Below, piece by piece: positions 1 to 51,970 of a stretch of 51,970 bases of DNA; the stretch's first letter is position 1; the number at the start of each line of letters is the position of its first letter. The stretch comes from Terriglobia bacterium. GTDB lineage: Bacteria > Acidobacteriota > Terriglobia > Acidiferrales > UBA7541. The translations under genes and the position numbers were made by a program. The notes beneath the pieces are model-generated. The model made no database searches. It was given only the letters and a program-made list of their open reading frames with translations, and had not been told where the DNA came from. The stretch spans positions 1-51,970 of the forward strand of contig JAIQGD010000022.1 in the NCBI GenBank assembly GCA_020072765.1. The letters run 5' to 3'.

Positions 1-669
1 GGCTACGAATACATCGCGCTGACCGACCATTCCCAGGCCGTCACCGTCGCCAACGGCATGGACGAGGAGCGCACGCGCCAGCAGATCAAAAAGATTCGCG
101 CGGCGCAGGCGCACGTTCCGGGCATCCGCCTGCTCGCGGGCATCGAAGTGGACATCCTGAAGGACGGTTCGCTCGATCTGGAGGACGACGTGCTGGCGGA
201 GCTCGACGTGGTGGTCGCCTCGGTCCATTCCTACATGAACATGGACCCGGCGGAGATGACCGAGCGCCTGCTCGCGGCTATCGAGAACCCGTACACGCAG
301 ATCATCGCGCATCCCACCGGCCGGCTGGTGCTGCGCCGCGACCCGTTCGAGTACGACATGGAAAAGGTGCTCGATGCCGCGGCGCGCCACGGCGTGGCCA
401 TGGAGTGCAACGCCTACCCGGACCGCCTCGATCTGCGCGACGTGCACCTGCGCATGGCCAAGCAGCGCGGCGTGAAGATCGTGATTTCCACCGACGCCCA
501 CGCCGCGGGACATTTGCCGTTCATGCGCTACGGGGTGGACACGGCGCGGCGCGGATGGATCGAAACGAAGGACGTGCTCAATACGCGGCCGCTGGGCGAG
601 TTCCTGGCGGCGCTGCGGCCGAAACCGCACGCCGGGCGAAGCCACGCCGCCAAGCGCAAATCGGCGTAG
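1..669 (+). CDS. PolX-type PHP-domain protein, C-terminal part (5' truncated)
   Basis: The reading frame is open from the first base, so the gene begins outside the window; 222 residues and the stop are present. The fragment is a PHP phosphoesterase domain: LTDHS near the start, AGIEVDI, SVHSY, AHPTGR and STDAHA supply the His/Asp/Glu metal ligands typical of the family. The order and spacing match the C-terminal PHP domain of bacterial family X DNA polymerases (PolX), where it gives 3'-5' exonuclease activity in DNA repair. The tail after LAALRPKP is short, basic and probably disordered. A stand-alone PHP phosphatase is the alternative, because the polymerase domain is not in view. It converges with ilvN. 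Confidence 0.8.
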   Translation, partial: GYEYIALTDHSQAVTVANGMDEERTRQQIKKIRAAQAHVPGIRLLAGIEVDILKDGSLDLEDDVLAELDVVVASVHSYMNMDPAEMTERLLAAIENPYTQIIAHPTGRLVLRRDPFEYDMEKVLDAAARHGVAMECNAYPDRLDLRDVHLRMAKQRGVKIVISTDAHAAGHLPFMRYGVDTARRGWIETKDVLNTRPLGEFLAALRPKPHAGRSHAAKRKSA

Positions 670-707
670 GCCTCTCAGAACGAACGCAATTCCCCGCCGC
701 AAACATC

Positions 708-729
708 TGCCGGGCTGAAGGCCCCGGCA
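708..729 (-). terminator. Possible terminator hairpin downstream of ilvN
   Basis: A seven-base-pair GC-rich hairpin (TGCCGGG at 708-714 with CCCGGCA at 723-729) lies 30 bases past the ilvN stop, between two convergent genes. No clear U tract follows on the minus strand, so it is a weak candidate or could act on both sides. Confidence 0.35.
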
Positions 730-758
730 CGACAGAAAACGCCGCTAGCGGAAACGCT

Positions 759-1307
759 CTAGACGGAGTAGGAAACGCTACCGTCCTCCACGGGCCTGAC
801 TTCTTCGCTGACGGTGGCGGGAACGGACGACTTGGCGCCGCGCCGCATCGCGACGATTCCCGTCCGCACCATTTCCATCAACCCAAATGGCGCGAGCAAT
901 TCCAAAAAGCGGTCCACTTTTTCTTCGCCGCCTGTCATCTCGAGCGTAATGGATTCGGCTGCGATGTCGAGCACGCGCGCGCGGAAGACCTCGGCGAGTT
1001 GCAAAACTTGAGCTCGCGCGTCGGGAGGCGCACTCACCTTCACGAGCGACAGGTCGCGGAAAAGCGCCTGTGACCCCGTCACGTCGTCCACCAGCAACAC
1101 GTTCACCAGCTTATAGATGTTGGCGACGATGCGCGCCGCCTGGTCCTCATCGGCGTCCACCACAATCGTCATGCGCGAGACCTCGGGCTTTTCCGTGCGT
1201 CCCACGGTGAGCGAGTCAATGTTGAAGGCGCGTCGGCGGAACAGCGACACGACGCGCGAGAGCACGCCCGGCTTGTTTTCGACATAGACCATAAAAGTAT
1301 GCAGCAT
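759..1307 (-). CDS. ilvN: Acetolactate synthase regulatory (small) subunit
   Basis: This 182-residue protein is the regulatory subunit of acetohydroxyacid synthase, the first shared step of valine, leucine and isoleucine synthesis. The N-terminal ACT domain is clear (LHTFMVYVENKPGVLSRV, then FNIDSLTVG) and binds the feedback inhibitor valine in the family; a conserved C-terminal domain follows. I chose the ATG at 1307 because TAGGAG, which overlaps the ilvB stop, lies seven bases upstream and the protein then starts exactly at the ACT domain. A longer start at 1340 would overlap ilvB. The gene sits seven bases behind ilvB and is surely co-transcribed, so it falls under the attenuator upstream of ilvB. 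Confidence 0.93.
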   Translation of the reverse strand: MLHTFMVYVENKPGVLSRVVSLFRRRAFNIDSLTVGRTEKPEVSRMTIVVDADEDQAARIVANIYKLVNVLLVDDVTGSQALFRDLSLVKVSAPPDARAQVLQLAEVFRARVLDIAAESITLEMTGGEEKVDRFLELLAPFGLMEMVRTGIVAMRRGAKSSVPATVSEEVRPVEDGSVSYSV

Positions 1308-1314
1308 GGGTCTC

Positions 1315-3042
1315 CTATTCATCCGCAGCGGTCTCGACAATGGGGCTCGGCCGCCGGATCATCTCGTGCAGGGCCGAGCCGGCCGCCACCATCGGATAGA
1401 CGGTATCTTCCTGCTCGACCTGAAAATCAATCAGCACCGGCCCCTCGTGGGCCCGCGCGGCCTGCACCGCGGGGACGACGTCCGCGCGCTTCTTGATGGC
1501 CATGCTGCGGATGCCGTAGGCCTGCGCCAGTTGCGCGAAGTTCGGATTGACCAGCGGCGTGGCTTCGTAATTCCGCTCGTAGAAGAACTCCTGCCACTGG
1601 CGCACCATCCCAAGGTAGCCGTTGTTGATGATGGCGATATTCACCTTGAGATTTTCCTGCACGATGGTGGCGAGTTCGCCCATGGTCATCTGGAAGCCGC
1701 CGTCGCCGACGACCACCCAGACGTCCGCATCGGGCCGCGCCACCTTGGCTCCAATGGCGGCGGGCAGCGCAAATCCCATGGTGCCCAGGCCGCCCGAAGT
1801 GATCAGCGAGCGCGGGCGCTCGTGCTTGTAATACTGCGCCTCCCACATCTGATGCTGGCCCACGTCGGTGACGATGATGGTGTCGCGGTCGCGGGTCTCG
1901 CGCCACAGATCGTTGATGACGTGCGCGGCGTAGAGATGGCCGAGGTCGGGGAGGTTCTGGATGTCGCGGACCGCCGAATCGCCCTTCAAAACGCGGATGT
2001 GCTCGATCCACTCGTTGCGGTTCGTGGTCTCGACGCGCGGCATGAGTTCCTGGAGAATTTTCCGCAGGTCTCCCACCAGGGCGACGTCCACTTTGACGAT
2101 CTTGTTGATCTCCGCCGGATCGATCTCCACGTGGATCTTCTTGGCCTTGGGCGCGTAGTTCTTCAGGTTGCCGGTCACGCGATCGTCGAAGCGCATGCCG
2201 AACGCCAGCAGCAGGTCGGCATCCTGAATCGTCTTGTTCACCCAGGCCTCGCCGTGCATGCCCATCATGCCCAGGTTCAGGACATGGGCGGCGGGCAAGC
2301 CGCCGATCCCCAGCAGCGTCATCGCCACGGGGATGCAGGCCCGCTCGGCGAAGGTTTTCAACTCCTCCTCGGCGCCCGACTGCACCACGCCGTGTCCGGC
2401 CAGGATCACCGGCCGCTTGGCTTCGCGGATCAGTTGCAGCGCCTTTTCGTATTCCTGTTTGGCGGGCGACAGATCGGGGCGGTAACCGCGCATGCGGGGA
2501 GCCGCGGCTTCCCAATCGAACGCGCAGGAGCTTTGCTGCGCGTCCTTGGTGATATCGACCAGCACGGGACCGGGCCGGCCCGACTTCGCCACATAAAACG
2601 CCTCGCGGATGGCGGGAGCCAGTTCCTCGACGTGCGTGACCAGGTAGTTGTGCTTGGTGATGGGCAAGGTCACGCCGGTGATATCGGTTTCCTGGAACGC
2701 GTCGGAGCCCAGCAGCTTGCTGCCCACCTGCCCGGTGATGCACACGATCGGCGAAGAGTCCATCATGGCGGTGGCAATGCCGGTGACCATGTTGGTGGCG
2801 CCGGGACCCGAGGTCGCCACGGCCACACCCACGCCGCCCGTGGCGCGCGCGTAACCGTCGGCCATGTGCGTGGCGCCCTGCTCGTGGCGCACCAGAATGT
2901 GACGAATCGAGCTGTGCCGCAACGCGTCATACGCCGGCAGAATCGCGCCGCCCGGATAGCCGAAGACGGTCTTGACGCCTTCGCGCTCCAGACATTCCCA
3001 CAGAATCCGCGCTCCGGTCAGAATCGGTTTCTCACTGCCCAT
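1315..3042 (-). CDS. ilvB: Acetolactate synthase catalytic (large) subunit
   Basis: This 575-residue ThDP-dependent enzyme condenses pyruvate with pyruvate or 2-oxobutyrate. The N-terminal pyrimidine-binding domain has GYPGGAILPAYDAL and the catalytic-Glu region RHEQGATHMADGYARA. The central FAD-binding-like domain and the C-terminal ThDP/Mg site GDGGFQMTMGELAT...NNGYLGMVRQWQ follow in the usual order and length. The ATG at 3042 has GAGGAGGGGG just upstream. It is the first gene of an ilvB-ilvN pair; ilvC is not adjacent. Its 5' leader (3043-3231) holds a leader peptide and a terminator, described separately, which implies control by charged branched-chain tRNA supply. Confidence 0.96.
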   Translation of the reverse strand: MGSEKPILTGARILWECLEREGVKTVFGYPGGAILPAYDALRHSSIRHILVRHEQGATHMADGYARATGGVGVAVATSGPGATNMVTGIATAMMDSSPIVCITGQVGSKLLGSDAFQETDITGVTLPITKHNYLVTHVEELAPAIREAFYVAKSGRPGPVLVDITKDAQQSSCAFDWEAAAPRMRGYRPDLSPAKQEYEKALQLIREAKRPVILAGHGVVQSGAEEELKTFAERACIPVAMTLLGIGGLPAAHVLNLGMMGMHGEAWVNKTIQDADLLLAFGMRFDDRVTGNLKNYAPKAKKIHVEIDPAEINKIVKVDVALVGDLRKILQELMPRVETTNRNEWIEHIRVLKGDSAVRDIQNLPDLGHLYAAHVINDLWRETRDRDTIIVTDVGQHQMWEAQYYKHERPRSLITSGGLGTMGFALPAAIGAKVARPDADVWVVVGDGGFQMTMGELATIVQENLKVNIAIINNGYLGMVRQWQEFFYERNYEATPLVNPNFAQLAQAYGIRSMAIKKRADVVPAVQAARAHEGPVLIDFQVEQEDTVYPMVAAGSALHEMIRRPSPIVETAADE

Positions 3043-3063
3043 TGGACCCCCTCCTCACTCCCC

Positions 3064-3108
3064 TAAAAATAAAACCCACCTGCCAGATGCGCTGGCCAGG
3101 TGGGTTTT
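3064..3108 (-). terminator. Attenuator terminator upstream of ilvB
   Basis: Read on the minus strand, AAAACCCACCT and AGGTGGGTTTT pair over 11 bp. One bulged G and five more pairs (GCCAG/CTGGC) follow, closing on a five-base CGCAT loop. The right arm runs into TTTTATTTTTAG. This is a strong intrinsic terminator placed 22 bases before the ilvB start, so it can only act as an attenuator. Its left arm (3092-3104) is also complementary to the end of the leader peptide frame. Confidence 0.88.
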
Positions 3109-3160
3109 GTGAGCTTTCGATTTCTCTCGCCAATCAGCTCAGTCACGCCCTCCAGGCCAA
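3092..3160 (-). promoter_or_regulatory. Antiterminator pairing in the ilvB leader
   Basis: The minus-strand segment 3160-3148 (UUGGCCUGGAGGG, leader codons 24-28) can pair with the terminator's left arm at 3104-3092 (CCCACCUGGCCAG). Eleven of 13 positions pair, counting one G-U. The two structures are mutually exclusive. A ribosome stalled on the Val codons (14-18) would leave this segment free and favour read-through. A ribosome reaching the stop at 3139 would cover it and allow termination. The pairing is seen directly; the regulatory reading is inference from classical attenuation. Confidence 0.72.
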
Positions 3161-3231
3161 GACGCGCACACGGGCCGTACTACTACGACGATTTTCCGTG
3201 GAAGTCGGCTCCGCTCTCTGTGTGGGTTCAT
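3139..3231 (-). CDS. Branched-chain leader peptide of the ilvBN operon
   Basis: This 30-residue frame starts with ATG at 3231 and ends with TGA at 3139, 31 bases before the terminator stem. Codons 14-18 (3192-3178) read ATC GTC GTA GTA GTA, giving Ile-Val-Val-Val-Val, and another Val follows at codon 21. A run of the amino acids made by the downstream enzyme is the hallmark of transcription attenuation. No strong Shine-Dalgarno is visible, which is a weakness. The peptide itself probably has no function beyond ribosome stalling. Confidence 0.8.
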   Translation of the reverse strand: MNPHRERSRLPRKIVVVVRPVCASWPGGRD

Positions 3232-3564
3232 GTGTTCGCGTCCGGCCAGCTGAGCCGGCGTATCCGCACCCTTCCTTCCGGAAGGGCTTGGAAATCTAAC
3301 TTACGCCTCGACCGCGGGCCGTGTCAAGAAGGGATTAGGGTGGACGTGCCGCCGGGGAGTGGCACGTCGGAGATTTTCCCCATGCGCGGCGTGCGGAACG
3401 CGGATTCCACCGGGGGGCACGCAGAAGGCTACAACTGTGCTGTTTCCAGACAGCGCCGCGAATTGTCCACGGTCCTAACTTGCTTTTCCGGAAGGGCATG
3501 TCCGCTTCGGTCCTTTGGAACTGGCCGTGCACTAAGACTCCCTGAGGAGAAAGCGAGGGATCTC
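3232..3564. other. Intergenic region holding the ilvBN promoter side
   Basis: No convincing gene is visible in these 333 bases. A perfect 12-base palindrome (CCTTCCGGAAGG, 3274-3285) lies just upstream of the leader peptide and could be a regulator site or hairpin. A related TTCCGGAAGGG occurs near 3486. I could not place a convincing -35/-10 pair for ilvBN. Confidence 0.4.
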
Positions 3565-3705
3565 ATGGTGGCTTACCTGATGCTTTCCATCATCGCCGTC
3601 CTGGCGTTCCTGTGCGTATCCCACGCACTCCCCGAAATGATGCGCGGCAAGCTCGCCCAGCGCCCCCTGCCCAGGCGCCCGGAACAATCCCCCCCTCCGG
3701 AATGA
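3565..3705 (+). CDS. Possible 46-residue single-pass membrane protein
   Basis: The frame begins at ATG 3565, four bases after GAGGGA. It encodes an N-terminal hydrophobic helix (about residues 3-19: AYLMLSIIAVLAFLCVS) followed by a short basic, proline-rich tail ending in PPPE. This resembles the small one-helix proteins often missed by gene callers. I recognise no family. It stands alone between the divergent ilv leader and the pilZ gene. Calling it real rests only on the ribosome site and the clean membrane helix. Confidence 0.35.
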   Translation: MVAYLMLSIIAVLAFLCVSHALPEMMRGKLAQRPLPRRPEQSPPPE

Positions 3706-4055
3706 GAGCCCCGGCCAATCTATCTGCCCGAAGTTCCGGCTTGGGGCTGCTTGGCTTTCCTGAGCGCGACGGGTCCCGGACCCGGCATAGTAGGAGTGTC
3801 CCATCTTGGCAAAGCTTGGCCGGATACGAAGATCCTGATTCGTGATGTCGCGTGGCAAGGGAGCGGTGCATAACTCCGTGTCCAGACTGCCCGGTCACCG
3901 CAGAGGGTAGCTATTTCCCGCTCAGGGAACTTTTTCCACGTCCTGAATCATTTTGGCACAGGCCTGTCGTTTCTAACTCCTGTTTCATCAATCAGATAGG
4001 TCTAGGGCCCAGTGGCAGTGATCGTGCTCCTAGCCACGCATTGTAGGGAGAAGCC
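3706..4055. other. Intergenic region upstream of the PilZ gene
   Basis: No gene is supported in these 350 bases. A short hairpin (ACGAA/TTCGT, about 3828-3842) and a TGGCAC motif at 3955 are present. The latter lacks the matching -12 GC of a sigma-54 promoter. The only firm signal is AGGGAG at 4045, the ribosome site of the next gene. Confidence 0.4.
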
Positions 4056-4400
4056 ATGGGGGAACGCAGAAAAGCACGTCGCTACGAGATTTACCTGCCG
4101 GTGCAGGTGTGTCTATCGGGCAGGCGCCCGGTGGAGTTTTGCACCGGGCAGCTTCGGGACATTTCCCGGATGGGCATCTATTTTCTATCGGACGTCGAGC
4201 TGGAGCCCGGAACGGCCATGGAACTTACCTTTGCCCTGCCGACCGAGAGCGACCGCAAGTTTTCCGTGCTGGTGCGCGCCAGCGCCAGGGCCTTGCGCAC
4301 CTCTCCGCTGGAAGGCGACATCACCCCGGTGTACGGAGTTGCGGCGAGCATCGATCGCCTGGACTTCGTCCGGCCGGTCGCGCAGAACGCCGCCGCCTGA
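4056..4400 (+). CDS. PilZ-domain protein
   Basis: This 114-residue protein is essentially one PilZ domain. The cyclic-di-GMP motifs are visible: an N-terminal basic cluster (RRKARRYEI, the RxxxR element) and DISRMGIYF, a variant of the D/NxSxxG box. Beta-strand-rich sequence ends in a VRA(S)ARAL strand. PilZ proteins act as cyclic-di-GMP receptors for motility, exopolysaccharide or secretion. The ATG at 4056 has AGGGAG five bases upstream. No motility or polysaccharide gene is next to it, so its target is unknown. A GGDEF cyclase is encoded 46 kb away in the same window, which is not evidence for a link. Confidence 0.82.
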   Translation: MGERRKARRYEIYLPVQVCLSGRRPVEFCTGQLRDISRMGIYFLSDVELEPGTAMELTFALPTESDRKFSVLVRASARALRTSPLEGDITPVYGVAASIDRLDFVRPVAQNAAA

Positions 4401-4500
4401 ACCTTCCCGTTTCCACGGACTTCGCAACGCCCGGCGGGAATTCCACGGCGGATTGTCCGGCTTCGCGAATCCTTCGCGACACAACTCCCTCACTGACGAA

Positions 4501-4560
4501 GAGAGATCCTTCGCTCGCTGCGCTCCGCTCAGGATGACGATCCTGGTCGGATCGTCACTT
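4501..4560 (-). repeat. 60-bp stop-codon-linked repeat, copy A
   Basis: Read on the minus strand, the element opens AAGTGACGATCC, where TGA is the stop codon of the upstream DsbA-like gene. A 9-bp hairpin follows (TGACGATCC/GGATCGTCA, loop GACCA), then a second hairpin closed by ATCCT/AGGAT. It matches copy B at 14510-14569 in 59 of 60 bases. Confidence 0.9.
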
Positions 4561-5472
4561 TTTCTGCGCGGCCAGTTCAAATTCAATGTACTGCTCAACG
4601 GTGGCGGGATCGCCGCCGGGAACCGGGCGGCCATTGACGTACACTGTGGGCGTGCTGTTCACGCCTACGGCCACACCCTCCGCGTGGCTGGCATCGACGG
4701 CCTTCTGCGCATCCGCCGAAGACAGGCACGTCTTGAACGTCTCCTCATTCAGGCCCGCTTGCGACGCGTAGTCCAGCAGCTTGCCCCAGATGTTTTCCGC
4801 CGAGAGCACGTCCTGATTGTCAAAAATCGCGTCGTGAACTTTCCAGAAGCCCGCCGGAGACTGCTCGAATGCGCAGTGCCCGCCAATGGCCGCCGTCTGG
4901 GCCCAGGAATGAATCTGATTCAGCGGAAAATCCTTGTAGACAATGCGGACCTGCGGATAGCTTGTCTCCATCGCCTTCAAAGCTTGATGCAGGACCGCGC
5001 AGTGCGGACATTCGAAATCGGCGAACTCCACCAGCGTCACGCGCGCATTGGCCGGCCCCTTGGCCGGGCTGCCTTCCGGGTGTAGCTTGGCGCGGTTGGA
5101 GGCAAATGGATCGGCGGACGTATCGTACAGGTCGCCCCGCAGCAGCGTCTTGCCGTCCTTGCTCACGTAGACTTCGCCCGATTCCTCCTGATTGTTCAGC
5201 ATCACTTGAATGGGCACGGCATAGAAGTCCGGCGCTTGCGATTGGCTCAACGGACCAAGTTTCACGCGCATGGCAGGCCCCCAGCCGAACAGCTCCCGAA
5301 CGAAAGCCTCGGTGGACTTCAGAAGTTGCGCCTGTTCCGGCGTGGCGGAAGCCTGCACGGGCGCGTGCGATGCCCCCGTCGCCGGCGACGGCTTCGGCGC
5401 TTGCCCTGCGCACGGGTTGCCCACCCCGCAGACCGCCAGCAAAGCCAGTACGACTGCGATTCGTGAAATCAA
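4555..5472 (-). CDS. Exported DsbA-like thiol:disulfide oxidoreductase
   Basis: The 305-residue protein starts with a signal sequence (ISRIAVVLALLAVCGVG), then a region of about 110 residues of unknown role. A DsbA/DSBA-like thioredoxin domain follows: VEFADFECPHC carries the CPHC redox pair, and NSTPTVYVNG supplies the cis-proline loop. It probably forms or isomerises disulfides outside the cytoplasm. I chose TTG 5472 because GGGAGG lies four bases upstream and the signal peptide starts there; the longer frame to 5547 has no ribosome site. The stop codon lies inside repeat copy A. The gene follows the leuB-like gene on the same strand, 133 bases away, with no obvious functional link. Confidence 0.85.
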   Translation of the reverse strand: MISRIAVVLALLAVCGVGNPCAGQAPKPSPATGASHAPVQASATPEQAQLLKSTEAFVRELFGWGPAMRVKLGPLSQSQAPDFYAVPIQVMLNNQEESGEVYVSKDGKTLLRGDLYDTSADPFASNRAKLHPEGSPAKGPANARVTLVEFADFECPHCAVLHQALKAMETSYPQVRIVYKDFPLNQIHSWAQTAAIGGHCAFEQSPAGFWKVHDAIFDNQDVLSAENIWGKLLDYASQAGLNEETFKTCLSSADAQKAVDASHAEGVAVGVNSTPTVYVNGRPVPGGDPATVEQYIEFELAAQKK

Positions 5473-5605
5473 AGTTCCTCCCTGCCATGTGAAGAAATTC
5501 CGCGGTGCAGCTAACAACAGGATAAAGAAAAAGAGCGTCCAGCGCAAAATCGAAAGCGAGGCCTTCGGCGAAATATCCTGGGGCGGCGCCGGCGCTTGCC
5601 CGCGC

Positions 5606-6685
5606 CTATGTCGCGGCTACTCTGCTGGCCAGCCACTCGCCGGCCTCGCGCGTGCCCAACGGGCCGCCCAGATCTCGGGTGGTCTTCCCTTCCCGGATGG
5701 CCGCGCGCACCGCGTTCTCGATGGCTCGGGCTTCGGCGGTCCAGCCCAGATGCGCGCACATCATGCTGACGGCCAGCGCGGCTCCCATCGGATTCGCTAT
5801 GTTTTTCCCGGCGATGTCCGGCGCCGAGCCGTGCACCGGCTCGAACATCGAGACCTGCCCCGGATGGATGTTCCCCGAGGGCGCCAGCCCCAACCCGCCC
5901 GCCAGTTGCGCGCCCACGTCGCTGGCGATGTCGCCAAAGAGGTTGCAAGTGACGATCACCTGAAACTGCGAGGGGTCGCGCACCATCTGCATCAGGAGAT
6001 TGTCGATGTACATGTGGCTGGCCTGGATGCCGGGGTAGTCGCGCCGGACCTCGGCGAACACGCGCTGCCAGAGATCGTGGCCGAAGGCCAGCGCGTTGGC
6101 CTTGTCGCTCATGCACAGGCGCTGCAACCCGCGTCCGCGCGCATACTCGAAAGCGTAGCGGAGGATACGCTCGACGCCTTTCCGCGTGTTGACGTCTTCC
6201 TGCACGGCAATTTCGTCGGCGGTCCCCTTCTTGAAAAATCCGCCCATGCCCACGTACAGCCCCTCGGTGTTCTCCCGCAGGACGACGAAGTCGATCTCCT
6301 TCTCCGAGCGGTCCCGGAGCGGAGTCAGGCGGCGGTCGAAGAGCACGCAGGGCCGGGCATGCACGTAGAGATCGGGCTTGAAGCGCAAGCCCATCAGGAT
6401 ATCGGCGCCGTGCTGGTTACCCGGGACGCGCGGGTCGCCCAGCGCTCCCAGGAGAATGGCGTCGTAGTCGCGGCGGAACATTTCCGGGGCGTCCTCCGGG
6501 AGCGTGGTGCCGTCGCGCAGGTAGCGATCGGCGCCCCAGTCGAATTCGGTGAGCGCCAGCTCGCGGCCGCCCTTCGCCGCGGCGGCCCGGAGCACCTTCA
6601 GGGCTTCGGGAATCACTTCCTTCCCGATGCCGTCTCCGGGGATCACGGCGATGCGCTTTCGTGACGAAACTTTTGTTTCACCCAT
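5606..6685 (-). CDS. Isopropylmalate/isocitrate dehydrogenase-family protein (LeuB-like)
   Basis: This 359-residue NAD-dependent beta-decarboxylating dehydrogenase has the family signatures IAVIPGDGIGKEV near the N terminus and VVLRENTEGLYVG in the middle. The metal/substrate loop NLFGDIASDVGAQLAGGLG is followed by FEPVHGSAPDIAGK. 3-isopropylmalate dehydrogenase (leucine synthesis) is the likeliest role given the nearby ilvBN genes, but tartrate or malate dehydrogenase paralogues look similar. I left the symbol blank for that reason. ATG 6685 gives a normal length; the upstream extension to 6880 is not family-like. No clear Shine-Dalgarno is visible. Confidence 0.85.
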   Translation of the reverse strand: MGETKVSSRKRIAVIPGDGIGKEVIPEALKVLRAAAAKGGRELALTEFDWGADRYLRDGTTLPEDAPEMFRRDYDAILLGALGDPRVPGNQHGADILMGLRFKPDLYVHARPCVLFDRRLTPLRDRSEKEIDFVVLRENTEGLYVGMGGFFKKGTADEIAVQEDVNTRKGVERILRYAFEYARGRGLQRLCMSDKANALAFGHDLWQRVFAEVRRDYPGIQASHMYIDNLLMQMVRDPSQFQVIVTCNLFGDIASDVGAQLAGGLGLAPSGNIHPGQVSMFEPVHGSAPDIAGKNIANPMGAALAVSMMCAHLGWTAEARAIENAVRAAIREGKTTRDLGGPLGTREAGEWLASRVAAT

Positions 6686-6756
6686 GGCGTCGCGGAACGT
6701 AGCATGCGGGTCACGCCGTGTCAACGCAGGCCCGGAACGCGACCGATGCACAAGGA

Positions 6757-6784
6757 TTGACCGGGGCGAAAAGCCGTATATACT
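6757..6784 (+). promoter_or_regulatory. Sigma-70-type promoter for the YceI gene
   Basis: TTGACC (6757-6762) and TATACT (6779-6784) are separated by 16 bases. This predicts a start near 6791 and a 5' leader of about 120 bases. It lies between divergent genes and points at yceI. Confidence 0.6.
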
Positions 6785-6910
6785 CGTGCCCGGTTCGTAC
6801 TCGCGTGGGAAGCTTCCCGCCGGCGGAAGCCAATGGGTCTTGGTGCGCCGAATCCGGCGTGGCGCACGATCGTAATTCAATCCCCAATGTGTATTTCAAG
6901 GAGGCGGCTG

Positions 6911-7510
6911 ATGAAGAAGTGGCTACTGACGGTGGGCCTGGCGGCAGTGCTGGCGGTTCCGGCTCTGGCGGGAACCAGCACGTGGCAGCTCGACCCCAAT
7001 CATTCGACGGCGCAGTTTACGGTGCGGCACCTGGGAATTTCAAACGTCCAGGGAGATTTCACCAAGGTCACCGGCACCGTGGAACTGGACGACCAGGACA
7101 TTACCAAGTCCAGCGTGAACATCACCATTGACGTCAACACCATCGACACACGGGTCAAGATGCGCGACGACGACCTCAAGAGCGAACATTTCTTCAACGT
7201 GGCGCAGTTCCCCACGATGACCTTCCAATCCACCAAGATCACCAAGACCGCCGATGGCTCCGCCAAAATGACCGGGAAGCTGACGATTCGCGGCGTCACC
7301 AAAGAGGTGACCCTCGATGTCACCGGTCCTACGGCGGCCATCAAGGCCATGGGCGGGCTCCGCCGCGGCGCCGCAGCCACCGCAAAGATCAACCGCCAGG
7401 ACTTCGGCGTGAGCGCCGATCCCGGCATGGTGGGCGACGACATCAACCTCCAGATCGATCTCGAGATGGTCCAGCCGCTGCCGGCGGCCGCTCCAGCCGC
7501 AAAACCGTAG
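6911..7510 (+). CDS. YceI-family secreted lipid-binding-like protein
   Basis: The 199-residue protein has a signal peptide (MKKWLLTVGLAAVLAVPALA, cleavage after ALA) and then a full YceI lipocalin-like domain. That domain begins TWQLDPNHSTAQFTVRHLG and continues with RDDDLKSEHFFNVAQFPTM and the terminal strand INLQIDLEM. Family members bind amphiphilic or isoprenoid molecules such as polyprenyl quinones in the periplasm. The physiological role is usually unknown. ATG 6911 follows AAGGAGG by about six bases. A good promoter lies upstream and a strong terminator downstream, so it is monocistronic. The C-terminal Ala/Pro tail is likely flexible. Confidence 0.92.
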   Translation: MKKWLLTVGLAAVLAVPALAGTSTWQLDPNHSTAQFTVRHLGISNVQGDFTKVTGTVELDDQDITKSSVNITIDVNTIDTRVKMRDDDLKSEHFFNVAQFPTMTFQSTKITKTADGSAKMTGKLTIRGVTKEVTLDVTGPTAAIKAMGGLRRGAAATAKINRQDFGVSADPGMVGDDINLQIDLEMVQPLPAAAPAAKP

Positions 7511-7544
7511 TTCGGCTTCCGCAGCAACTCCAGGCATCGCAGGG

Positions 7545-7595
7545 AACGGGCACGGCGCGGTTGGATTTACCCCACGCCGTGCCCGTTTTCTTTTT
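7545..7595 (+). terminator. Intrinsic terminator of the YceI gene
   Basis: Two perfect 13-base arms (AACGGGCACGGCG at 7545-7557 and its complement at 7575-7587) flank a 17-base loop. TTTCTTTTT follows the right arm. It ends the plus-strand yceI transcript and may also serve the converging exporter gene. Confidence 0.9.
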
Positions 7596-7672
7596 GCTCA
7601 GGTGGGAGAGTTCGGGCGGAGATATCCGCCTCGGCACCACGTCATGGCGGTTTGCGCAAACTTCGGACGACG

Positions 7673-8593
7673 CTACGCGGAGGCTCGCTCGGCGAGGTAG
7701 ACGCCGGCGAGCACAAGCGCTGCGCTCAGAAGCAGGCGGCCGGTGGGGTGCTCGCCGAGAATGGGGATGGAAAGCAGAAACACGATGATGGGCTGCACGT
7801 AGTTCACCACGACCACGCGCGAGGCATCCATGTGGCCCAGCAGCCAATAGAACAGCAGATAGCCCGCCACGGCGCTCATCGCCGCCATATAGAATAGTCC
7901 CGTCCAGCCCGCCCACCCCACGCTGCCCCAATCGAGATGCATTCCCTGGCGAACCGCCACGGGCAGAAACAGGAAGGCCGCCACGACGGCGTTGAACGTG
8001 TTCATCGAAACCGTGTCGTAGCGTGGGGCCACTCGTTTTCCCAAAACCGTGTAAATCGCGAATCCCAGGGTGCCCGCGAGCGTAATCAAGTCGCCCGCCA
8101 GCAGGGGCGAATGCATCGGAGAGCCGTGCTCGGTTTCCAGCAGCATTACTCCCAGGCACGATATCGCCATGCCCACAATCTTTGCCGGCGTCAGCTTCTC
8201 CAGCCCCATGGCGCTGGCGAGCAGCAAAATCAGGACGGGGCCCATCGCCAGAATCACCACCGAGTGCTCCGACGTGGTGTGCCCCAGGCCGAAGACGAAA
8301 CAGCCCTGGTTCACCGCGTAGCCGAAAAAGCCGAGATACACAAACGTCCAGATGTCGCCGCGGCGCAGGGGCGTGCGGTTGCGCTGCGCGAGGTAGATCC
8401 CGGCCAGCAGCACGGCCGAGATCTGGAAGCGGAAGGAAACGATCAACAAGGGACTGAGGTGGGCGAGCGCGATTTTTCCGGCGATATAGTTCACCGACCA
8501 GATCAGGAGCAGCCCGATCAGCGCCAGCGCCAGGAACAGCGAACTGGGGTGCGATCCGGATGCAGCGGAAGTTTTCGTCGGGGCGGGAGACAA
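7673..8593 (-). CDS. EamA/DMT-family transporter
   Basis: This 306-residue membrane protein has about ten hydrophobic helices in two repeats of the EamA type, with the typical opening LLLIWSVNYIAGKIALAHLSPLLI. The second half has a matching AGTLGFAIYTVLGKR. Family members export amino acids, nucleosides or other metabolites. The substrate cannot be read from sequence. The start is a TTG at 8593, four bases after the upstream racemase stop, because no ATG or GTG precedes the first membrane helix. The tight spacing to menC and the acyltransferase upstream suggests one operon, possibly amino-acid related. Confidence 0.83.
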   Translation of the reverse strand: MSPAPTKTSAASGSHPSSLFLALALIGLLLIWSVNYIAGKIALAHLSPLLIVSFRFQISAVLLAGIYLAQRNRTPLRRGDIWTFVYLGFFGYAVNQGCFVFGLGHTTSEHSVVILAMGPVLILLLASAMGLEKLTPAKIVGMAISCLGVMLLETEHGSPMHSPLLAGDLITLAGTLGFAIYTVLGKRVAPRYDTVSMNTFNAVVAAFLFLPVAVRQGMHLDWGSVGWAGWTGLFYMAAMSAVAGYLLFYWLLGHMDASRVVVVNYVQPIIVFLLSIPILGEHPTGRLLLSAALVLAGVYLAERASA

Positions 8594-8596
8594 TGT

Positions 8597-9703
8597 CTAC
8601 TCGAGGACCTCGCGGCGCTGGGTGAGCGATTCGATGCGGTCGAGCCGCGGCGCGTAGCCGATGCCGGGTGCGGAGGGAACGCGAATCGTGCCCCGGCTCG
8701 ACACCTCGACTTCCGGCTCGATGATGTCTTCCTGCCAGTAGCGGCGGCTGGCGGCCACATCGCCCGGCAGCGCGAAATTCGGCAGCGAGGACATGGCGAT
8801 GTTGTGCGCGCGGCCAATCCCCGATTCGAGCATGCCCCCGCACCACACCGGGATGGACTTCGCCTGGCACAGGTCGTGCATCCGCCGCGCGGAGGTGTGC
8901 CCGCCCACGCGCCCGAGTTTGATGTTGATGATCTGGCAGGCGCCGAGTTCGATGGCGGCCCGGGCGTCGTCCACGTTGTGAATGCACTCGTCGAGGCAAA
9001 TGGGCGTCTCGAGCTGGCGCTGGAGCTCCGCGTGAGAAAAGATGTCGTCGCAACCGAGCGGCTGCTCGATCATCATCAGATGAAACGAGTCGAGTTGCTT
9101 CAGCAGCGGCGCATCCTCCAGTCGATACGCGGAGTTGGCATCCACCATCAACCGGATGCCGGGGAACTTTTCTCGCAGGGCACGCACCGGAGCGGCGTCG
9201 AGCCCGGGCTTGATCTTGATTTTGATCCGCTGGTAGCCATCGGCCAGCGCCTTCTCCACCTTGGCGATCAGTTCGCCGGCCGTGGGCTGGATGCCGATCG
9301 ACACGCCGCAGGGAATTTCCTCGCGCGTGCCTCCCAGGAGCTTGGCGAGCGGCAGATTCTTCTGCTTGGCCTCCGCATCCCAGAACGCCGTTTCCAGCGC
9401 GGCCTTGGCCATGTGATGGCCGCGCACCGGAGCGAGCAGGTCCCAGACATCCGCGGCCGCGGCGATTTCCCGGCCCCGCAGCATCGGCCAGAGGTAATCG
9501 CGGAGGATGTGCCAGGCGGTTTCGACCGTCTCGTAGCAGTAGAAGGGGTTTTCGCCCGCCGTGGACTCGCCCCACGCCGCGATGCCGTCTATATCGGCCT
9601 CGACCAGGAGAATGCGGCGCAGATCGGTGGTGCCGAAGCTCGTCTGGAACGGCGCGAGCAAGCGCAGATGAATTTCGCGGAGAGTCAGTTTACGCAGGCG
9701 CAT
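8597..9703 (-). CDS. o-succinylbenzoate synthase / N-acylamino acid racemase (MenC family)
   Basis: This 368-residue enolase-superfamily enzyme shows the full active site: the Lys pair in KIKIKPG, metal ligands in MVDANSAY, IEQPL and LDECI, and the second catalytic Lys in NIKLGRVGG. Members catalyse OSBS in menaquinone synthesis, N-succinylamino acid racemisation, or both; sequence alone does not separate them. No other men gene is adjacent. Upstream lies a GNAT acyltransferase, the arrangement described for the D- to L-amino acid succinyl pathway of Geobacillus, which favours the racemase role. The M20 desuccinylase of that pathway is not seen here. ATG 9703 is the start. Confidence 0.88.
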   Translation of the reverse strand: MRLRKLTLREIHLRLLAPFQTSFGTTDLRRILLVEADIDGIAAWGESTAGENPFYCYETVETAWHILRDYLWPMLRGREIAAAADVWDLLAPVRGHHMAKAALETAFWDAEAKQKNLPLAKLLGGTREEIPCGVSIGIQPTAGELIAKVEKALADGYQRIKIKIKPGLDAAPVRALREKFPGIRLMVDANSAYRLEDAPLLKQLDSFHLMMIEQPLGCDDIFSHAELQRQLETPICLDECIHNVDDARAAIELGACQIINIKLGRVGGHTSARRMHDLCQAKSIPVWCGGMLESGIGRAHNIAMSSLPNFALPGDVAASRRYWQEDIIEPEVEVSSRGTIRVPSAPGIGYAPRLDRIESLTQRREVLE

Positions 9704-9759
9704 CGTTGGGCACCCAATATTCTACCGGCTTTTCGCCGGACGCGCGAATCCCCGCGACA

Positions 9760-10542
9760 TCACGCACCGCTACGTTCGGGCACTTGCAGACCGGCCGTCG
9801 CTCCGGCCGGCTCGAGAATGTAGTCACTTGTGGCCCCGCGCGCCTCGATCCCGGTGGCCACGTAGCCCTGGGCAAACCACTTATGGAACTGCGCGCGCAC
9901 ATCGGCCTGGATGCGCGCCGCTTCCGCAAGGTCCGCGGCCTTCACTTCAGCGAGATTCGCGGGCAGCGAAATGCGCACCGCGGAGTTGGCCACCGGCACG
10001 AGCCGATCCGCCAGAATCGACTTCACGCGCTCCGACGCCAGCCACCATTCGGCCACCAGGCGGTCGGTCGGCAACCCCGCGTGCAGCGGACTTTCGGTGA
10101 CGCCGTAGCAATTGGGAATATAGCGGCGCGCGACGGCGCCCAGCCGCACGAAATTAAAATGAGCGTTCTTCAGTTCCAGCGGATCGAAGGTCCATTCGAT
10201 CCGATCAATCCCCCGCGCCAGCGCGTCGTCGCGCTGCAACAGCTTCAGCCGGCGCCCCACGCCGCGGTCGCGGTATTCCGGGAGCACGGCGGTCATGTGC
10301 GAATGCAGATACGGTTTGCCGGCGCGAATCCCCGCGAGCGCCAGCGTGAAGCCGACCATGTCGCTCCCGTGGAATGCACCCAGCACCTGTCCGCCGGTGT
10401 GATGCGCCACCACGAAGACCGCCGACGGCACGGCGATTTCCCCGCCCCACGTCAGGTGCTCCAGACGCACGCACGCGGCGTACTCCGCCAGCGTGGCGCA
10501 GTGGCGAACTTCGATTTCATCCGTCGAGCGGGGCTGGGTCAT
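9760..10542 (-). CDS. GNAT-superfamily acyltransferase (COG3375-like)
   Basis: The 260-residue protein has a GNAT fold: the acyl-CoA pyrophosphate loop is YRDRGVGRRLK, preceded by HSHMTAVLPE. The following WTFDPLELKNAHFNFVRLGA is typical of the predicted acetyltransferases often encoded beside MenC-like racemases. It may acylate amino acids, succinylating them in the Geobacillus system, to feed the racemase 57 bases downstream. ATG 10542 lies 17 bases after the methyltransferase stop, with a poorly spaced GAGGCGG. The acyl group and acceptor remain unproven. Confidence 0.8.
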   Translation of the reverse strand: MTQPRSTDEIEVRHCATLAEYAACVRLEHLTWGGEIAVPSAVFVVAHHTGGQVLGAFHGSDMVGFTLALAGIRAGKPYLHSHMTAVLPEYRDRGVGRRLKLLQRDDALARGIDRIEWTFDPLELKNAHFNFVRLGAVARRYIPNCYGVTESPLHAGLPTDRLVAEWWLASERVKSILADRLVPVANSAVRISLPANLAEVKAADLAEAARIQADVRAQFHKWFAQGYVATGIEARGATSDYILEPAGATAGLQVPERSGA

Positions 10543-10559
10543 GGGGAACGTTTGCCGCC

Positions 10560-11198
10560 TCAGGCGGGCTTCACTCCGGCGAAGAGCGCGAGTTCCCGCC
10601 ACTTCCAGTGGCAGTCGACATCCTGAAAGCCGATTTCGCGCAACCAGCGCAATTGCGTTTCCAGATCGAGCAGCTTGTTCGACGGGTCCTCGTCCGGCCA
10701 CCCAATGGCCGCGAGAAACTGCGCGTGCACTCCCGGCGAAGGAGAAGCGACGTGCTCGAGATTGCAGAAGACGCCGCCCGGCGCGAGGATGGCGAAGATT
10801 TCGGCGTACAGGCTGCGCTTCCGCTCATGCACCAGATGGTGGATCGCGAAACTCGAGACCACGGTGTCGAATGACCCCATGGGCGGCAGCGGCTTGTCGA
10901 AATCGTGGGCGACGACCGTGACGCTGCTGTCGCCGGCGAACCGCTTGCGCAGAATGTCCAGCATTAGCGCCGAGAAGTCCAGCCCGACGAATTGCGCGCC
11001 TGGCCGGTCCGGCTGCAGCAGTTCGATGAGCTTTCCGGGGCCCGTGCCCAAATCCAGAATGCGCTTCGCTCCCGCGGGCACGCATTCGGCCAGGGTCGCT
11101 TCCCCCTCGCCCCGGTGCGGGATGGAATCGGCGCGGCGGAGATAATCGAGCGCGTGCTCGTCGGTGGACCACAGGTTGACGCCCGGCGCTTCTGCCAT
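10560..11198 (-). CDS. Class I SAM-dependent methyltransferase
   Basis: The 212-residue protein carries the Rossmann motif I RILDLGTGPGKLIELL, the acidic loop VGLDFSALML, motif VAHDFDKPLP and the post-loop FDTVVSSFAIHHLVHE. These are typical of UbiE/Methyltransf_25-type enzymes. The substrate is unknown. ATG 11198 has GAGGGATGGA upstream. It opens a probable transcription unit running into the acyltransferase, racemase and exporter genes. A methyl acceptor in the same amino-acid pathway is possible but speculative. Confidence 0.85.
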   Translation of the reverse strand: MAEAPGVNLWSTDEHALDYLRRADSIPHRGEGEATLAECVPAGAKRILDLGTGPGKLIELLQPDRPGAQFVGLDFSALMLDILRKRFAGDSSVTVVAHDFDKPLPPMGSFDTVVSSFAIHHLVHERKRSLYAEIFAILAPGGVFCNLEHVASPSPGVHAQFLAAIGWPDEDPSNKLLDLETQLRWLREIGFQDVDCHWKWRELALFAGVKPA

Positions 11199-11258
11199 TC
11201 CATCCCTCGCTTTCGCAACTCCATTAGGCCCCGGCGAGGGTCATAAGTCTAATTTGTA

Positions 11259-11289
11259 ATTCTTGATGAGAATATAAGGCCTGATTATA
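11259..11289 (-). promoter_or_regulatory. AT-rich palindrome and -10-like box upstream of the methyltransferase
   Basis: A perfect 5+5 palindrome (ATTCT, five-base spacer, AGAAT; 11259-11273) lies 61 bases before the methyltransferase start. A perfect minus-strand TATAAT is at 11289-11284, but no -35 sits at the right distance. The patch is strikingly AT-rich against its surroundings, as operator/promoter DNA often is. Confidence 0.35.
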
Positions 11290-11325
11290 GCTCTACGGCT
11301 CGCAAAGGCGTGCCCGCCAGCCTCC

Positions 11326-12333
11326 CTACTCGTGGGCCTTGGCTTGGTTCCACAGCTCTTCCATGCGCGCGCGGGGGAGGTCCGCCAGGCTGCGGCCTTC
11401 GCGCGCCGCAGCCGACTCCATCCACTCGAACCGACGTCGAAACTTGCGATTCGCTTTCTTCAGCGCGATTTCGGGGTCCACGCCCAGAAAGCGCGCGACA
11501 TTCACGCCAACAAAAAGCAGATCGCCGACCTCTTCCTCGAGACGAAGCGTCTCCGAAGCAGGCACAACGGGCTGTGCCCCGGCCGGCGATTCCTGGCCAT
11601 GCGCGGATGCCGCGCTCTGGAGCGCGACAGCCGATTGCACTTCGCGCGTTTCTTCCTCCAGCTTTTCGAGGATGCCCGCCAGGTTCTCCCAGTCGAATCC
11701 GATATGCGCCGCGCGCCGCGTGAGTTGATAGGCTTCCAGCGCAGCCGGAAGCGAGCGCGGCACGCCCGCGAGAATCGAGGTTCCGGCCTTCCCTTCCTCG
11801 TGGCGAAACTCGCCCTCCGCGGCCAGTTGGCCGCTGCGCGCTGCGGCTTCCTCTTGAGCACGCTCCTCCGCCTTGATCTCTTCCCACTTTTTCAGGACGG
11901 CCGCCGAGGTTCCCGCCTGCGCGTCCCCGAAGACGTGCGGGTGGCGACGGACCATCTTCGCGTGGACCGATTCGATCACCTCGGCCAGGGTAAACCGGCC
12001 GGCCTCCTCGCCCAGAATGCCGTGAAAAACCACCTGCAGGAGCAAGTCACCGAGTTCGGAGGCGAATTTGCGGGGATCGCCCGACTCCATCGCGTCGAGG
12101 ACTTCGTAGGTCTCCTCGATCAGAAACTTGCGGAGCGTTTCGTGGGTCTGCTCGCGGTCCCAGGGACATCCGTTGGGCGCGCGGAGCCGGGCCTGCAACG
12201 CGACCAGTTTGCCGAACCACTTCCCGGCGTCGCGGTCGCGCGGGCTGATCGCAATGCGCGATTTCGGTGCAGGGCGCGGGGGCCGCTTGGCCTTCCGCCG
12301 ACGTTTCGGATGTTTTTTAGATCGTGGAGGCAT
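11326..12333 (-). CDS. mazG: Nucleoside triphosphate pyrophosphohydrolase MazG
   Basis: The protein (335 residues from ATG 12333) has two MazG domains. The first contains CPWDREQTHETLRKFLIEETYEV and ELGDLLLQVVFH, the EExxE/ExxD metal site. The second has WENLAGILEKLEEETREV and LEEEVGDLLFVGVNVARFL. MazG hydrolyses non-canonical or excess NTPs to NMP and pyrophosphate and can lower ppGpp. It is longer than the roughly 265-residue E. coli enzyme because of a basic N-terminal tail of about 30 residues and an Ala/Glu-rich linker of about 30 residues. A TTG at 12339 is an alternative start. It stands alone between dctA and the methyltransferase. Confidence 0.93.
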   Translation of the reverse strand: MPPRSKKHPKRRRKAKRPPRPAPKSRIAISPRDRDAGKWFGKLVALQARLRAPNGCPWDREQTHETLRKFLIEETYEVLDAMESGDPRKFASELGDLLLQVVFHGILGEEAGRFTLAEVIESVHAKMVRRHPHVFGDAQAGTSAAVLKKWEEIKAEERAQEEAAARSGQLAAEGEFRHEEGKAGTSILAGVPRSLPAALEAYQLTRRAAHIGFDWENLAGILEKLEEETREVQSAVALQSAASAHGQESPAGAQPVVPASETLRLEEEVGDLLFVGVNVARFLGVDPEIALKKANRKFRRRFEWMESAAAREGRSLADLPRARMEELWNQAKAHE

Positions 12334-12422
12334 CGACAATCTTTTCCGTGGATAGCGAACCGCCCTGAAGAGAGCGGTCCTGCATACAGTTGCGACTGCA
12401 AAAGGTGGCGGTTCCCGCCCGC

Positions 12423-13700
12423 CTATTTGCCGAAATCCGCCAGATTCCGCCGGAGCGTTGCGCTATCGAGTTCGTTCTCCCAGCGCGCCACCACCAGGGC
12501 CGCCACGCCGTTGCCGATCATGTTGACCAGGGCGCGCGCCGTGCTCATGAAGCGGTCGATGCCGAGCAACAAGGCCATCCCCGCCACGGGAATCGACGGC
12601 AGAACCATCAAAGTTCCCACCAGCGCTATGAACGACGCGCCCTGCACGCCGCTGGCCCCTTTGGAGGTCAGAATCGCCACCGCCAGGATGGTCAACTGTT
12701 CCCGCAACGACAGATGCGTATTGGTCGCCTGGGCGACAAACAGCGCCGCCAACGTCATGTACAGGCTCGTTCCATCGGTATTGAACGTATAGCCGGTGGG
12801 AACCACCAGGCCCACCAGCGCCTTGGAGCAGCCCAGCCTCTCCATCTTGGCCATCAACGTCGGCAGCGCCGGTTCGGAGGAACTCAGCCCCAAGACCACC
12901 AGGATCTCTTCCTTAATGCAGGCGAGGAATTTCAGGATGCTGAATCCCGCCACGCGAGCAATTCCCCCGAGAACCAGCAAGACGAACAGGATCGAGACCA
13001 CATAGAAAAGGCCAATGAGCTTCGCCAACGGTCCGAGCGAGGCGATGCCGTACTTGCCCACCGTGAACGCCATCGCGCCGAAGGCCCCGAGCGGAGCCAG
13101 GCGCATCAGAATTTTCACCACGCCGAAGACCGCGTGCGTGAGGGCATCAAAGAGATCCACCAGAGGCTTACACCTCGGCCCGACAGCCGACAGGGCGAAA
13201 CCGAAGAGCACGGAGACGAACAGCACCTGCAGGATGTCTCCCTTCGCAAAGGCATCCATCACCGTCGTCGGGATAATGTGCATCAGAAAATCGGTCACGC
13301 TTTGCGCCTTGGCCTGCCCGGCGTAGTCCGCCAGGCTTTTGGCGTCCAGCGTGGAGACGTTCACATTGAATCCCGCGCCGGGATGCACCAGGTTGCCCAC
13401 CACCAATCCGATTCCCAGCGCCAGCGTGGAGACGGCCTCGAAGTACAACAGCGCTTTGCCGCCCACCCGGCCGACCTTTTTCATGTCCTCCATGCCGGCG
13501 ATGCCCGTGACCACCGTCGAGAAAATGATCAGCGTGATGATCATGGTGATCATCCGGATGAAGGCGTCGCCCAGCGGCTTCATGGCCATGGCCTTGGCCG
13601 GGCTGAAATACCCGAGCGCAATCGCCGCCGCCATGGCCACCAGCACCTGGAGTGACAAGCTTGTGTAGAACGGCTTCTTCTGTGGAGCCGGCGAGGTCAT
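12423..13700 (-). CDS. Dicarboxylate/amino acid:cation symporter (DctA-like)
   Basis: This 425-residue DAACS-family carrier has the expected eight helices plus re-entrant loops. The serine-rich HP1 motif [13 protein letters not shown] and the helix-7 motif [16 protein letters not shown] are clear. HP2 is [16 protein letters not shown], and the substrate-side helix 8 contains [20 protein letters not shown]. DctA homologues import succinate, fumarate and malate; glutamate/aspartate is the alternative. ATG 13700 gives normal length. The reading frame extends to 13898 but that part is unlike the family. Confidence 0.92.
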
Positions 13701-14017
13701 GGTGGTCACCAAGGGAGCTGTGTTTGATTCCTTCCTGAGATCCGTTCGCAACGCTGCCTTACGGCCCGGCCGGACAGGGTGGCCGTCTCCGACTCGCAGC
13801 GATTCCATGCGTGCCGGCACACCATCAAATATCGCACCCTGGCGGTGCCGCACACATCGGCCCTGAGATTTTCTTTTGAGTTCAAAGGCGGGATGCATTC
13901 TACACCAAGTCCGCTTCGTGCAGGCTGTTGGACATCGTCGAGTTCGGCTTGTGGCCCATGGAGGCGAATGTTAGACTTTCCATGTTGATCTAAGGCGTAA
14001 ACCTAAGGACTTCACAC
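13701..14017. other. Divergent intergenic region
   Basis: These 317 bases between dctA (minus) and the DUF1844 gene (plus) must hold both promoters. I see no gene, no convincing -35/-10 pair and no strong operator. A TGCCGGCA palindrome (13809-13816) is the only symmetric site noticed. AAGGAC at 14004 serves the GTG at 14018. Confidence 0.4.
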
Positions 14018-14515
14018 GTGGCTGATCCGAAGCAAGAAGAGACATTCAAGGTCATTGACCGGCGGTTGTTCACCGAGGAGGGTGAGCTGCGTCAGGATGC
14101 CGTCGAGCACGAGCGCCGCGAAGAAGCCGCGGCCAGCGCCCGCCAGGCCGCACAGCCTCCGGCGAAGCAGGCCGCCGAGCAGCCCGCGCCTCCCGCCGAG
14201 GCCGAAAGCCCGGCTGCCCCGGAATCTCCTGCCTCACGCAGTTTTCAGATGCTCATCAATTTCCTGGCGCAAAACGCGGCGGCGATGCTGGGTGGCATGG
14301 CCGATCCGCGCACCGGCCAGCCGTTTGTCGATCTCGAGGGCGCGCGCGAGGTGATCGACATGCTCGATGCGCTGCGCGATGCGACCCGTGGAAATCTGGC
14401 GAAGGCCGATCAGGACCTGCTGGTGGATGTGGCCAGCAGCCTGAAGCTGACCTTCATGGAAATTTCAAAAGCCGCCGCCGAGGCCATGGCCAAGAAGGCC
14501 GTTGCCAAAAAGTGA
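14018..14515 (+). CDS. DUF1844-domain protein
   Basis: The 165-residue protein has a charged N terminus (TFKVIDRRLFTEEGELRQD), an Ala/Pro/Glu-rich linker (about 45-75) and a C-terminal DUF1844 helical domain. In that domain SFQMLINFLAQNAAAMLGG precedes VDLEGAREVIDMLDALRD and a final helix near LTFMEI. DUF1844 proteins are widespread in acidobacteria and deltaproteobacteria, often near ribosomal or metabolic genes, with no known function. The start is GTG 14018 with AAGGAC eight bases upstream. The stop codon lies inside repeat copy B. It may be co-transcribed with the hydrolase and ribF that follow. Confidence 0.82.
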   Translation: MADPKQEETFKVIDRRLFTEEGELRQDAVEHERREEAAASARQAAQPPAKQAAEQPAPPAEAESPAAPESPASRSFQMLINFLAQNAAAMLGGMADPRTGQPFVDLEGAREVIDMLDALRDATRGNLAKADQDLLVDVASSLKLTFMEISKAAAEAMAKKAVAKK

Positions 14516-14569
14516 CGATCCGACGAGGATCGTCATCCTGAGCGGAGCGCAGCGAGCGAAGGATCTCTC
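14510..14569 (+). repeat. 60-bp stop-codon-linked repeat, copy B
   Basis: The element begins AAGTGACGATCC; TGA (14513-14515) is the stop of the DUF1844 gene. It has the same two hairpins as copy A (TGACGATCC/GGATCGTCA with loop GACGA, then ATCCT/AGGAT) and differs from it by one loop base in 60. Confidence 0.9.
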
Positions 14570-14607
14570 GATTGTGATAGGCGATTCGTAGTCCTCCCTT
14601 CGACTTC

Positions 14608-15381
14608 ATGTCCTCACTGCAACTAACCGTGCTGGGATCGGGCACCTCGATGGGCGTGCCCACGCTCGGGTGCCATTGCGCCGTGTGCGAGTCACCCGAT
14701 CCGCACGACCGGCGCACGCGCCCGTCGATCCTGCTCTCCTACGCCGGGCGCAACGTGGTGATCGACACGACGCCGGACTTCCGCTATCAGGCCATGCGCG
14801 CGCGCATCGACCACCTCGACGCAGTGATCTACACCCACGGCCACGCCGACCACATCCTGGGACTCGACGACATCCGCCCGTATAACCTGAAGCGCCGCGG
14901 CGCCGTGCCGCTGTATGCGGCGGCGGAAACGTTTGCCACGCTGCGGAAGCAGTTCGCTTACATTTTCGACGACGGACCGGCCGAGAGCACCCTGCCCCTG
15001 GTCGATCTCCACACCATCGACGGGCCGTTTGAGCTGTTCGGCACAACCATCGTCCCCGTGCCGGCCATGCACGGCTCGGGACCCGTGCTCGGATTTCGCT
15101 TTGGCAAGGCCGCCTACCTCACCGATTTCAGCCGCGTCCCCGAGGCATCGAAACGGCTGCTGGGCGGCCTCGACGATCTCATCCTGGACGCGCTGCGCTA
15201 CACCCCTCACCCCACGCATTCCAACGTCGAGCAGTCGCTCGCCCTGGTACGGGAGTTGCAACCGCGGCGCGCGTGGTTTACGCACATCTGCCACGATCTG
15301 GGTCACACGGAGACCAACGCGCGGCTGCCGGACGACGTGCGCCTCTCCTACGACGGTCTCGAATTCGAGGTGCAACTCTGA
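14608..15381 (+). CDS. PhnP-like MBL-fold metal-dependent hydrolase
   Basis: The 257-residue protein is a metallo-beta-lactamase-fold hydrolase of the COG1235 type. The di-metal motif is THGHADHILG; further ligands come from VPAMHG, LTDFS and HICHD. The Cys-rich element GCHCAVC (residues 21-27) matches the structural zinc site of PhnP, a phosphoribosyl 1,2-cyclic phosphate phosphodiesterase. No phn genes are nearby, so the real substrate is open; several PhnP relatives act on other cyclic phosphates or lipoyl/octanoyl substrates. Its stop overlaps the ribF start (TGATG), so the two are translationally coupled. Confidence 0.86.
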   Translation: MSSLQLTVLGSGTSMGVPTLGCHCAVCESPDPHDRRTRPSILLSYAGRNVVIDTTPDFRYQAMRARIDHLDAVIYTHGHADHILGLDDIRPYNLKRRGAVPLYAAAETFATLRKQFAYIFDDGPAESTLPLVDLHTIDGPFELFGTTIVPVPAMHGSGPVLGFRFGKAAYLTDFSRVPEASKRLLGGLDDLILDALRYTPHPTHSNVEQSLALVRELQPRRAWFTHICHDLGHTETNARLPDDVRLSYDGLEFEVQL

Positions 15382-16346
15382 TGCCCTTCGAGGTGCTGCG
15401 TTCCGCGGAAGAATGGACGGCGCGATTCGGCGCGCCCCGGCGCGCCTCCGTCGTGACCATCGGGAATTTCGACGGCGTCCACCGAGGCCACCAGGAAATC
15501 CTGCGCGGCGTGCGGGAACTGGCCGCGCAAACCGGAGCGATTCCCTCCGTGCTGACGTTCTCTCCACACCCCGTCCGCGTCCTGCGCCCGGCCGAGGCCC
15601 CTTCCCTGCTGATGACGCTCGAGCAGCGCCTGGCTGCCATCCAGGAGTTGGGAATTGAAGCGGTCCTCGTGCTGCACTTCGATACCGAGCTGGCAAAAGC
15701 TTCGCCCGAGGATTTCGTCCGGCGGTTCCTCCTGGAGACGATGGACGCGCGGGCCGTTCTGGTGGGCGCCGATTTCCGCTTCGGGCACCGGCAGGCAGGG
15801 GACACCAAGTTGCTCGCGGAGTTCGGAGCCAGCCGGGGATTTGAGGTGCGCGTGGTGCCGCCGGTGATTGCGGATGGCATGACCGTTTCCAGCACGGCGA
15901 TACGCCGGGCCCTGGGCGAGGGGCGCGTCGAAGACGCCCGCCAGATGCTCGGACGACCTTTCTCACTGGAAGGAGAGATTGGCCCGGGGACCGGGCAGGG
16001 CCGCAAACTGGTGGTCCCGACGCTGAATCTCACAACCGCGCAGGAAACCCTGCCGCAGACCGGCGTGTACGCCACCGAAGCCATCGTCCAGGGAAAATCC
16101 TACCCCGCGGCCACCAACGTGGGCGTGCGGCCCACCTTTGACGGAACGCGCACGACCATCGAGTCACACCTGCTTGGTTTCTCCGAGAATTTGACCGGCG
16201 GAAAGATGGAGCTTCGCTTCTGGAAGCGCCTGCGCGAGGAGCGGAAGTTTCCCGGCCCCGAGGCCCTGCGCGAGCAGGTGCTGCAGGACATTGAGCAAGT
16301 GAGGGAATATTTCCGGGGATCGAGACTCGATACGCACAGCTCGTAA
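15381..16346 (+). CDS. ribF: Bifunctional riboflavin kinase/FMN adenylyltransferase
   Basis: The 321-residue enzyme makes FMN and FAD from riboflavin. The N-terminal nucleotidyltransferase half has VVTIGNFDGVHRGHQ (the HxGH-type site), LTFSPHP and VGADFRFGH. The ISSTxIR-like motif reads VSSTAIRRAL. The C-terminal kinase half begins at GRPFSLEGEIGPGTGQG and includes VVPTLNL, GVYATE and NVGVRPTF. ATG 15381 shares a base with the upstream stop, and the family's normal length supports it. The longer frame back to 15273 lies inside the upstream gene. Confidence 0.95.
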   Translation: MPFEVLRSAEEWTARFGAPRRASVVTIGNFDGVHRGHQEILRGVRELAAQTGAIPSVLTFSPHPVRVLRPAEAPSLLMTLEQRLAAIQELGIEAVLVLHFDTELAKASPEDFVRRFLLETMDARAVLVGADFRFGHRQAGDTKLLAEFGASRGFEVRVVPPVIADGMTVSSTAIRRALGEGRVEDARQMLGRPFSLEGEIGPGTGQGRKLVVPTLNLTTAQETLPQTGVYATEAIVQGKSYPAATNVGVRPTFDGTRTTIESHLLGFSENLTGGKMELRFWKRLREERKFPGPEALREQVLQDIEQVREYFRGSRLDTHSS

Positions 16347-16379
16347 GCTCACAAGGATTTAACGCACCGAACACCGGGA

Positions 16380-16512
16380 GGGCACGGAGAAAACCAGAAC
16401 GGAATCACCGCAGAGACGCAGAGAAAACCACCTGGCGGGCACAGCCGAATCACCCATCACGAATTGCGAATTACGAGTCACTACTCACCACTCACTAATC
16501 ACCACTCACTAC
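16380..16512. repeat. Degenerate short-repeat spacer
   Basis: The spacer contains ACCGCAGAGACGCAGAGAA (16406-16424). It also holds a run of related units built on TCACCACTCACTAATCACC and CACGAATTGCGAATTACGAG (about 16449-16511). It has no coding potential. Similar units recur near 25355, 30925 and 41660 in this window. Confidence 0.6.
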
Positions 16513-16994
16513 TTCCCCCGGCACGCCGCGCACAGGCCGCCCACTTCGGTGCGGGCCACGGTGATTTCGATACCGCAATCGCGGGCGATCTGCCGTTTCA
16601 ACTCCTCGTAGAGCTCGCTTTCGAATTCGCGGACCTTCCCACAGCGGATGCAGGCCACATGGATATGATCGCGGGGGCTGTGACTCTCATAAAAATGCCG
16701 GTGGCCGCGCAGATGCAGCAGGTCGAGTTCATCGATCAAGCCGTGCCGCTTCAGGAGGTCGATGGTGCGGTAGACGGTGACGCGGGTGATGTCGGGATCG
16801 ATCTTCTGGGCGCGGTCGAGAATCTCGCCGGCGTCCATGTGACTCGGGGCCGACTCGATCACCTGAAGCACCACGCGCCGCTGGCGCGTGAGTCGAATGC
16901 CTCGGGAGCCTAGCTCGCCCTGCAGGCGGCCGGCGGGTTCGTGAACGTTGATGCGTTCGCCGGTGGAGACGCGGTGTGCGGGCTTGGGCGACAT
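16509..16994 (-). CDS. Fur-family transcriptional regulator
   Basis: The 161-residue protein has the Fur winged helix (GIRLTRQRRVVLQVIES, then ITRVTVYRTIDLLKRHGLI) and the metal-sensing dimerisation domain. HRHFYE, SPRDHIHVACIRC and a C-terminal CAAC are present; Cys115/118 and Cys155/158 form the usual structural zinc site. Fur, Zur and PerR cannot be separated safely from sequence. The strong structural Cys4 site and HIHVAC fit PerR or Fur. ATG 16994 adds about 25 residues before the domain, so a start further in is possible. No iron or peroxide gene is adjacent. Confidence 0.9.
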   Translation of the reverse strand: MSPKPAHRVSTGERINVHEPAGRLQGELGSRGIRLTRQRRVVLQVIESAPSHMDAGEILDRAQKIDPDITRVTVYRTIDLLKRHGLIDELDLLHLRGHRHFYESHSPRDHIHVACIRCGKVREFESELYEELKRQIARDCGIEITVARTEVGGLCAACRGK

Positions 16995-17039
16995 GGCGTG
17001 GTTGCGCCGCAGTATACCAGAAGTGAGGGGCGTCCCCGG

Positions 17040-18107
17040 TTAGTGGCCGTGGTTCTGCACGACCCGCAGGATATCGCTGTACATCACGAAGGCGAACACG
17101 CCCAGGAGGAAAATCAAGCCCACCTGCACGAAGCGCTCCTTGACGGCCACGCTCAGGTCACGCCCGAGCGCGCCTTCAATCACCAGCATCAGGACGTGCC
17201 CCCCGTCCAGAATCGGAATGGGGAGAAGATTCAGCAGCCCGAGATTCAGGCTGATGATGGCGGTGAGCGCCAACAGCGTCATCGGCCCGCTTTTCGCCGC
17301 CTGCCCGGAAAGCTGCATGATGCCGACCGGACCCGCCAGGTCGTGCACCGATACGCGGCCGCTGAAAAGCCCTGCAAACACGCCGCCGATCTGCTTGGAG
17401 GCATCCACCGTCTGCAAAGCGGCGTCCTTCGCGGCGGCAACAATCCCCTCGCGCGGGCGCCTTTCCTGGGACGCAATGGTCGCGCCGATCATCCACATGG
17501 ACTGATCGTTGGGCAGTTTTTTCAGGGCCGGCGTAATCACCAGCCGGATCTCTTTGCCCTCGCGCTGGATTACGAACTCCAGCGCATGACCAGCGGAACC
17601 GCGAATGGCGTCTACCGACGCGGCCGACGTCGAGACCGTCTTGCCACTGATCGAAATAATGATATCGCCGGGCTTTAGTCCGGCGCTTTCCGCGGGAGTT
17701 CCCGCCATAACCTCTCCGACCGTGGGAGGCACGTATGGCTCGCTCGCAAAGGCGTAGATGCCCCAGAAAATGGCGAAGGCCACGACGATATTCATCACCG
17801 GGCCGGCAATGGCGATGAGAAAGCGCTGCCAGCGCGGCCTCGACAGAAATTCGTAAGCGGCGCCGGTGCGCTCCGCCACGGGATTATCTCCCGCCATGCG
17901 GACGTAGCCGCCCAGCGGCAAGGCGCTGATGCGATAGTCCGTGTCGCCGCGCTTCACGCCCCACAGGCGCGGACCAAAGCCGATGGAGAACACGTCCACA
18001 CGCACGCCGCAACGCTTGGCGACGATGAAATGTCCCCACTCGTGGAACAACACCAGCACGCCCAGGACTACGACGCCGGCAATGTACGGAAAGTAATGAG
18101 CAGCCAT
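17040..18107 (-). CDS. rseP: Site-2 membrane protease RseP
   Basis: This 355-residue M50-family intramembrane zinc protease cleaves membrane-anchored anti-sigma factors and remnant signal peptides. The zinc motif HEWGH is at residues 22-26 in the first helix, and the third ligand is in LLPIPILDGGHVL near residue 295. One PDZ domain (about 110-195, with GLKPGDIIISISG) lies between. E. coli RseP has two PDZ domains and about 450 residues, so this is the shorter single-PDZ form common outside gammaproteobacteria. GAGGGG precedes ATG 18107. It follows dxr on the same strand, a common gene pairing. Confidence 0.95.
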   Translation of the reverse strand: MAAHYFPYIAGVVVLGVLVLFHEWGHFIVAKRCGVRVDVFSIGFGPRLWGVKRGDTDYRISALPLGGYVRMAGDNPVAERTGAAYEFLSRPRWQRFLIAIAGPVMNIVVAFAIFWGIYAFASEPYVPPTVGEVMAGTPAESAGLKPGDIIISISGKTVSTSAASVDAIRGSAGHALEFVIQREGKEIRLVITPALKKLPNDQSMWMIGATIASQERRPREGIVAAAKDAALQTVDASKQIGGVFAGLFSGRVSVHDLAGPVGIMQLSGQAAKSGPMTLLALTAIISLNLGLLNLLPIPILDGGHVLMLVIEGALGRDLSVAVKERFVQVGLIFLLGVFAFVMYSDILRVVQNHGH

Positions 18108-18200
18108 GACCCCTCTACCAGCATTTTACAGGAGGACGGGCAAATTCAAAAATGCCGAGTGCGGCAAGCGGACTAAACGCCAACCGCCCCCCGGACCCCC

Positions 18201-19381
18201 TCACTTGCGCCGCTTGAACCTCGCCACTTCCTCGCGGGCCAGCCGGCGGGCTTCGGCGTCCGCGGCCAGCACGTCGTCAATGCTGCGCAACCCCGCGCGC
18301 GGCATTCGTTCCAGCACCCGTTCGATCACCGCGGCAATCCCCAGGAATGGCAGCCGCCGCTCCAGGAACGCGGCCACGGCAATTTCATCCGCCGCGTTGA
18401 GCGCGCATGGAAGCGGGCCTCCCTCTCGCAACGCTTCCTTGGCCAGCCCGAGGCACGGGAATTTCCGCGCGGGGACTTCTTCGAAATCCAGCTTCCGCAG
18501 CGCCTTCCAATCCAGCGCGCATTCCTTGGATGCCACTCGCTCCGGATAGGTTAGCGCGTACTGGATGGGCATGCGCATGTCCGTGGGGCCCAGCTGCGCC
18601 AGAATCGAGCCATCCACAAATTCCACCATGGAGTGAATTGTCGACTGCGGATGGATGACCACCTGAATTTTGTCGAGCTCCATCCCGAACAGCCAGTGCG
18701 CCTCGATCACCTCGAAGCCTTTGTTGGTGAGCGTGGCCGAATCAATGGTGATGCGCTGGCCCATTTTCCAGTTGGGATGGGCGAGCGCCTGCTTGGGCGT
18801 CACGCGCGCCAGACGCGCCGGGACATCAAGAGCCCATTGATGGAGCGTCCGATTTTCCATCACTTGCAAAACCGCACGCAGACACACATCTTCCTGTGCG
18901 TCTTGGCCTATCATCTCCTGGCGGCAATCGAACACGCCACGCCGTGCCGCGCCACGGCGGCCATTACCACTTCCCCGGCCGCGACGAGCACTTCCTTGTT
19001 CGCCAGCGCGATGTCTTTCCCGCACTCAATCGCCTTGTAGGTCGCGGGCAGGCCCACCACGCCGACCGCCGCCGAAAGAAGCATCTCGGCTTCGGGATGC
19101 GTGGCCACTTGCTCAACGCCTTCCGAACCGAACAGGATCGCCGGCGAGGAGCCGCCCTGGCTACGCTGTCCTTCCAGCCGCCGGCGCAGCTCCGCCGCGG
19201 CCTTCTCGGTGGCCACCGAAACGATCTGGGGCCGGTAGCGGACCACCTGCTCGGCGGCCAGCACCACATTCGAGCCCGCCGCGAGCGCCACCACCTCAAA
19301 ACGGCCGGGCAAGGAATCCACGACACTCAGGCACTGGCGGCCGATCGAACCCGTCGAACCGATGATAGCGATGCGTTTCAT
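18201..19381 (-). pseudogene. dxr: 1-deoxy-D-xylulose 5-phosphate reductoisomerase, interrupted
   Basis: Both ends of Dxr, the second enzyme of the MEP isoprenoid pathway, are present but in different frames. The N-terminal part starts at ATG 19381 (AAGGG upstream) with the NADPH motif IAIIGSTGSIGRQ and runs to ANKEVLVAAGEVVMAAVARHGVA (to about 18935). The C-terminal part resumes near 18821 with ARLARVTPKQALAHPNWKMG and is normal to the end, including NKGFEVIEA. The middle, which should carry the VDSEH metal ligands and the SGGPFR loop, is missing. About 113 bp of antisense transposase sequence sits there instead. As read, no functional enzyme is possible. Because the pathway is essential in most such bacteria, an assembly error or a second copy must be considered. 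Confidence 0.85.
18822..18935 (+). mobile_element. Transposase C-terminal fragment inside dxr
   Basis: On the plus strand the frame from 18822 reads DIKSPLMERPIF, then HHLQNRTQTHIF, then LCVLAYHLLAAIE. This is the conserved C-terminal stretch of IS4/IS1634-type DDE transposases (the RPIxH..., HIFLxVLAYHL signature). Only about 38 codons are present, with no terminal repeats, start or catalytic residues. It is recognised from memory of the family, not from a search. Confidence 0.72.
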
Positions 19382-19449
19382 GCGTACCCTTGGCGCTCCG
19401 CGCACTCTCGGACCGAACAATTGTGCAGGCCGGACATTCTTGCGGAGCG

Positions 19450-19467
19450 CGCCTAATTGTATAGGCG
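19450..19467. promoter_or_regulatory. Inverted repeat between dxr and the RNase J gene
   Basis: CGCCTA (19450-19455) and TAGGCG (19462-19467) flank a six-base AT-rich centre that includes TATA-like sequence. It lies midway between two divergent genes, so it may be an operator or overlapping -10 elements. Confidence 0.35.
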
Positions 19468-19573
19468 TTCGCGCGAATTTGCGAATCGAGAACGCACGCA
19501 AAGATAAAAACGGGAGGTGCCGGCCAGAGCACCGCACGCCCCGCCACGACGCCGGCAACGCCGGTGTGATAGG

Positions 19574-21274
19574 ATGACACCGAAAGCGAGGAACACGCAT
19601 CCCTTGAGCACACCATCCCTTTGGGCCATACCGCTGGGCGGACTGGGCGAGTTCGGCATGAACATGCTCGCGCTGCGCTTCGGCGACGACATTATCGTGA
19701 TCGACGCGGGACTCATGTTCCCCGAACAGGAACTGCTGGGCGTCGACATCGTCATTCCGGACATCACTTACCTGAAACAGAACAAGCACATGGTGCGCGC
19801 CCTGGTGCTCACCCACGTGCACGAGGATCACATCGGCGCGATCCCCTACATCCTCGGCGACCTCAACGTGCCCATTTACGGCACTGAGTTCACCCTGGCC
19901 GTCGTGCGCAAGAAGCTCGAGGAACACGCCCTGCTGGATTCGGCCAAGCTCTGCAAGGTCGCGCCGGGCGAGACCACCACCATCGGCCCCTTCCAGATCG
20001 AATACGTGCACGTCACGCACTCCACGATCGATTGCGTGGCCCTGGCCATCCGCACGCCGGTGGGCGTCATCATTCACACCGGGGATTTCAAGATCGATCC
20101 CACGCCCGTCGACGGCCGGCCGTTCGACCTGCACGCCTTTGCGCGCTATGGCCAGCAAGGCGTGCTGGCGCTGTTCAGCGACAGCACCAACGTCGAGCGG
20201 CCCGGCTTCACGCCCTCGGAGCGGGACGTGGTCACGCGCCTGGAGGAACTGTTCCGCGCGGCGCCGCAGAAGATCGTCGTGTCGTGTTTTTCCAGCTCCA
20301 TCCACCGCATCCAGCAGGTGATCAATATCGCCCAGTCGCTCGGGCGCAAGGTCGGGATCGTGGGGCGGAGCATGGTGGACAACGTCGAGATCGCGCACGG
20401 TCTCAAGAAGATGAACATTCCCGACGGCAGCATCGTGCGCCCGCAGGACATCCGCAGCTTCGATCCCAAGCGGCTGGTCGTGCTTGCCAGCGGCACGCAG
20501 GCCGAGCCGATGTCCGCTCTTTCGCGCATCGCCGTGGACAATCACCGCTTCCTCAGCATCGGCGAAAACGACACGGTGATTCTGTCCGCGCGCCTGATTC
20601 CGGGAAACGAAAAAGCTATTTTCCGCATGATCGACCACTTCTTCCGCCGGCGCGTCCTGGTTTATTACGAGAGCGGACGCTCGGCGCCCATCCACGTTTC
20701 GGGCCACGCCAGCCAGGAAGAGATGAAGCTTTTGCTGCAGCTGGTGCGGCCGAAATATTTCATTCCCCTGCACGGCGAATACCGCCACCTGTTCCGGCAC
20801 GCGGCGCTGGCCGAGCAGGTGGGCGCGGTTTCCGGGCAGATTTTCCTGCTGGAGAGCGGCCACCCCATCGAGTTCACCCCCGATGGCCGGGCCCACCGGC
20901 GGGAACCCGTGCCGGCCGGCCGCGTGATGGTGGATTCGGGATCGCTCGAGGAGATCGAGGACGTGGTGATCCGCGACCGGCGTCATCTTTCCGAAGACGG
21001 CGTCGTGGTCCCCATCATCGCCATCGACAAGCATACCGGGCGCGTCGAGACGCCCCCGGAGATCGTCAGCCGCGGCTTTCTGCCCAGCGAGGACGGCCAG
21101 GAGGTCCTGGCGCGAGCCCGCGACGTCGTGCTGAAAACCATCGAGCAATCCAGCGCCGAGGAAAAAATGGACTGGAGCGTGATCAAGGAAAAGATCCGCG
21201 TCGACTTGAAGCGCTTCCTGAGCAAGCAGACGTCCAAGCGCCCGCTCATTCTTCCGGTGATTTTGGAAGTGTAA
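19574..21274 (+). CDS. Ribonuclease J
   Basis: The 566-residue protein is a beta-CASP metallo-beta-lactamase nuclease with combined endo- and 5'-3' exonuclease activity in mRNA decay and rRNA maturation. The opening PLGGLGEFGMNM, the zinc motif THVHEDHIGA (residues 80-89), HTGDFKID, SDSTNVERPG, the beta-CASP motifs VVSCFSSSIHR and ASGTQAEPM, and HVSGHAS with IPLHGEYR are all present. A C-terminal dimerisation domain completes the normal length. ATG 19574 and TTG 19604 are both possible; the TTG has GAGGAA upstream and removes a ten-residue tail unlike the family. It starts a cluster with the RimI-like gene and uppP. Confidence 0.94.
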   Translation: MTPKARNTHPLSTPSLWAIPLGGLGEFGMNMLALRFGDDIIVIDAGLMFPEQELLGVDIVIPDITYLKQNKHMVRALVLTHVHEDHIGAIPYILGDLNVPIYGTEFTLAVVRKKLEEHALLDSAKLCKVAPGETTTIGPFQIEYVHVTHSTIDCVALAIRTPVGVIIHTGDFKIDPTPVDGRPFDLHAFARYGQQGVLALFSDSTNVERPGFTPSERDVVTRLEELFRAAPQKIVVSCFSSSIHRIQQVINIAQSLGRKVGIVGRSMVDNVEIAHGLKKMNIPDGSIVRPQDIRSFDPKRLVVLASGTQAEPMSALSRIAVDNHRFLSIGENDTVILSARLIPGNEKAIFRMIDHFFRRRVLVYYESGRSAPIHVSGHASQEEMKLLLQLVRPKYFIPLHGEYRHLFRHAALAEQVGAVSGQIFLLESGHPIEFTPDGRAHRREPVPAGRVMVDSGSLEEIEDVVIRDRRHLSEDGVVVPIIAIDKHTGRVETPPEIVSRGFLPSEDGQEVLARARDVVLKTIEQSSAEEKMDWSVIKEKIRVDLKRFLSKQTSKRPLILPVILEV

Positions 21275-21303
21275 TCAGCCGTTGATCTCTGCCGCTTCCG
21301 GCC

Positions 21304-21786
21304 GTGATATTCCATCTGCGCACCTACGAACCCGGCGATTTCGAGACGCTCTACGAAATCGACCAGGCCTGCTACGCGCCGGCGATTGCCTATTCCCGGC
21401 GCGACATGCGCGAGTATCTCCGCTTCCCCGGGGCGGAGTGCGTCGTCGCGGAAACCGGCGCGCAGGTCGTGGGCTTCTGTATCACGGCGCGAGACGCCGC
21501 CGATGGGCACATCATCACGCTCGATGTGCTCGAGGCGTGCCGCCGGCAGGGCGTGGGTTCGCTGCTGCTGGCCGAAGCGGAGCGGAGACTCGCGGCTGGT
21601 GGTGTCCGAAAGGTATCGCTGGAAACAGCAACCGACAATACCGCCGCGATTGCCTTCTGGCAGAAGCACGGATATCGTACCTCGGGCGTCTTGAAGCACT
21701 ATTACCCGAACGGCTTGGATGCTTGGGCGATGTCCAAGACTATCGGCATGTCATCCAAACCAGCCAAAAAGGGCGAAGCATCGTGA
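21304..21786 (+). CDS. RimI-like GNAT acetyltransferase
   Basis: This 160-residue GNAT protein has the acetyl-CoA loop RRQGVGSLLL, preceded by IITLDVLEA, and the typical tail LETATDNTAAIAFWQKHGYRTSGVLKHYY. It most resembles RimI, which acetylates the N-terminal alanine of ribosomal protein S18, and its archaeal relatives. A broader N-alpha-acetyltransferase role is possible. The start is GTG 21304, 29 bases after the RNase J stop, so co-transcription is likely. The last 12 residues (SSKPAKKGEAS) are a basic tail. Confidence 0.82.
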   Translation: MIFHLRTYEPGDFETLYEIDQACYAPAIAYSRRDMREYLRFPGAECVVAETGAQVVGFCITARDAADGHIITLDVLEACRRQGVGSLLLAEAERRLAAGGVRKVSLETATDNTAAIAFWQKHGYRTSGVLKHYYPNGLDAWAMSKTIGMSSKPAKKGEAS

Positions 21787-21871
21787 GGCGGTCACTGCCA
21801 CGCCAAGGTGGCACAAACGGGCACAAAAAGGCCAATTTTGGCTGGGAATGGACCCTCAACTGGGAGGAACT

Positions 21872-22765
21872 TTGAACCATTATTTTCTGTCCGTGCTCCT
21901 GGGCATCATCGAAGGGCTGACAGAATTTCTGCCCGTCAGCTCGACCGGCCACCTGCGGATCGCCGAGGCGCTGCTGCACATTCCTCTGAGCAGCGGTTAC
22001 TGGAAGATGTACAGCATCGTGATTCAACTGGGCGCCATCCTGTGCCTGCCCGTCTATTTCCGCGCGCGCATCGCGAAGTTTCTTTCCACGTTTCCGCGCG
22101 GCGAGCGCGGCGACCGCACGCTGCTGACCCATCCGCTCAGCCTGACGCTCGTGGCCTTCGTGGTCACCGCCATCCCGGCCTTTCTCCTGACCAAAATCAT
22201 CGGCAAGAATCTCGAGAGCCTGGTGGTCATCGGGAGTTCGCTGGTGATCGGCGGCATCGTGATGTGGCTGGTGGATGCGCGCAATGCCCGCTGGGAGGCC
22301 GCCGGCCAGGGCGCCAACGGAAGCCGCATCGGCACCTGGCACATGGAAGATATGGGGCTCGGCCAAGCAGTTTGGATCGGCGCATGCCAGATTCTTTCGG
22401 CGGTGTTCCCCGGCACATCGCGCTCGATGTCGACCATTGGAGCGGGGCAACTGGCCGGGATGTCGCGAGCCTCCGCGCTCGAGTTTTCGTTCTTTCTGTC
22501 CATCCCCACCATGATGGCCGCCACCGGCTACGATTTGCTCAAGTCCCTGGTGGGCAAGGGCGAGAATCCCCTGGGCGTTTCCGGGATTAGCGGAGACGGC
22601 TGGGTGACGCTCGGCATCGGCTTCGTCGTCTCGTTCTTCGTGGCCTACGCCGCGGTCGCGTGGTTCATGGCCTGGGTCCGCCGCCACGGCTTCGTTCCCT
22701 TCGCTGTCTACCGCCTCGTGGTGGGCTCCGCCGTGCTGATCTGGGCCCTGCGTTTCGCCCACTAG
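21872..22765 (+). CDS. uppP: Undecaprenyl-diphosphatase
   Basis: The 297-residue BacA-type membrane phosphatase recycles undecaprenyl pyrophosphate, the lipid carrier for peptidoglycan and O-antigen. The two signature segments EGLTEFLPVSSTGHL (near the N terminus) and PGTSRS (middle) form the active site, and about eight hydrophobic helices are present. I chose TTG 21872 because GGGAGGAAC precedes it and homologues start at this point with NHYFLS. An upstream ATG at 21848 lacks a usable ribosome site. Loss of function would raise sensitivity to bacitracin in the family. Confidence 0.93.
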   Translation: MNHYFLSVLLGIIEGLTEFLPVSSTGHLRIAEALLHIPLSSGYWKMYSIVIQLGAILCLPVYFRARIAKFLSTFPRGERGDRTLLTHPLSLTLVAFVVTAIPAFLLTKIIGKNLESLVVIGSSLVIGGIVMWLVDARNARWEAAGQGANGSRIGTWHMEDMGLGQAVWIGACQILSAVFPGTSRSMSTIGAGQLAGMSRASALEFSFFLSIPTMMAATGYDLLKSLVGKGENPLGVSGISGDGWVTLGIGFVVSFFVAYAAVAWFMAWVRRHGFVPFAVYRLVVGSAVLIWALRFAH

Positions 22766-22934
22766 CCCCCTATCGAGAACATCACATCGGCGCGTAAAGA
22801 TGCTTGTTTGCCCCGGCATCTTGTTTGGTATAGTCGTAGCCGCAATCGAGTTCCTCCCCATGGGCTCCGCGCGACAGCGCCCGCGCGTCCCAGGCTCACG
22901 CTCGAGCCTTCCCCTATTGCATGAGGAGAATCCA

Positions 22935-25262
22935 GTGCGCGTTTTGACACCGACCGAGAACAAGCGGTTCAACGAAATGATTGGCTTTGTGGGATTGAGC
23001 CTGGCGGCCTTGCTCGCCTTGAGCCTTCTCTCCTATTCCCCGCTGGACCCTTCGTTCAACGTCTCGGCGCCAGCGCTGGGTTCGCAGCCGGCGCGGAACT
23101 GGATCGGGCCCGTCGGCGCGTATCTGGCCGACCTGTTCTTCCAATTTGGCGGCTGGGCGGCGTTCCTGTGCCCCATCGGGATGATTGTGGTGGCCCTGCG
23201 CTGGTTCCGCAGCCAGACCATCGAGGCTCCGGTCACCAAGCTGGCTGGATCGCTCCTGCTGTTCACGTCGCTCGCGGCGGAACTGGCGCTGATCCATATG
23301 CCCAACGTGCGCCGGGCATTGCCGCCCGGGGGCCTGCTGGGAACCATGCTCGCGCAAGGACTGCGGGCGGCGTTCAATCCGGCGGGTGCCATTCTGGTCT
23401 CGCTGGCCGCGCTGCTGACCGCCCTGTTTCTGACCACCCGCTTCTCGTTCCACACCGCCGCGGAATGGATGAAGAAGCCGATGGCGGAAGAGGGATTCGT
23501 CGGCCAGTTATTTGCTCGCGTGAAGGAGTGGCGCGACGAGCGCGAAGCGACGCGCCTGCGGAAGCAAGTCGAGGAAATCAAGATTGCCGGGCGCCCGCCC
23601 GTCGCCCAGCAGCGCGTCTCCACCAAGGAGTTGGAGGAGGACGAGGAAGAGGAGGCCGAGCAGGCTTCCGGCGAGCGGTCCACGGCCATCGTGCCCACGG
23701 TCATCAAATTCCACGAGCCCGAGAAGGCCTCCTCGCCGAAAAAGGGCGGCTCCGATCCCAAAATTTCCCGCGGGAGAACCAACTTCCGCCTGCCCTCGCC
23801 CACGCTGCTCCATCCCGCCGAGCGCGGCGAAACCATGGATGAGAGCGAGTTGAAGGAGTGCGCGCGAGCCATCGAGCAGAAATGCTCGGAGTTTGGCGTG
23901 GGCGGCCACATTACCCAGATCAATCCGGGGCCCGTTGTGACCACGTTCGAGTTCAAGCCCGAGGCTGGAATCAAGTACAGCCGGATCACGGGGCTTGGCG
24001 AAGACCTCTGCCTGGCCCTGCGCGCCGAATCGATTCTGGTGGAGCGCATCCCGGGCAAGTCCACCGTGGGCATTGAGGTGCCCAATGCCAAGCGCGAGAC
24101 CATCGCGCTGCGCGATGTGGTCGAATCGCCTGATTTTTCGCACTCGCCCTCGAAGATGATGCTCCCGCTCGGCAAAGACCTCATTGGACGCATCCGCTCC
24201 GCCGACCTCGCGCAGATGCCCCACCTGCTCATCGCCGGCTCGACCGGAACAGGCAAGAGCGTGTTCATCAATTCCCTGCTGATGGGCATGCTCTTCAAGG
24301 CCACGCCCGAGGAACTCAAGCTGGTGCTGGTGGATCCCAAGCGGCTCGAACTGGGCCTGTATGCCGATATCCCGCATCTGTTTACGCCGGTGGTGACCGA
24401 TGCGAAGGTCGCCGCCAACGTCCTGCGCAACGCCACGCGCGAGATGGAGCGACGGCTGAAGCTGCTGGCGCAGAAGGGCGTCCGCAATATCGACCAGTAC
24501 AACCGCACGTTCGAGAAGGGGCAATCGCTTTCGCTGTTCGACAACACGGAGGAAGAGGAACACCGGCCGCTTCCCTACATGGTCATCGTCATCGACGAGC
24601 TGGCCGACCTCATGATGGTGGACACCAACGGCGTCGAGGAGTCCATCACGCGCCTGGCCCAGATGGCCCGGGCCGTGGGCATCCACCTGATCCTGGCCAC
24701 GCAGCGGCCCTCGGTGGACGTCATCACCGGCCTCATCAAAGCCAACTTCCCGGCGCGCATTTCCTTCCGCGTGGCCAGCAAAGTCGATTCGCGCACCATT
24801 CTCGACAGCAACGGATCGGAATCGCTGCTCGGCAAGGGCGACATGCTCTATCTGCCGGCGGGTTCCTCGCGCCTGCACCGCATTCACGGCCCCTACGTCA
24901 CCGAAACCGAGATTGCCGCCCTGTGCGACTTCTGGCGCGAACAGGCCAAGGCCATCTACAACGAGGAATTCCTCAAGCCGCCCCGCGATGAAAACGCCCT
25001 GGGCGAAGGGGGCGAAGCAGGAGAAGGGGGCGAGGAGGTGGATGACGCGCTGTATCAGGATGCCGTGCGCGTGGTCTGTGAGATGGGGCGCGCTTCGACT
25101 TCCACGCTGCAGCGGCGGCTGCGCATCGGCTACGGCCGCGCGGCGCGCCTGATTGACCTGATGGAGAAGGACGGCATCGTCGGGCCTCCCGACGGCTCCC
25201 GGGCCCGCGAAGTGCTCAAGAAGAAGGACTGGATGCGGGAATTCGATGACTCAGCACAGTGA
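22935..25262 (+). CDS. ftsK: DNA translocase FtsK/SpoIIIE
   Basis: The 775-residue ATPase pumps chromosome ends through the division septum and promotes dimer resolution. It has about four N-terminal membrane helices (residues 15-175) and a charged Glu-rich linker. The alpha domain contains GHITQINPGPVVTTFEFKP. The RecA-like beta motor has Walker A AGSTGTGKSVF (about 434) and Walker B VIVIDELADLMM (about 550). A C-terminal gamma winged helix (RASTSTLQRRLRIGYGRAARLID) reads orienting sequences. GTG 22935 follows GAGGAGA by six bases. A TATAGT at 22829 may be its -10. Its stop lies in repeat copy C. A xer recombinase gene, its usual partner, is 11 kb downstream. Confidence 0.95.
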   Translation: MRVLTPTENKRFNEMIGFVGLSLAALLALSLLSYSPLDPSFNVSAPALGSQPARNWIGPVGAYLADLFFQFGGWAAFLCPIGMIVVALRWFRSQTIEAPVTKLAGSLLLFTSLAAELALIHMPNVRRALPPGGLLGTMLAQGLRAAFNPAGAILVSLAALLTALFLTTRFSFHTAAEWMKKPMAEEGFVGQLFARVKEWRDEREATRLRKQVEEIKIAGRPPVAQQRVSTKELEEDEEEEAEQASGERSTAIVPTVIKFHEPEKASSPKKGGSDPKISRGRTNFRLPSPTLLHPAERGETMDESELKECARAIEQKCSEFGVGGHITQINPGPVVTTFEFKPEAGIKYSRITGLGEDLCLALRAESILVERIPGKSTVGIEVPNAKRETIALRDVVESPDFSHSPSKMMLPLGKDLIGRIRSADLAQMPHLLIAGSTGTGKSVFINSLLMGMLFKATPEELKLVLVDPKRLELGLYADIPHLFTPVVTDAKVAANVLRNATREMERRLKLLAQKGVRNIDQYNRTFEKGQSLSLFDNTEEEEHRPLPYMVIVIDELADLMMVDTNGVEESITRLAQMARAVGIHLILATQRPSVDVITGLIKANFPARISFRVASKVDSRTILDSNGSESLLGKGDMLYLPAGSSRLHRIHGPYVTETEIAALCDFWREQAKAIYNEEFLKPPRDENALGEGGEAGEGGEEVDDALYQDAVRVVCEMGRASTSTLQRRLRIGYGRAARLIDLMEKDGIVGPPDGSRAREVLKKKDWMREFDDSAQ

Positions 25263-25312
25263 CGATCCGGCGAGGATCGTCATCCCAAGGCGAGCGCGGT
25301 GGGCTCGCTGAG
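25258..25312 (+). repeat. Stop-codon-linked repeat, copy C (diverged)
   Basis: AGTGACGATCC begins the element; TGA (25260-25262) is the ftsK stop codon. The first hairpin (TGACGATCC/GGATCGTCA, loop GGCGA) is intact. The second half has diverged to a GCGAGC/GCTCGC stem. Confidence 0.8.
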
Positions 25313-25350
25313 GGGTAAGGTGCTAGGTGGCAGGTGGTAGGGCCTAGGTT

Positions 25351-25392
25351 TTAGCCTTCTCTGTGCCTCCGTGCCTCGGTGGCGTTTTGGGG
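25351..25392. repeat. Short dispersed-type spacer sequence
   Basis: TTCTCTGTGCCTCCGTGCC continuing into CGGTGGCG lies between ftsK and tRNA-Phe. It is roughly the complement of the CACCGCAGAGACGCAGAGAA unit at 16405, so both belong to one degenerate repeat family. Confidence 0.45.
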
Positions 25393-25452
25393 TCGTGCGC
25401 TTTTTCCTTTCGCACGCCGCCTCTTTTCCGTAAAATCTTAGATTGTACCGGT

Positions 25453-25527
25453 GCCGAGGTAGCTCACCGGTAGAGCGCGGCCCTGAAAAGGCCGGCGTAG
25501 GCAGTTCAACTCTGCCCCTCGGCACCA
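25453..25527 (+). tRNA. tRNA-Phe (GAA), CCA encoded
   Basis: A full cloverleaf folds: acceptor GCCGAGG/CCTCGGC, D-arm GCTC/GAGC, anticodon stem CGGCC/GGCCG around loop CTGAAAA (anticodon GAA), and T-arm GGCAG/CTGCC with loop TTCAACT. Discriminator A and genomic CCA follow. A TAAAAT at 25431 may be the -10. The 3' end is duplicated at 26438, suggesting use as an integration site. Confidence 0.95.
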
Positions 25528-25529
25528 TT
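25517..25529. repeat. Putative attachment site at the tRNA-Phe 3' end (left copy)
   Basis: The 13 bases CCTCGGCACCATT cover the 3' acceptor strand, CCA and two more bases. They recur exactly, in the same orientation, at 26438-26450. Confidence 0.6.
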
Positions 25530-25686
25530 CCAACGTATCTCTCCGAGCAGATTCCAACTTTCCGATGCAACGTAGGCCCGGCCTGTCGGCTAGATACAAC
25601 TCGCGCACCATGCGCTCAAACTCCCCCCGACCTGCCGGCGAAACTCGATCACTCCATCGATCCTTGCCACACGTGCGACCAATTGC

Positions 25687-26124
25687 TCATCTTGCCGCTG
25701 CGTGCGTCTTCGCCAGTAACTGCGAATACTCATCTGGAGAAAATACCAAAAGGACCTCTGCATCCATGTCGCCCAACGCCTTGATTGAGCGAAGCAACTC
25801 CGGGACTACGGGATAATCTAAAGCTTGGCATACCAGCAATGCTTGGTACGGGCCAAACAGCAACTTAATTGCCTTTAGATCAACGCTGAGAGACTCGCAA
25901 ATCTGCTGCACGTCATGTTGAAGCCCGGGATTCTCCACGATATATCGCGCCCCTTTATCCCTGAAGCTCAACAAGATTATAAATTCGCGCGGGATCCCCG
26001 CATCTTCAGCAAACGAGATCCGGCCTTCCACGATTCCCCCTAGCTCGATATTAGCCACATTGCCCCTTACAATCTCTGAATAATCCCCTTGATTGGGATG
26101 CTGGTACGAGCGGGCGGGATTCAT
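25687..26124 (-). CDS. Orphan hypothetical protein in the tRNA-Phe islet
   Basis: I do not recognise this 145-residue protein. It looks soluble and mixed alpha/beta: a short N-terminal tail, two strand-rich segments (VANIELGGIVEGRISF and REFIILLSFRD), helical LQHDVQQICESLSVD, and a closing part with AEVLLVFSPDEYSQLL. By eye its base composition is clearly less GC-rich than its neighbours, which fits recent acquisition. It lies between tRNA-Phe and a duplicate of the tRNA 3' end. No Shine-Dalgarno supports ATG 26124. A GTG at 26211 would add 29 basic residues. It could be cargo of a lost integrative element. Confidence 0.55.
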   Translation of the reverse strand: MNPARSYQHPNQGDYSEIVRGNVANIELGGIVEGRISFAEDAGIPREFIILLSFRDKGARYIVENPGLQHDVQQICESLSVDLKAIKLLFGPYQALLVCQALDYPVVPELLRSIKALGDMDAEVLLVFSPDEYSQLLAKTHAAAR

Positions 26125-26495
26125 TTTTTTAGCTGCGTCTACGGCATGGCAAGTAGACGCTTTCTGGCGTACGCGTTTTGCCGGCAGCACCGCAAAGCTA
26201 CCGTGCGCCACGCGCCCGTCCTAGAGGCGTTGCCAGGCAAGGTCGTGGCATTCCTGGAAGCGGCTGGCCACACTTCGTCCGGCGCTCATAGCTGGAACCC
26301 CTTCGAGCAAGAACCTTTCGACTCGGGTGCCGCGCCTCATTCCAAACTTTAGAATGAACAGGTCGCCACTGTACCTATGGTGTGCCCGCTACGCCGCAAT
26401 CGGAATTCGAACGCGAAACACTGGGCGCGATTCCATGCCTCGGCACCATTTTCCTTCCGCCGTCCTCGACGTAGCCCGTCCGCGGCGACCCGCTG
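26125..26495. other. Non-coding remainder of the islet and spacer
   Basis: No convincing gene is present in these 371 bases. A 38-codon minus-strand frame (26330-26214) directly upstream of the orphan gene lacks a ribosome site. The right att-like repeat (26438-26450) is here. Confidence 0.4.
26438..26450. repeat. Putative attachment site, right copy
   Basis: CCTCGGCACCATT is identical to the tRNA-Phe 3' end at 25517-25529 and lies 921 bases away. The bases upstream do not keep the T-arm, so only the crossover-sized core is shared. Confidence 0.6.
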
Positions 26496-27122
26496 TTAGC
26501 CGGCTTCCGGCACACCATCGAAGAAATCCACGGCCCCAGTCTCCAGCGAATACTCAGCCCCTACGACGAGGAGTCCCTCTCTCCGGATCATCTGCTCGAG
26601 GACTTCGGATCCGTGTCGCAGATGGTTCGCGGAGGCACGGATGTTGGCCCGAACAGCCTGCCGCACCAGTGCATCCGGGTCGTGCCTGAGCTCCGTCGCC
26701 AGCAAGGCTTCCACGGATGGCCGAACGCGGTCAACGATCGAACGCAGGTTCCGCGATTGGTTTTCCGTCGGCTGCTGGATTTCTTCCAGGGTGGCCAGAA
26801 CAGCACCGCACTGGGAATGGCCCAGAACGACCACCAGCCGCGTACCGAACCGCGCCGCGGCGAACTCGACGCTGCCGATTTGAGAAGGAGCGACGATATT
26901 TCCGGCAACGCGGATGACAAAGAGGTCGCCCAAGTTTTGGTCGAAGATGATCTCTGCCGGTACCCGCGAGTCGGAGCAACCGAGAATGCTGGCAAACGGC
27001 TCCTGACCTGACGCCAACTGGTTACGGCGCGTCTGGCTCGTGAGGTCGCCGCTCTGAACGCCCAATCGGAAGCGGCGGTTCCCCTCTCGCAAGCGTTCGA
27101 GTGCTTCTGTTGCCGAGATCAT
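26496..27122 (-). CDS. Beta-class carbonic anhydrase
   Basis: The 208-residue zinc enzyme interconverts CO2 and bicarbonate. Ligands and the catalytic dyad are clear: CSDSR gives Cys49 and Asp51-Arg53, and GHSQCGA gives His102 and Cys105. The surrounding AGNIV and the C-terminal GAEYSLETGAVDFF are also typical. Bicarbonate supply for carboxylases is the usual role. The ATG at 27122 places the family's N-terminal helix (ALERLREGNRRF) correctly. It stands alone on the minus strand after the tRNA islet. Confidence 0.94.
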   Translation of the reverse strand: MISATEALERLREGNRRFRLGVQSGDLTSQTRRNQLASGQEPFASILGCSDSRVPAEIIFDQNLGDLFVIRVAGNIVAPSQIGSVEFAAARFGTRLVVVLGHSQCGAVLATLEEIQQPTENQSRNLRSIVDRVRPSVEALLATELRHDPDALVRQAVRANIRASANHLRHGSEVLEQMIRREGLLVVGAEYSLETGAVDFFDGVPEAG

Positions 27123-27196
27123 CTGCGCGACATCCCTCGTCCGGCTGCCCTGCGATTATGCAGCATCTGCCATGTGACGCTGCTGCTCCTTGATAT

Positions 27197-27493
27197 TCAG
27201 CGGACGGCCGCCCAGCGGGAAATGTCCGCCGGGGCCGTGAACACCTCCGGCTCCACCGCCTGCAACGCCCGGATGTGCGCCGAGCGGGCGTGTACTTCCA
27301 GGTGCGCGGCGCTCTCCCAGTTCTCGTAAAACACAAACGCGGCGGGATCGTCCAGCGACTGGTGCAGGTCGTAATTGATGCACCCCGCCTCGGCGCGCGT
27401 CGGCGCAAGCAACGCCTGCAAGACTTCGCGCGCCCGAGCTTCCTGGCCGGGCTTGGCCCGAAAGTGCGCGAGGATGGTCAGCGGTGCCGTCAT
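27197..27493 (-). CDS. Antibiotic biosynthesis monooxygenase-domain (YgiN-like) protein
   Basis: This 98-residue single ABM domain (dimeric ferredoxin-like fold) opens LTILAHFRAKPG and has the conserved EAGCINYDLHQSLDDPAAFVFYENWES. Members include quinol monooxygenase YgiN and heme-degrading or scavenging enzymes; this sequence best fits the small quinol-monooxygenase type. GGAG lies six bases before ATG 27493. It is close to, but not clearly co-transcribed with, the carbonic anhydrase gene. Confidence 0.85.
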   Translation of the reverse strand: MTAPLTILAHFRAKPGQEARAREVLQALLAPTRAEAGCINYDLHQSLDDPAAFVFYENWESAAHLEVHARSAHIRALQAVEPEVFTAPADISRWAAVR

Positions 27494-27820
27494 GTGTGCT
27501 CCTTCTGCAAATGTCGATGCGGGCCATGATACTCAAGAGCCGCGAGAAATCAATCCGGGGTCACTTGCGCGCCGGCCTGAAGCAGGCTACTTCCACCGGC
27601 AGCATTCCGTGCTTCCCCGCGGAATCGGACACCTCTGCGAGGGAGATAAGCCGGAATGGATTTGCAAAAGGCCGCGCGATGCAGCATTATGCTGTAATTC
27701 GATTGATTCGGCGCATCGCGCCAGGCTAGGCGAGCGCACAGACGTGCCGGCGAGGCCCCTGCGGGGGTTTTCGGGCAAGCAGGCGGCGCGGAATTCTTCG
27801 AACCAACCAGGGGGAACTGA
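27494..27820. other. Divergent promoter region upstream of the inositol synthase gene
   Basis: No gene is supported in these 327 bases. Candidate elements for the plus-strand gene are AT-rich sequence around 27685-27700 (TTATGCTGTAATTCG) and a small hairpin, CCCCTGCGGGG at 27758-27768, followed by GTTTTC. GGGGGAA at 27810 is the ribosome site of the next gene. Confidence 0.4.
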
Positions 27821-29134
<1,314 letters not shown>

Positions 29135-30331
29135 CTAGGGCGCGTCGGCGGCGCGCAGCACGGCGCCGAGAAACCGGACCAGGCGGACCTGCTCGTACCA
29201 TCCGGCCCTGCGGTTGGGGTCCACGTGGGAGAACGCGCTGGTGATCAGCATGGCGCGCACCTGCGCGCGCGGAATCTCCTTAGCCAGCCAGAGGCTTTCG
29301 GACGCCGGGATCACGTTGTCGTCCGACCCGTGCAGGATGAAAACGGGCACCCGCAGATTCGCCACCTGCCCGTGCGGCGACGCGGCCGCCAGTTCCGCCC
29401 GGTCCGCCTTAATCGCCTGCAACAGTCTCGGCCGCACGGCCTCGATGCGGCGCTCGCACAACGCTTCCAGCGTGGCGCGGCCTTTCGGACTCAACTGCCC
29501 GAACAGCTCCCGCGCCTTCTCGGGCTGCTCCCAAAGCCAGTAGCGTAGCGCCTGCCGGGCCACGGGAAGATCCGCGGCCGAAAAAAACTGCTGCAGATGC
29601 GCGTAGACGAACACCGACGCCCCGTAATCGTGCGCGGGAAACGGAACCGATCGCCCGTCGGGCAGCTCCTCCTGGCTGGTGGCCAGAAAGCGCGAGACGC
29701 GCGCCAGATCTTCGTAGGAACCCATCAGCACCAGCGCGCGGATGTGCGGCGCGTAGCGCGGATTGGCCGCCGCTAGCAGCGCGAGTCCGCCCGCAAAACT
29801 CACCCCCGTCATGGTGACGGGCCTGCCGCCCAGCCGCCGGTCCAGCCAAATAGCGGAATCGCCGATGGTGGTGACCGAGGCGGCGTCGACGTGGTAATCC
29901 GCCAGCGCGCTCATCTCGGGGGTCAGCACGGCAAAGCCGGCGCCCGCCACGGCGCGCGCGAAACTCACCAGCCGCGGCTCGTCCACACCCAGCCGGTGAA
30001 TCCCGTGCACGGCCACCACTCCGGGCGGGTGCGCGACTCCAACGGGAAGGTAGAGCCGGGCGCGCACCGAAGCGTTGCCGGTGGGTATCTGAAGTTCTTC
30101 CACGGTCACGGGGTGCGTTTCGTACCACAGCAGCGGGCCGGCGGACTTTTCATCGAGCAGGCGGCTGAGGACCGCGTAGCTGCGCAGATCGTAGCGCAGT
30201 AGATCGGCCGCGATTCCCGCCAGCACCACGAGGAAAAAGGAAACGAGCCAAGCGACGCGCCGCCTTCGCGCGCGCGCGGCATTTCGCAGGGGCGCGTCAG
30301 CGGCGCCGGATGGAACGCCAGGGGTGCTCAT
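29135..30331 (-). CDS. Membrane-anchored alpha/beta hydrolase
   Basis: The 398-residue protein has a basic N terminus, one membrane helix (about 28-44, VAWLVSFFLVVLAGIAA) and an alpha/beta-hydrolase domain. The oxyanion region is VVAVHGIHRLG. The nucleophile elbow is GVSFAGG, the acid is in ILHGSDDNVIP, and the His is in FSHVDPN. It is probably an esterase or peptidase-like hydrolase outside the membrane; the substrate is unknown. It lies 18 bases downstream of pdxT on the same strand and is likely the last gene of that operon. Confidence 0.8.
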   Translation of the reverse strand: MSTPGVPSGAADAPLRNAARARRRRVAWLVSFFLVVLAGIAADLLRYDLRSYAVLSRLLDEKSAGPLLWYETHPVTVEELQIPTGNASVRARLYLPVGVAHPPGVVAVHGIHRLGVDEPRLVSFARAVAGAGFAVLTPEMSALADYHVDAASVTTIGDSAIWLDRRLGGRPVTMTGVSFAGGLALLAAANPRYAPHIRALVLMGSYEDLARVSRFLATSQEELPDGRSVPFPAHDYGASVFVYAHLQQFFSAADLPVARQALRYWLWEQPEKARELFGQLSPKGRATLEALCERRIEAVRPRLLQAIKADRAELAAASPHGQVANLRVPVFILHGSDDNVIPASESLWLAKEIPRAQVRAMLITSAFSHVDPNRRAGWYEQVRLVRFLGAVLRAADAP

Positions 30332-30349
30332 GGATGACGGCGCAGTCTA

Positions 30350-30916
30350 TCACTGCGCCGCCAGTTTGAGGAAATGCTCGTGGACCGCGGGGTCGTCGCT
30401 CAATTCCGGATGGAATGTCGCCGCCAGGATGCGCCCCTGGCGGACGAGCACCGCATGGCCGCCTTCTTCGGCGAGGACCTCGATGCCCTCCCCCACCGAT
30501 TCAATAATCGGCGCGCGGATGAAAACCATCTCCAGAGGCTCGGGCCGGAGCTTCGTCGCGCCGGTGTGCACGTCGCTGGCGAGTTGGCGGCCGTAGGCAT
30601 TGCGCCGGATGGAAATATCGAGGAGCCCGAGCGAGGCTTGCGCCGGGCCGTGCACCTCGCGCGCGAGAAGAATGGCTCCGGCGCAGGTGCCGAAAAACGC
30701 GCCGCCGTTGGCGGCAAACTGCTGGAGCGCGCCGAACAGGCCTTCTTCGGTCATCACCTTGAGGTGCGTGGTGCTTTCCCCGCCCGGCAGGATGATGCCC
30801 GCCAGGCCATCGAGATCGCCGGGCCGGCGAACGTAACGGTGCGCCACGCCCAGACGGTCGAGCATCCGGGCGTGCGCCTCATAATCACCCTGTATCGCAA
30901 GAACCCCGATTTTCAT
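30350..30916 (-). CDS. pdxT: Pyridoxal 5'-phosphate synthase glutaminase subunit
   Basis: The 188-residue class I glutaminase feeds ammonia to PdxS. Glutaminase motifs are complete: GVLAIQGDYEAH at the start, LPGGESTT, the nucleophile Cys in GTCAGAILLA, and ATFHPEL carrying the catalytic His with the Glu two residues on. ATG 30916 gives the family's exact N terminus; the eight-residue extension to 30940 is not needed. It follows pdxS by 54 bases, and that gap holds a degenerate TCACGA-type repeat. Confidence 0.95.
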   Translation of the reverse strand: MKIGVLAIQGDYEAHARMLDRLGVAHRYVRRPGDLDGLAGIILPGGESTTHLKVMTEEGLFGALQQFAANGGAFFGTCAGAILLAREVHGPAQASLGLLDISIRRNAYGRQLASDVHTGATKLRPEPLEMVFIRAPIIESVGEGIEVLAEEGGHAVLVRQGRILAATFHPELSDDPAVHEHFLKLAAQ

Positions 30917-30924
30917 GATTGCAA

Positions 30925-30962
30925 ACCGCTCACGACTCACGAATCACGAGTCACGAGTTACG
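30925..30962. repeat. Degenerate TCACGA repeats between pdxS and pdxT
   Basis: CGCTCACGACTCACGAATC followed by ACGAGTCACGAGTTACG fills most of the pdxS-pdxT gap. The unit matches the TCACGA/TTACGAGTCAC units near 16460. Confidence 0.6.
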
Positions 30963-30970
30963 GCTCTCCC

Positions 30971-31861
30971 TCACCACCCGCGCGTCTGCAGCAGGTCCTT
31001 CTCGTCGATCTGGCGGACGTCCAGGCCCTTCATGGCCTCGCCCAGTTCCTCGGAGGCTGCCAGAACCACTTTCGCGTCGTGGTAATGCGTGGTGGCCTGG
31101 ACGATGGCCCGCGCGCGCTGCGCCGGATCGCTCGACTTGAAAATGCCCGAGCCCACGAACACGGCCTCCGCGCCCAACTGCATCACGAGCGCCGCATCCG
31201 CCGGTGTGGCGATGCCGCCCGCCGAAAAATTCGGCACGGGCAGCTTGCCGTTCTTCGCCACCCAGGCGACCAGTTCGAACGGAGCGCCGAGCTCCTTGGC
31301 CTCATGCACCAACTCTTCTTCGCCCAGCCGGGTCAGACGCTTCATCTGACCCACGATGGCCCGCATGTGGCGCACGGCCTCGACGATGTTCCCCGAGCCG
31401 GCTTCGCCTTTGGTGCGAACCATGGCCGCGCCTTCGGCAATGCGCCGCAGCGCCTCGCCCAGATTCCGCGCGCCGCAGACGAACGGCACCTTAAAACCGT
31501 GCTTCCACACGTGGTGCTCCTCGTCGGCCGGCGTCAGCACTTCGCTCTCGTCGATGTAGTCCACTTCGAGGGCTTCCAGCACCTGGGCCTCGGCAAAATG
31601 GCCGATGCGCACCTTGGCCATCACCGGGATCGACACCACGTCCATGATCTCGCGAATCACGCGCGGCGCCGCCATGCGCGCCACGCCTCCCTCCTTGCGG
31701 ATATCGGAGGGCACGCGCTCCAGCGCCATCACCGCGCACGCGCCGGCGTCTTCGGCGATTTTGGCCTGCTCGGCGTTGGTGACGTCCATGATGACGCCGC
31801 CCTTGAGCATCTCCGCCAGCCCCACCTTCACGCGCCAGAGGTTATTGTTCATCAGCTCCAT
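30971..31861 (-). CDS. pdxS: Pyridoxal 5'-phosphate synthase subunit PdxS
   Basis: The 296-residue TIM-barrel enzyme makes pyridoxal 5'-phosphate from ribose 5-phosphate, glyceraldehyde 3-phosphate and ammonia (the DXP-independent route). [41 protein letters not shown] (Schiff-base Lys), [24 protein letters not shown] and the phosphate loop [12 protein letters not shown]...[11 protein letters not shown] are all present. ATG 31861 has GGGGAG six bases upstream. This route needs no Dxs product, so it is independent of the damaged dxr branch. It is encoded after a MocR-type regulator and a thioesterase on the same strand. Confidence 0.96.
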
Positions 31862-31891
31862 GAATTGCTCCCCTTTCGATTCCCTTTTTTG

Positions 31892-31908
31892 TGCCGGCGT
31901 TGCCGGCA
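31892..31908. promoter_or_regulatory. Tight hairpin upstream of pdxS
   Basis: TGCCGGC and GCCGGCA arms pair perfectly around a three-base loop, about 30 bases before the pdxS start. No U tract follows on either strand in the right place, so it may be an RNA processing or regulatory element, or an operator. Confidence 0.35.
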
Positions 31909-31938
31909 TCGTACGAACCCTTTTCGTTTCCTGCTTCT

Positions 31939-32382
31939 CTATTTCCCATCTCCGGCGCCCGCGGACTTAAAGCGCTCCGGATCGACCATGATGAAATGCC
32001 CGCGCCCGCGAGCCAGCAGCGCCCCGGAAGTGTCGCGAATTTCGCCTTCCCGGTACAGGCTGCGTCCCTTCCTGGATACTTCCCAGCCCTCGACGATCAA
32101 ATCTTCCTCCACGGGAACCGGCTTGCAGTACTCGACGGTAAGTTCAGCGGTCACCGCGCTGTCCTGGACAAAGCGGCTCACCTTGGCCATCACTTCGTCG
32201 AGAAGCGTGGCGATGATGCCGCCGTGCACGAAGCCCGACCCGCCCTCGTATTCGCCGCCGATGCGAAAGGCCCCGCGGATGCGCCGCGCGGCATCGTCCT
32301 GCTCGAACGTGAGCTGCATGCCGCGCGCATTGGCGCCGCCGCACGCAAAGCAAGGATTCGCCGGGTTGGGCTTGATCAGCAT
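31939..32382 (-). CDS. PaaI/hotdog-fold thioesterase-like protein
   Basis: The 147-residue protein has a hotdog fold: the central helix segment [22 protein letters not shown] carries the HGG motif of PaaI-type acyl-CoA thioesterases. Strand [18 protein letters not shown] follows. The N-terminal NPCFACGG adds a CxxC pair seen in a subgroup of these proteins, possibly a metal site. Likely acyl-CoA thioester hydrolysis in the cytoplasm; the acyl group is unknown. It lies between the MocR regulator (49 bases) and pdxS (77 bases). Confidence 0.85.
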
Positions 32383-32431
32383 TTCGCAACCTTTCCCTGG
32401 GATGCTCCCGCCAGGGCCGGCGGCACCGCCC

Positions 32432-33970
32432 TCAAATCAGCGCCACGCGCGCCTGCGATTCTTCCCGGACGCCGCGCTGCCGCTTGCGCAGTTCGCTCTT
32501 CACCACCTCGGCCAGCGTCTGGATCCCCCGCGCGATGCGCGCCTCGTCCAGGCTGGCGAACCCAAGCCGCAACGTGTTGGGCTGCGGGTGCTGCAAATAA
32601 AAGTAGCGGCCCGGAACAAACAGGATACCGCGTTCGCGCGCGTGAATCAGCAGTTCTCCGGCATCGAAGCCCGGTGACAGACTCACCCACAGCGACATCC
32701 CGCCCTCCGGACGCGTCCAGGTGGCCCCGTCGGGCATGTGTTTGTCGAGCGCCTCTTCCATGGCTTCGAGGCGGCGCCGATAAACCTGCTTCATCTTGGC
32801 CACGTGCCGCGCCAGATGGCCGCGCTCGACGAACTCGGCCATGGCCGCTTGCGCCAACTGGTCGGAATGGATGTCGGTGGACTGCTTGAGCAGCCGCAGC
32901 CGCTCGATCACCGCCTCCGGACCGATGCACCAGCCCACGCGCAGCCCTGGAAACGCGATTTTCGAGAAGCTGTCGATCTGGATCACGTGCCCGGCGCTAT
33001 CCAGCGCCTTGAGCGACGGCAGTCCGTTCCCGCGCAGGCGCAGGCGGGCGTAGATGCCGTCCTCGACCACCGGCACCTGATACCGCGCGGCCAATTCCAA
33101 CAAGCGCCGACGGTTGGCGACCGGCATGGCCGTGCCGGTGGGATTATGAAAGTCGGGCGTGACAAAAATGAACTTCACCCGGTTCTGCAGGAGCACCGTT
33201 TCCAGCATGTCCAGATCGAGTCCCAGACGCCCGGTGCGAGCCGCGTCGGTTTCCACCGTCACCGAAAGCGCCCGGACGCGCGCTCCGGCCAAGACCGCAA
33301 TCGCGCCGGGATAGGCCGGGTCTTCCAGCGCCACGGCGTCACCGGGACGCAGAAACGCCTTGGTAATCAGGTCAATGGCCTGCTGGCATCCGTGGGTGAT
33401 CATGATCTGCCCGGCGCCGACGTTCACGCCCTCGCCTCGCAGCAGATCGACGATCCCGCTCTTCAGCCGGTCGTAGCCGTCGCTCGAACCAAGTTGCAGA
33501 ATCTGCCGGCCCTCGCGCCGCAGAACCGCGTTGGAGCACCGGCGGAATTCCTCGACGGGGAAAAATTCTCCGGAAGGCCGCGCGGCCGTGAAGGCGATGG
33601 CGCCAGGCGGGATTTCGGGCATCAGGCGGCTCAACCCTTCGTCGCCGCGCTCATCGGCAAACAGAGCCTCCCAGCGAATCGAGCCTCCGTGGCCATTGGG
33701 ACGCGGCGGCGGAGAAAATTGCCGGGCCGGCATATCGCAAATGAACGTGCCACGCCCCACGTGGCCGCGAATCAGCCCTTCCGATTCCAGTTCCGCGTAC
33801 GCATTGGCCACGGTGGTGCGGTGAACGCCCAGATGTCCAGCCAGCTCGCGGCTGGCGGGAATGCGGTCGCCGCCGCGCAGTTCGCCGGAATGCACCAGCG
33901 CGCGCAGCTGGTCGCGCAGCTGAATGTAGAGGGGAATGTGGCTCTCCGGCTGTAAATGAAGCTGCAGCAT
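32432..33970 (-). CDS. MocR-family (GntR HTH-aminotransferase) regulator, PdxR candidate
   Basis: The 512-residue protein fuses an N-terminal GntR winged helix (IPLYIQLRDQLRALVHSGEL...LGVHRTTVANAYAELESEGLI, about 1-80) to a fold-type I aminotransferase domain. PLP-site features include THGCQQAIDLI, TPDFHNPTGTAMP, the Lys in QIDSFSKIAFPGLRVGW, and LRLGFASLD. MocR proteins use PLP or its adducts as ligand, and the PdxR subgroup activates pdxST. The downstream pdxS and pdxT genes on the same strand make PdxR the best guess. A true aminotransferase such as 2-aminoadipate aminotransferase is the alternative. ATG 33970 begins the HTH domain; the frame upstream to 34066 is not family-like. Confidence 0.87.
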   Translation of the reverse strand: MLQLHLQPESHIPLYIQLRDQLRALVHSGELRGGDRIPASRELAGHLGVHRTTVANAYAELESEGLIRGHVGRGTFICDMPARQFSPPPRPNGHGGSIRWEALFADERGDEGLSRLMPEIPPGAIAFTAARPSGEFFPVEEFRRCSNAVLRREGRQILQLGSSDGYDRLKSGIVDLLRGEGVNVGAGQIMITHGCQQAIDLITKAFLRPGDAVALEDPAYPGAIAVLAGARVRALSVTVETDAARTGRLGLDLDMLETVLLQNRVKFIFVTPDFHNPTGTAMPVANRRRLLELAARYQVPVVEDGIYARLRLRGNGLPSLKALDSAGHVIQIDSFSKIAFPGLRVGWCIGPEAVIERLRLLKQSTDIHSDQLAQAAMAEFVERGHLARHVAKMKQVYRRRLEAMEEALDKHMPDGATWTRPEGGMSLWVSLSPGFDAGELLIHARERGILFVPGRYFYLQHPQPNTLRLGFASLDEARIARGIQTLAEVVKSELRKRQRGVREESQARVALI

Positions 33971-34092
33971 TGGCTCCGTCCTGCCGTCCAATATAGAATA
34001 CAGCGGAGCCGCGTAAAGAGCCAATTTGTCTTTTCCGGGAAAATGCTGAAAACGGAGAGGAACCACGCCACCAGGACGTACGACGGAACAGC

Positions 34093-34599
34093 TTACTCGC
34101 TAAAGAGCTTCGACTGGGCTTCCACCACATGGCGCAGCTCGCGCGTGGCGCGCGGCGAGCGCCGAGCACCTCCCACCACTCCCAGCACCTTCATCTCGGC
34201 CAGGGCCGACCGGGGAATGAACATGCGCTGCACGTTGCCGTGCAGGTCGGGCGGGGTGAGCTGCACGCCGGTATCCAGCAGATCCAGCAGATTATTTGCA
34301 ACAATGCCCTCCATCACGTCCTCGTCCCGGAAGCGCAGCCGCACCCACAGCCCGTCCAGTTTCGGCCGGCTGAGAAACGTCTTGCGCTCCAACTCAAAGC
34401 CTTCCTCGAACTCCCGGACGAAATAGATGGACTTGATCGCGCGCAGATCGAGGGCGCGGTGTTCCCCTTCCGAGGTCAGCACGTCGACCACCTCGGACTG
34501 CCCCAACGTGGCGGGATTTAGATATCCCTGGATGGGCGTCCCATCAACAGAAACCACGACGACTTTTTTGTGCGTTGTAGCAGCAGTACGATTTTTCAC
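34093..34599 (-). CDS. Uncharacterised conserved-looking protein with two beta-rich repeats
   Basis: I do not recognise this 168-residue protein with certainty. It seems to contain two similar beta-rich units: VVVVSVDGTPIQGYLNPATL followed by LDLRAIKSIYFVREFE, then LWVRLRFRDEDVMEGIVANN followed by NVQRMFIPRSALAEMKVLG. The pattern (a short basic strand, DG/DE turn, then a residue-anchoring IYF/MFI strand) recalls small barrel domains such as PilZ or Sm-like folds. That comparison is inference. The start is GTG 34599. A good minus-strand promoter lies just upstream. Confidence 0.72.
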   Translation of the reverse strand: MKNRTAATTHKKVVVVSVDGTPIQGYLNPATLGQSEVVDVLTSEGEHRALDLRAIKSIYFVREFEEGFELERKTFLSRPKLDGLWVRLRFRDEDVMEGIVANNLLDLLDTGVQLTPPDLHGNVQRMFIPRSALAEMKVLGVVGGARRSPRATRELRHVVEAQSKLFSE

Positions 34600-34648
34600 G
34601 GTACCCAGACCTGTCTCTGGATCGGTGGTTGCTATTTAGGTCCAGATT

Positions 34649-34676
34649 ATGTTATCGTTACGCCGATTTTTGTCAA
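34649..34676 (-). promoter_or_regulatory. Promoter of the uncharacterised gene
   Basis: On the minus strand a perfect TTGACA (34676-34671) and TAACAT (34654-34649) are 16 bases apart, predicting a start about 40 bases before GTG 34599. It lies in the divergent gap with murJ. Confidence 0.55.
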
Positions 34677-34717
34677 CTCCTTGTTGTTCAAAGGGTTAGC
34701 GCTGGAGCCACTGCCGA

Positions 34718-36337
34718 TTGACCATCAAAGGACAGCTCCTACGATCGGCCTCGGTTGTAGCGCTGGTCACCATCATAAGCCGGATTTGCGGATACTTACG
34801 CGATCAGCGGATCACCCTTCTCCTCGGGACATCGCCCGCGGCCGATGCCTTCATTCTCGCCTTTCGCATTCCGAGTTTGATACGCCGGATGACGGGAGAA
34901 GGATCGCTGGGGGCCTCGTTCATCCCCGTCTTCGCCGGCTACCTCCACCACAAGCCGCTGCCCGACGCCTGGGCCTTCGCGCAGAAGGTATTTTGGAATC
35001 TCGCCGTTGTCCTGAGCGTGCTGGCCGTGCTGGGCGTGGTGTTCTCGCGCGAAGTGGTTCACGTGGTCACGATGCTCTCGGGCAACTCCGCGCCGCGGGA
35101 GATGGCCGTGTATCTGAACCGGATCATTTTCCCGGTCGTCCTTTTCGTCGGACTGGGCGCCCTGGCGACCGCCATCCTGCACAGCTTTCGCGTGTTTGCC
35201 CTGCCCGCCGCCGCTCCCGTTTTTTTCAACCTGGCGCTGATCGCATCTTCATTTGGCTTGGTCTACCGGCCGATCCTGCGCTGGATTCCCGAAGCCTACC
35301 GCACACCGGCGACCGCGCTCGCCATCGGCGTGCTGGCCGGCGGCGCTATCCAACTGGCCCTGCAGGTTCCGGCGCTCTGGCGGCGCGGGATGAGTTTCCT
35401 GCCCGAGTTCTCCGTATCCGATCCGGGAGTCCGCACGGTGGGGCGGCTGATGGGACCGGCGTTTTTCGGGATGGGCGTCTACCAGATCAACATGTTCGTG
35501 GACACGATTTTTGCCTTCTCCCCGCGCCTGCCCTCCGGCAGCGTCACGTCGCTCTACGTGGCCGACCGGGTGATGCAACTGGTGCTCGGCAGCTACGCCA
35601 TCGCCTTGTCGACGGCCCTGCTGCCTACGATGTCCCTGCAGATGGCGGGTGGCCAGTGGGACGAGATGAAGCGCACGTTCGGTTTCGCGCTGCGCATCGT
35701 TTCGTTCATCACCATCCCGGCGGCCGCGGGACTGATCCTGCTGCGGGGTCCCATCATTCAGGTGTTGTTTCAGCACGGCCAATTCGCCGCCGGGTCCACG
35801 GCGCTGACCGCGCATGCGCTGCTCTACTATTCGCTGGGCTTGCCCGCCTTTGCGGCCATCAAGCTGATCACGCCGATGTACTACTCGGCGCAGGACACCG
35901 CGACGCCGGCGCGCGCCGGACTCTGGGCGCTGGGCATGAATATCGCGCTCAACGCGCTCTTCCTCCTTTTCTTTTTTCGGGTACTTTCCAACGGAGGTCC
36001 GGCTCTGGCGAGCTCGCTGGCGGCCTACTTCAATTTCGGCCTGCTTTTTTTTCTGTTCCGCAGGCGCTACGGGTGCCTGGGCGGGCGGGCCTGGATCGGC
36101 CCTCTGGGCAAGATGCTGGTGTGCGCCGCGGCCATGGCCGCGGTGGCGTTCGCGGGACTGCGGCTGTGGCCTTTCGCGGCCGCGGGCCATCTGCTCCCGC
36201 AGGCGGGCCTGCTGGCCGCCATGATTTTGGCGGCCGTCGCGGTCTATTTCGGACTGGCGCGGCTGCTGCATTGCGAAGCGCTGTCGGAATTGTTTCTCCT
36301 GTTGCGGCGTGCGGAGAAACCGCTCGGCCAAGGATAA
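34718..36337 (+). CDS. murJ: Lipid II flippase MurJ
   Basis: The 539-residue MOP-superfamily protein has about 14 membrane helices and flips lipid II for peptidoglycan synthesis. The N-terminal MurJ signature is complete: SASVVALVTIISRICGYLRD, then LGTSPAADAFILAFRIPSL, then MTGEGSLGASFIPVF. Internal YQINMFVDTIFAF and LLPTMSLQMAGG are typical. The start is TTG 34718 with GGAG ten bases upstream; no ATG or GTG precedes the first helix. Its TAA is four bases before the recombinase start, so the two are co-transcribed. Confidence 0.95.
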   Translation: MTIKGQLLRSASVVALVTIISRICGYLRDQRITLLLGTSPAADAFILAFRIPSLIRRMTGEGSLGASFIPVFAGYLHHKPLPDAWAFAQKVFWNLAVVLSVLAVLGVVFSREVVHVVTMLSGNSAPREMAVYLNRIIFPVVLFVGLGALATAILHSFRVFALPAAAPVFFNLALIASSFGLVYRPILRWIPEAYRTPATALAIGVLAGGAIQLALQVPALWRRGMSFLPEFSVSDPGVRTVGRLMGPAFFGMGVYQINMFVDTIFAFSPRLPSGSVTSLYVADRVMQLVLGSYAIALSTALLPTMSLQMAGGQWDEMKRTFGFALRIVSFITIPAAAGLILLRGPIIQVLFQHGQFAAGSTALTAHALLYYSLGLPAFAAIKLITPMYYSAQDTATPARAGLWALGMNIALNALFLLFFFRVLSNGGPALASSLAAYFNFGLLFFLFRRRYGCLGGRAWIGPLGKMLVCAAAMAAVAFAGLRLWPFAAAGHLLPQAGLLAAMILAAVAVYFGLARLLHCEALSELFLLLRRAEKPLGQG

Positions 36338-36341
36338 CCAC

Positions 36342-37226
36342 GTGGAAGCGCAAATTCGCACATTCCTAAACTGCTTGCGGGTCGAAAAGGGGCTGTCGGA
36401 GAACACCATCATGGCCTACCGCCGCGACATCTCCAAGTTCGCCGCCTTCGCCGCCGAACACCACCTGGGGATGAAGGACGTGCAACGGAGCCACATCGTC
36501 GACTTCCTGGCCTCGCTCTACCACAAAGGGCTGGACAGCCGTTCGGTGGCGCGCCATCTGGTCACCATCCGCAATTTTTTCCGCTTCGCCATCCTGGAGG
36601 GCTACATCGAGGACGACCCGGCGGCCACCGTGGAATCACCGCGCTTCCGCCAAAGCCTCCCCGAGTTCCTCAGCGTGGAGGAGGTGGACCGCCTGCTCCG
36701 CCAGCCCGATATGAGCACGCCGGTCGGCGCGCGCGACAAAGCCATGATCGAACTGCTCTATTCCTGCGGCCTGCGCGTTTCCGAGCTGTGCGGCCTGCGG
36801 GTCTCCGACATGGAGACCGACGCGGGCTGCCTCCGCTGCATCGGCAAGGGCAACAAGGAGCGGCTGGTGCCCGTGGGCCGGCAGGCGCTGGAAGCGGTGC
36901 GGCACTATCTCCGGACGGGGCGACCCAAACTGTTGCGCCACCCTTCGCCGCCGTATCTGTTTTTGAACCAGCGGGGCCGGAAGATCGACCGCATCACGTT
37001 CTGGAAGGCTCTGGCCGCCTACGGGCGCAAGGCGGGGCTCCGCCGGGGCCTGACGCCGCACATGCTGCGCCACAGCTTTGCCACGCACCTGCTGGACCGC
37101 GGCGCCGATCTGCGCTCCGTGCAACTGATGCTGGGCCATTCCGATATCTCCACAACGCAGATTTATACGCACGTCGTCGAGGAACGATTGAAGCAAACGT
37201 ATAAGGCGCATCACCCGCGCGCCTGA
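36342..37226 (+). CDS. Tyrosine recombinase XerC/XerD
   Basis: The 294-residue protein has the SAM-like N-terminal DNA-binding domain (RVEKGLSENTIMAYRRDISKF) and the catalytic domain. The Arg is in SCGLRVSELCGL and the Lys in IGKGNKERLVPV. HMLRHSFATHLLDRG provides the His-Arg pair, and LGHSDISTTQIYTHV contributes the second His and the nucleophilic Tyr. The full length and spacing fit chromosome-dimer resolution at dif with FtsK. XerC and XerD cannot be told apart here, though the sequence reads more like XerD. GTG 36342 follows AAGGA by seven bases and the murJ stop by four. Confidence 0.92.
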   Translation: MEAQIRTFLNCLRVEKGLSENTIMAYRRDISKFAAFAAEHHLGMKDVQRSHIVDFLASLYHKGLDSRSVARHLVTIRNFFRFAILEGYIEDDPAATVESPRFRQSLPEFLSVEEVDRLLRQPDMSTPVGARDKAMIELLYSCGLRVSELCGLRVSDMETDAGCLRCIGKGNKERLVPVGRQALEAVRHYLRTGRPKLLRHPSPPYLFLNQRGRKIDRITFWKALAAYGRKAGLRRGLTPHMLRHSFATHLLDRGADLRSVQLMLGHSDISTTQIYTHVVEERLKQTYKAHHPRA

Positions 37227-37264
37227 ACTACTTCGCGGGACTCTGTCAGGAGGCGCACCACTTC

Positions 37265-38761
37265 ATGCCCGATTACATGTTCTTGCTGGAAAGCAGGCTC
37301 TCCCCCGAGCAGCGCGCCGCGCTGGAGAGAGTGCAGGAGCTGGCGCGTTCGGAAGATCTGAACGTGTATCTGACCGGCGGCGCGGTCCGCGACCTGATTT
37401 CCGGCCAGCCCATCCGCGACCTGGATTTCACCGTGGAGGGCCAACCGGCCCGCGTTGTCCGCGAGTTGGAGAAAGGCGGCGCGCGCATCGTGTGGGAAAG
37501 CGAGCGGCTGCGCCATTACGAAATCATCTTCGCCGGCGACGCCGACGGCTCGATCTCGGCGGCGCGCGACGACGTCTACGACCGGCCCGGCGCCAAGCCC
37601 GAGACTCGTTTCTCCAGCATCATGGAGGACCTCCGGCGCCGCGACTTCTCCATCAACGCCATCGCCATCTCCCTCAACGTGCAGTCGCGCGGATTGCTGC
37701 TCGATCCCACCAACGGCCTGGCCGATCTGGAACGCCAGGAAGTGCGCACGCTTTCCATCCATTCGTTTACCAACCAGCCCGTCCGGCTCCTCCGCATTCT
37801 GCGGTACTGCGCCCGCATGGGTTTCAAGATGGAGTCGCGCACCCAGGAATGGTTTGACCTGGCCATGGAACGCGGGTTGGTGGAACGCATCGAAGGCGCC
37901 GAAGCCGGCCAGGAGGTCCGCGCGCTGTCCCGCGAGGACAATCCCGTGCCCGTTCTCAAACAATGGGAGGCGCGCGGATTGCTGGCCACGATTCACCCGC
38001 AGTTGCAGCGCCGCAAGCCGGACTACGAAAGCCTGAACAAACTGGCGCGCGTGCGCGCCAATTTCCTGGCCGGTGGAATCCGCGTGCGTCCCCACGCGGC
38101 GGTCACCCACTACGTGCTGGGCCGCCTGACATCCCGCGAGGCGCTGGCCACCCTCCGCCACCTGGAGTTCCGCGCCGCCGAAATGGACGCCATCGCGCAT
38201 CTGATTCCGGAAGCCCAGAAAGTCCTGAAGGCGCTCAAGGGAAAGGCGACCAGCACCCCGCGCGACGCGTACTCCTACATCGCTTCGGTGCCTCCCGAAG
38301 TGCTCGCGTTCATCGAGGTGGAGATGCCTCATCCGCGCGCCCTGGCCAAAGTGCGGAATTACATGCAGAAGTGGCGGCCGATGCGCCTGGCTCTGCCCGC
38401 CGGCGAACTCGACGCCCTCGGCATCCCGCGCGGGCCGAAGTTCGACAAGATTCTCGAGCAGCTCTTTGAGCTCCAGCTCCGCGGCAAGGCGCGCGCCCCC
38501 GAGGATCGCACCAAGGCGTTGCGCCAGCTCGCCGGCATCAAGGAAGAGCCCGTGAAGAAGGTCGAAAAGCCGCACAAGAAGAAAGAGGGCGCGGCAGATG
38601 AGTCCGTGGCGGCCGCCTTGAAACACCGCGAGAAGCCCGCGCACGCGGAAGCGGCTCCGGCACATGCCCCCGCCCCGGCGAAGGCCCCGGGCAAGCCCGC
38701 GGCGAAGGGAACGGCATCCAAACATAAGGCCCGCCCGGCCAAGAAGTCTCGCGGCAAGTAG
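37265..38761 (+). CDS. CCA-adding enzyme / poly(A) polymerase family protein
   Basis: The 498-residue class II nucleotidyltransferase has VYLTGGAVRDLISGQPIRDLDF (GG and DxD catalytic motifs). It also has the family motif RRRDFSINAIAI and the head/neck motif PVRLLRILRYCARMGF. It adds or repairs tRNA 3'-CCA, or adds poly(A). No HD phosphohydrolase domain is evident. From about residue 430 the protein becomes a Lys/Ala/Pro-rich tail (HKKKEG...KHKARPAKKSRGK), unusual for CCA enzymes and likely RNA-binding or disordered. It follows the recombinase gene by 38 bases. Confidence 0.88.
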   Translation: MPDYMFLLESRLSPEQRAALERVQELARSEDLNVYLTGGAVRDLISGQPIRDLDFTVEGQPARVVRELEKGGARIVWESERLRHYEIIFAGDADGSISAARDDVYDRPGAKPETRFSSIMEDLRRRDFSINAIAISLNVQSRGLLLDPTNGLADLERQEVRTLSIHSFTNQPVRLLRILRYCARMGFKMESRTQEWFDLAMERGLVERIEGAEAGQEVRALSREDNPVPVLKQWEARGLLATIHPQLQRRKPDYESLNKLARVRANFLAGGIRVRPHAAVTHYVLGRLTSREALATLRHLEFRAAEMDAIAHLIPEAQKVLKALKGKATSTPRDAYSYIASVPPEVLAFIEVEMPHPRALAKVRNYMQKWRPMRLALPAGELDALGIPRGPKFDKILEQLFELQLRGKARAPEDRTKALRQLAGIKEEPVKKVEKPHKKKEGAADESVAAALKHREKPAHAEAAPAHAPAPAKAPGKPAAKGTASKHKARPAKKSRGK

Positions 38762-38830
38762 GTCTGCCATGGCCCTGCTGCGCCCGGCCTCACGCGGTGG
38801 GCCGTGCCGGGGATTGCCGTCGCCGGTCTC

Positions 38831-39292
38831 ATGATCCTGAATCAACAGCGCCGCGTTGCGGTTTCGATGGGACTCCTCGGGAGATTCCTCTCCCGCGCGC
38901 GCCGCGCCCTGCGCTTGCCGGCGGGATCGTTGACCGTGTGCTTGGTCACCGACGCCCAGATGGCCCGCTGGAATAGCGCCTATCGCGCCAAGCCAGGCCC
39001 CACCGATGTGCTATCGTTTCCGGCGGAGACGCAGCAGTTGCGGCGGCGGAAGCGCGCCGGCAAGCGACAGCGGCAAGGCCGTCCGTCTTCCGCTTCCTAT
39101 TTGGGCGATATTGCCATCGCGCCCGCCGTCGCCCGTCGCAACGCCCGGCGCTTTGGCCGCAGTTTTAATGATGAGATGCGCATCCTGCTCCTTCATGGCA
39201 TGCTGCACCTGATGGGATACGATCACGAGACCGACACAGGCCAGATGGACCGGCGCGAGCAGCGGCTTCGCCGGACGCTCGGACTGGCATAA
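38831..39292 (+). CDS. ybeY: Endoribonuclease YbeY
   Basis: The 153-residue protein is a single-strand-specific endoribonuclease in 16S rRNA maturation and ribosome quality control. The zinc motif HGMLHLMGYDH (His122, His126, His132) is exact, and PGPTDVLSFPAE and YLGDIAIAP are typical. Between these two motifs lies a basic insertion of about 20 residues (LRRRKRAGKRQRQGRP). I chose ATG 38831 because homologues begin near ILNQQRRV; no good ribosome site is visible, and GTG 38804 is the alternative. The CorC-like gene starts four bases after its stop, the ybeY-corC order seen in E. coli. Confidence 0.93.
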   Translation: MILNQQRRVAVSMGLLGRFLSRARRALRLPAGSLTVCLVTDAQMARWNSAYRAKPGPTDVLSFPAETQQLRRRKRAGKRQRQGRPSSASYLGDIAIAPAVARRNARRFGRSFNDEMRILLLHGMLHLMGYDHETDTGQMDRREQRLRRTLGLA

Positions 39293-39295
39293 TCC

Positions 39296-40588
39296 ATGCC
39301 CATTTTTCTCTACACTATCGTCATCCTCGGCCTGACCGCCGGACTGGTGGTCGCCTCCTATCTCGACCGCGTGTACCGGGAGATCGGCCGCGTCTCGACA
39401 GGGCGCGTTCACCAGCATCTGGAAATCTTCGAAGCGGAGATCGAGCCCCGCTTCAAGATGGATCGCACCCGCGCGGCGCTGGCCTTCAGCCTGCTGGCGC
39501 GCCTGTGGCTGGTGTTCGTCGCCGCGCTGACTGCCGGGGGAGTGCTCTTCTTCGTGCCCGGCACCTGGCAGGCGGTCGTCGAGGTGGTGTTCTTCCTCGG
39601 CGCCGAAGTGGTGATCGCCATGCAGTTTCTGCCCGTCGTGCTCCTGGCGGGAACGCGCGGATACTGGCTGGCGCCGCTGGTGCCGGCCGTGCGGCTGCTG
39701 GTCTGGCTGATCTGGCCCGTCCAGGCGGTGCTCGAGATTCTGGTGTCCGTGCTCCACGTCTCGGAGGAGGAGCCCGGCGCGCCGGTGGCCGAGCAGCAGG
39801 CCATCGAAGCCCTGGTCGACGCCGCCACCGAGGAAGGCATCATCGAGCAGGACGAGGCCCGGCTGATCGAACACGTCGTCGAATTCGGCGACAAGCGCGT
39901 GCGCGACGTGATGACGCCGCGTCCCGACGTGGTGGCCATCCCGGCCAATGCCACCCTCGAGGAACTTCGCCGGCGCGTCGTCGAAACCCGCTTCTCCCGC
40001 TTGCCGGTCTATGAAAAAGCGCTCGACGATATCGTCGGCCTGGTGATGGCGCGCGACATGTTGGAAGTCCCCGACCGCGACGCCGCGCACCGCACCGTGC
40101 GCGAGTTGGTGCGCCCGGCGCTGTTCGTCCCCGACACCAAATTCGGCTCGGAGCTCCTGAAGGAAATGCAGGAGAAGAATCAGCAGATGGCCATCGTCAT
40201 TGATGAATACGGATTGCTGGCCGGCGTGGTCACCGTCGAGGATCTGGTCGAGGAGATTGTGGGGGAAATCGGCGAGGAGGACCGCCGGCCCGCCCCGGAC
40301 GTGGTGCGGGAGAGCGGCGGCTCGCTGGTGCTGCGCGGGAGCCTTCCGGTGGACAAAATCGGAGAAATCTTCGGGCTGCCGCCCGAGACCGCTCTCCAAC
40401 GCACCAGTGCCACCACCGTCGCCGGCCTTCTCAACGACGTCGCCGGGCATGTCCCGCGCACCGGCGAGGTGCTGGAATTCGATGGCCTGCGCTTCGAAGT
40501 CCTGGAAGCCAACCAGCGCAAGGTGCTGCGCGTTCGCGCCCGCCGCGCCACCACCGGCTCGGCATCTACCTCCGCGCGCACCGTCTGA
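39296..40588 (+). CDS. CorC/TlyC-family CBS-domain protein
   Basis: The 430-residue protein has three or four N-terminal membrane helices (to about residue 150), then a pair of CBS domains. These start near VRDVMTPRPDVVAIPANATL and include SRLPVYEKALDDIVGLVMARDML and QMAIVIDEYGLLAGVVTVEDLVEEIVGEI. A C-terminal CorC_HlyC domain (GSLPVDKIGEIFGLPP...TVAGLLND) completes it. Relatives take part in magnesium/cobalt efflux or resistance. The membrane part is less like the usual DUF21/CNNM domain than expected, so a plain transport role is uncertain. It ends convergently with lpxD. Confidence 0.88.
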   Translation: MPIFLYTIVILGLTAGLVVASYLDRVYREIGRVSTGRVHQHLEIFEAEIEPRFKMDRTRAALAFSLLARLWLVFVAALTAGGVLFFVPGTWQAVVEVVFFLGAEVVIAMQFLPVVLLAGTRGYWLAPLVPAVRLLVWLIWPVQAVLEILVSVLHVSEEEPGAPVAEQQAIEALVDAATEEGIIEQDEARLIEHVVEFGDKRVRDVMTPRPDVVAIPANATLEELRRRVVETRFSRLPVYEKALDDIVGLVMARDMLEVPDRDAAHRTVRELVRPALFVPDTKFGSELLKEMQEKNQQMAIVIDEYGLLAGVVTVEDLVEEIVGEIGEEDRRPAPDVVRESGGSLVLRGSLPVDKIGEIFGLPPETALQRTSATTVAGLLNDVAGHVPRTGEVLEFDGLRFEVLEANQRKVLRVRARRATTGSASTSARTV

Positions 40589-40611
40589 CGAGTTCCCCCA
40601 CGCGGCGAGTT

Positions 40612-41637
40612 CTACGCCGACGCCCCTCGCAGGCGCGCAACCTCCGCGCGCAATTCCCTCAACTCCTTTTGCAATTCGGGAAGCCGATTGAACACTGCCA
40701 CCGACTTGCGCCACGCCAGGCTATCCATCGCGGGGTAGCCGGAGTACATTGCGCCGGCGGGAACGTCGTTGGGCACGCCGCTTTGCGCCGTCAGGATGGC
40801 GCCGTCGCCGATGGTCAAGTGCCCGGCGGTGCCGACGCGGCCCGCGAGAATGCAGCGGTTGCCGACGCGCGTGCTTCCGGCAAGACCCGTGTGGCCGCAC
40901 AGCAGCGTGTCTTCGCCCACGTCGCAGCCGTGGCCCACCTGCACGAGGTTGTCGATCTTAGTGCCGCGGCCGATGCGGGTTTCTCCCACGGTGGCGCGGT
41001 CGACTGCGCTGTGCGCCTGAATCTCGACGTCATCTGCAATGACGGTGATGCCCGCCTGGCGCATCTTGTACCAGTGGCCATTTTCCTGCCGCGCGAAGCC
41101 AAAGCCGTCGCTGCCGACCACCACGCCGTTCTGCAGCAGCACGCGGTTCCCGATCCGGCAGTGCTCGCGGACGCAGGCGTGCGCGTGGGCGAAGAAATCG
41201 TCGCCAATGCGCGCGCCGTGGTATATGGAAACAAAGCTGTGCAGCACCGCGCCTCGCCCGATCTCGACATCCTCATCGACGTAGCAATAAGGACCGATGT
41301 GCGCTCCCGCGCCGATGTTGGCGGATTTCGCCACCACCGCCGTCGGATGGACGCCCGGCGCGTAGTGCGGCGCCGGATGGAACATCTCGATGGCGCGGGC
41401 GAAATCCAGGTACGGATTCGCCGAGCGCAGCGCGGCGACCCGCAGCGGCCCTTCGTCGCGCGCCACCAGGATCGCCGAGGCGCGCGTCGTCTCCAGCGCG
41501 GGACGGTATTTGCGGTTGGTGAAAAACGTCAGCTCGCCCGCCTGCGCCTCCTCGATCCCGGCCACGCCCTTGATGTCAACGCTCGCGTCGCCCTCGAGTT
41601 GGCAGCCCAGCTTCTCGGCAATCTCTCCCAGTTTCAT
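40612..41637 (-). CDS. lpxD: UDP-3-O-acylglucosamine N-acyltransferase
   Basis: The 341-residue enzyme adds the N-linked acyl chain in lipid A synthesis, which marks the organism as an LPS-bearing diderm. The N-terminal uridine-binding domain (EAQAGELTFFTNRKYRPAL) precedes a left-handed beta-helix of hexapeptide repeats. GSDGFGFARQENGHWYKMRQAG, DNLVQVGHGCDVGE (catalytic His) and GHTGLAGSTRVG are conserved. A C-terminal helix (LPELQKELRELRAEVARLRG) closes the trimer. GAGGAG precedes ATG 41637. No other lpx gene is nearby. Confidence 0.95.
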   Translation of the reverse strand: MKLGEIAEKLGCQLEGDASVDIKGVAGIEEAQAGELTFFTNRKYRPALETTRASAILVARDEGPLRVAALRSANPYLDFARAIEMFHPAPHYAPGVHPTAVVAKSANIGAGAHIGPYCYVDEDVEIGRGAVLHSFVSIYHGARIGDDFFAHAHACVREHCRIGNRVLLQNGVVVGSDGFGFARQENGHWYKMRQAGITVIADDVEIQAHSAVDRATVGETRIGRGTKIDNLVQVGHGCDVGEDTLLCGHTGLAGSTRVGNRCILAGRVGTAGHLTIGDGAILTAQSGVPNDVPAGAMYSGYPAMDSLAWRKSVAVFNRLPELQKELRELRAEVARLRGASA

Positions 41638-41663
41638 GGCGCTCTCCTCGCACAATTCCAAAG

Positions 41664-41865
41664 GCTGTTGCAACCACAGATGAACACGGATGAACGCAGA
41701 TAAGCAGACTGAAAGTTAGCAGTTGAGGCTTGAAAGTTCAAAGAGAAGAACAGGGTGGGGGCTTCGCCACAGCCGCCCCGGCGCTCCCGGTGCATATCGT
41801 CACATGCCGCACTAAACACAGAGGACACAGGGAACGCACAGAGGCCGCGGAGAGGGCGAGGAATT
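41664..41865. repeat. Spacer with degenerate short repeats
   Basis: ACCACAGATGAACACGGATG with a following GAACGCAGAT (41670-41700), and ACACAGAGGACACAGGGAAC with CACAGAGG (41816-41846), fill much of the lpxD-dehydrogenase gap. No gene is present. The units resemble the AGACGCAGAGAA and TCTGTGCC repeats elsewhere in the window. Confidence 0.55.
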
Positions 41866-41871
41866 TGCTGG

Positions 41872-43077
<1,206 letters not shown>

Positions 43078-43231
43078 AGGCCTTCACGCGATGAGCCGAA
43101 ACTGCTCCGGGGGCGACAACCATTTCTTTATACCATGGGCCTGCTGCGCGGGAAGGCGCTGCCGGCGCCGATGAGCACAGATAGGTACGGAGAGAGAATC
43201 CAGCATCCTCTAGTGTGGTGTCCCGGAAATA

Positions 43232-43293
43232 GCTCGTAAATCTTGCAGCCGGGCAGGGCGCAGCAAGCAGCGCCCCTACACCGGCTTACGAGC
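43232..43293. repeat. Nested 62-base palindrome downstream of hemH
   Basis: Three arm pairs nest: GCTCGTAA (43232-43239) with TTACGAGC (43286-43293); GCCGG (43248-43252) with CCGGC (43281-43285); GGGCGC (43256-43261) with GCGCCC (43270-43275). The centre is AGCAAGCA. It starts two bases beyond the hemH stop. With no U tract it is more like a REP-type element than a classical terminator. Confidence 0.75.
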
Positions 43294-43295
43294 GG

Positions 43296-44288
43296 CTAGG
43301 TGGCGCGGGAAGCCACGCCGTCGCGCATGCCGATGGCGCGCAGGACCAGATCGGCCAGGGCGCGAATCAGCAGCGGCGAATCGTTGAGCGCGGGCATCAT
43401 GTAAAACTCCGTCACGCCCAGCGCCTGAGCCTGCGCGCGCCCGACGATGTCGATTTCATGCAGCGTCTCGATGTGCTCGGTGAGAAACGAAATAGGAATC
43501 ACCAGCATGCGCCGGACGCCTTCGCGCCCCAGCCGGTCAATCGTCCCGATCAGCGAAGGCTGCAGCCACTTCTGCGGCCCCACCTTGCTCTGGAAGCACA
43601 CGACATGCGGATTGGGCCAGGCGCCGAGTTCGCGCACGAAGCGCACCGTCTCCTCGATCTGCCGCGGATACGGATCGCCCTTCTCGACCAGCACCTGCGG
43701 CAAACCGTGCGCGCTGAACACCAACTGCACTTCCTCCGGATTCCGAAGCTGGCGCAGCACGCCGTCGATGCGCTCGACCAGCGCGGCGATGTAGTCCGGG
43801 TGGTCGAAAAAATGATCGATGAGATGCACCGGGACGCGGGGCTTGTAGAGCCGGTTCCACTCCTTGAGGCTGCTGCGGGTTGTCGCGAACGAATAGTGCG
43901 GGTACAGCGGCAGGAGAACGAGCTCCTCAAACGGAGCGCTTTCCAGCTCGGCGATGGCCTCCTGCGTATCCGGATGCCAGTAGCGCATGGCCACCACGGC
44001 GCGCGCCGCCAGATGCGGCGCCAGTTCCTGTTCCAGCGCCCGCGCCTGCTGCTCGGTCAGACGCCGGATCGGAGAGCCGCCGCCGATCTCGGCGTAATTC
44101 TGGCGCGCCACTTTCGCGCGCGTCGTCGAGATCAGCTTCGCCAGCGGCCGGCGGGCCAGAAAGGAACCGGGGAAATTGATGATGTCCGGATCGCGAAACA
44201 GGTTGTAGAGAAACGGTTCGACGGCGGCCTGCGTGTCCGGGCCGCCCAACTGGAACAGGACCACGGCGATTTTTCGGTCGGCTGGCAT
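43296..44288 (-). CDS. hemH: Ferrochelatase
   Basis: The 330-residue enzyme inserts ferrous iron into protoporphyrin (or coproporphyrin) to make heme. VVLFQLGGPDT opens the protein; AMRYWHPDTQEAI carries the metal-binding His. LVFSAHGLPQVLVEKGDPYP and the C-terminal SFLTEHIETLHEID contribute the conserved acidic residues. ATG 44288 has AGGG upstream and fits homologues; the frame to 44339 adds an unrelated tail. Heme made here would also supply the cytochrome c maturation system encoded at the end of the window. Confidence 0.95.
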   Translation of the reverse strand: MPADRKIAVVLFQLGGPDTQAAVEPFLYNLFRDPDIINFPGSFLARRPLAKLISTTRAKVARQNYAEIGGGSPIRRLTEQQARALEQELAPHLAARAVVAMRYWHPDTQEAIAELESAPFEELVLLPLYPHYSFATTRSSLKEWNRLYKPRVPVHLIDHFFDHPDYIAALVERIDGVLRQLRNPEEVQLVFSAHGLPQVLVEKGDPYPRQIEETVRFVRELGAWPNPHVVCFQSKVGPQKWLQPSLIGTIDRLGREGVRRMLVIPISFLTEHIETLHEIDIVGRAQAQALGVTEFYMMPALNDSPLLIRALADLVLRAIGMRDGVASRAT

Positions 44289-44384
44289 CAAAGCACCCTG
44301 GCGATTATACGATGCCACAACACCTGGGCGGCTGACCACTCCGGCGGCGTGTTATGTTCCGCGCGACGGCCCCGCAGCGCCGTC

Positions 44385-44413
44385 TTGACGCGCTTCCGAA
44401 TTGTGTCTACATT
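44385..44413 (+). promoter_or_regulatory. Promoter implying a leaderless transcript
   Basis: TTGACG (44385-44390) and TACATT (44408-44413) are 17 bases apart. Transcription would begin near 44420, the first base of the GTG start of the next gene, so its mRNA would have no 5' leader. Confidence 0.5.
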
Positions 44414-44419
44414 CGTATT

Positions 44420-44641
44420 GTGCCCGCCAAAAAAATTCTTCTCGGCCAAGTTTGGAAGAAGAGCGACACCGGCGATTCCTATCTCGTCACGAAGCTCTAC
44501 AGCGAGGCGCTCACCAGCTACGCCGTCTTGCGCAAGGCGGGAGCCGAGCAAGAGGCGCCCCTGCGCATCAAGGTAGTCAAGACGGCCGCCGGCGCCGAGT
44601 TGCCCGGCTTCACCTTCACGCAGGAATCCGAGAGCTTCTAG
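44420..44641 (+). CDS. Small protein of unknown function
   Basis: I recognise no family in this 73-residue protein. It is compact and beta-rich: AKKILLGQVWKKSDTGDSYLVTKLY, a short helix TSYAVLRKAG, then a basic strand LRIKVVKTAAGAELPGF and an acidic end TFTQESESF. It lacks Cys, signal peptide and membrane helix, so it is probably cytoplasmic. The GTG start at 44420 coincides with the predicted transcription start, and no Shine-Dalgarno exists. The longer frame from 44354 would begin upstream of the promoter. It lies between hemH (divergent) and dnaE. Confidence 0.65.
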   Translation: MPAKKILLGQVWKKSDTGDSYLVTKLYSEALTSYAVLRKAGAEQEAPLRIKVVKTAAGAELPGFTFTQESESF

Positions 44642-44790
44642 CCCCTGTCCAGAAACCTGTCTGGGCCTCTGAGGTTTCGCGCCCCGTCCCCTTCCGCACT
44701 TACTCGGCCGCCCGCTCCGGGCGCGCCCTCTTCCAGCCGGAACAGGTTTGGATATGCGATTCGGCCCGGCTGGTTTAGAATGATCTTCGC

Positions 44791-47700
44791 ATGGCTTCCA
44801 CGGCGGGATCAAACTTCGTTCATCTGCATCTGCACACGGACTACTCTCTGCTCGACGGCGCCTGCGAGATCGGCGAGTTGACCGCGGAGGCCGCGCGCCG
44901 CGGGATGCCCGCCGTCGCGGTGACCGACCACGGCAACCTGTTTGCCGCCGCCAACTTCTACCATCAGGCCACCGCCCATGGCGTGAAGCCCATCATCGGC
45001 TGCGAAGTCTACGTGGCGCCCGACAACCACAAGAATCGCGGCGCCGACGCCGAGCGCTCCAATCATCTCGTGCTCCTGTGCGAAAGCGACGAGGGCTACC
45101 AGAACCTGATCAAGCTGGTTTCCACCGGCTTCCTCGACGGCTTCTATTACAAGCCCCGCGTGGATCACGAATTGCTCGCCCGGCACAGCAAGGGCTTGAT
45201 CGCGCTGTCGGCCTGCCTGCGCGGCGAGGTGGCCGACGCCCTGCTCTCCGAAAAATACGACCAGGCGCGGGCCAACGCCGGCCGCCTGCAGGACATCTTC
45301 GGCCAAGACAATTTCTTCCTCGAGGTGCAGGACCAGGGCCTCGAAGTGGAAACCCGCGTCAATCGCGATCTGGTCCGCCTCTCCCGCGACACCGGCATTC
45401 CCCTGGTGGCCACCAACGATTGCCACTATCTCACGCGCTCCGACGCGCACGCCCAGGAAGTCCTGCTGTGCATTCAGACCGGCAAGACGATGAGCGACTC
45501 CTCGCGGATGAAATTCGCCACCGACCAGTTCTATTTCAAGACGGCCGAGGAAATGGCCCAGGTGTTCGGCGAGCTGCCCGAGGCGCTGGCCCGCACCGTG
45601 GCCATCGCCAGCCGCTGCAACGTGAAGATCCAGCGCGTCAGCAATCCCTTCCCGGAATTCAAGGTTCCCGCGGGCTACACCACCGACTCGTACTTCGAGA
45701 AGGCCGTGCGCGAGGGTTTCGCGTCGCTGGCGCCGCAACTGGAACGCCTGGCCCAGGAGGGCCGCCTGCGCCATTCCCTGGCCGACTACGAACGCCGCCT
45801 CTCGTCTGAAATCCAGATGATCGGGAAAATGCGCTTCGCCGGTTACTTCCTCATCGTCTGGGATTTCATCCGCTACGCCCGGGCGCAGGGCATCCCGGTG
45901 GGGCCGGGCCGCGGCTCGGCGGCGGGAAGCCTGGTCAGCTACGCGCTCCGCATTACCGACGTGGACCCGCTGCAATACGACCTGCTGTTCGAGCGCTTCC
46001 TGAATCCCGAGCGCATTTCCATGCCCGATATCGACATCGACTTCTGCATGCGGCGCCGCGAGGAAGTGATCGAATACGTCCGGCAGACCTACGGCGAAAC
46101 CAGCGTCGCGCAAATCATCACCTTCGGCACCATGGCCGCCAAGGCCGTCCTCAAGGACGCCGGCCGCGCCCTGGACATGCCCTACGGCGAAGTGGACAAA
46201 ATCGCGAAGATGGTTCCCGCCACGCTCAACATCGAACTCGAGGAGGCTCTCAAGCAGGCTCCCCAGCTCGAAGCGCTGCGCAAGTCGGATCCGCGCGTGA
46301 AGGAACTCGTCGAAGTGGCGCTGCGGCTGGAGGGCCTGGCGCGCCACGCCTCCACGCACGCCGCCGGCGTGGTCATCTCCCCGCGCCCGCTCACCGACAT
46401 CGTCCCGCTGTACAAGTCCAACAAGGATGAAATCACGACGCAGTACGACATGAACGCGCTGGAGCGCATCGGCCTGCTGAAGATGGACTTCCTCGGCCTG
46501 ACGACGCTCACCGTTCTGGACGACGCCGTGCGCATGATCCGCCAGAATCGCGGCGCTGAGGTCAGTCTTTCGACCCTGCCGCTGGACGACACCGCCACCT
46601 ACGCGCTGTTCGCGCGCGGCGACACCTCCGGCATCTTCCAGTTTGAATCCCACGGCATGCGCGACATCCTGAAGCGCTATCAGCCCACGCGCCTGGAGGA
46701 TCTGACCGCTCTCAACGCCCTGTATCGTCCCGGCCCCATCCAGGGCGGCATGATTGACGACTTCATCGCGCGCAAGCACGGAAAAAAGAAAGTCGCCTAC
46801 GATCTGCCCGAACTCGAGGAGATTCTCTCCGGCACCTGGGGCGTGATCGTGTTCCAGGAACAGGTGATGCAGATCGCCAACCGCCTGGCGGGCTTCTCGC
46901 TCGGCGATGCGGACCTGCTGCGCCGCGCCATGGGCAAGAAGAAGCCCGAGGAGATGGCCGCCCAGCGCGAGAAGTTCCTCACCGGATGCCGCGCGCGCAA
47001 GGTGCCGCCGAAAAAAGCCGAGAAAATCTTCGACCTCATGGCCGAGTTCGCCGGCTACGGCTTCAACAAGTCGCACTCCTGTGCTTACGCGCTGCTGGCC
47101 TACCAGACGGCCTGGCTCAAAACGCACTACCCGGTGGAATTCATGGCCGCCATGCTCACGTCGGAAACCGGCAACACGGAGAAGGTGGTCAAGTACATCC
47201 ACGAGTCGCGCGGCATGGGCATCACCGTGCTGCCGCCCGACGTCAACTCCAGCGAAATGAATTTCACCCCCGTGGGCAACGACATTCGTTTCGGCCTCGC
47301 GGCCATCAAGAACGTCGGCGAAAATACCGTCAAAGGAATTCTGCAGGCCCGCGACACGCTCGGCCGCTTCACCAACTTCTTCCAGTTCTGCGAATCGGTG
47401 GAATCGCGGCTGCTCAACAAGCGCGTCCTCGAAAGCCTGGTGCGCGCCGGGGCTCTGGATGGGCTGGGCGCCCGCCGCGCCCAGATGGCCGCCGCGCTGG
47501 ACCGCACCATCGAGCGCGCGCAAAAACTGCAGCGCGCCCGGGAAAGCGGCCAGCACGGGTTGTTCGGCGGCGGCGCGGCGCCCCCGGCGCCCTCGGAAAC
47601 CCTGCCCGATGTGGAGGAATGGCCGGAGCACGAGTTGCTCGCCGCCGAGTACGCCACCCTCGGCTTTTACATCTCCGGGCCTCCGCTGGATAAATATGCG

Positions 47701-48279
47701 GGGCGCCTGCAGGACCTCAAAGCGGTTGAACTCTCGACGCTGGAGAGTCGCCGCAATGGCGAGGAGATCGTCGTGGCCGGGATCATCGTGCAGTCGCGCT
47801 CCATGCGCTCGCGCCGCGGCGCGCGCTGGGCCATCCTGACGTTGCAGGACCGCACGGGCGTGAGCGAGGTCCTAGTGTTTCCCGAGGCGTTTCAAAAGCT
47901 CGAATCCGTCCTCAAGCCAGCGACGCCGTTGCTGGTGAAGGGCCGCGTCGCCGTGGAAGACGTCGGCACGCGCGTGATTGTCTCCGACGCGCGCCTGCTC
48001 GATCAGGTGGCCGGTCAGGCGGCCGGCCGCGCCGCCAACGGCTCGCCGAGCCTGTTGCGCGTGCGCATGGAACTGGCGGCCATCGATCGGGGCGCGCTCG
48101 ATCGTCTCCAGGAACTGTTTTCCAGCCGGCCGGGCCGCTGCCGGGTCTCCTTCGAACTCGTGAATAACGACGGCACCGAGGCCACGCTGGAAGCATCCAG
48201 CGCGGTCCAGGCGGATCGGGAACTTCTGGAGCGCGTCCGCGAAATCTGCGGCAGCGACTCCGTGGCGGTGGTCCAGTGA
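44791..48279 (+). CDS. dnaE: DNA polymerase III alpha subunit
   Basis: The 1162-residue replicative polymerase is DnaE-type. The N-terminal PHP domain starts FVHLHLHTDYSLLDGACEIGEL and has VAVTDHGN and ATNDCHYL. The palm has GPGRGSAAGSLVSYAL and the catalytic MPDIDIDFCMRRR (about 411-423). The fingers contain FGTMAAKAVLKDAGR and ASTHAAGVVISP. Helix-hairpin-helix and OB-fold (VVAGIIVQSRSMRSRRGARWAILTLQD) domains complete it. ATG 44791 lacks a clear ribosome site, and a TAGAAT box at 44776 suggests a very short leader. Its stop overlaps the accA start by four bases (GTGA), the dnaE-accA pairing also found in E. coli. Confidence 0.96.
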   Translation: MASTAGSNFVHLHLHTDYSLLDGACEIGELTAEAARRGMPAVAVTDHGNLFAAANFYHQATAHGVKPIIGCEVYVAPDNHKNRGADAERSNHLVLLCESDEGYQNLIKLVSTGFLDGFYYKPRVDHELLARHSKGLIALSACLRGEVADALLSEKYDQARANAGRLQDIFGQDNFFLEVQDQGLEVETRVNRDLVRLSRDTGIPLVATNDCHYLTRSDAHAQEVLLCIQTGKTMSDSSRMKFATDQFYFKTAEEMAQVFGELPEALARTVAIASRCNVKIQRVSNPFPEFKVPAGYTTDSYFEKAVREGFASLAPQLERLAQEGRLRHSLADYERRLSSEIQMIGKMRFAGYFLIVWDFIRYARAQGIPVGPGRGSAAGSLVSYALRITDVDPLQYDLLFERFLNPERISMPDIDIDFCMRRREEVIEYVRQTYGETSVAQIITFGTMAAKAVLKDAGRALDMPYGEVDKIAKMVPATLNIELEEALKQAPQLEALRKSDPRVKELVEVALRLEGLARHASTHAAGVVISPRPLTDIVPLYKSNKDEITTQYDMNALERIGLLKMDFLGLTTLTVLDDAVRMIRQNRGAEVSLSTLPLDDTATYALFARGDTSGIFQFESHGMRDILKRYQPTRLEDLTALNALYRPGPIQGGMIDDFIARKHGKKKVAYDLPELEEILSGTWGVIVFQEQVMQIANRLAGFSLGDADLLRRAMGKKKPEEMAAQREKFLTGCRARKVPPKKAEKIFDLMAEFAGYGFNKSHSCAYALLAYQTAWLKTHYPVEFMAAMLTSETGNTEKVVKYIHESRGMGITVLPPDVNSSEMNFTPVGNDIRFGLAAIKNVGENTVKGILQARDTLGRFTNFFQFCESVESRLLNKRVLESLVRAGALDGLGARRAQMAAALDRTIERAQKLQRARESGQHGLFGGGAAPPAPSETLPDVEEWPEHELLAAEYATLGFYISGPPLDKYAGRLQDLKAVELSTLESRRNGEEIVVAGIIVQSRSMRSRRGARWAILTLQDRTGVSEVLVFPEAFQKLESVLKPATPLLVKGRVAVEDVGTRVIVSDARLLDQVAGQAAGRAANGSPSLLRVRMELAAIDRGALDRLQELFSSRPGRCRVSFELVNNDGTEATLEASSAVQADRELLERVREICGSDSVAVVQ

Positions 48280-49361
48280 CCGACGCATCCGAAAGACGCA
48301 GACTGGCGCGCGAGCGCCTCCGCCGCATGCGCGAGCGCGCCAAGGCGCGCCAACAATCGGCTGTTGCCGACCCACAGGAACCGTCCAGCCCCGCGCCTCC
48401 CGCCGGACGCTCGGACCGGGAACAGCTGCGCGAGCTGGAAATCGCCGCGCTCGAACGCGATATCGCGGCCCTCAGCAGTCTGACCGATCCCTCCGACGCG
48501 ACCGCCCTCGACATCGAGCGGATCCGCAACGAAGTCGCCGAACTCAAACGCGATTTCTATCTGCACATCAGCCCCTGGCAGCGCATCCAGCTGGCTCGCC
48601 ATCCGCAGCGGCCCTACACGGAAGACTTCATCCGTCTTCTCTTCAAGAACTTCAGCGAGATCCACGGCGACCGCAATTTCGCCGACGACCCGGCGCTGCT
48701 GACCGGCATGGCCTGGTTCCGCGGGCAGCCCGTCATCCTGATCGGAAGCCAGAAGGGGCGCGATACCCGGCAGCGCGTGGCCCGAAATTTCGGCCAGGCC
48801 AAGCCGGAAGGTTATCGCAAGGCCCTTCGCGCGATGCAACTCGCCGCGAAATTCGCGCGGCCGGTGATGGTGTTCGTGGATACGCCCGGCGCTTATCCCG
48901 GCGTCGACGCCGAAGAGCGCGGCCAGGCCGAAGCCATCGCCCGCAATCTCCGGGAAATGTCGCGGCTGCCCGTGCCCATTCTCATCACCATCACCGGCGA
49001 AGGGGGTTCGGGCGGCGCGCTGGCCATCGCCGTGGGCGACCGCGTCTTCATGCTGGAGAACTCCGTCTACTCGGTCATCTCCCCCGAAGGCTGCGCTTCC
49101 ATCATGTGGCGCGACGCCACCAAGGCGGAAACGGCGGCGCAGGCGCTGAAGATCACCGCCACCGATCTGCTGGAGATGAAGATCATCGACGAAATTGTTC
49201 CCGAACCCGAGGGCGGCGCCCATGGCGACCATGCGGCGGCCGCGAAGCTCCTCGAGCCGGTCCTCGCCCGTGCTCTCGAGGAACTTTCTCGATTGTCTCC
49301 CCGGCAGTTGGTCGACCAGCGCTACGAAAAGTTCCGCCGCATGGGCCAGTTCTTCGCCTGA
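48276..49361 (+). CDS. accA: Acetyl-CoA carboxylase carboxyltransferase subunit alpha
   Basis: The 361-residue subunit of carboxyltransferase forms malonyl-CoA for fatty acid synthesis with AccD. Crotonase-type signatures are clear: WQRIQLARHPQRPYTEDFI, IHGDRNFADDPA, VFVDTPGAYPGVDAEERGQAEAIARNL, ITGEGGSGGALAI and VISPEGCASIMWRDA. It is about 40-50 residues longer than usual because of a very basic N-terminal extension (RRRLARERLRRMRERAKARQ) with a Pro/Ala linker. The GTG start at 48276 overlaps the dnaE stop; a later start would remove the extension but no good site is seen. Confidence 0.95.
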   Translation: MTDASERRRLARERLRRMRERAKARQQSAVADPQEPSSPAPPAGRSDREQLRELEIAALERDIAALSSLTDPSDATALDIERIRNEVAELKRDFYLHISPWQRIQLARHPQRPYTEDFIRLLFKNFSEIHGDRNFADDPALLTGMAWFRGQPVILIGSQKGRDTRQRVARNFGQAKPEGYRKALRAMQLAAKFARPVMVFVDTPGAYPGVDAEERGQAEAIARNLREMSRLPVPILITITGEGGSGGALAIAVGDRVFMLENSVYSVISPEGCASIMWRDATKAETAAQALKITATDLLEMKIIDEIVPEPEGGAHGDHAAAAKLLEPVLARALEELSRLSPRQLVDQRYEKFRRMGQFFA

Positions 49362-49531
49362 CGCGCGGTCCGCGCCACCCGCGGTCCAGTCCCTTTTCCG
49401 CTCCGTGGCATCCTTTGCCTTACCGCCACCGTTGGCCGCCTGCCATTAGACTATTGGGCACGGATTAGCCCGGTTCCCGTTGCGCCTTGCTTCGTCCTGC
49501 TTTAGCTTCATCGGAAGGAGAAACGACCCTC

Positions 49532-49924
49532 TTGCCGGACACCAAGACGCGTCCAACAACCAATGGAGCTTTTCGGCCGCATGAGCGGCTCGTGGAAATC
49601 ACCATCCTGGGAAAGCCGTTTCTCGTCCCGGACAGGAATTCCGTGCTGCGCGCGTTCCAGTTCATCAGCCCGGAAACGGTCCCTTACGGCCGCTTTTGCT
49701 GGAACCAGGAATGCCAGTATTGCCGCGTCAGCTGCCAGCTCCCCGACGAGGATGCCCCGCGCACCATCCTGAGCTGCAAATTCATGGTCTCCGAGGGCAT
49801 GAGCATCACCGATCTGTCTCCCGAGTTGCGGGGCTGTTTGCGCGCCAAGCTCGGCCCCATCGCCAGCACCGCATCCTCCAAAACCCAGGGAACCAACGGC
49901 TCCGGCATCGCGAGCCATGAGTAA
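49532..49924 (+). CDS. 2Fe-2S ferredoxin-fold protein
   Basis: The 130-residue protein has a ubiquitin-like ferredoxin N-terminal part (LVEITILGKPFLVPDRNSVLRAFQF). A cysteine set then fits a [2Fe-2S] site: Cys56-x4-Cys61-x2-Cys64 and Cys82 (FCWNQECQYCRVSC...LSCKFMV). Cys68 is extra. It resembles the small fer2-type iron-sulfur proteins and the N-terminal domains of hydrogenase, formate dehydrogenase or Nuo subunits. The last 30 residues are Ser/Thr/Gly-rich and likely disordered. The start is TTG 49532 with AAGGAG 11 bases upstream, which is a long spacing. Electron partners are unknown. Confidence 0.72.
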   Translation: MPDTKTRPTTNGAFRPHERLVEITILGKPFLVPDRNSVLRAFQFISPETVPYGRFCWNQECQYCRVSCQLPDEDAPRTILSCKFMVSEGMSITDLSPELRGCLRAKLGPIASTASSKTQGTNGSGIASHE

Positions 49925-49984
49925 GCTCGCCCCGTCCCGTGCGCGGCAGAATCCCTGCGATGGCCCGGCTTCCGTGAAGACTCG

Positions 49985-50908
49985 ATGAGCGATTTCCACG
50001 TATTGGTTGTGGACGACTCACCGGTGCAGCGGAAACTCTTCGAACAGGCCCTCTCTCAGGAGCCCTGCTCCGTGCACCTCGCGACGAACGGCCAAGAGGC
50101 CCTGGAAATCTTTCAGCGCGAGCAGCCTTCCCTGGTCATCACCGATTGTCTGATGCCGGATGTGACCGGGGTGGAGTTGTGCCGGCAAATCCGCGAGGCG
50201 CAGTCCTCCTACACCTACATCATCATGGTGACCAGCATCGCCGAAAAGGACAACATCGTGAAGGGACTGGCCGCTGGAGCCGACGACTACATCACCAAAC
50301 CCTTCCACCCCGAGGAGCTGTTGGCGCGCGTCCAGGTAGGCCGGAGACTGGTCGAATTGCAACGCGAACTCCAGGCCAAGAATCGTCTCCTGGAAGAACT
50401 GGCGTTGACCGATGCCCTGACGGGCTTGCCCAACCGCCGCGCCATCGAAAGCTGGGCGGAACGCGAGATCAGCGCGGCCGCCCGCCACGGCTTCTCGTTC
50501 TGGGTGGTGCTGATCGATTTGGATAATTTCAAGCGGGTGAATGACACTTACGGGCACGATGCGGGAGACGTTGTGCTTAAGAGATTCTCCCAAATCCTCA
50601 AAGAGCACACCCGGTCGTCCGACATCTCCGGCCGCATTGGGGGCGAGGAGTTCCTCCACATCGTCACCTACGCCGATCCCCGGGGCGTGCCCGTGGTGGC
50701 CGAGCGCATTCGCGCGCGGTTTGCGGCGGAGCACTTTTCGTTCGGGGGTTCCGACGTGACGCTGACGGCCAGCTTCGGCGCGGTGGGCTTTCGTGGCGGG
50801 CGGGCTCCCGCGTTCAGCGATCTGGTGAGCCGGGCGGATCGCGCCCTGTACCGGGCCAAAAACCAGGGGCGCAACCGAATCGAAATCGAGCCTTTGCGGC
50901 AACCCTAA
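49985..50908 (+). CDS. Response regulator with diguanylate cyclase (GGDEF) output
   Basis: The 307-residue protein joins a receiver domain (about 1-120) to a GGDEF domain (about 140-300). The receiver has VLVVDDS, phospho-acceptor Asp in LVITDCLMPDVTG, the conserved Thr/Ser in VTSIAEK, and Lys in YITKPFHPEEL. The cyclase has DALTGLPNRR, the metal Asp in LIDLDNFK and the active loop GGEEF. An inhibitory RxxD site (RSSD) lies five residues before the loop, so product feedback is expected. A coiled linker (LVELQRELQAKNRLLEELAL) couples them. No sensor kinase is adjacent. Confidence 0.93.
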   Translation: MSDFHVLVVDDSPVQRKLFEQALSQEPCSVHLATNGQEALEIFQREQPSLVITDCLMPDVTGVELCRQIREAQSSYTYIIMVTSIAEKDNIVKGLAAGADDYITKPFHPEELLARVQVGRRLVELQRELQAKNRLLEELALTDALTGLPNRRAIESWAEREISAAARHGFSFWVVLIDLDNFKRVNDTYGHDAGDVVLKRFSQILKEHTRSSDISGRIGGEEFLHIVTYADPRGVPVVAERIRARFAAEHFSFGGSDVTLTASFGAVGFRGGRAPAFSDLVSRADRALYRAKNQGRNRIEIEPLRQP

Positions 50909-51040
50909 CACAGCCCGTCGCTCTGCCGCCGCTTTTCGCTCTCCGTGTCCGCAACACTCCCATTCGTTACGCCCGTGGTGCGCTGGCCCGCGACTCTCCC
51001 GGCGCGCGTCAAAGATACTTTCGGCGGTGTTCAGCGGCTG

Positions 51041-51049
51041 TGCTAAAAT
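51041..51049 (+). promoter_or_regulatory. Extended -10 element before ccmE
   Basis: TGCTAAAAT is an extended -10 (TGN plus TAAAAT) ending 38 bases before the ccmE ATG. No -35 match is seen, which extended -10 promoters can tolerate. Confidence 0.4.
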
Positions 51050-51087
51050 TTTTCATTGGATCACAGCTCCACCAGGGGGGCAGGCCT

Positions 51088-51529
51088 ATGAAAGCCAGCG
51101 CGAAGTTCATGATTGGATCGGGCCTCATCGTGGCCACGCTTCTGGTCCTCGCCTACGTCGGCTTCACCCAGAGCCATACCTACTACCACACGATCTCCGA
51201 ACTTTACGGGGCTGCAGGGCTCCGCGCTTCACCAGCGCATGCGCGTTTCCGGCAATGTCCGCGCCGGCTCGATTTCGCATCCCAGCGGCCGCGTGGATTT
51301 CGTGCTCGAAGAGCAGGGTAAGACGCTGGCCGTGAGCTACACCGGCCGCGACCCTCTGCCCGACACATTCCGCGATGGCGCGCAGGCACTCGTGGAGGGC
51401 CGTTTGATGCCCGACGGCCACTTCACCGCCGAACTGGTACAAGCGAAATGCGCCTCCAAATACGAGGCCGCGCCCGGCTCTACGCCCGGCGCTCCGGCGC
51501 AGCCCGGCCAAAGCAACAACGGCGGTTAG
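51088..51529 (+). pseudogene. ccmE: Cytochrome c maturation heme chaperone CcmE, single-base frameshift
   Basis: CcmE is the periplasmic heme chaperone of cytochrome c maturation system I. The N-terminal anchor and start (FMIGSGLIVATLLVLAYVGF, then SHTYYHTISELYG) are in one frame. The beta-barrel (LQGSALHQRMRVSGNVRAGS, VDFVLEEQGKTLAVSYTG, PDTFRDGAQALVEG) and the heme-binding tail are in the next. Removing one G from the run GGGG at 51208-51211 joins them perfectly as ISELYGLQGSALHQ. A sequencing slip or real polymorphism is likelier than decay, because the rest is intact. The heme motif reads KCASKY, the CxxxY variant. It is followed by ccmF. Confidence 0.85.
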
Positions 51530-51608
51530 GAAGCATCGAGGTTCAGCCTCCGAGGCAGAGCCGGCGGGTTCTATCACCGCTCTGCTAGGAGATCGGTAAG
51601 GAGGCTTC

Positions 51609-51970
51609 GTGGACATTTTGGGTTCATTCGCACTGCTCCTGGCGCTGGTGGCCGCCGGGTACGCCTTCCTTGCCGGACTTGCGGGCATTTTCACCCAGCG
51701 TCCGCTGCTCACTAAAAGCGCGCACCACGCCGGCATGGCCGTCTTCGGCCTGGTCACACTCGGCGTAGGCGTCCTCGAGTATTTCTTTTTCACCGACAAT
51801 TTTTCGCTGGCCTATGTGGCCTCGCACAGCAACCGAGCCCTGCCGCCTTTCTACAAATTTGCCGCTCTGTGGTCCGGGCAGGAAGGCTCGCTGCTGTTCT
51901 GGAGCTGGCTGCTTTCGATTTACGCCTTCTGGGCGCTGTTTCTGAACCGCAAGCGACACCCCGAACTGAT
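51609..51970 (+). CDS. ccmF: Cytochrome c maturation protein CcmF, N-terminal part (3' truncated)
   Basis: The frame runs off the window after 120 residues. It begins with a hydrophobic helix (ILGSFALLLALVAAGYAFLAG) and has the CcmF/NrfE signature ASHSNRALPPFYKFAALWSG followed by QEGSLLFW. CcmF is the membrane heme lyase that attaches heme to apocytochrome c and receives it from CcmE. The GTG start at 51609 has AAGGAGG four bases upstream. It lies 79 bases after ccmE; the two form a system I operon continuing beyond the window. Confidence 0.92.
   Translation, partial: MDILGSFALLLALVAAGYAFLAGLAGIFTQRPLLTKSAHHAGMAVFGLVTLGVGVLEYFFFTDNFSLAYVASHSNRALPPFYKFAALWSGQEGSLLFWSWLLSIYAFWALFLNRKRHPEL

Follow-up and report, generated by a model that had tools for sequence, protein, structure and literature searches.

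A putative valine/isoleucine attenuator upstream of ilvBN in a Terriglobia bacterium, most likely one member of a family with a shared RNA chassis and exchanged sensor codons

In the ivbL-ilvBN and trpL-type attenuators of Escherichia coli, a leader peptide containing regulatory codons precedes an antiterminator that competes with a U-tailed terminator, and the stop codon is placed so that a ribosome finishing the leader blocks the antiterminator. A theory of ribosome-mediated attenuation has been published (PMC1183508). The ilvB-II motif of Corynebacterium combines an Ile/Leu/Val-rich uORF before ilvB with a terminator and an antiterminator and has been tested with reporters, and the ilvB-OMG and Leptospira ilvB motifs of other phyla have been re-read as predicted uORFs that encode branched-chain amino acids (BCAA) before ilvB (PMC10272879). 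In Rhodobacterales, the uORFC-8-2 leader of cysS carries a Cys-codon uORF and a terminator, and attenuation by tRNA-Cys charging has been inferred for it (PMC8632094). According to Naville and Gautheret, hardly any of the predicted acidobacterial attenuators has been linked to a function (PMC2965389). We found no attenuator described in Acidobacteria in the open literature, as far as it was accessible; a 2010 comparative survey (Lopatovskaya and others, cited in PMC4833913) could hold some.

How does the ilvBN locus of a Terriglobia bacterium compare with these systems? We analysed a stretch of 51,970 nucleotides (the window; contig JAIQGD010000022.1 of assembly GCA_020072765.1). From computational evidence alone, with no transcript, termination or starvation data, we conclude with high confidence that the element upstream of ilvBN is a ribosome-mediated transcription attenuator sensing valine/isoleucine, and the interpretation offered by an earlier sequence-only reading is supported. 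The element shares with E. coli ivbL and trpL the leader peptide with regulatory codons, the competing antiterminator and terminator and the placement of the stop codon. It differs in that the stop codon lies within an inner antiterminator stem, in that the early RNA without a ribosome is antiterminated in simulation, and in that the ilvB, Cys and Thr operons of Terriglobia share a recognisable chassis sequence. The Corynebacterium uORF, by contrast, is short (15-17 aa) and belongs to one genus and one gene; no direct sequence comparison was made with it. The ilvB-OMG and Leptospira ilvB motifs gave no match in the window in a search of Rfam, with the caveat that the inclusion of each named motif in our copy is unconfirmed. 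The uORFC-8-2 leader is alphaproteobacterial and has its tandem Cys codons upstream of cysS, whereas the Cys runs of Acidobacteriota stand before sulfur-assimilation genes. An analogy, and no more, can be drawn with T-boxes, in which, too, a single RNA chassis serves many operons and the specificity codons can be exchanged; the T-box binds tRNA directly, whereas the reader in Terriglobia would be the translating ribosome, and no T-box match was obtained. The single ilvB element belongs to a known type of attenuator; the new part is the family, in which one chassis appears with exchanged sensor codons.

On the minus strand the order is a promoter-like pair, the leader, the U-tailed terminator, ilvB (start 3042) and ilvN (Table 1). 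The sequence-only reading had listed a 30-codon frame with Ile-Val-Val-Val-Val codons, a strong U-tailed terminator just before ilvB and an alternative pairing at 11 of 13 positions, and we recovered all three where it had placed them, the last between 3160-3148 (UUGGCCUGGAGGG) and 3104-3092 (CCCACCUGGCCAG). An ORF with at least five consecutive Ile/Val/Leu codons arose by chance in only 7 of 4000 dinucleotide shuffles. GTA supplies three of the four Val codons of the run and is absent from ilvB and ilvN, which together have 78 Val codons, and the region 3290-3060 folds with a z of -3.36. The placement of an intrinsic terminator between the leader and the first gene rests on sequence and folding only. 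A simple consensus scan flagged neither terminator nor promoter, the former having a bulged G and an A within the T tail. The promoter is an inference from a TTGACA-N17/18-TA... pattern aligned by eye in the same-genus leaders, and it would imply a 5' UTR of about 60 nt.

Table 1. Features of the ilvBN leader region (window positions) and, prefixed by C77, C81 or C44, the other elements found in the source genome.
Feature	Position	Strand	Basis or remark
Promoter-like TTGACA (3327-3322), 18-nt spacer, TAAGTT (3303-3298)	3298..3327	-	inferred; by-eye alignment
Segment 1 candidate GGCCGGACGCG	3237..3247	-	MFE fold; pairs with leader CGCGUCUUGGCC (3166-3155)
Leader peptide ORF MNPHRERSRLPRKIVVVVRPVCASWPGGRD, 30 codons, stop TGA 3141-3139	3139..3231	-	aligned leaders in 11 same-genus genomes
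Regulatory codons 14-18, Ile-Val-Val-Val-Val (ATC GTC GTA GTA GTA)	3178..3192	-	
Segment 2, antiterminator 5' arm CGCGUCUUGGCCUGGAGGG	3148..3166	-	
Antiterminator inner stem UGAGCU (3141-3136) / AGCUCA (3115-3110)	3110..3141	-	includes leader stop codon
Segment 3, terminator left arm CCCACCUGGCCAG	3092..3104	-	common to antiterminator and terminator
Intrinsic terminator: hairpin at 3108-3071, U-rich tail down to 3065	3065..3108	-	-24.7 kcal/mol
ilvB, acetolactate synthase large subunit	1315..3042	-	TIGR00118, 747.8 bits against a cut-off of 538.35
ilvN, acetolactate synthase small subunit	759..1340	-	PRK11895 and TIGR00119 above cut-offs; start codon unsettled
Cys leader MEFHTQFAACTPCCCSATAGAGVRSE	C77:3358-3467		upstream of sulfite reductase-like gene; R2
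Cys leader MRVSLVFAMLWLPNACCLCCRKTHMCASGAPGFLS	C81:44179-44286		upstream of cysD; R2
His leader MKLQAHHLHHHHANPCLRRCG	C44:20669-20770		upstream of hisI; R2

We envisage that transcription starts near 3290 and that the leader peptide is made first. When charged tRNA-Val or tRNA-Ile is scarce, the ribosome would stall at codons 14-18, leaving segment 2 (3166-3148) and the inner stem free to capture the left arm of the terminator, and RNA polymerase would read through into ilvBN. With ample amino acids the ribosome would advance to the stop codon within the inner stem and cover segment 2, so that the terminator forms. Translation of the leader, stalling, termination and a response to amino acids through tRNA charging are all inferred. 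Folding simulations, in which ribosome footprints were given assumed values, reproduce the switch geometry proposed from the sequence. In RNA ending before the 3' arm of the terminator, the antiterminator has a probability of 1.00 with a ribosome at Val15 or Val18, the same value without any ribosome, and 0.00 with a ribosome at the stop codon. In the full-length RNA at equilibrium the terminator prevails whether or not a ribosome is stalled (0.999 or more in all states), which means that the switch must be kinetic. The same dominance of a strong hairpin in the full-length fold is what one would expect of a plain intrinsic terminator, serving an upstream transcript or lying close to the promoter, next to a chance ORF and without any switch. 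We give this explanation barely any credence, since the matched codons, the position of the stop and the alternative pairing recur in many genomes and pairing is better between cognate arms than between swapped ones. Moreover, R2, a second, later covariance model of the element, finds only four sense-strand loci in the source genome, all with leaders that fit the downstream gene, so the element is not generic terminator sequence.

The attenuator is conserved among close relatives. These were gathered by searching the genus and a set of named genomes for ilvB, and then for the leader itself; the named neighbours of the source MAG are MAGs of Terriglobia / Candidatus Acidiferrales. The leader peptide and the terminator chassis are present in 11/11 same-genus genomes with a close ilvB, so that the attenuator reading escaped the refutation it had itself named, namely relatives lacking the Val run or the pairing. 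The terminator is near-identical in relatives, where the antiterminator pairing also reaches the terminator loop (GUCUC with GAGAC). Nine same-genus antiterminators were tested, and every one outperforms its dinucleotide shuffles (P 0 to 0.04). Conservation of the Val run, which the sequence-only reading had also proposed to check, holds only in part: the run is clear in most same-genus genomes, thin in L125 (SVPVALV) and L126 (DLVVGPEP), with two or three Val codons, and scattered farther away. In seven more distant MAGs the terminator and the inner stem are kept, Ile/Val/Leu codons are scattered in most of the ilvB leaders, and one (L049) has no clear leader ORF; R2, which was built without these MAGs, matches them at E 8e-10 to 3e-5. 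In other genera of the family ilvB lies behind ilvD or has a different upstream region, and the element is absent. Changes in the leader are not concentrated at third codon positions (0.227, 0.257, 0.269), and hence the codon-position test lends no support to selection on the leader peptide. Separately, genus g4 (four loci) carries a conserved GATGGGCCTGCC...CTGGGCGG stretch upstream of ilvB without a BCAA leader.

Elements of other kinds govern ilv genes in other bacteria, among them ppGpp riboswitches at ilvB (PMC10272879), and a metabolite riboswitch, a T-box or a ppGpp-type element upstream of ilvB has to be weighed. No Rfam family, T-box and, subject to the caveat on named motifs given above, ppGpp included, reaches the gathering score in the window, where the best match is to an unrelated leader at E 0.88, or in ten relatives. 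The conserved part of the alignment consists of the switch region and the ORF, with no separate aptamer-like block. A ligand- or tRNA-binding element accordingly receives next to no credence from us.

Whether the pairings of the attenuator are maintained as such was assessed by comparing true partner arms with partners dealt among 133 copies, the places found by R2 or by R1, a covariance model built from 16 ilvB leaders only; kinship among the copies limits the P values. Across these copies complementarity exceeds chance at each pairing. The antiterminator arm pairs with the terminator arm and loop at -20.28 kcal/mol for cognate against -18.14 kcal/mol for swapped partners (z -9.8), and cognate arms are likewise better for the inner stem (z -11.1) and for the 1:2 pairing (z -10.7). 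When swaps are restricted within a gene class the z values are -5.8 for antiterminator and terminator, -8.0 for the inner stem and -6.5 for 1:2. Covariation, which the earlier reading had proposed to look for in aligned leaders, is thus borne out across the 133-copy family and is not significant inside the ilvB class (n=11; permutation P 0.13 for the antiterminator, 0.52 for the inner stem and 0.066 for 1:2). Within the ilvB genus cognate and swapped arms gave no difference (P 0.48), and RNAalifold on the 16 ilvB leaders returned a covariation term near zero, with one pair showing a compensatory change. As arm swaps between species of the genus cost nothing, we claim covariation for the wider family only. 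In the window, the pairing of the segment 1 candidate could, on the predicted fold, hold segment 2 away from the antiterminator; taken alone, the 1:2 pairing of the window sequence is not distinguished from shuffles (P 0.305). Across the family the terminator-arm hexamer GCCAGA recurs within the upstream leader in 47/133 copies against 2.9 expected, giving the 1:2, 2:3, 3:4 layout of textbook attenuators.

The ilvB element is most likely one member of a Terriglobia family with a shared chassis and exchanged sensor codons. R1, which is blind to the peptide, was applied to 95 genomes from the order and found the same RNA architecture before other operons, Cys and Thr leaders included, at E down to 5.7e-10 per genome. 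In 74 of the 133 places the leader stop falls 24 nt after the UCUGGC segment, and UCUGGC, GCCAGA, CCCAC and GGUGGG are retained across leader types. The window fits this chassis, with a stop about 21-24 nt past a UCUGGC-type segment 2 and a GCCAGA/CCCAC terminator arm, in the variants UCUUGGCC and GGCCAG. Leader codons match the downstream gene. Under a fixed frame rule, at least three Cys codons are found in 80 of 95 leaders of sulfur genes (mean 4.9 Cys against 1.6 in other frames), a mean of 5.5 Thr against 0.7 in 15 leaders before aspartokinase, Asd or homoserine dehydrogenase, and a mean of 4.5 Val against 1.0 in 12 leaders before ilvB or ilvD; one ilvD leader is rich in Val/Leu/Ile. The rule misreads about a dozen leaders, and the counts are kept as it gave them; these misreadings work against the codon-content result. 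The sulfur genes behind Cys leaders are sulfite reductase-like, CysD, CysG, sulfurtransferase, CysK and transporters. Representatives were named with NCBIfam, except that transporters, rhodanese-like proteins and Asd were named by reading the sequence; several fragments, those matching sulfite reductase-like, aspartokinase, CysG, IlvD and HisI, fall below curated cut-offs and therefore carry family-level names. At five loci the Cys-leader chassis stands before OMP-like and porin-like genes (PF25183 and PF13620 at one of them), which suggests roles in sulfur-compound uptake.

Did these copies arise from one another? We lean towards a single homologous chassis copied between Acidobacteriota operons with only the sensor codons exchanged (Val/Ile, Cys, Thr, probably His, and single loci with Met/Cys and Trp/Tyr), which would make it the ribosome-read equivalent of the T-box. 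That the copies share an ancestor is likely, as inferred from sequence match without a tree. It is possible, though we doubt it, that the attenuator is real and the shared chassis reflects convergence, with no copying between operons; this concerns origin and does not exclude attenuation. The His leaders and the distant ilvB leaders share the layout while their sequence has diverged, and in other phyla unrelated sequences have arrived at this design, as convergence would predict, yet a model trained on ilvB alone would not then be expected to match Cys and Thr leaders as R1 does, nor would the four motifs and the stop spacing be kept across types.

Among the further members, the Cys and Thr versions stand before matching amino-acid genes; the His, Met and Trp versions are less secure. 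In the source genome, the four sense-strand elements that R2 reports at E up to 10 are ilvB, two Cys and one His (Table 1). For the two with the poorest scores (E 0.0027 and 0.013), the leader carries as much of the evidence as the score does. A hisI protein search across the family located His-rich or His-run leaders at 28/30 loci. Their terminators are diverged, GC-rich and different in sequence (CCCGCUGGCGCGG...), so that membership of the His leaders in the same family is probable and not demonstrated. At E <= 1e-4, R2 matches 86/299 genomes of the class (31/113 genera) and 9/198 of a phylum sample. Outside the class the matches in three genomes were read, with genes named by reading and not by profile search: the chassis carries a Met/Cys leader before a MetY-like gene in L374 and a Trp/Tyr leader before an AroF-like gene in L377, and Cys leaders were also read, one before a YeeE-like transporter. 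The regions upstream of trpE and leuA in the family contain no such leader and no chassis pattern, and no Leu leader was found. Trp matches near trpE proved to be two Trp codons in fragments of neighbouring or overlapping frames without the chassis, and were rejected.

Other layouts were seen beside the chassis. A second attenuator layout lies upstream of ilvD or ilvB at six loci, in Vicinamibacteria and others, with I/V/L-rich leaders such as MFQDQFRYLVVVVRSVGVIITPAASG and, in most, a GGCCATCATCC...GATGATGGCC terminator. I/V/L-rich leader ORFs followed by terminators unrelated to the chassis also precede ilvD in L094, L099, L086, L101, L112 (Chloroflexi-type) and in L065, L067, L073, L090 (Verrucomicrobiota) and L109. 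Since such BCAA leaders with unrelated terminators occur upstream of ilvD in Vicinamibacteria, Chloroflexi, Verrucomicrobiota and other groups, attenuation of ilv genes in itself is probably common.

What are the implications of a shared chassis for amino-acid regulation? A function is assigned to a large set of elements in Acidobacteria, a phylum abundant in soil, in which more than one pathway of amino-acid metabolism, several in fact, is probably under leader-peptide control. Should the chassis prove homologous, attenuator evolution can proceed by codon swaps within an unchanging RNA frame, as is best known from T-boxes, and the sensor would be directly testable through codon exchange.
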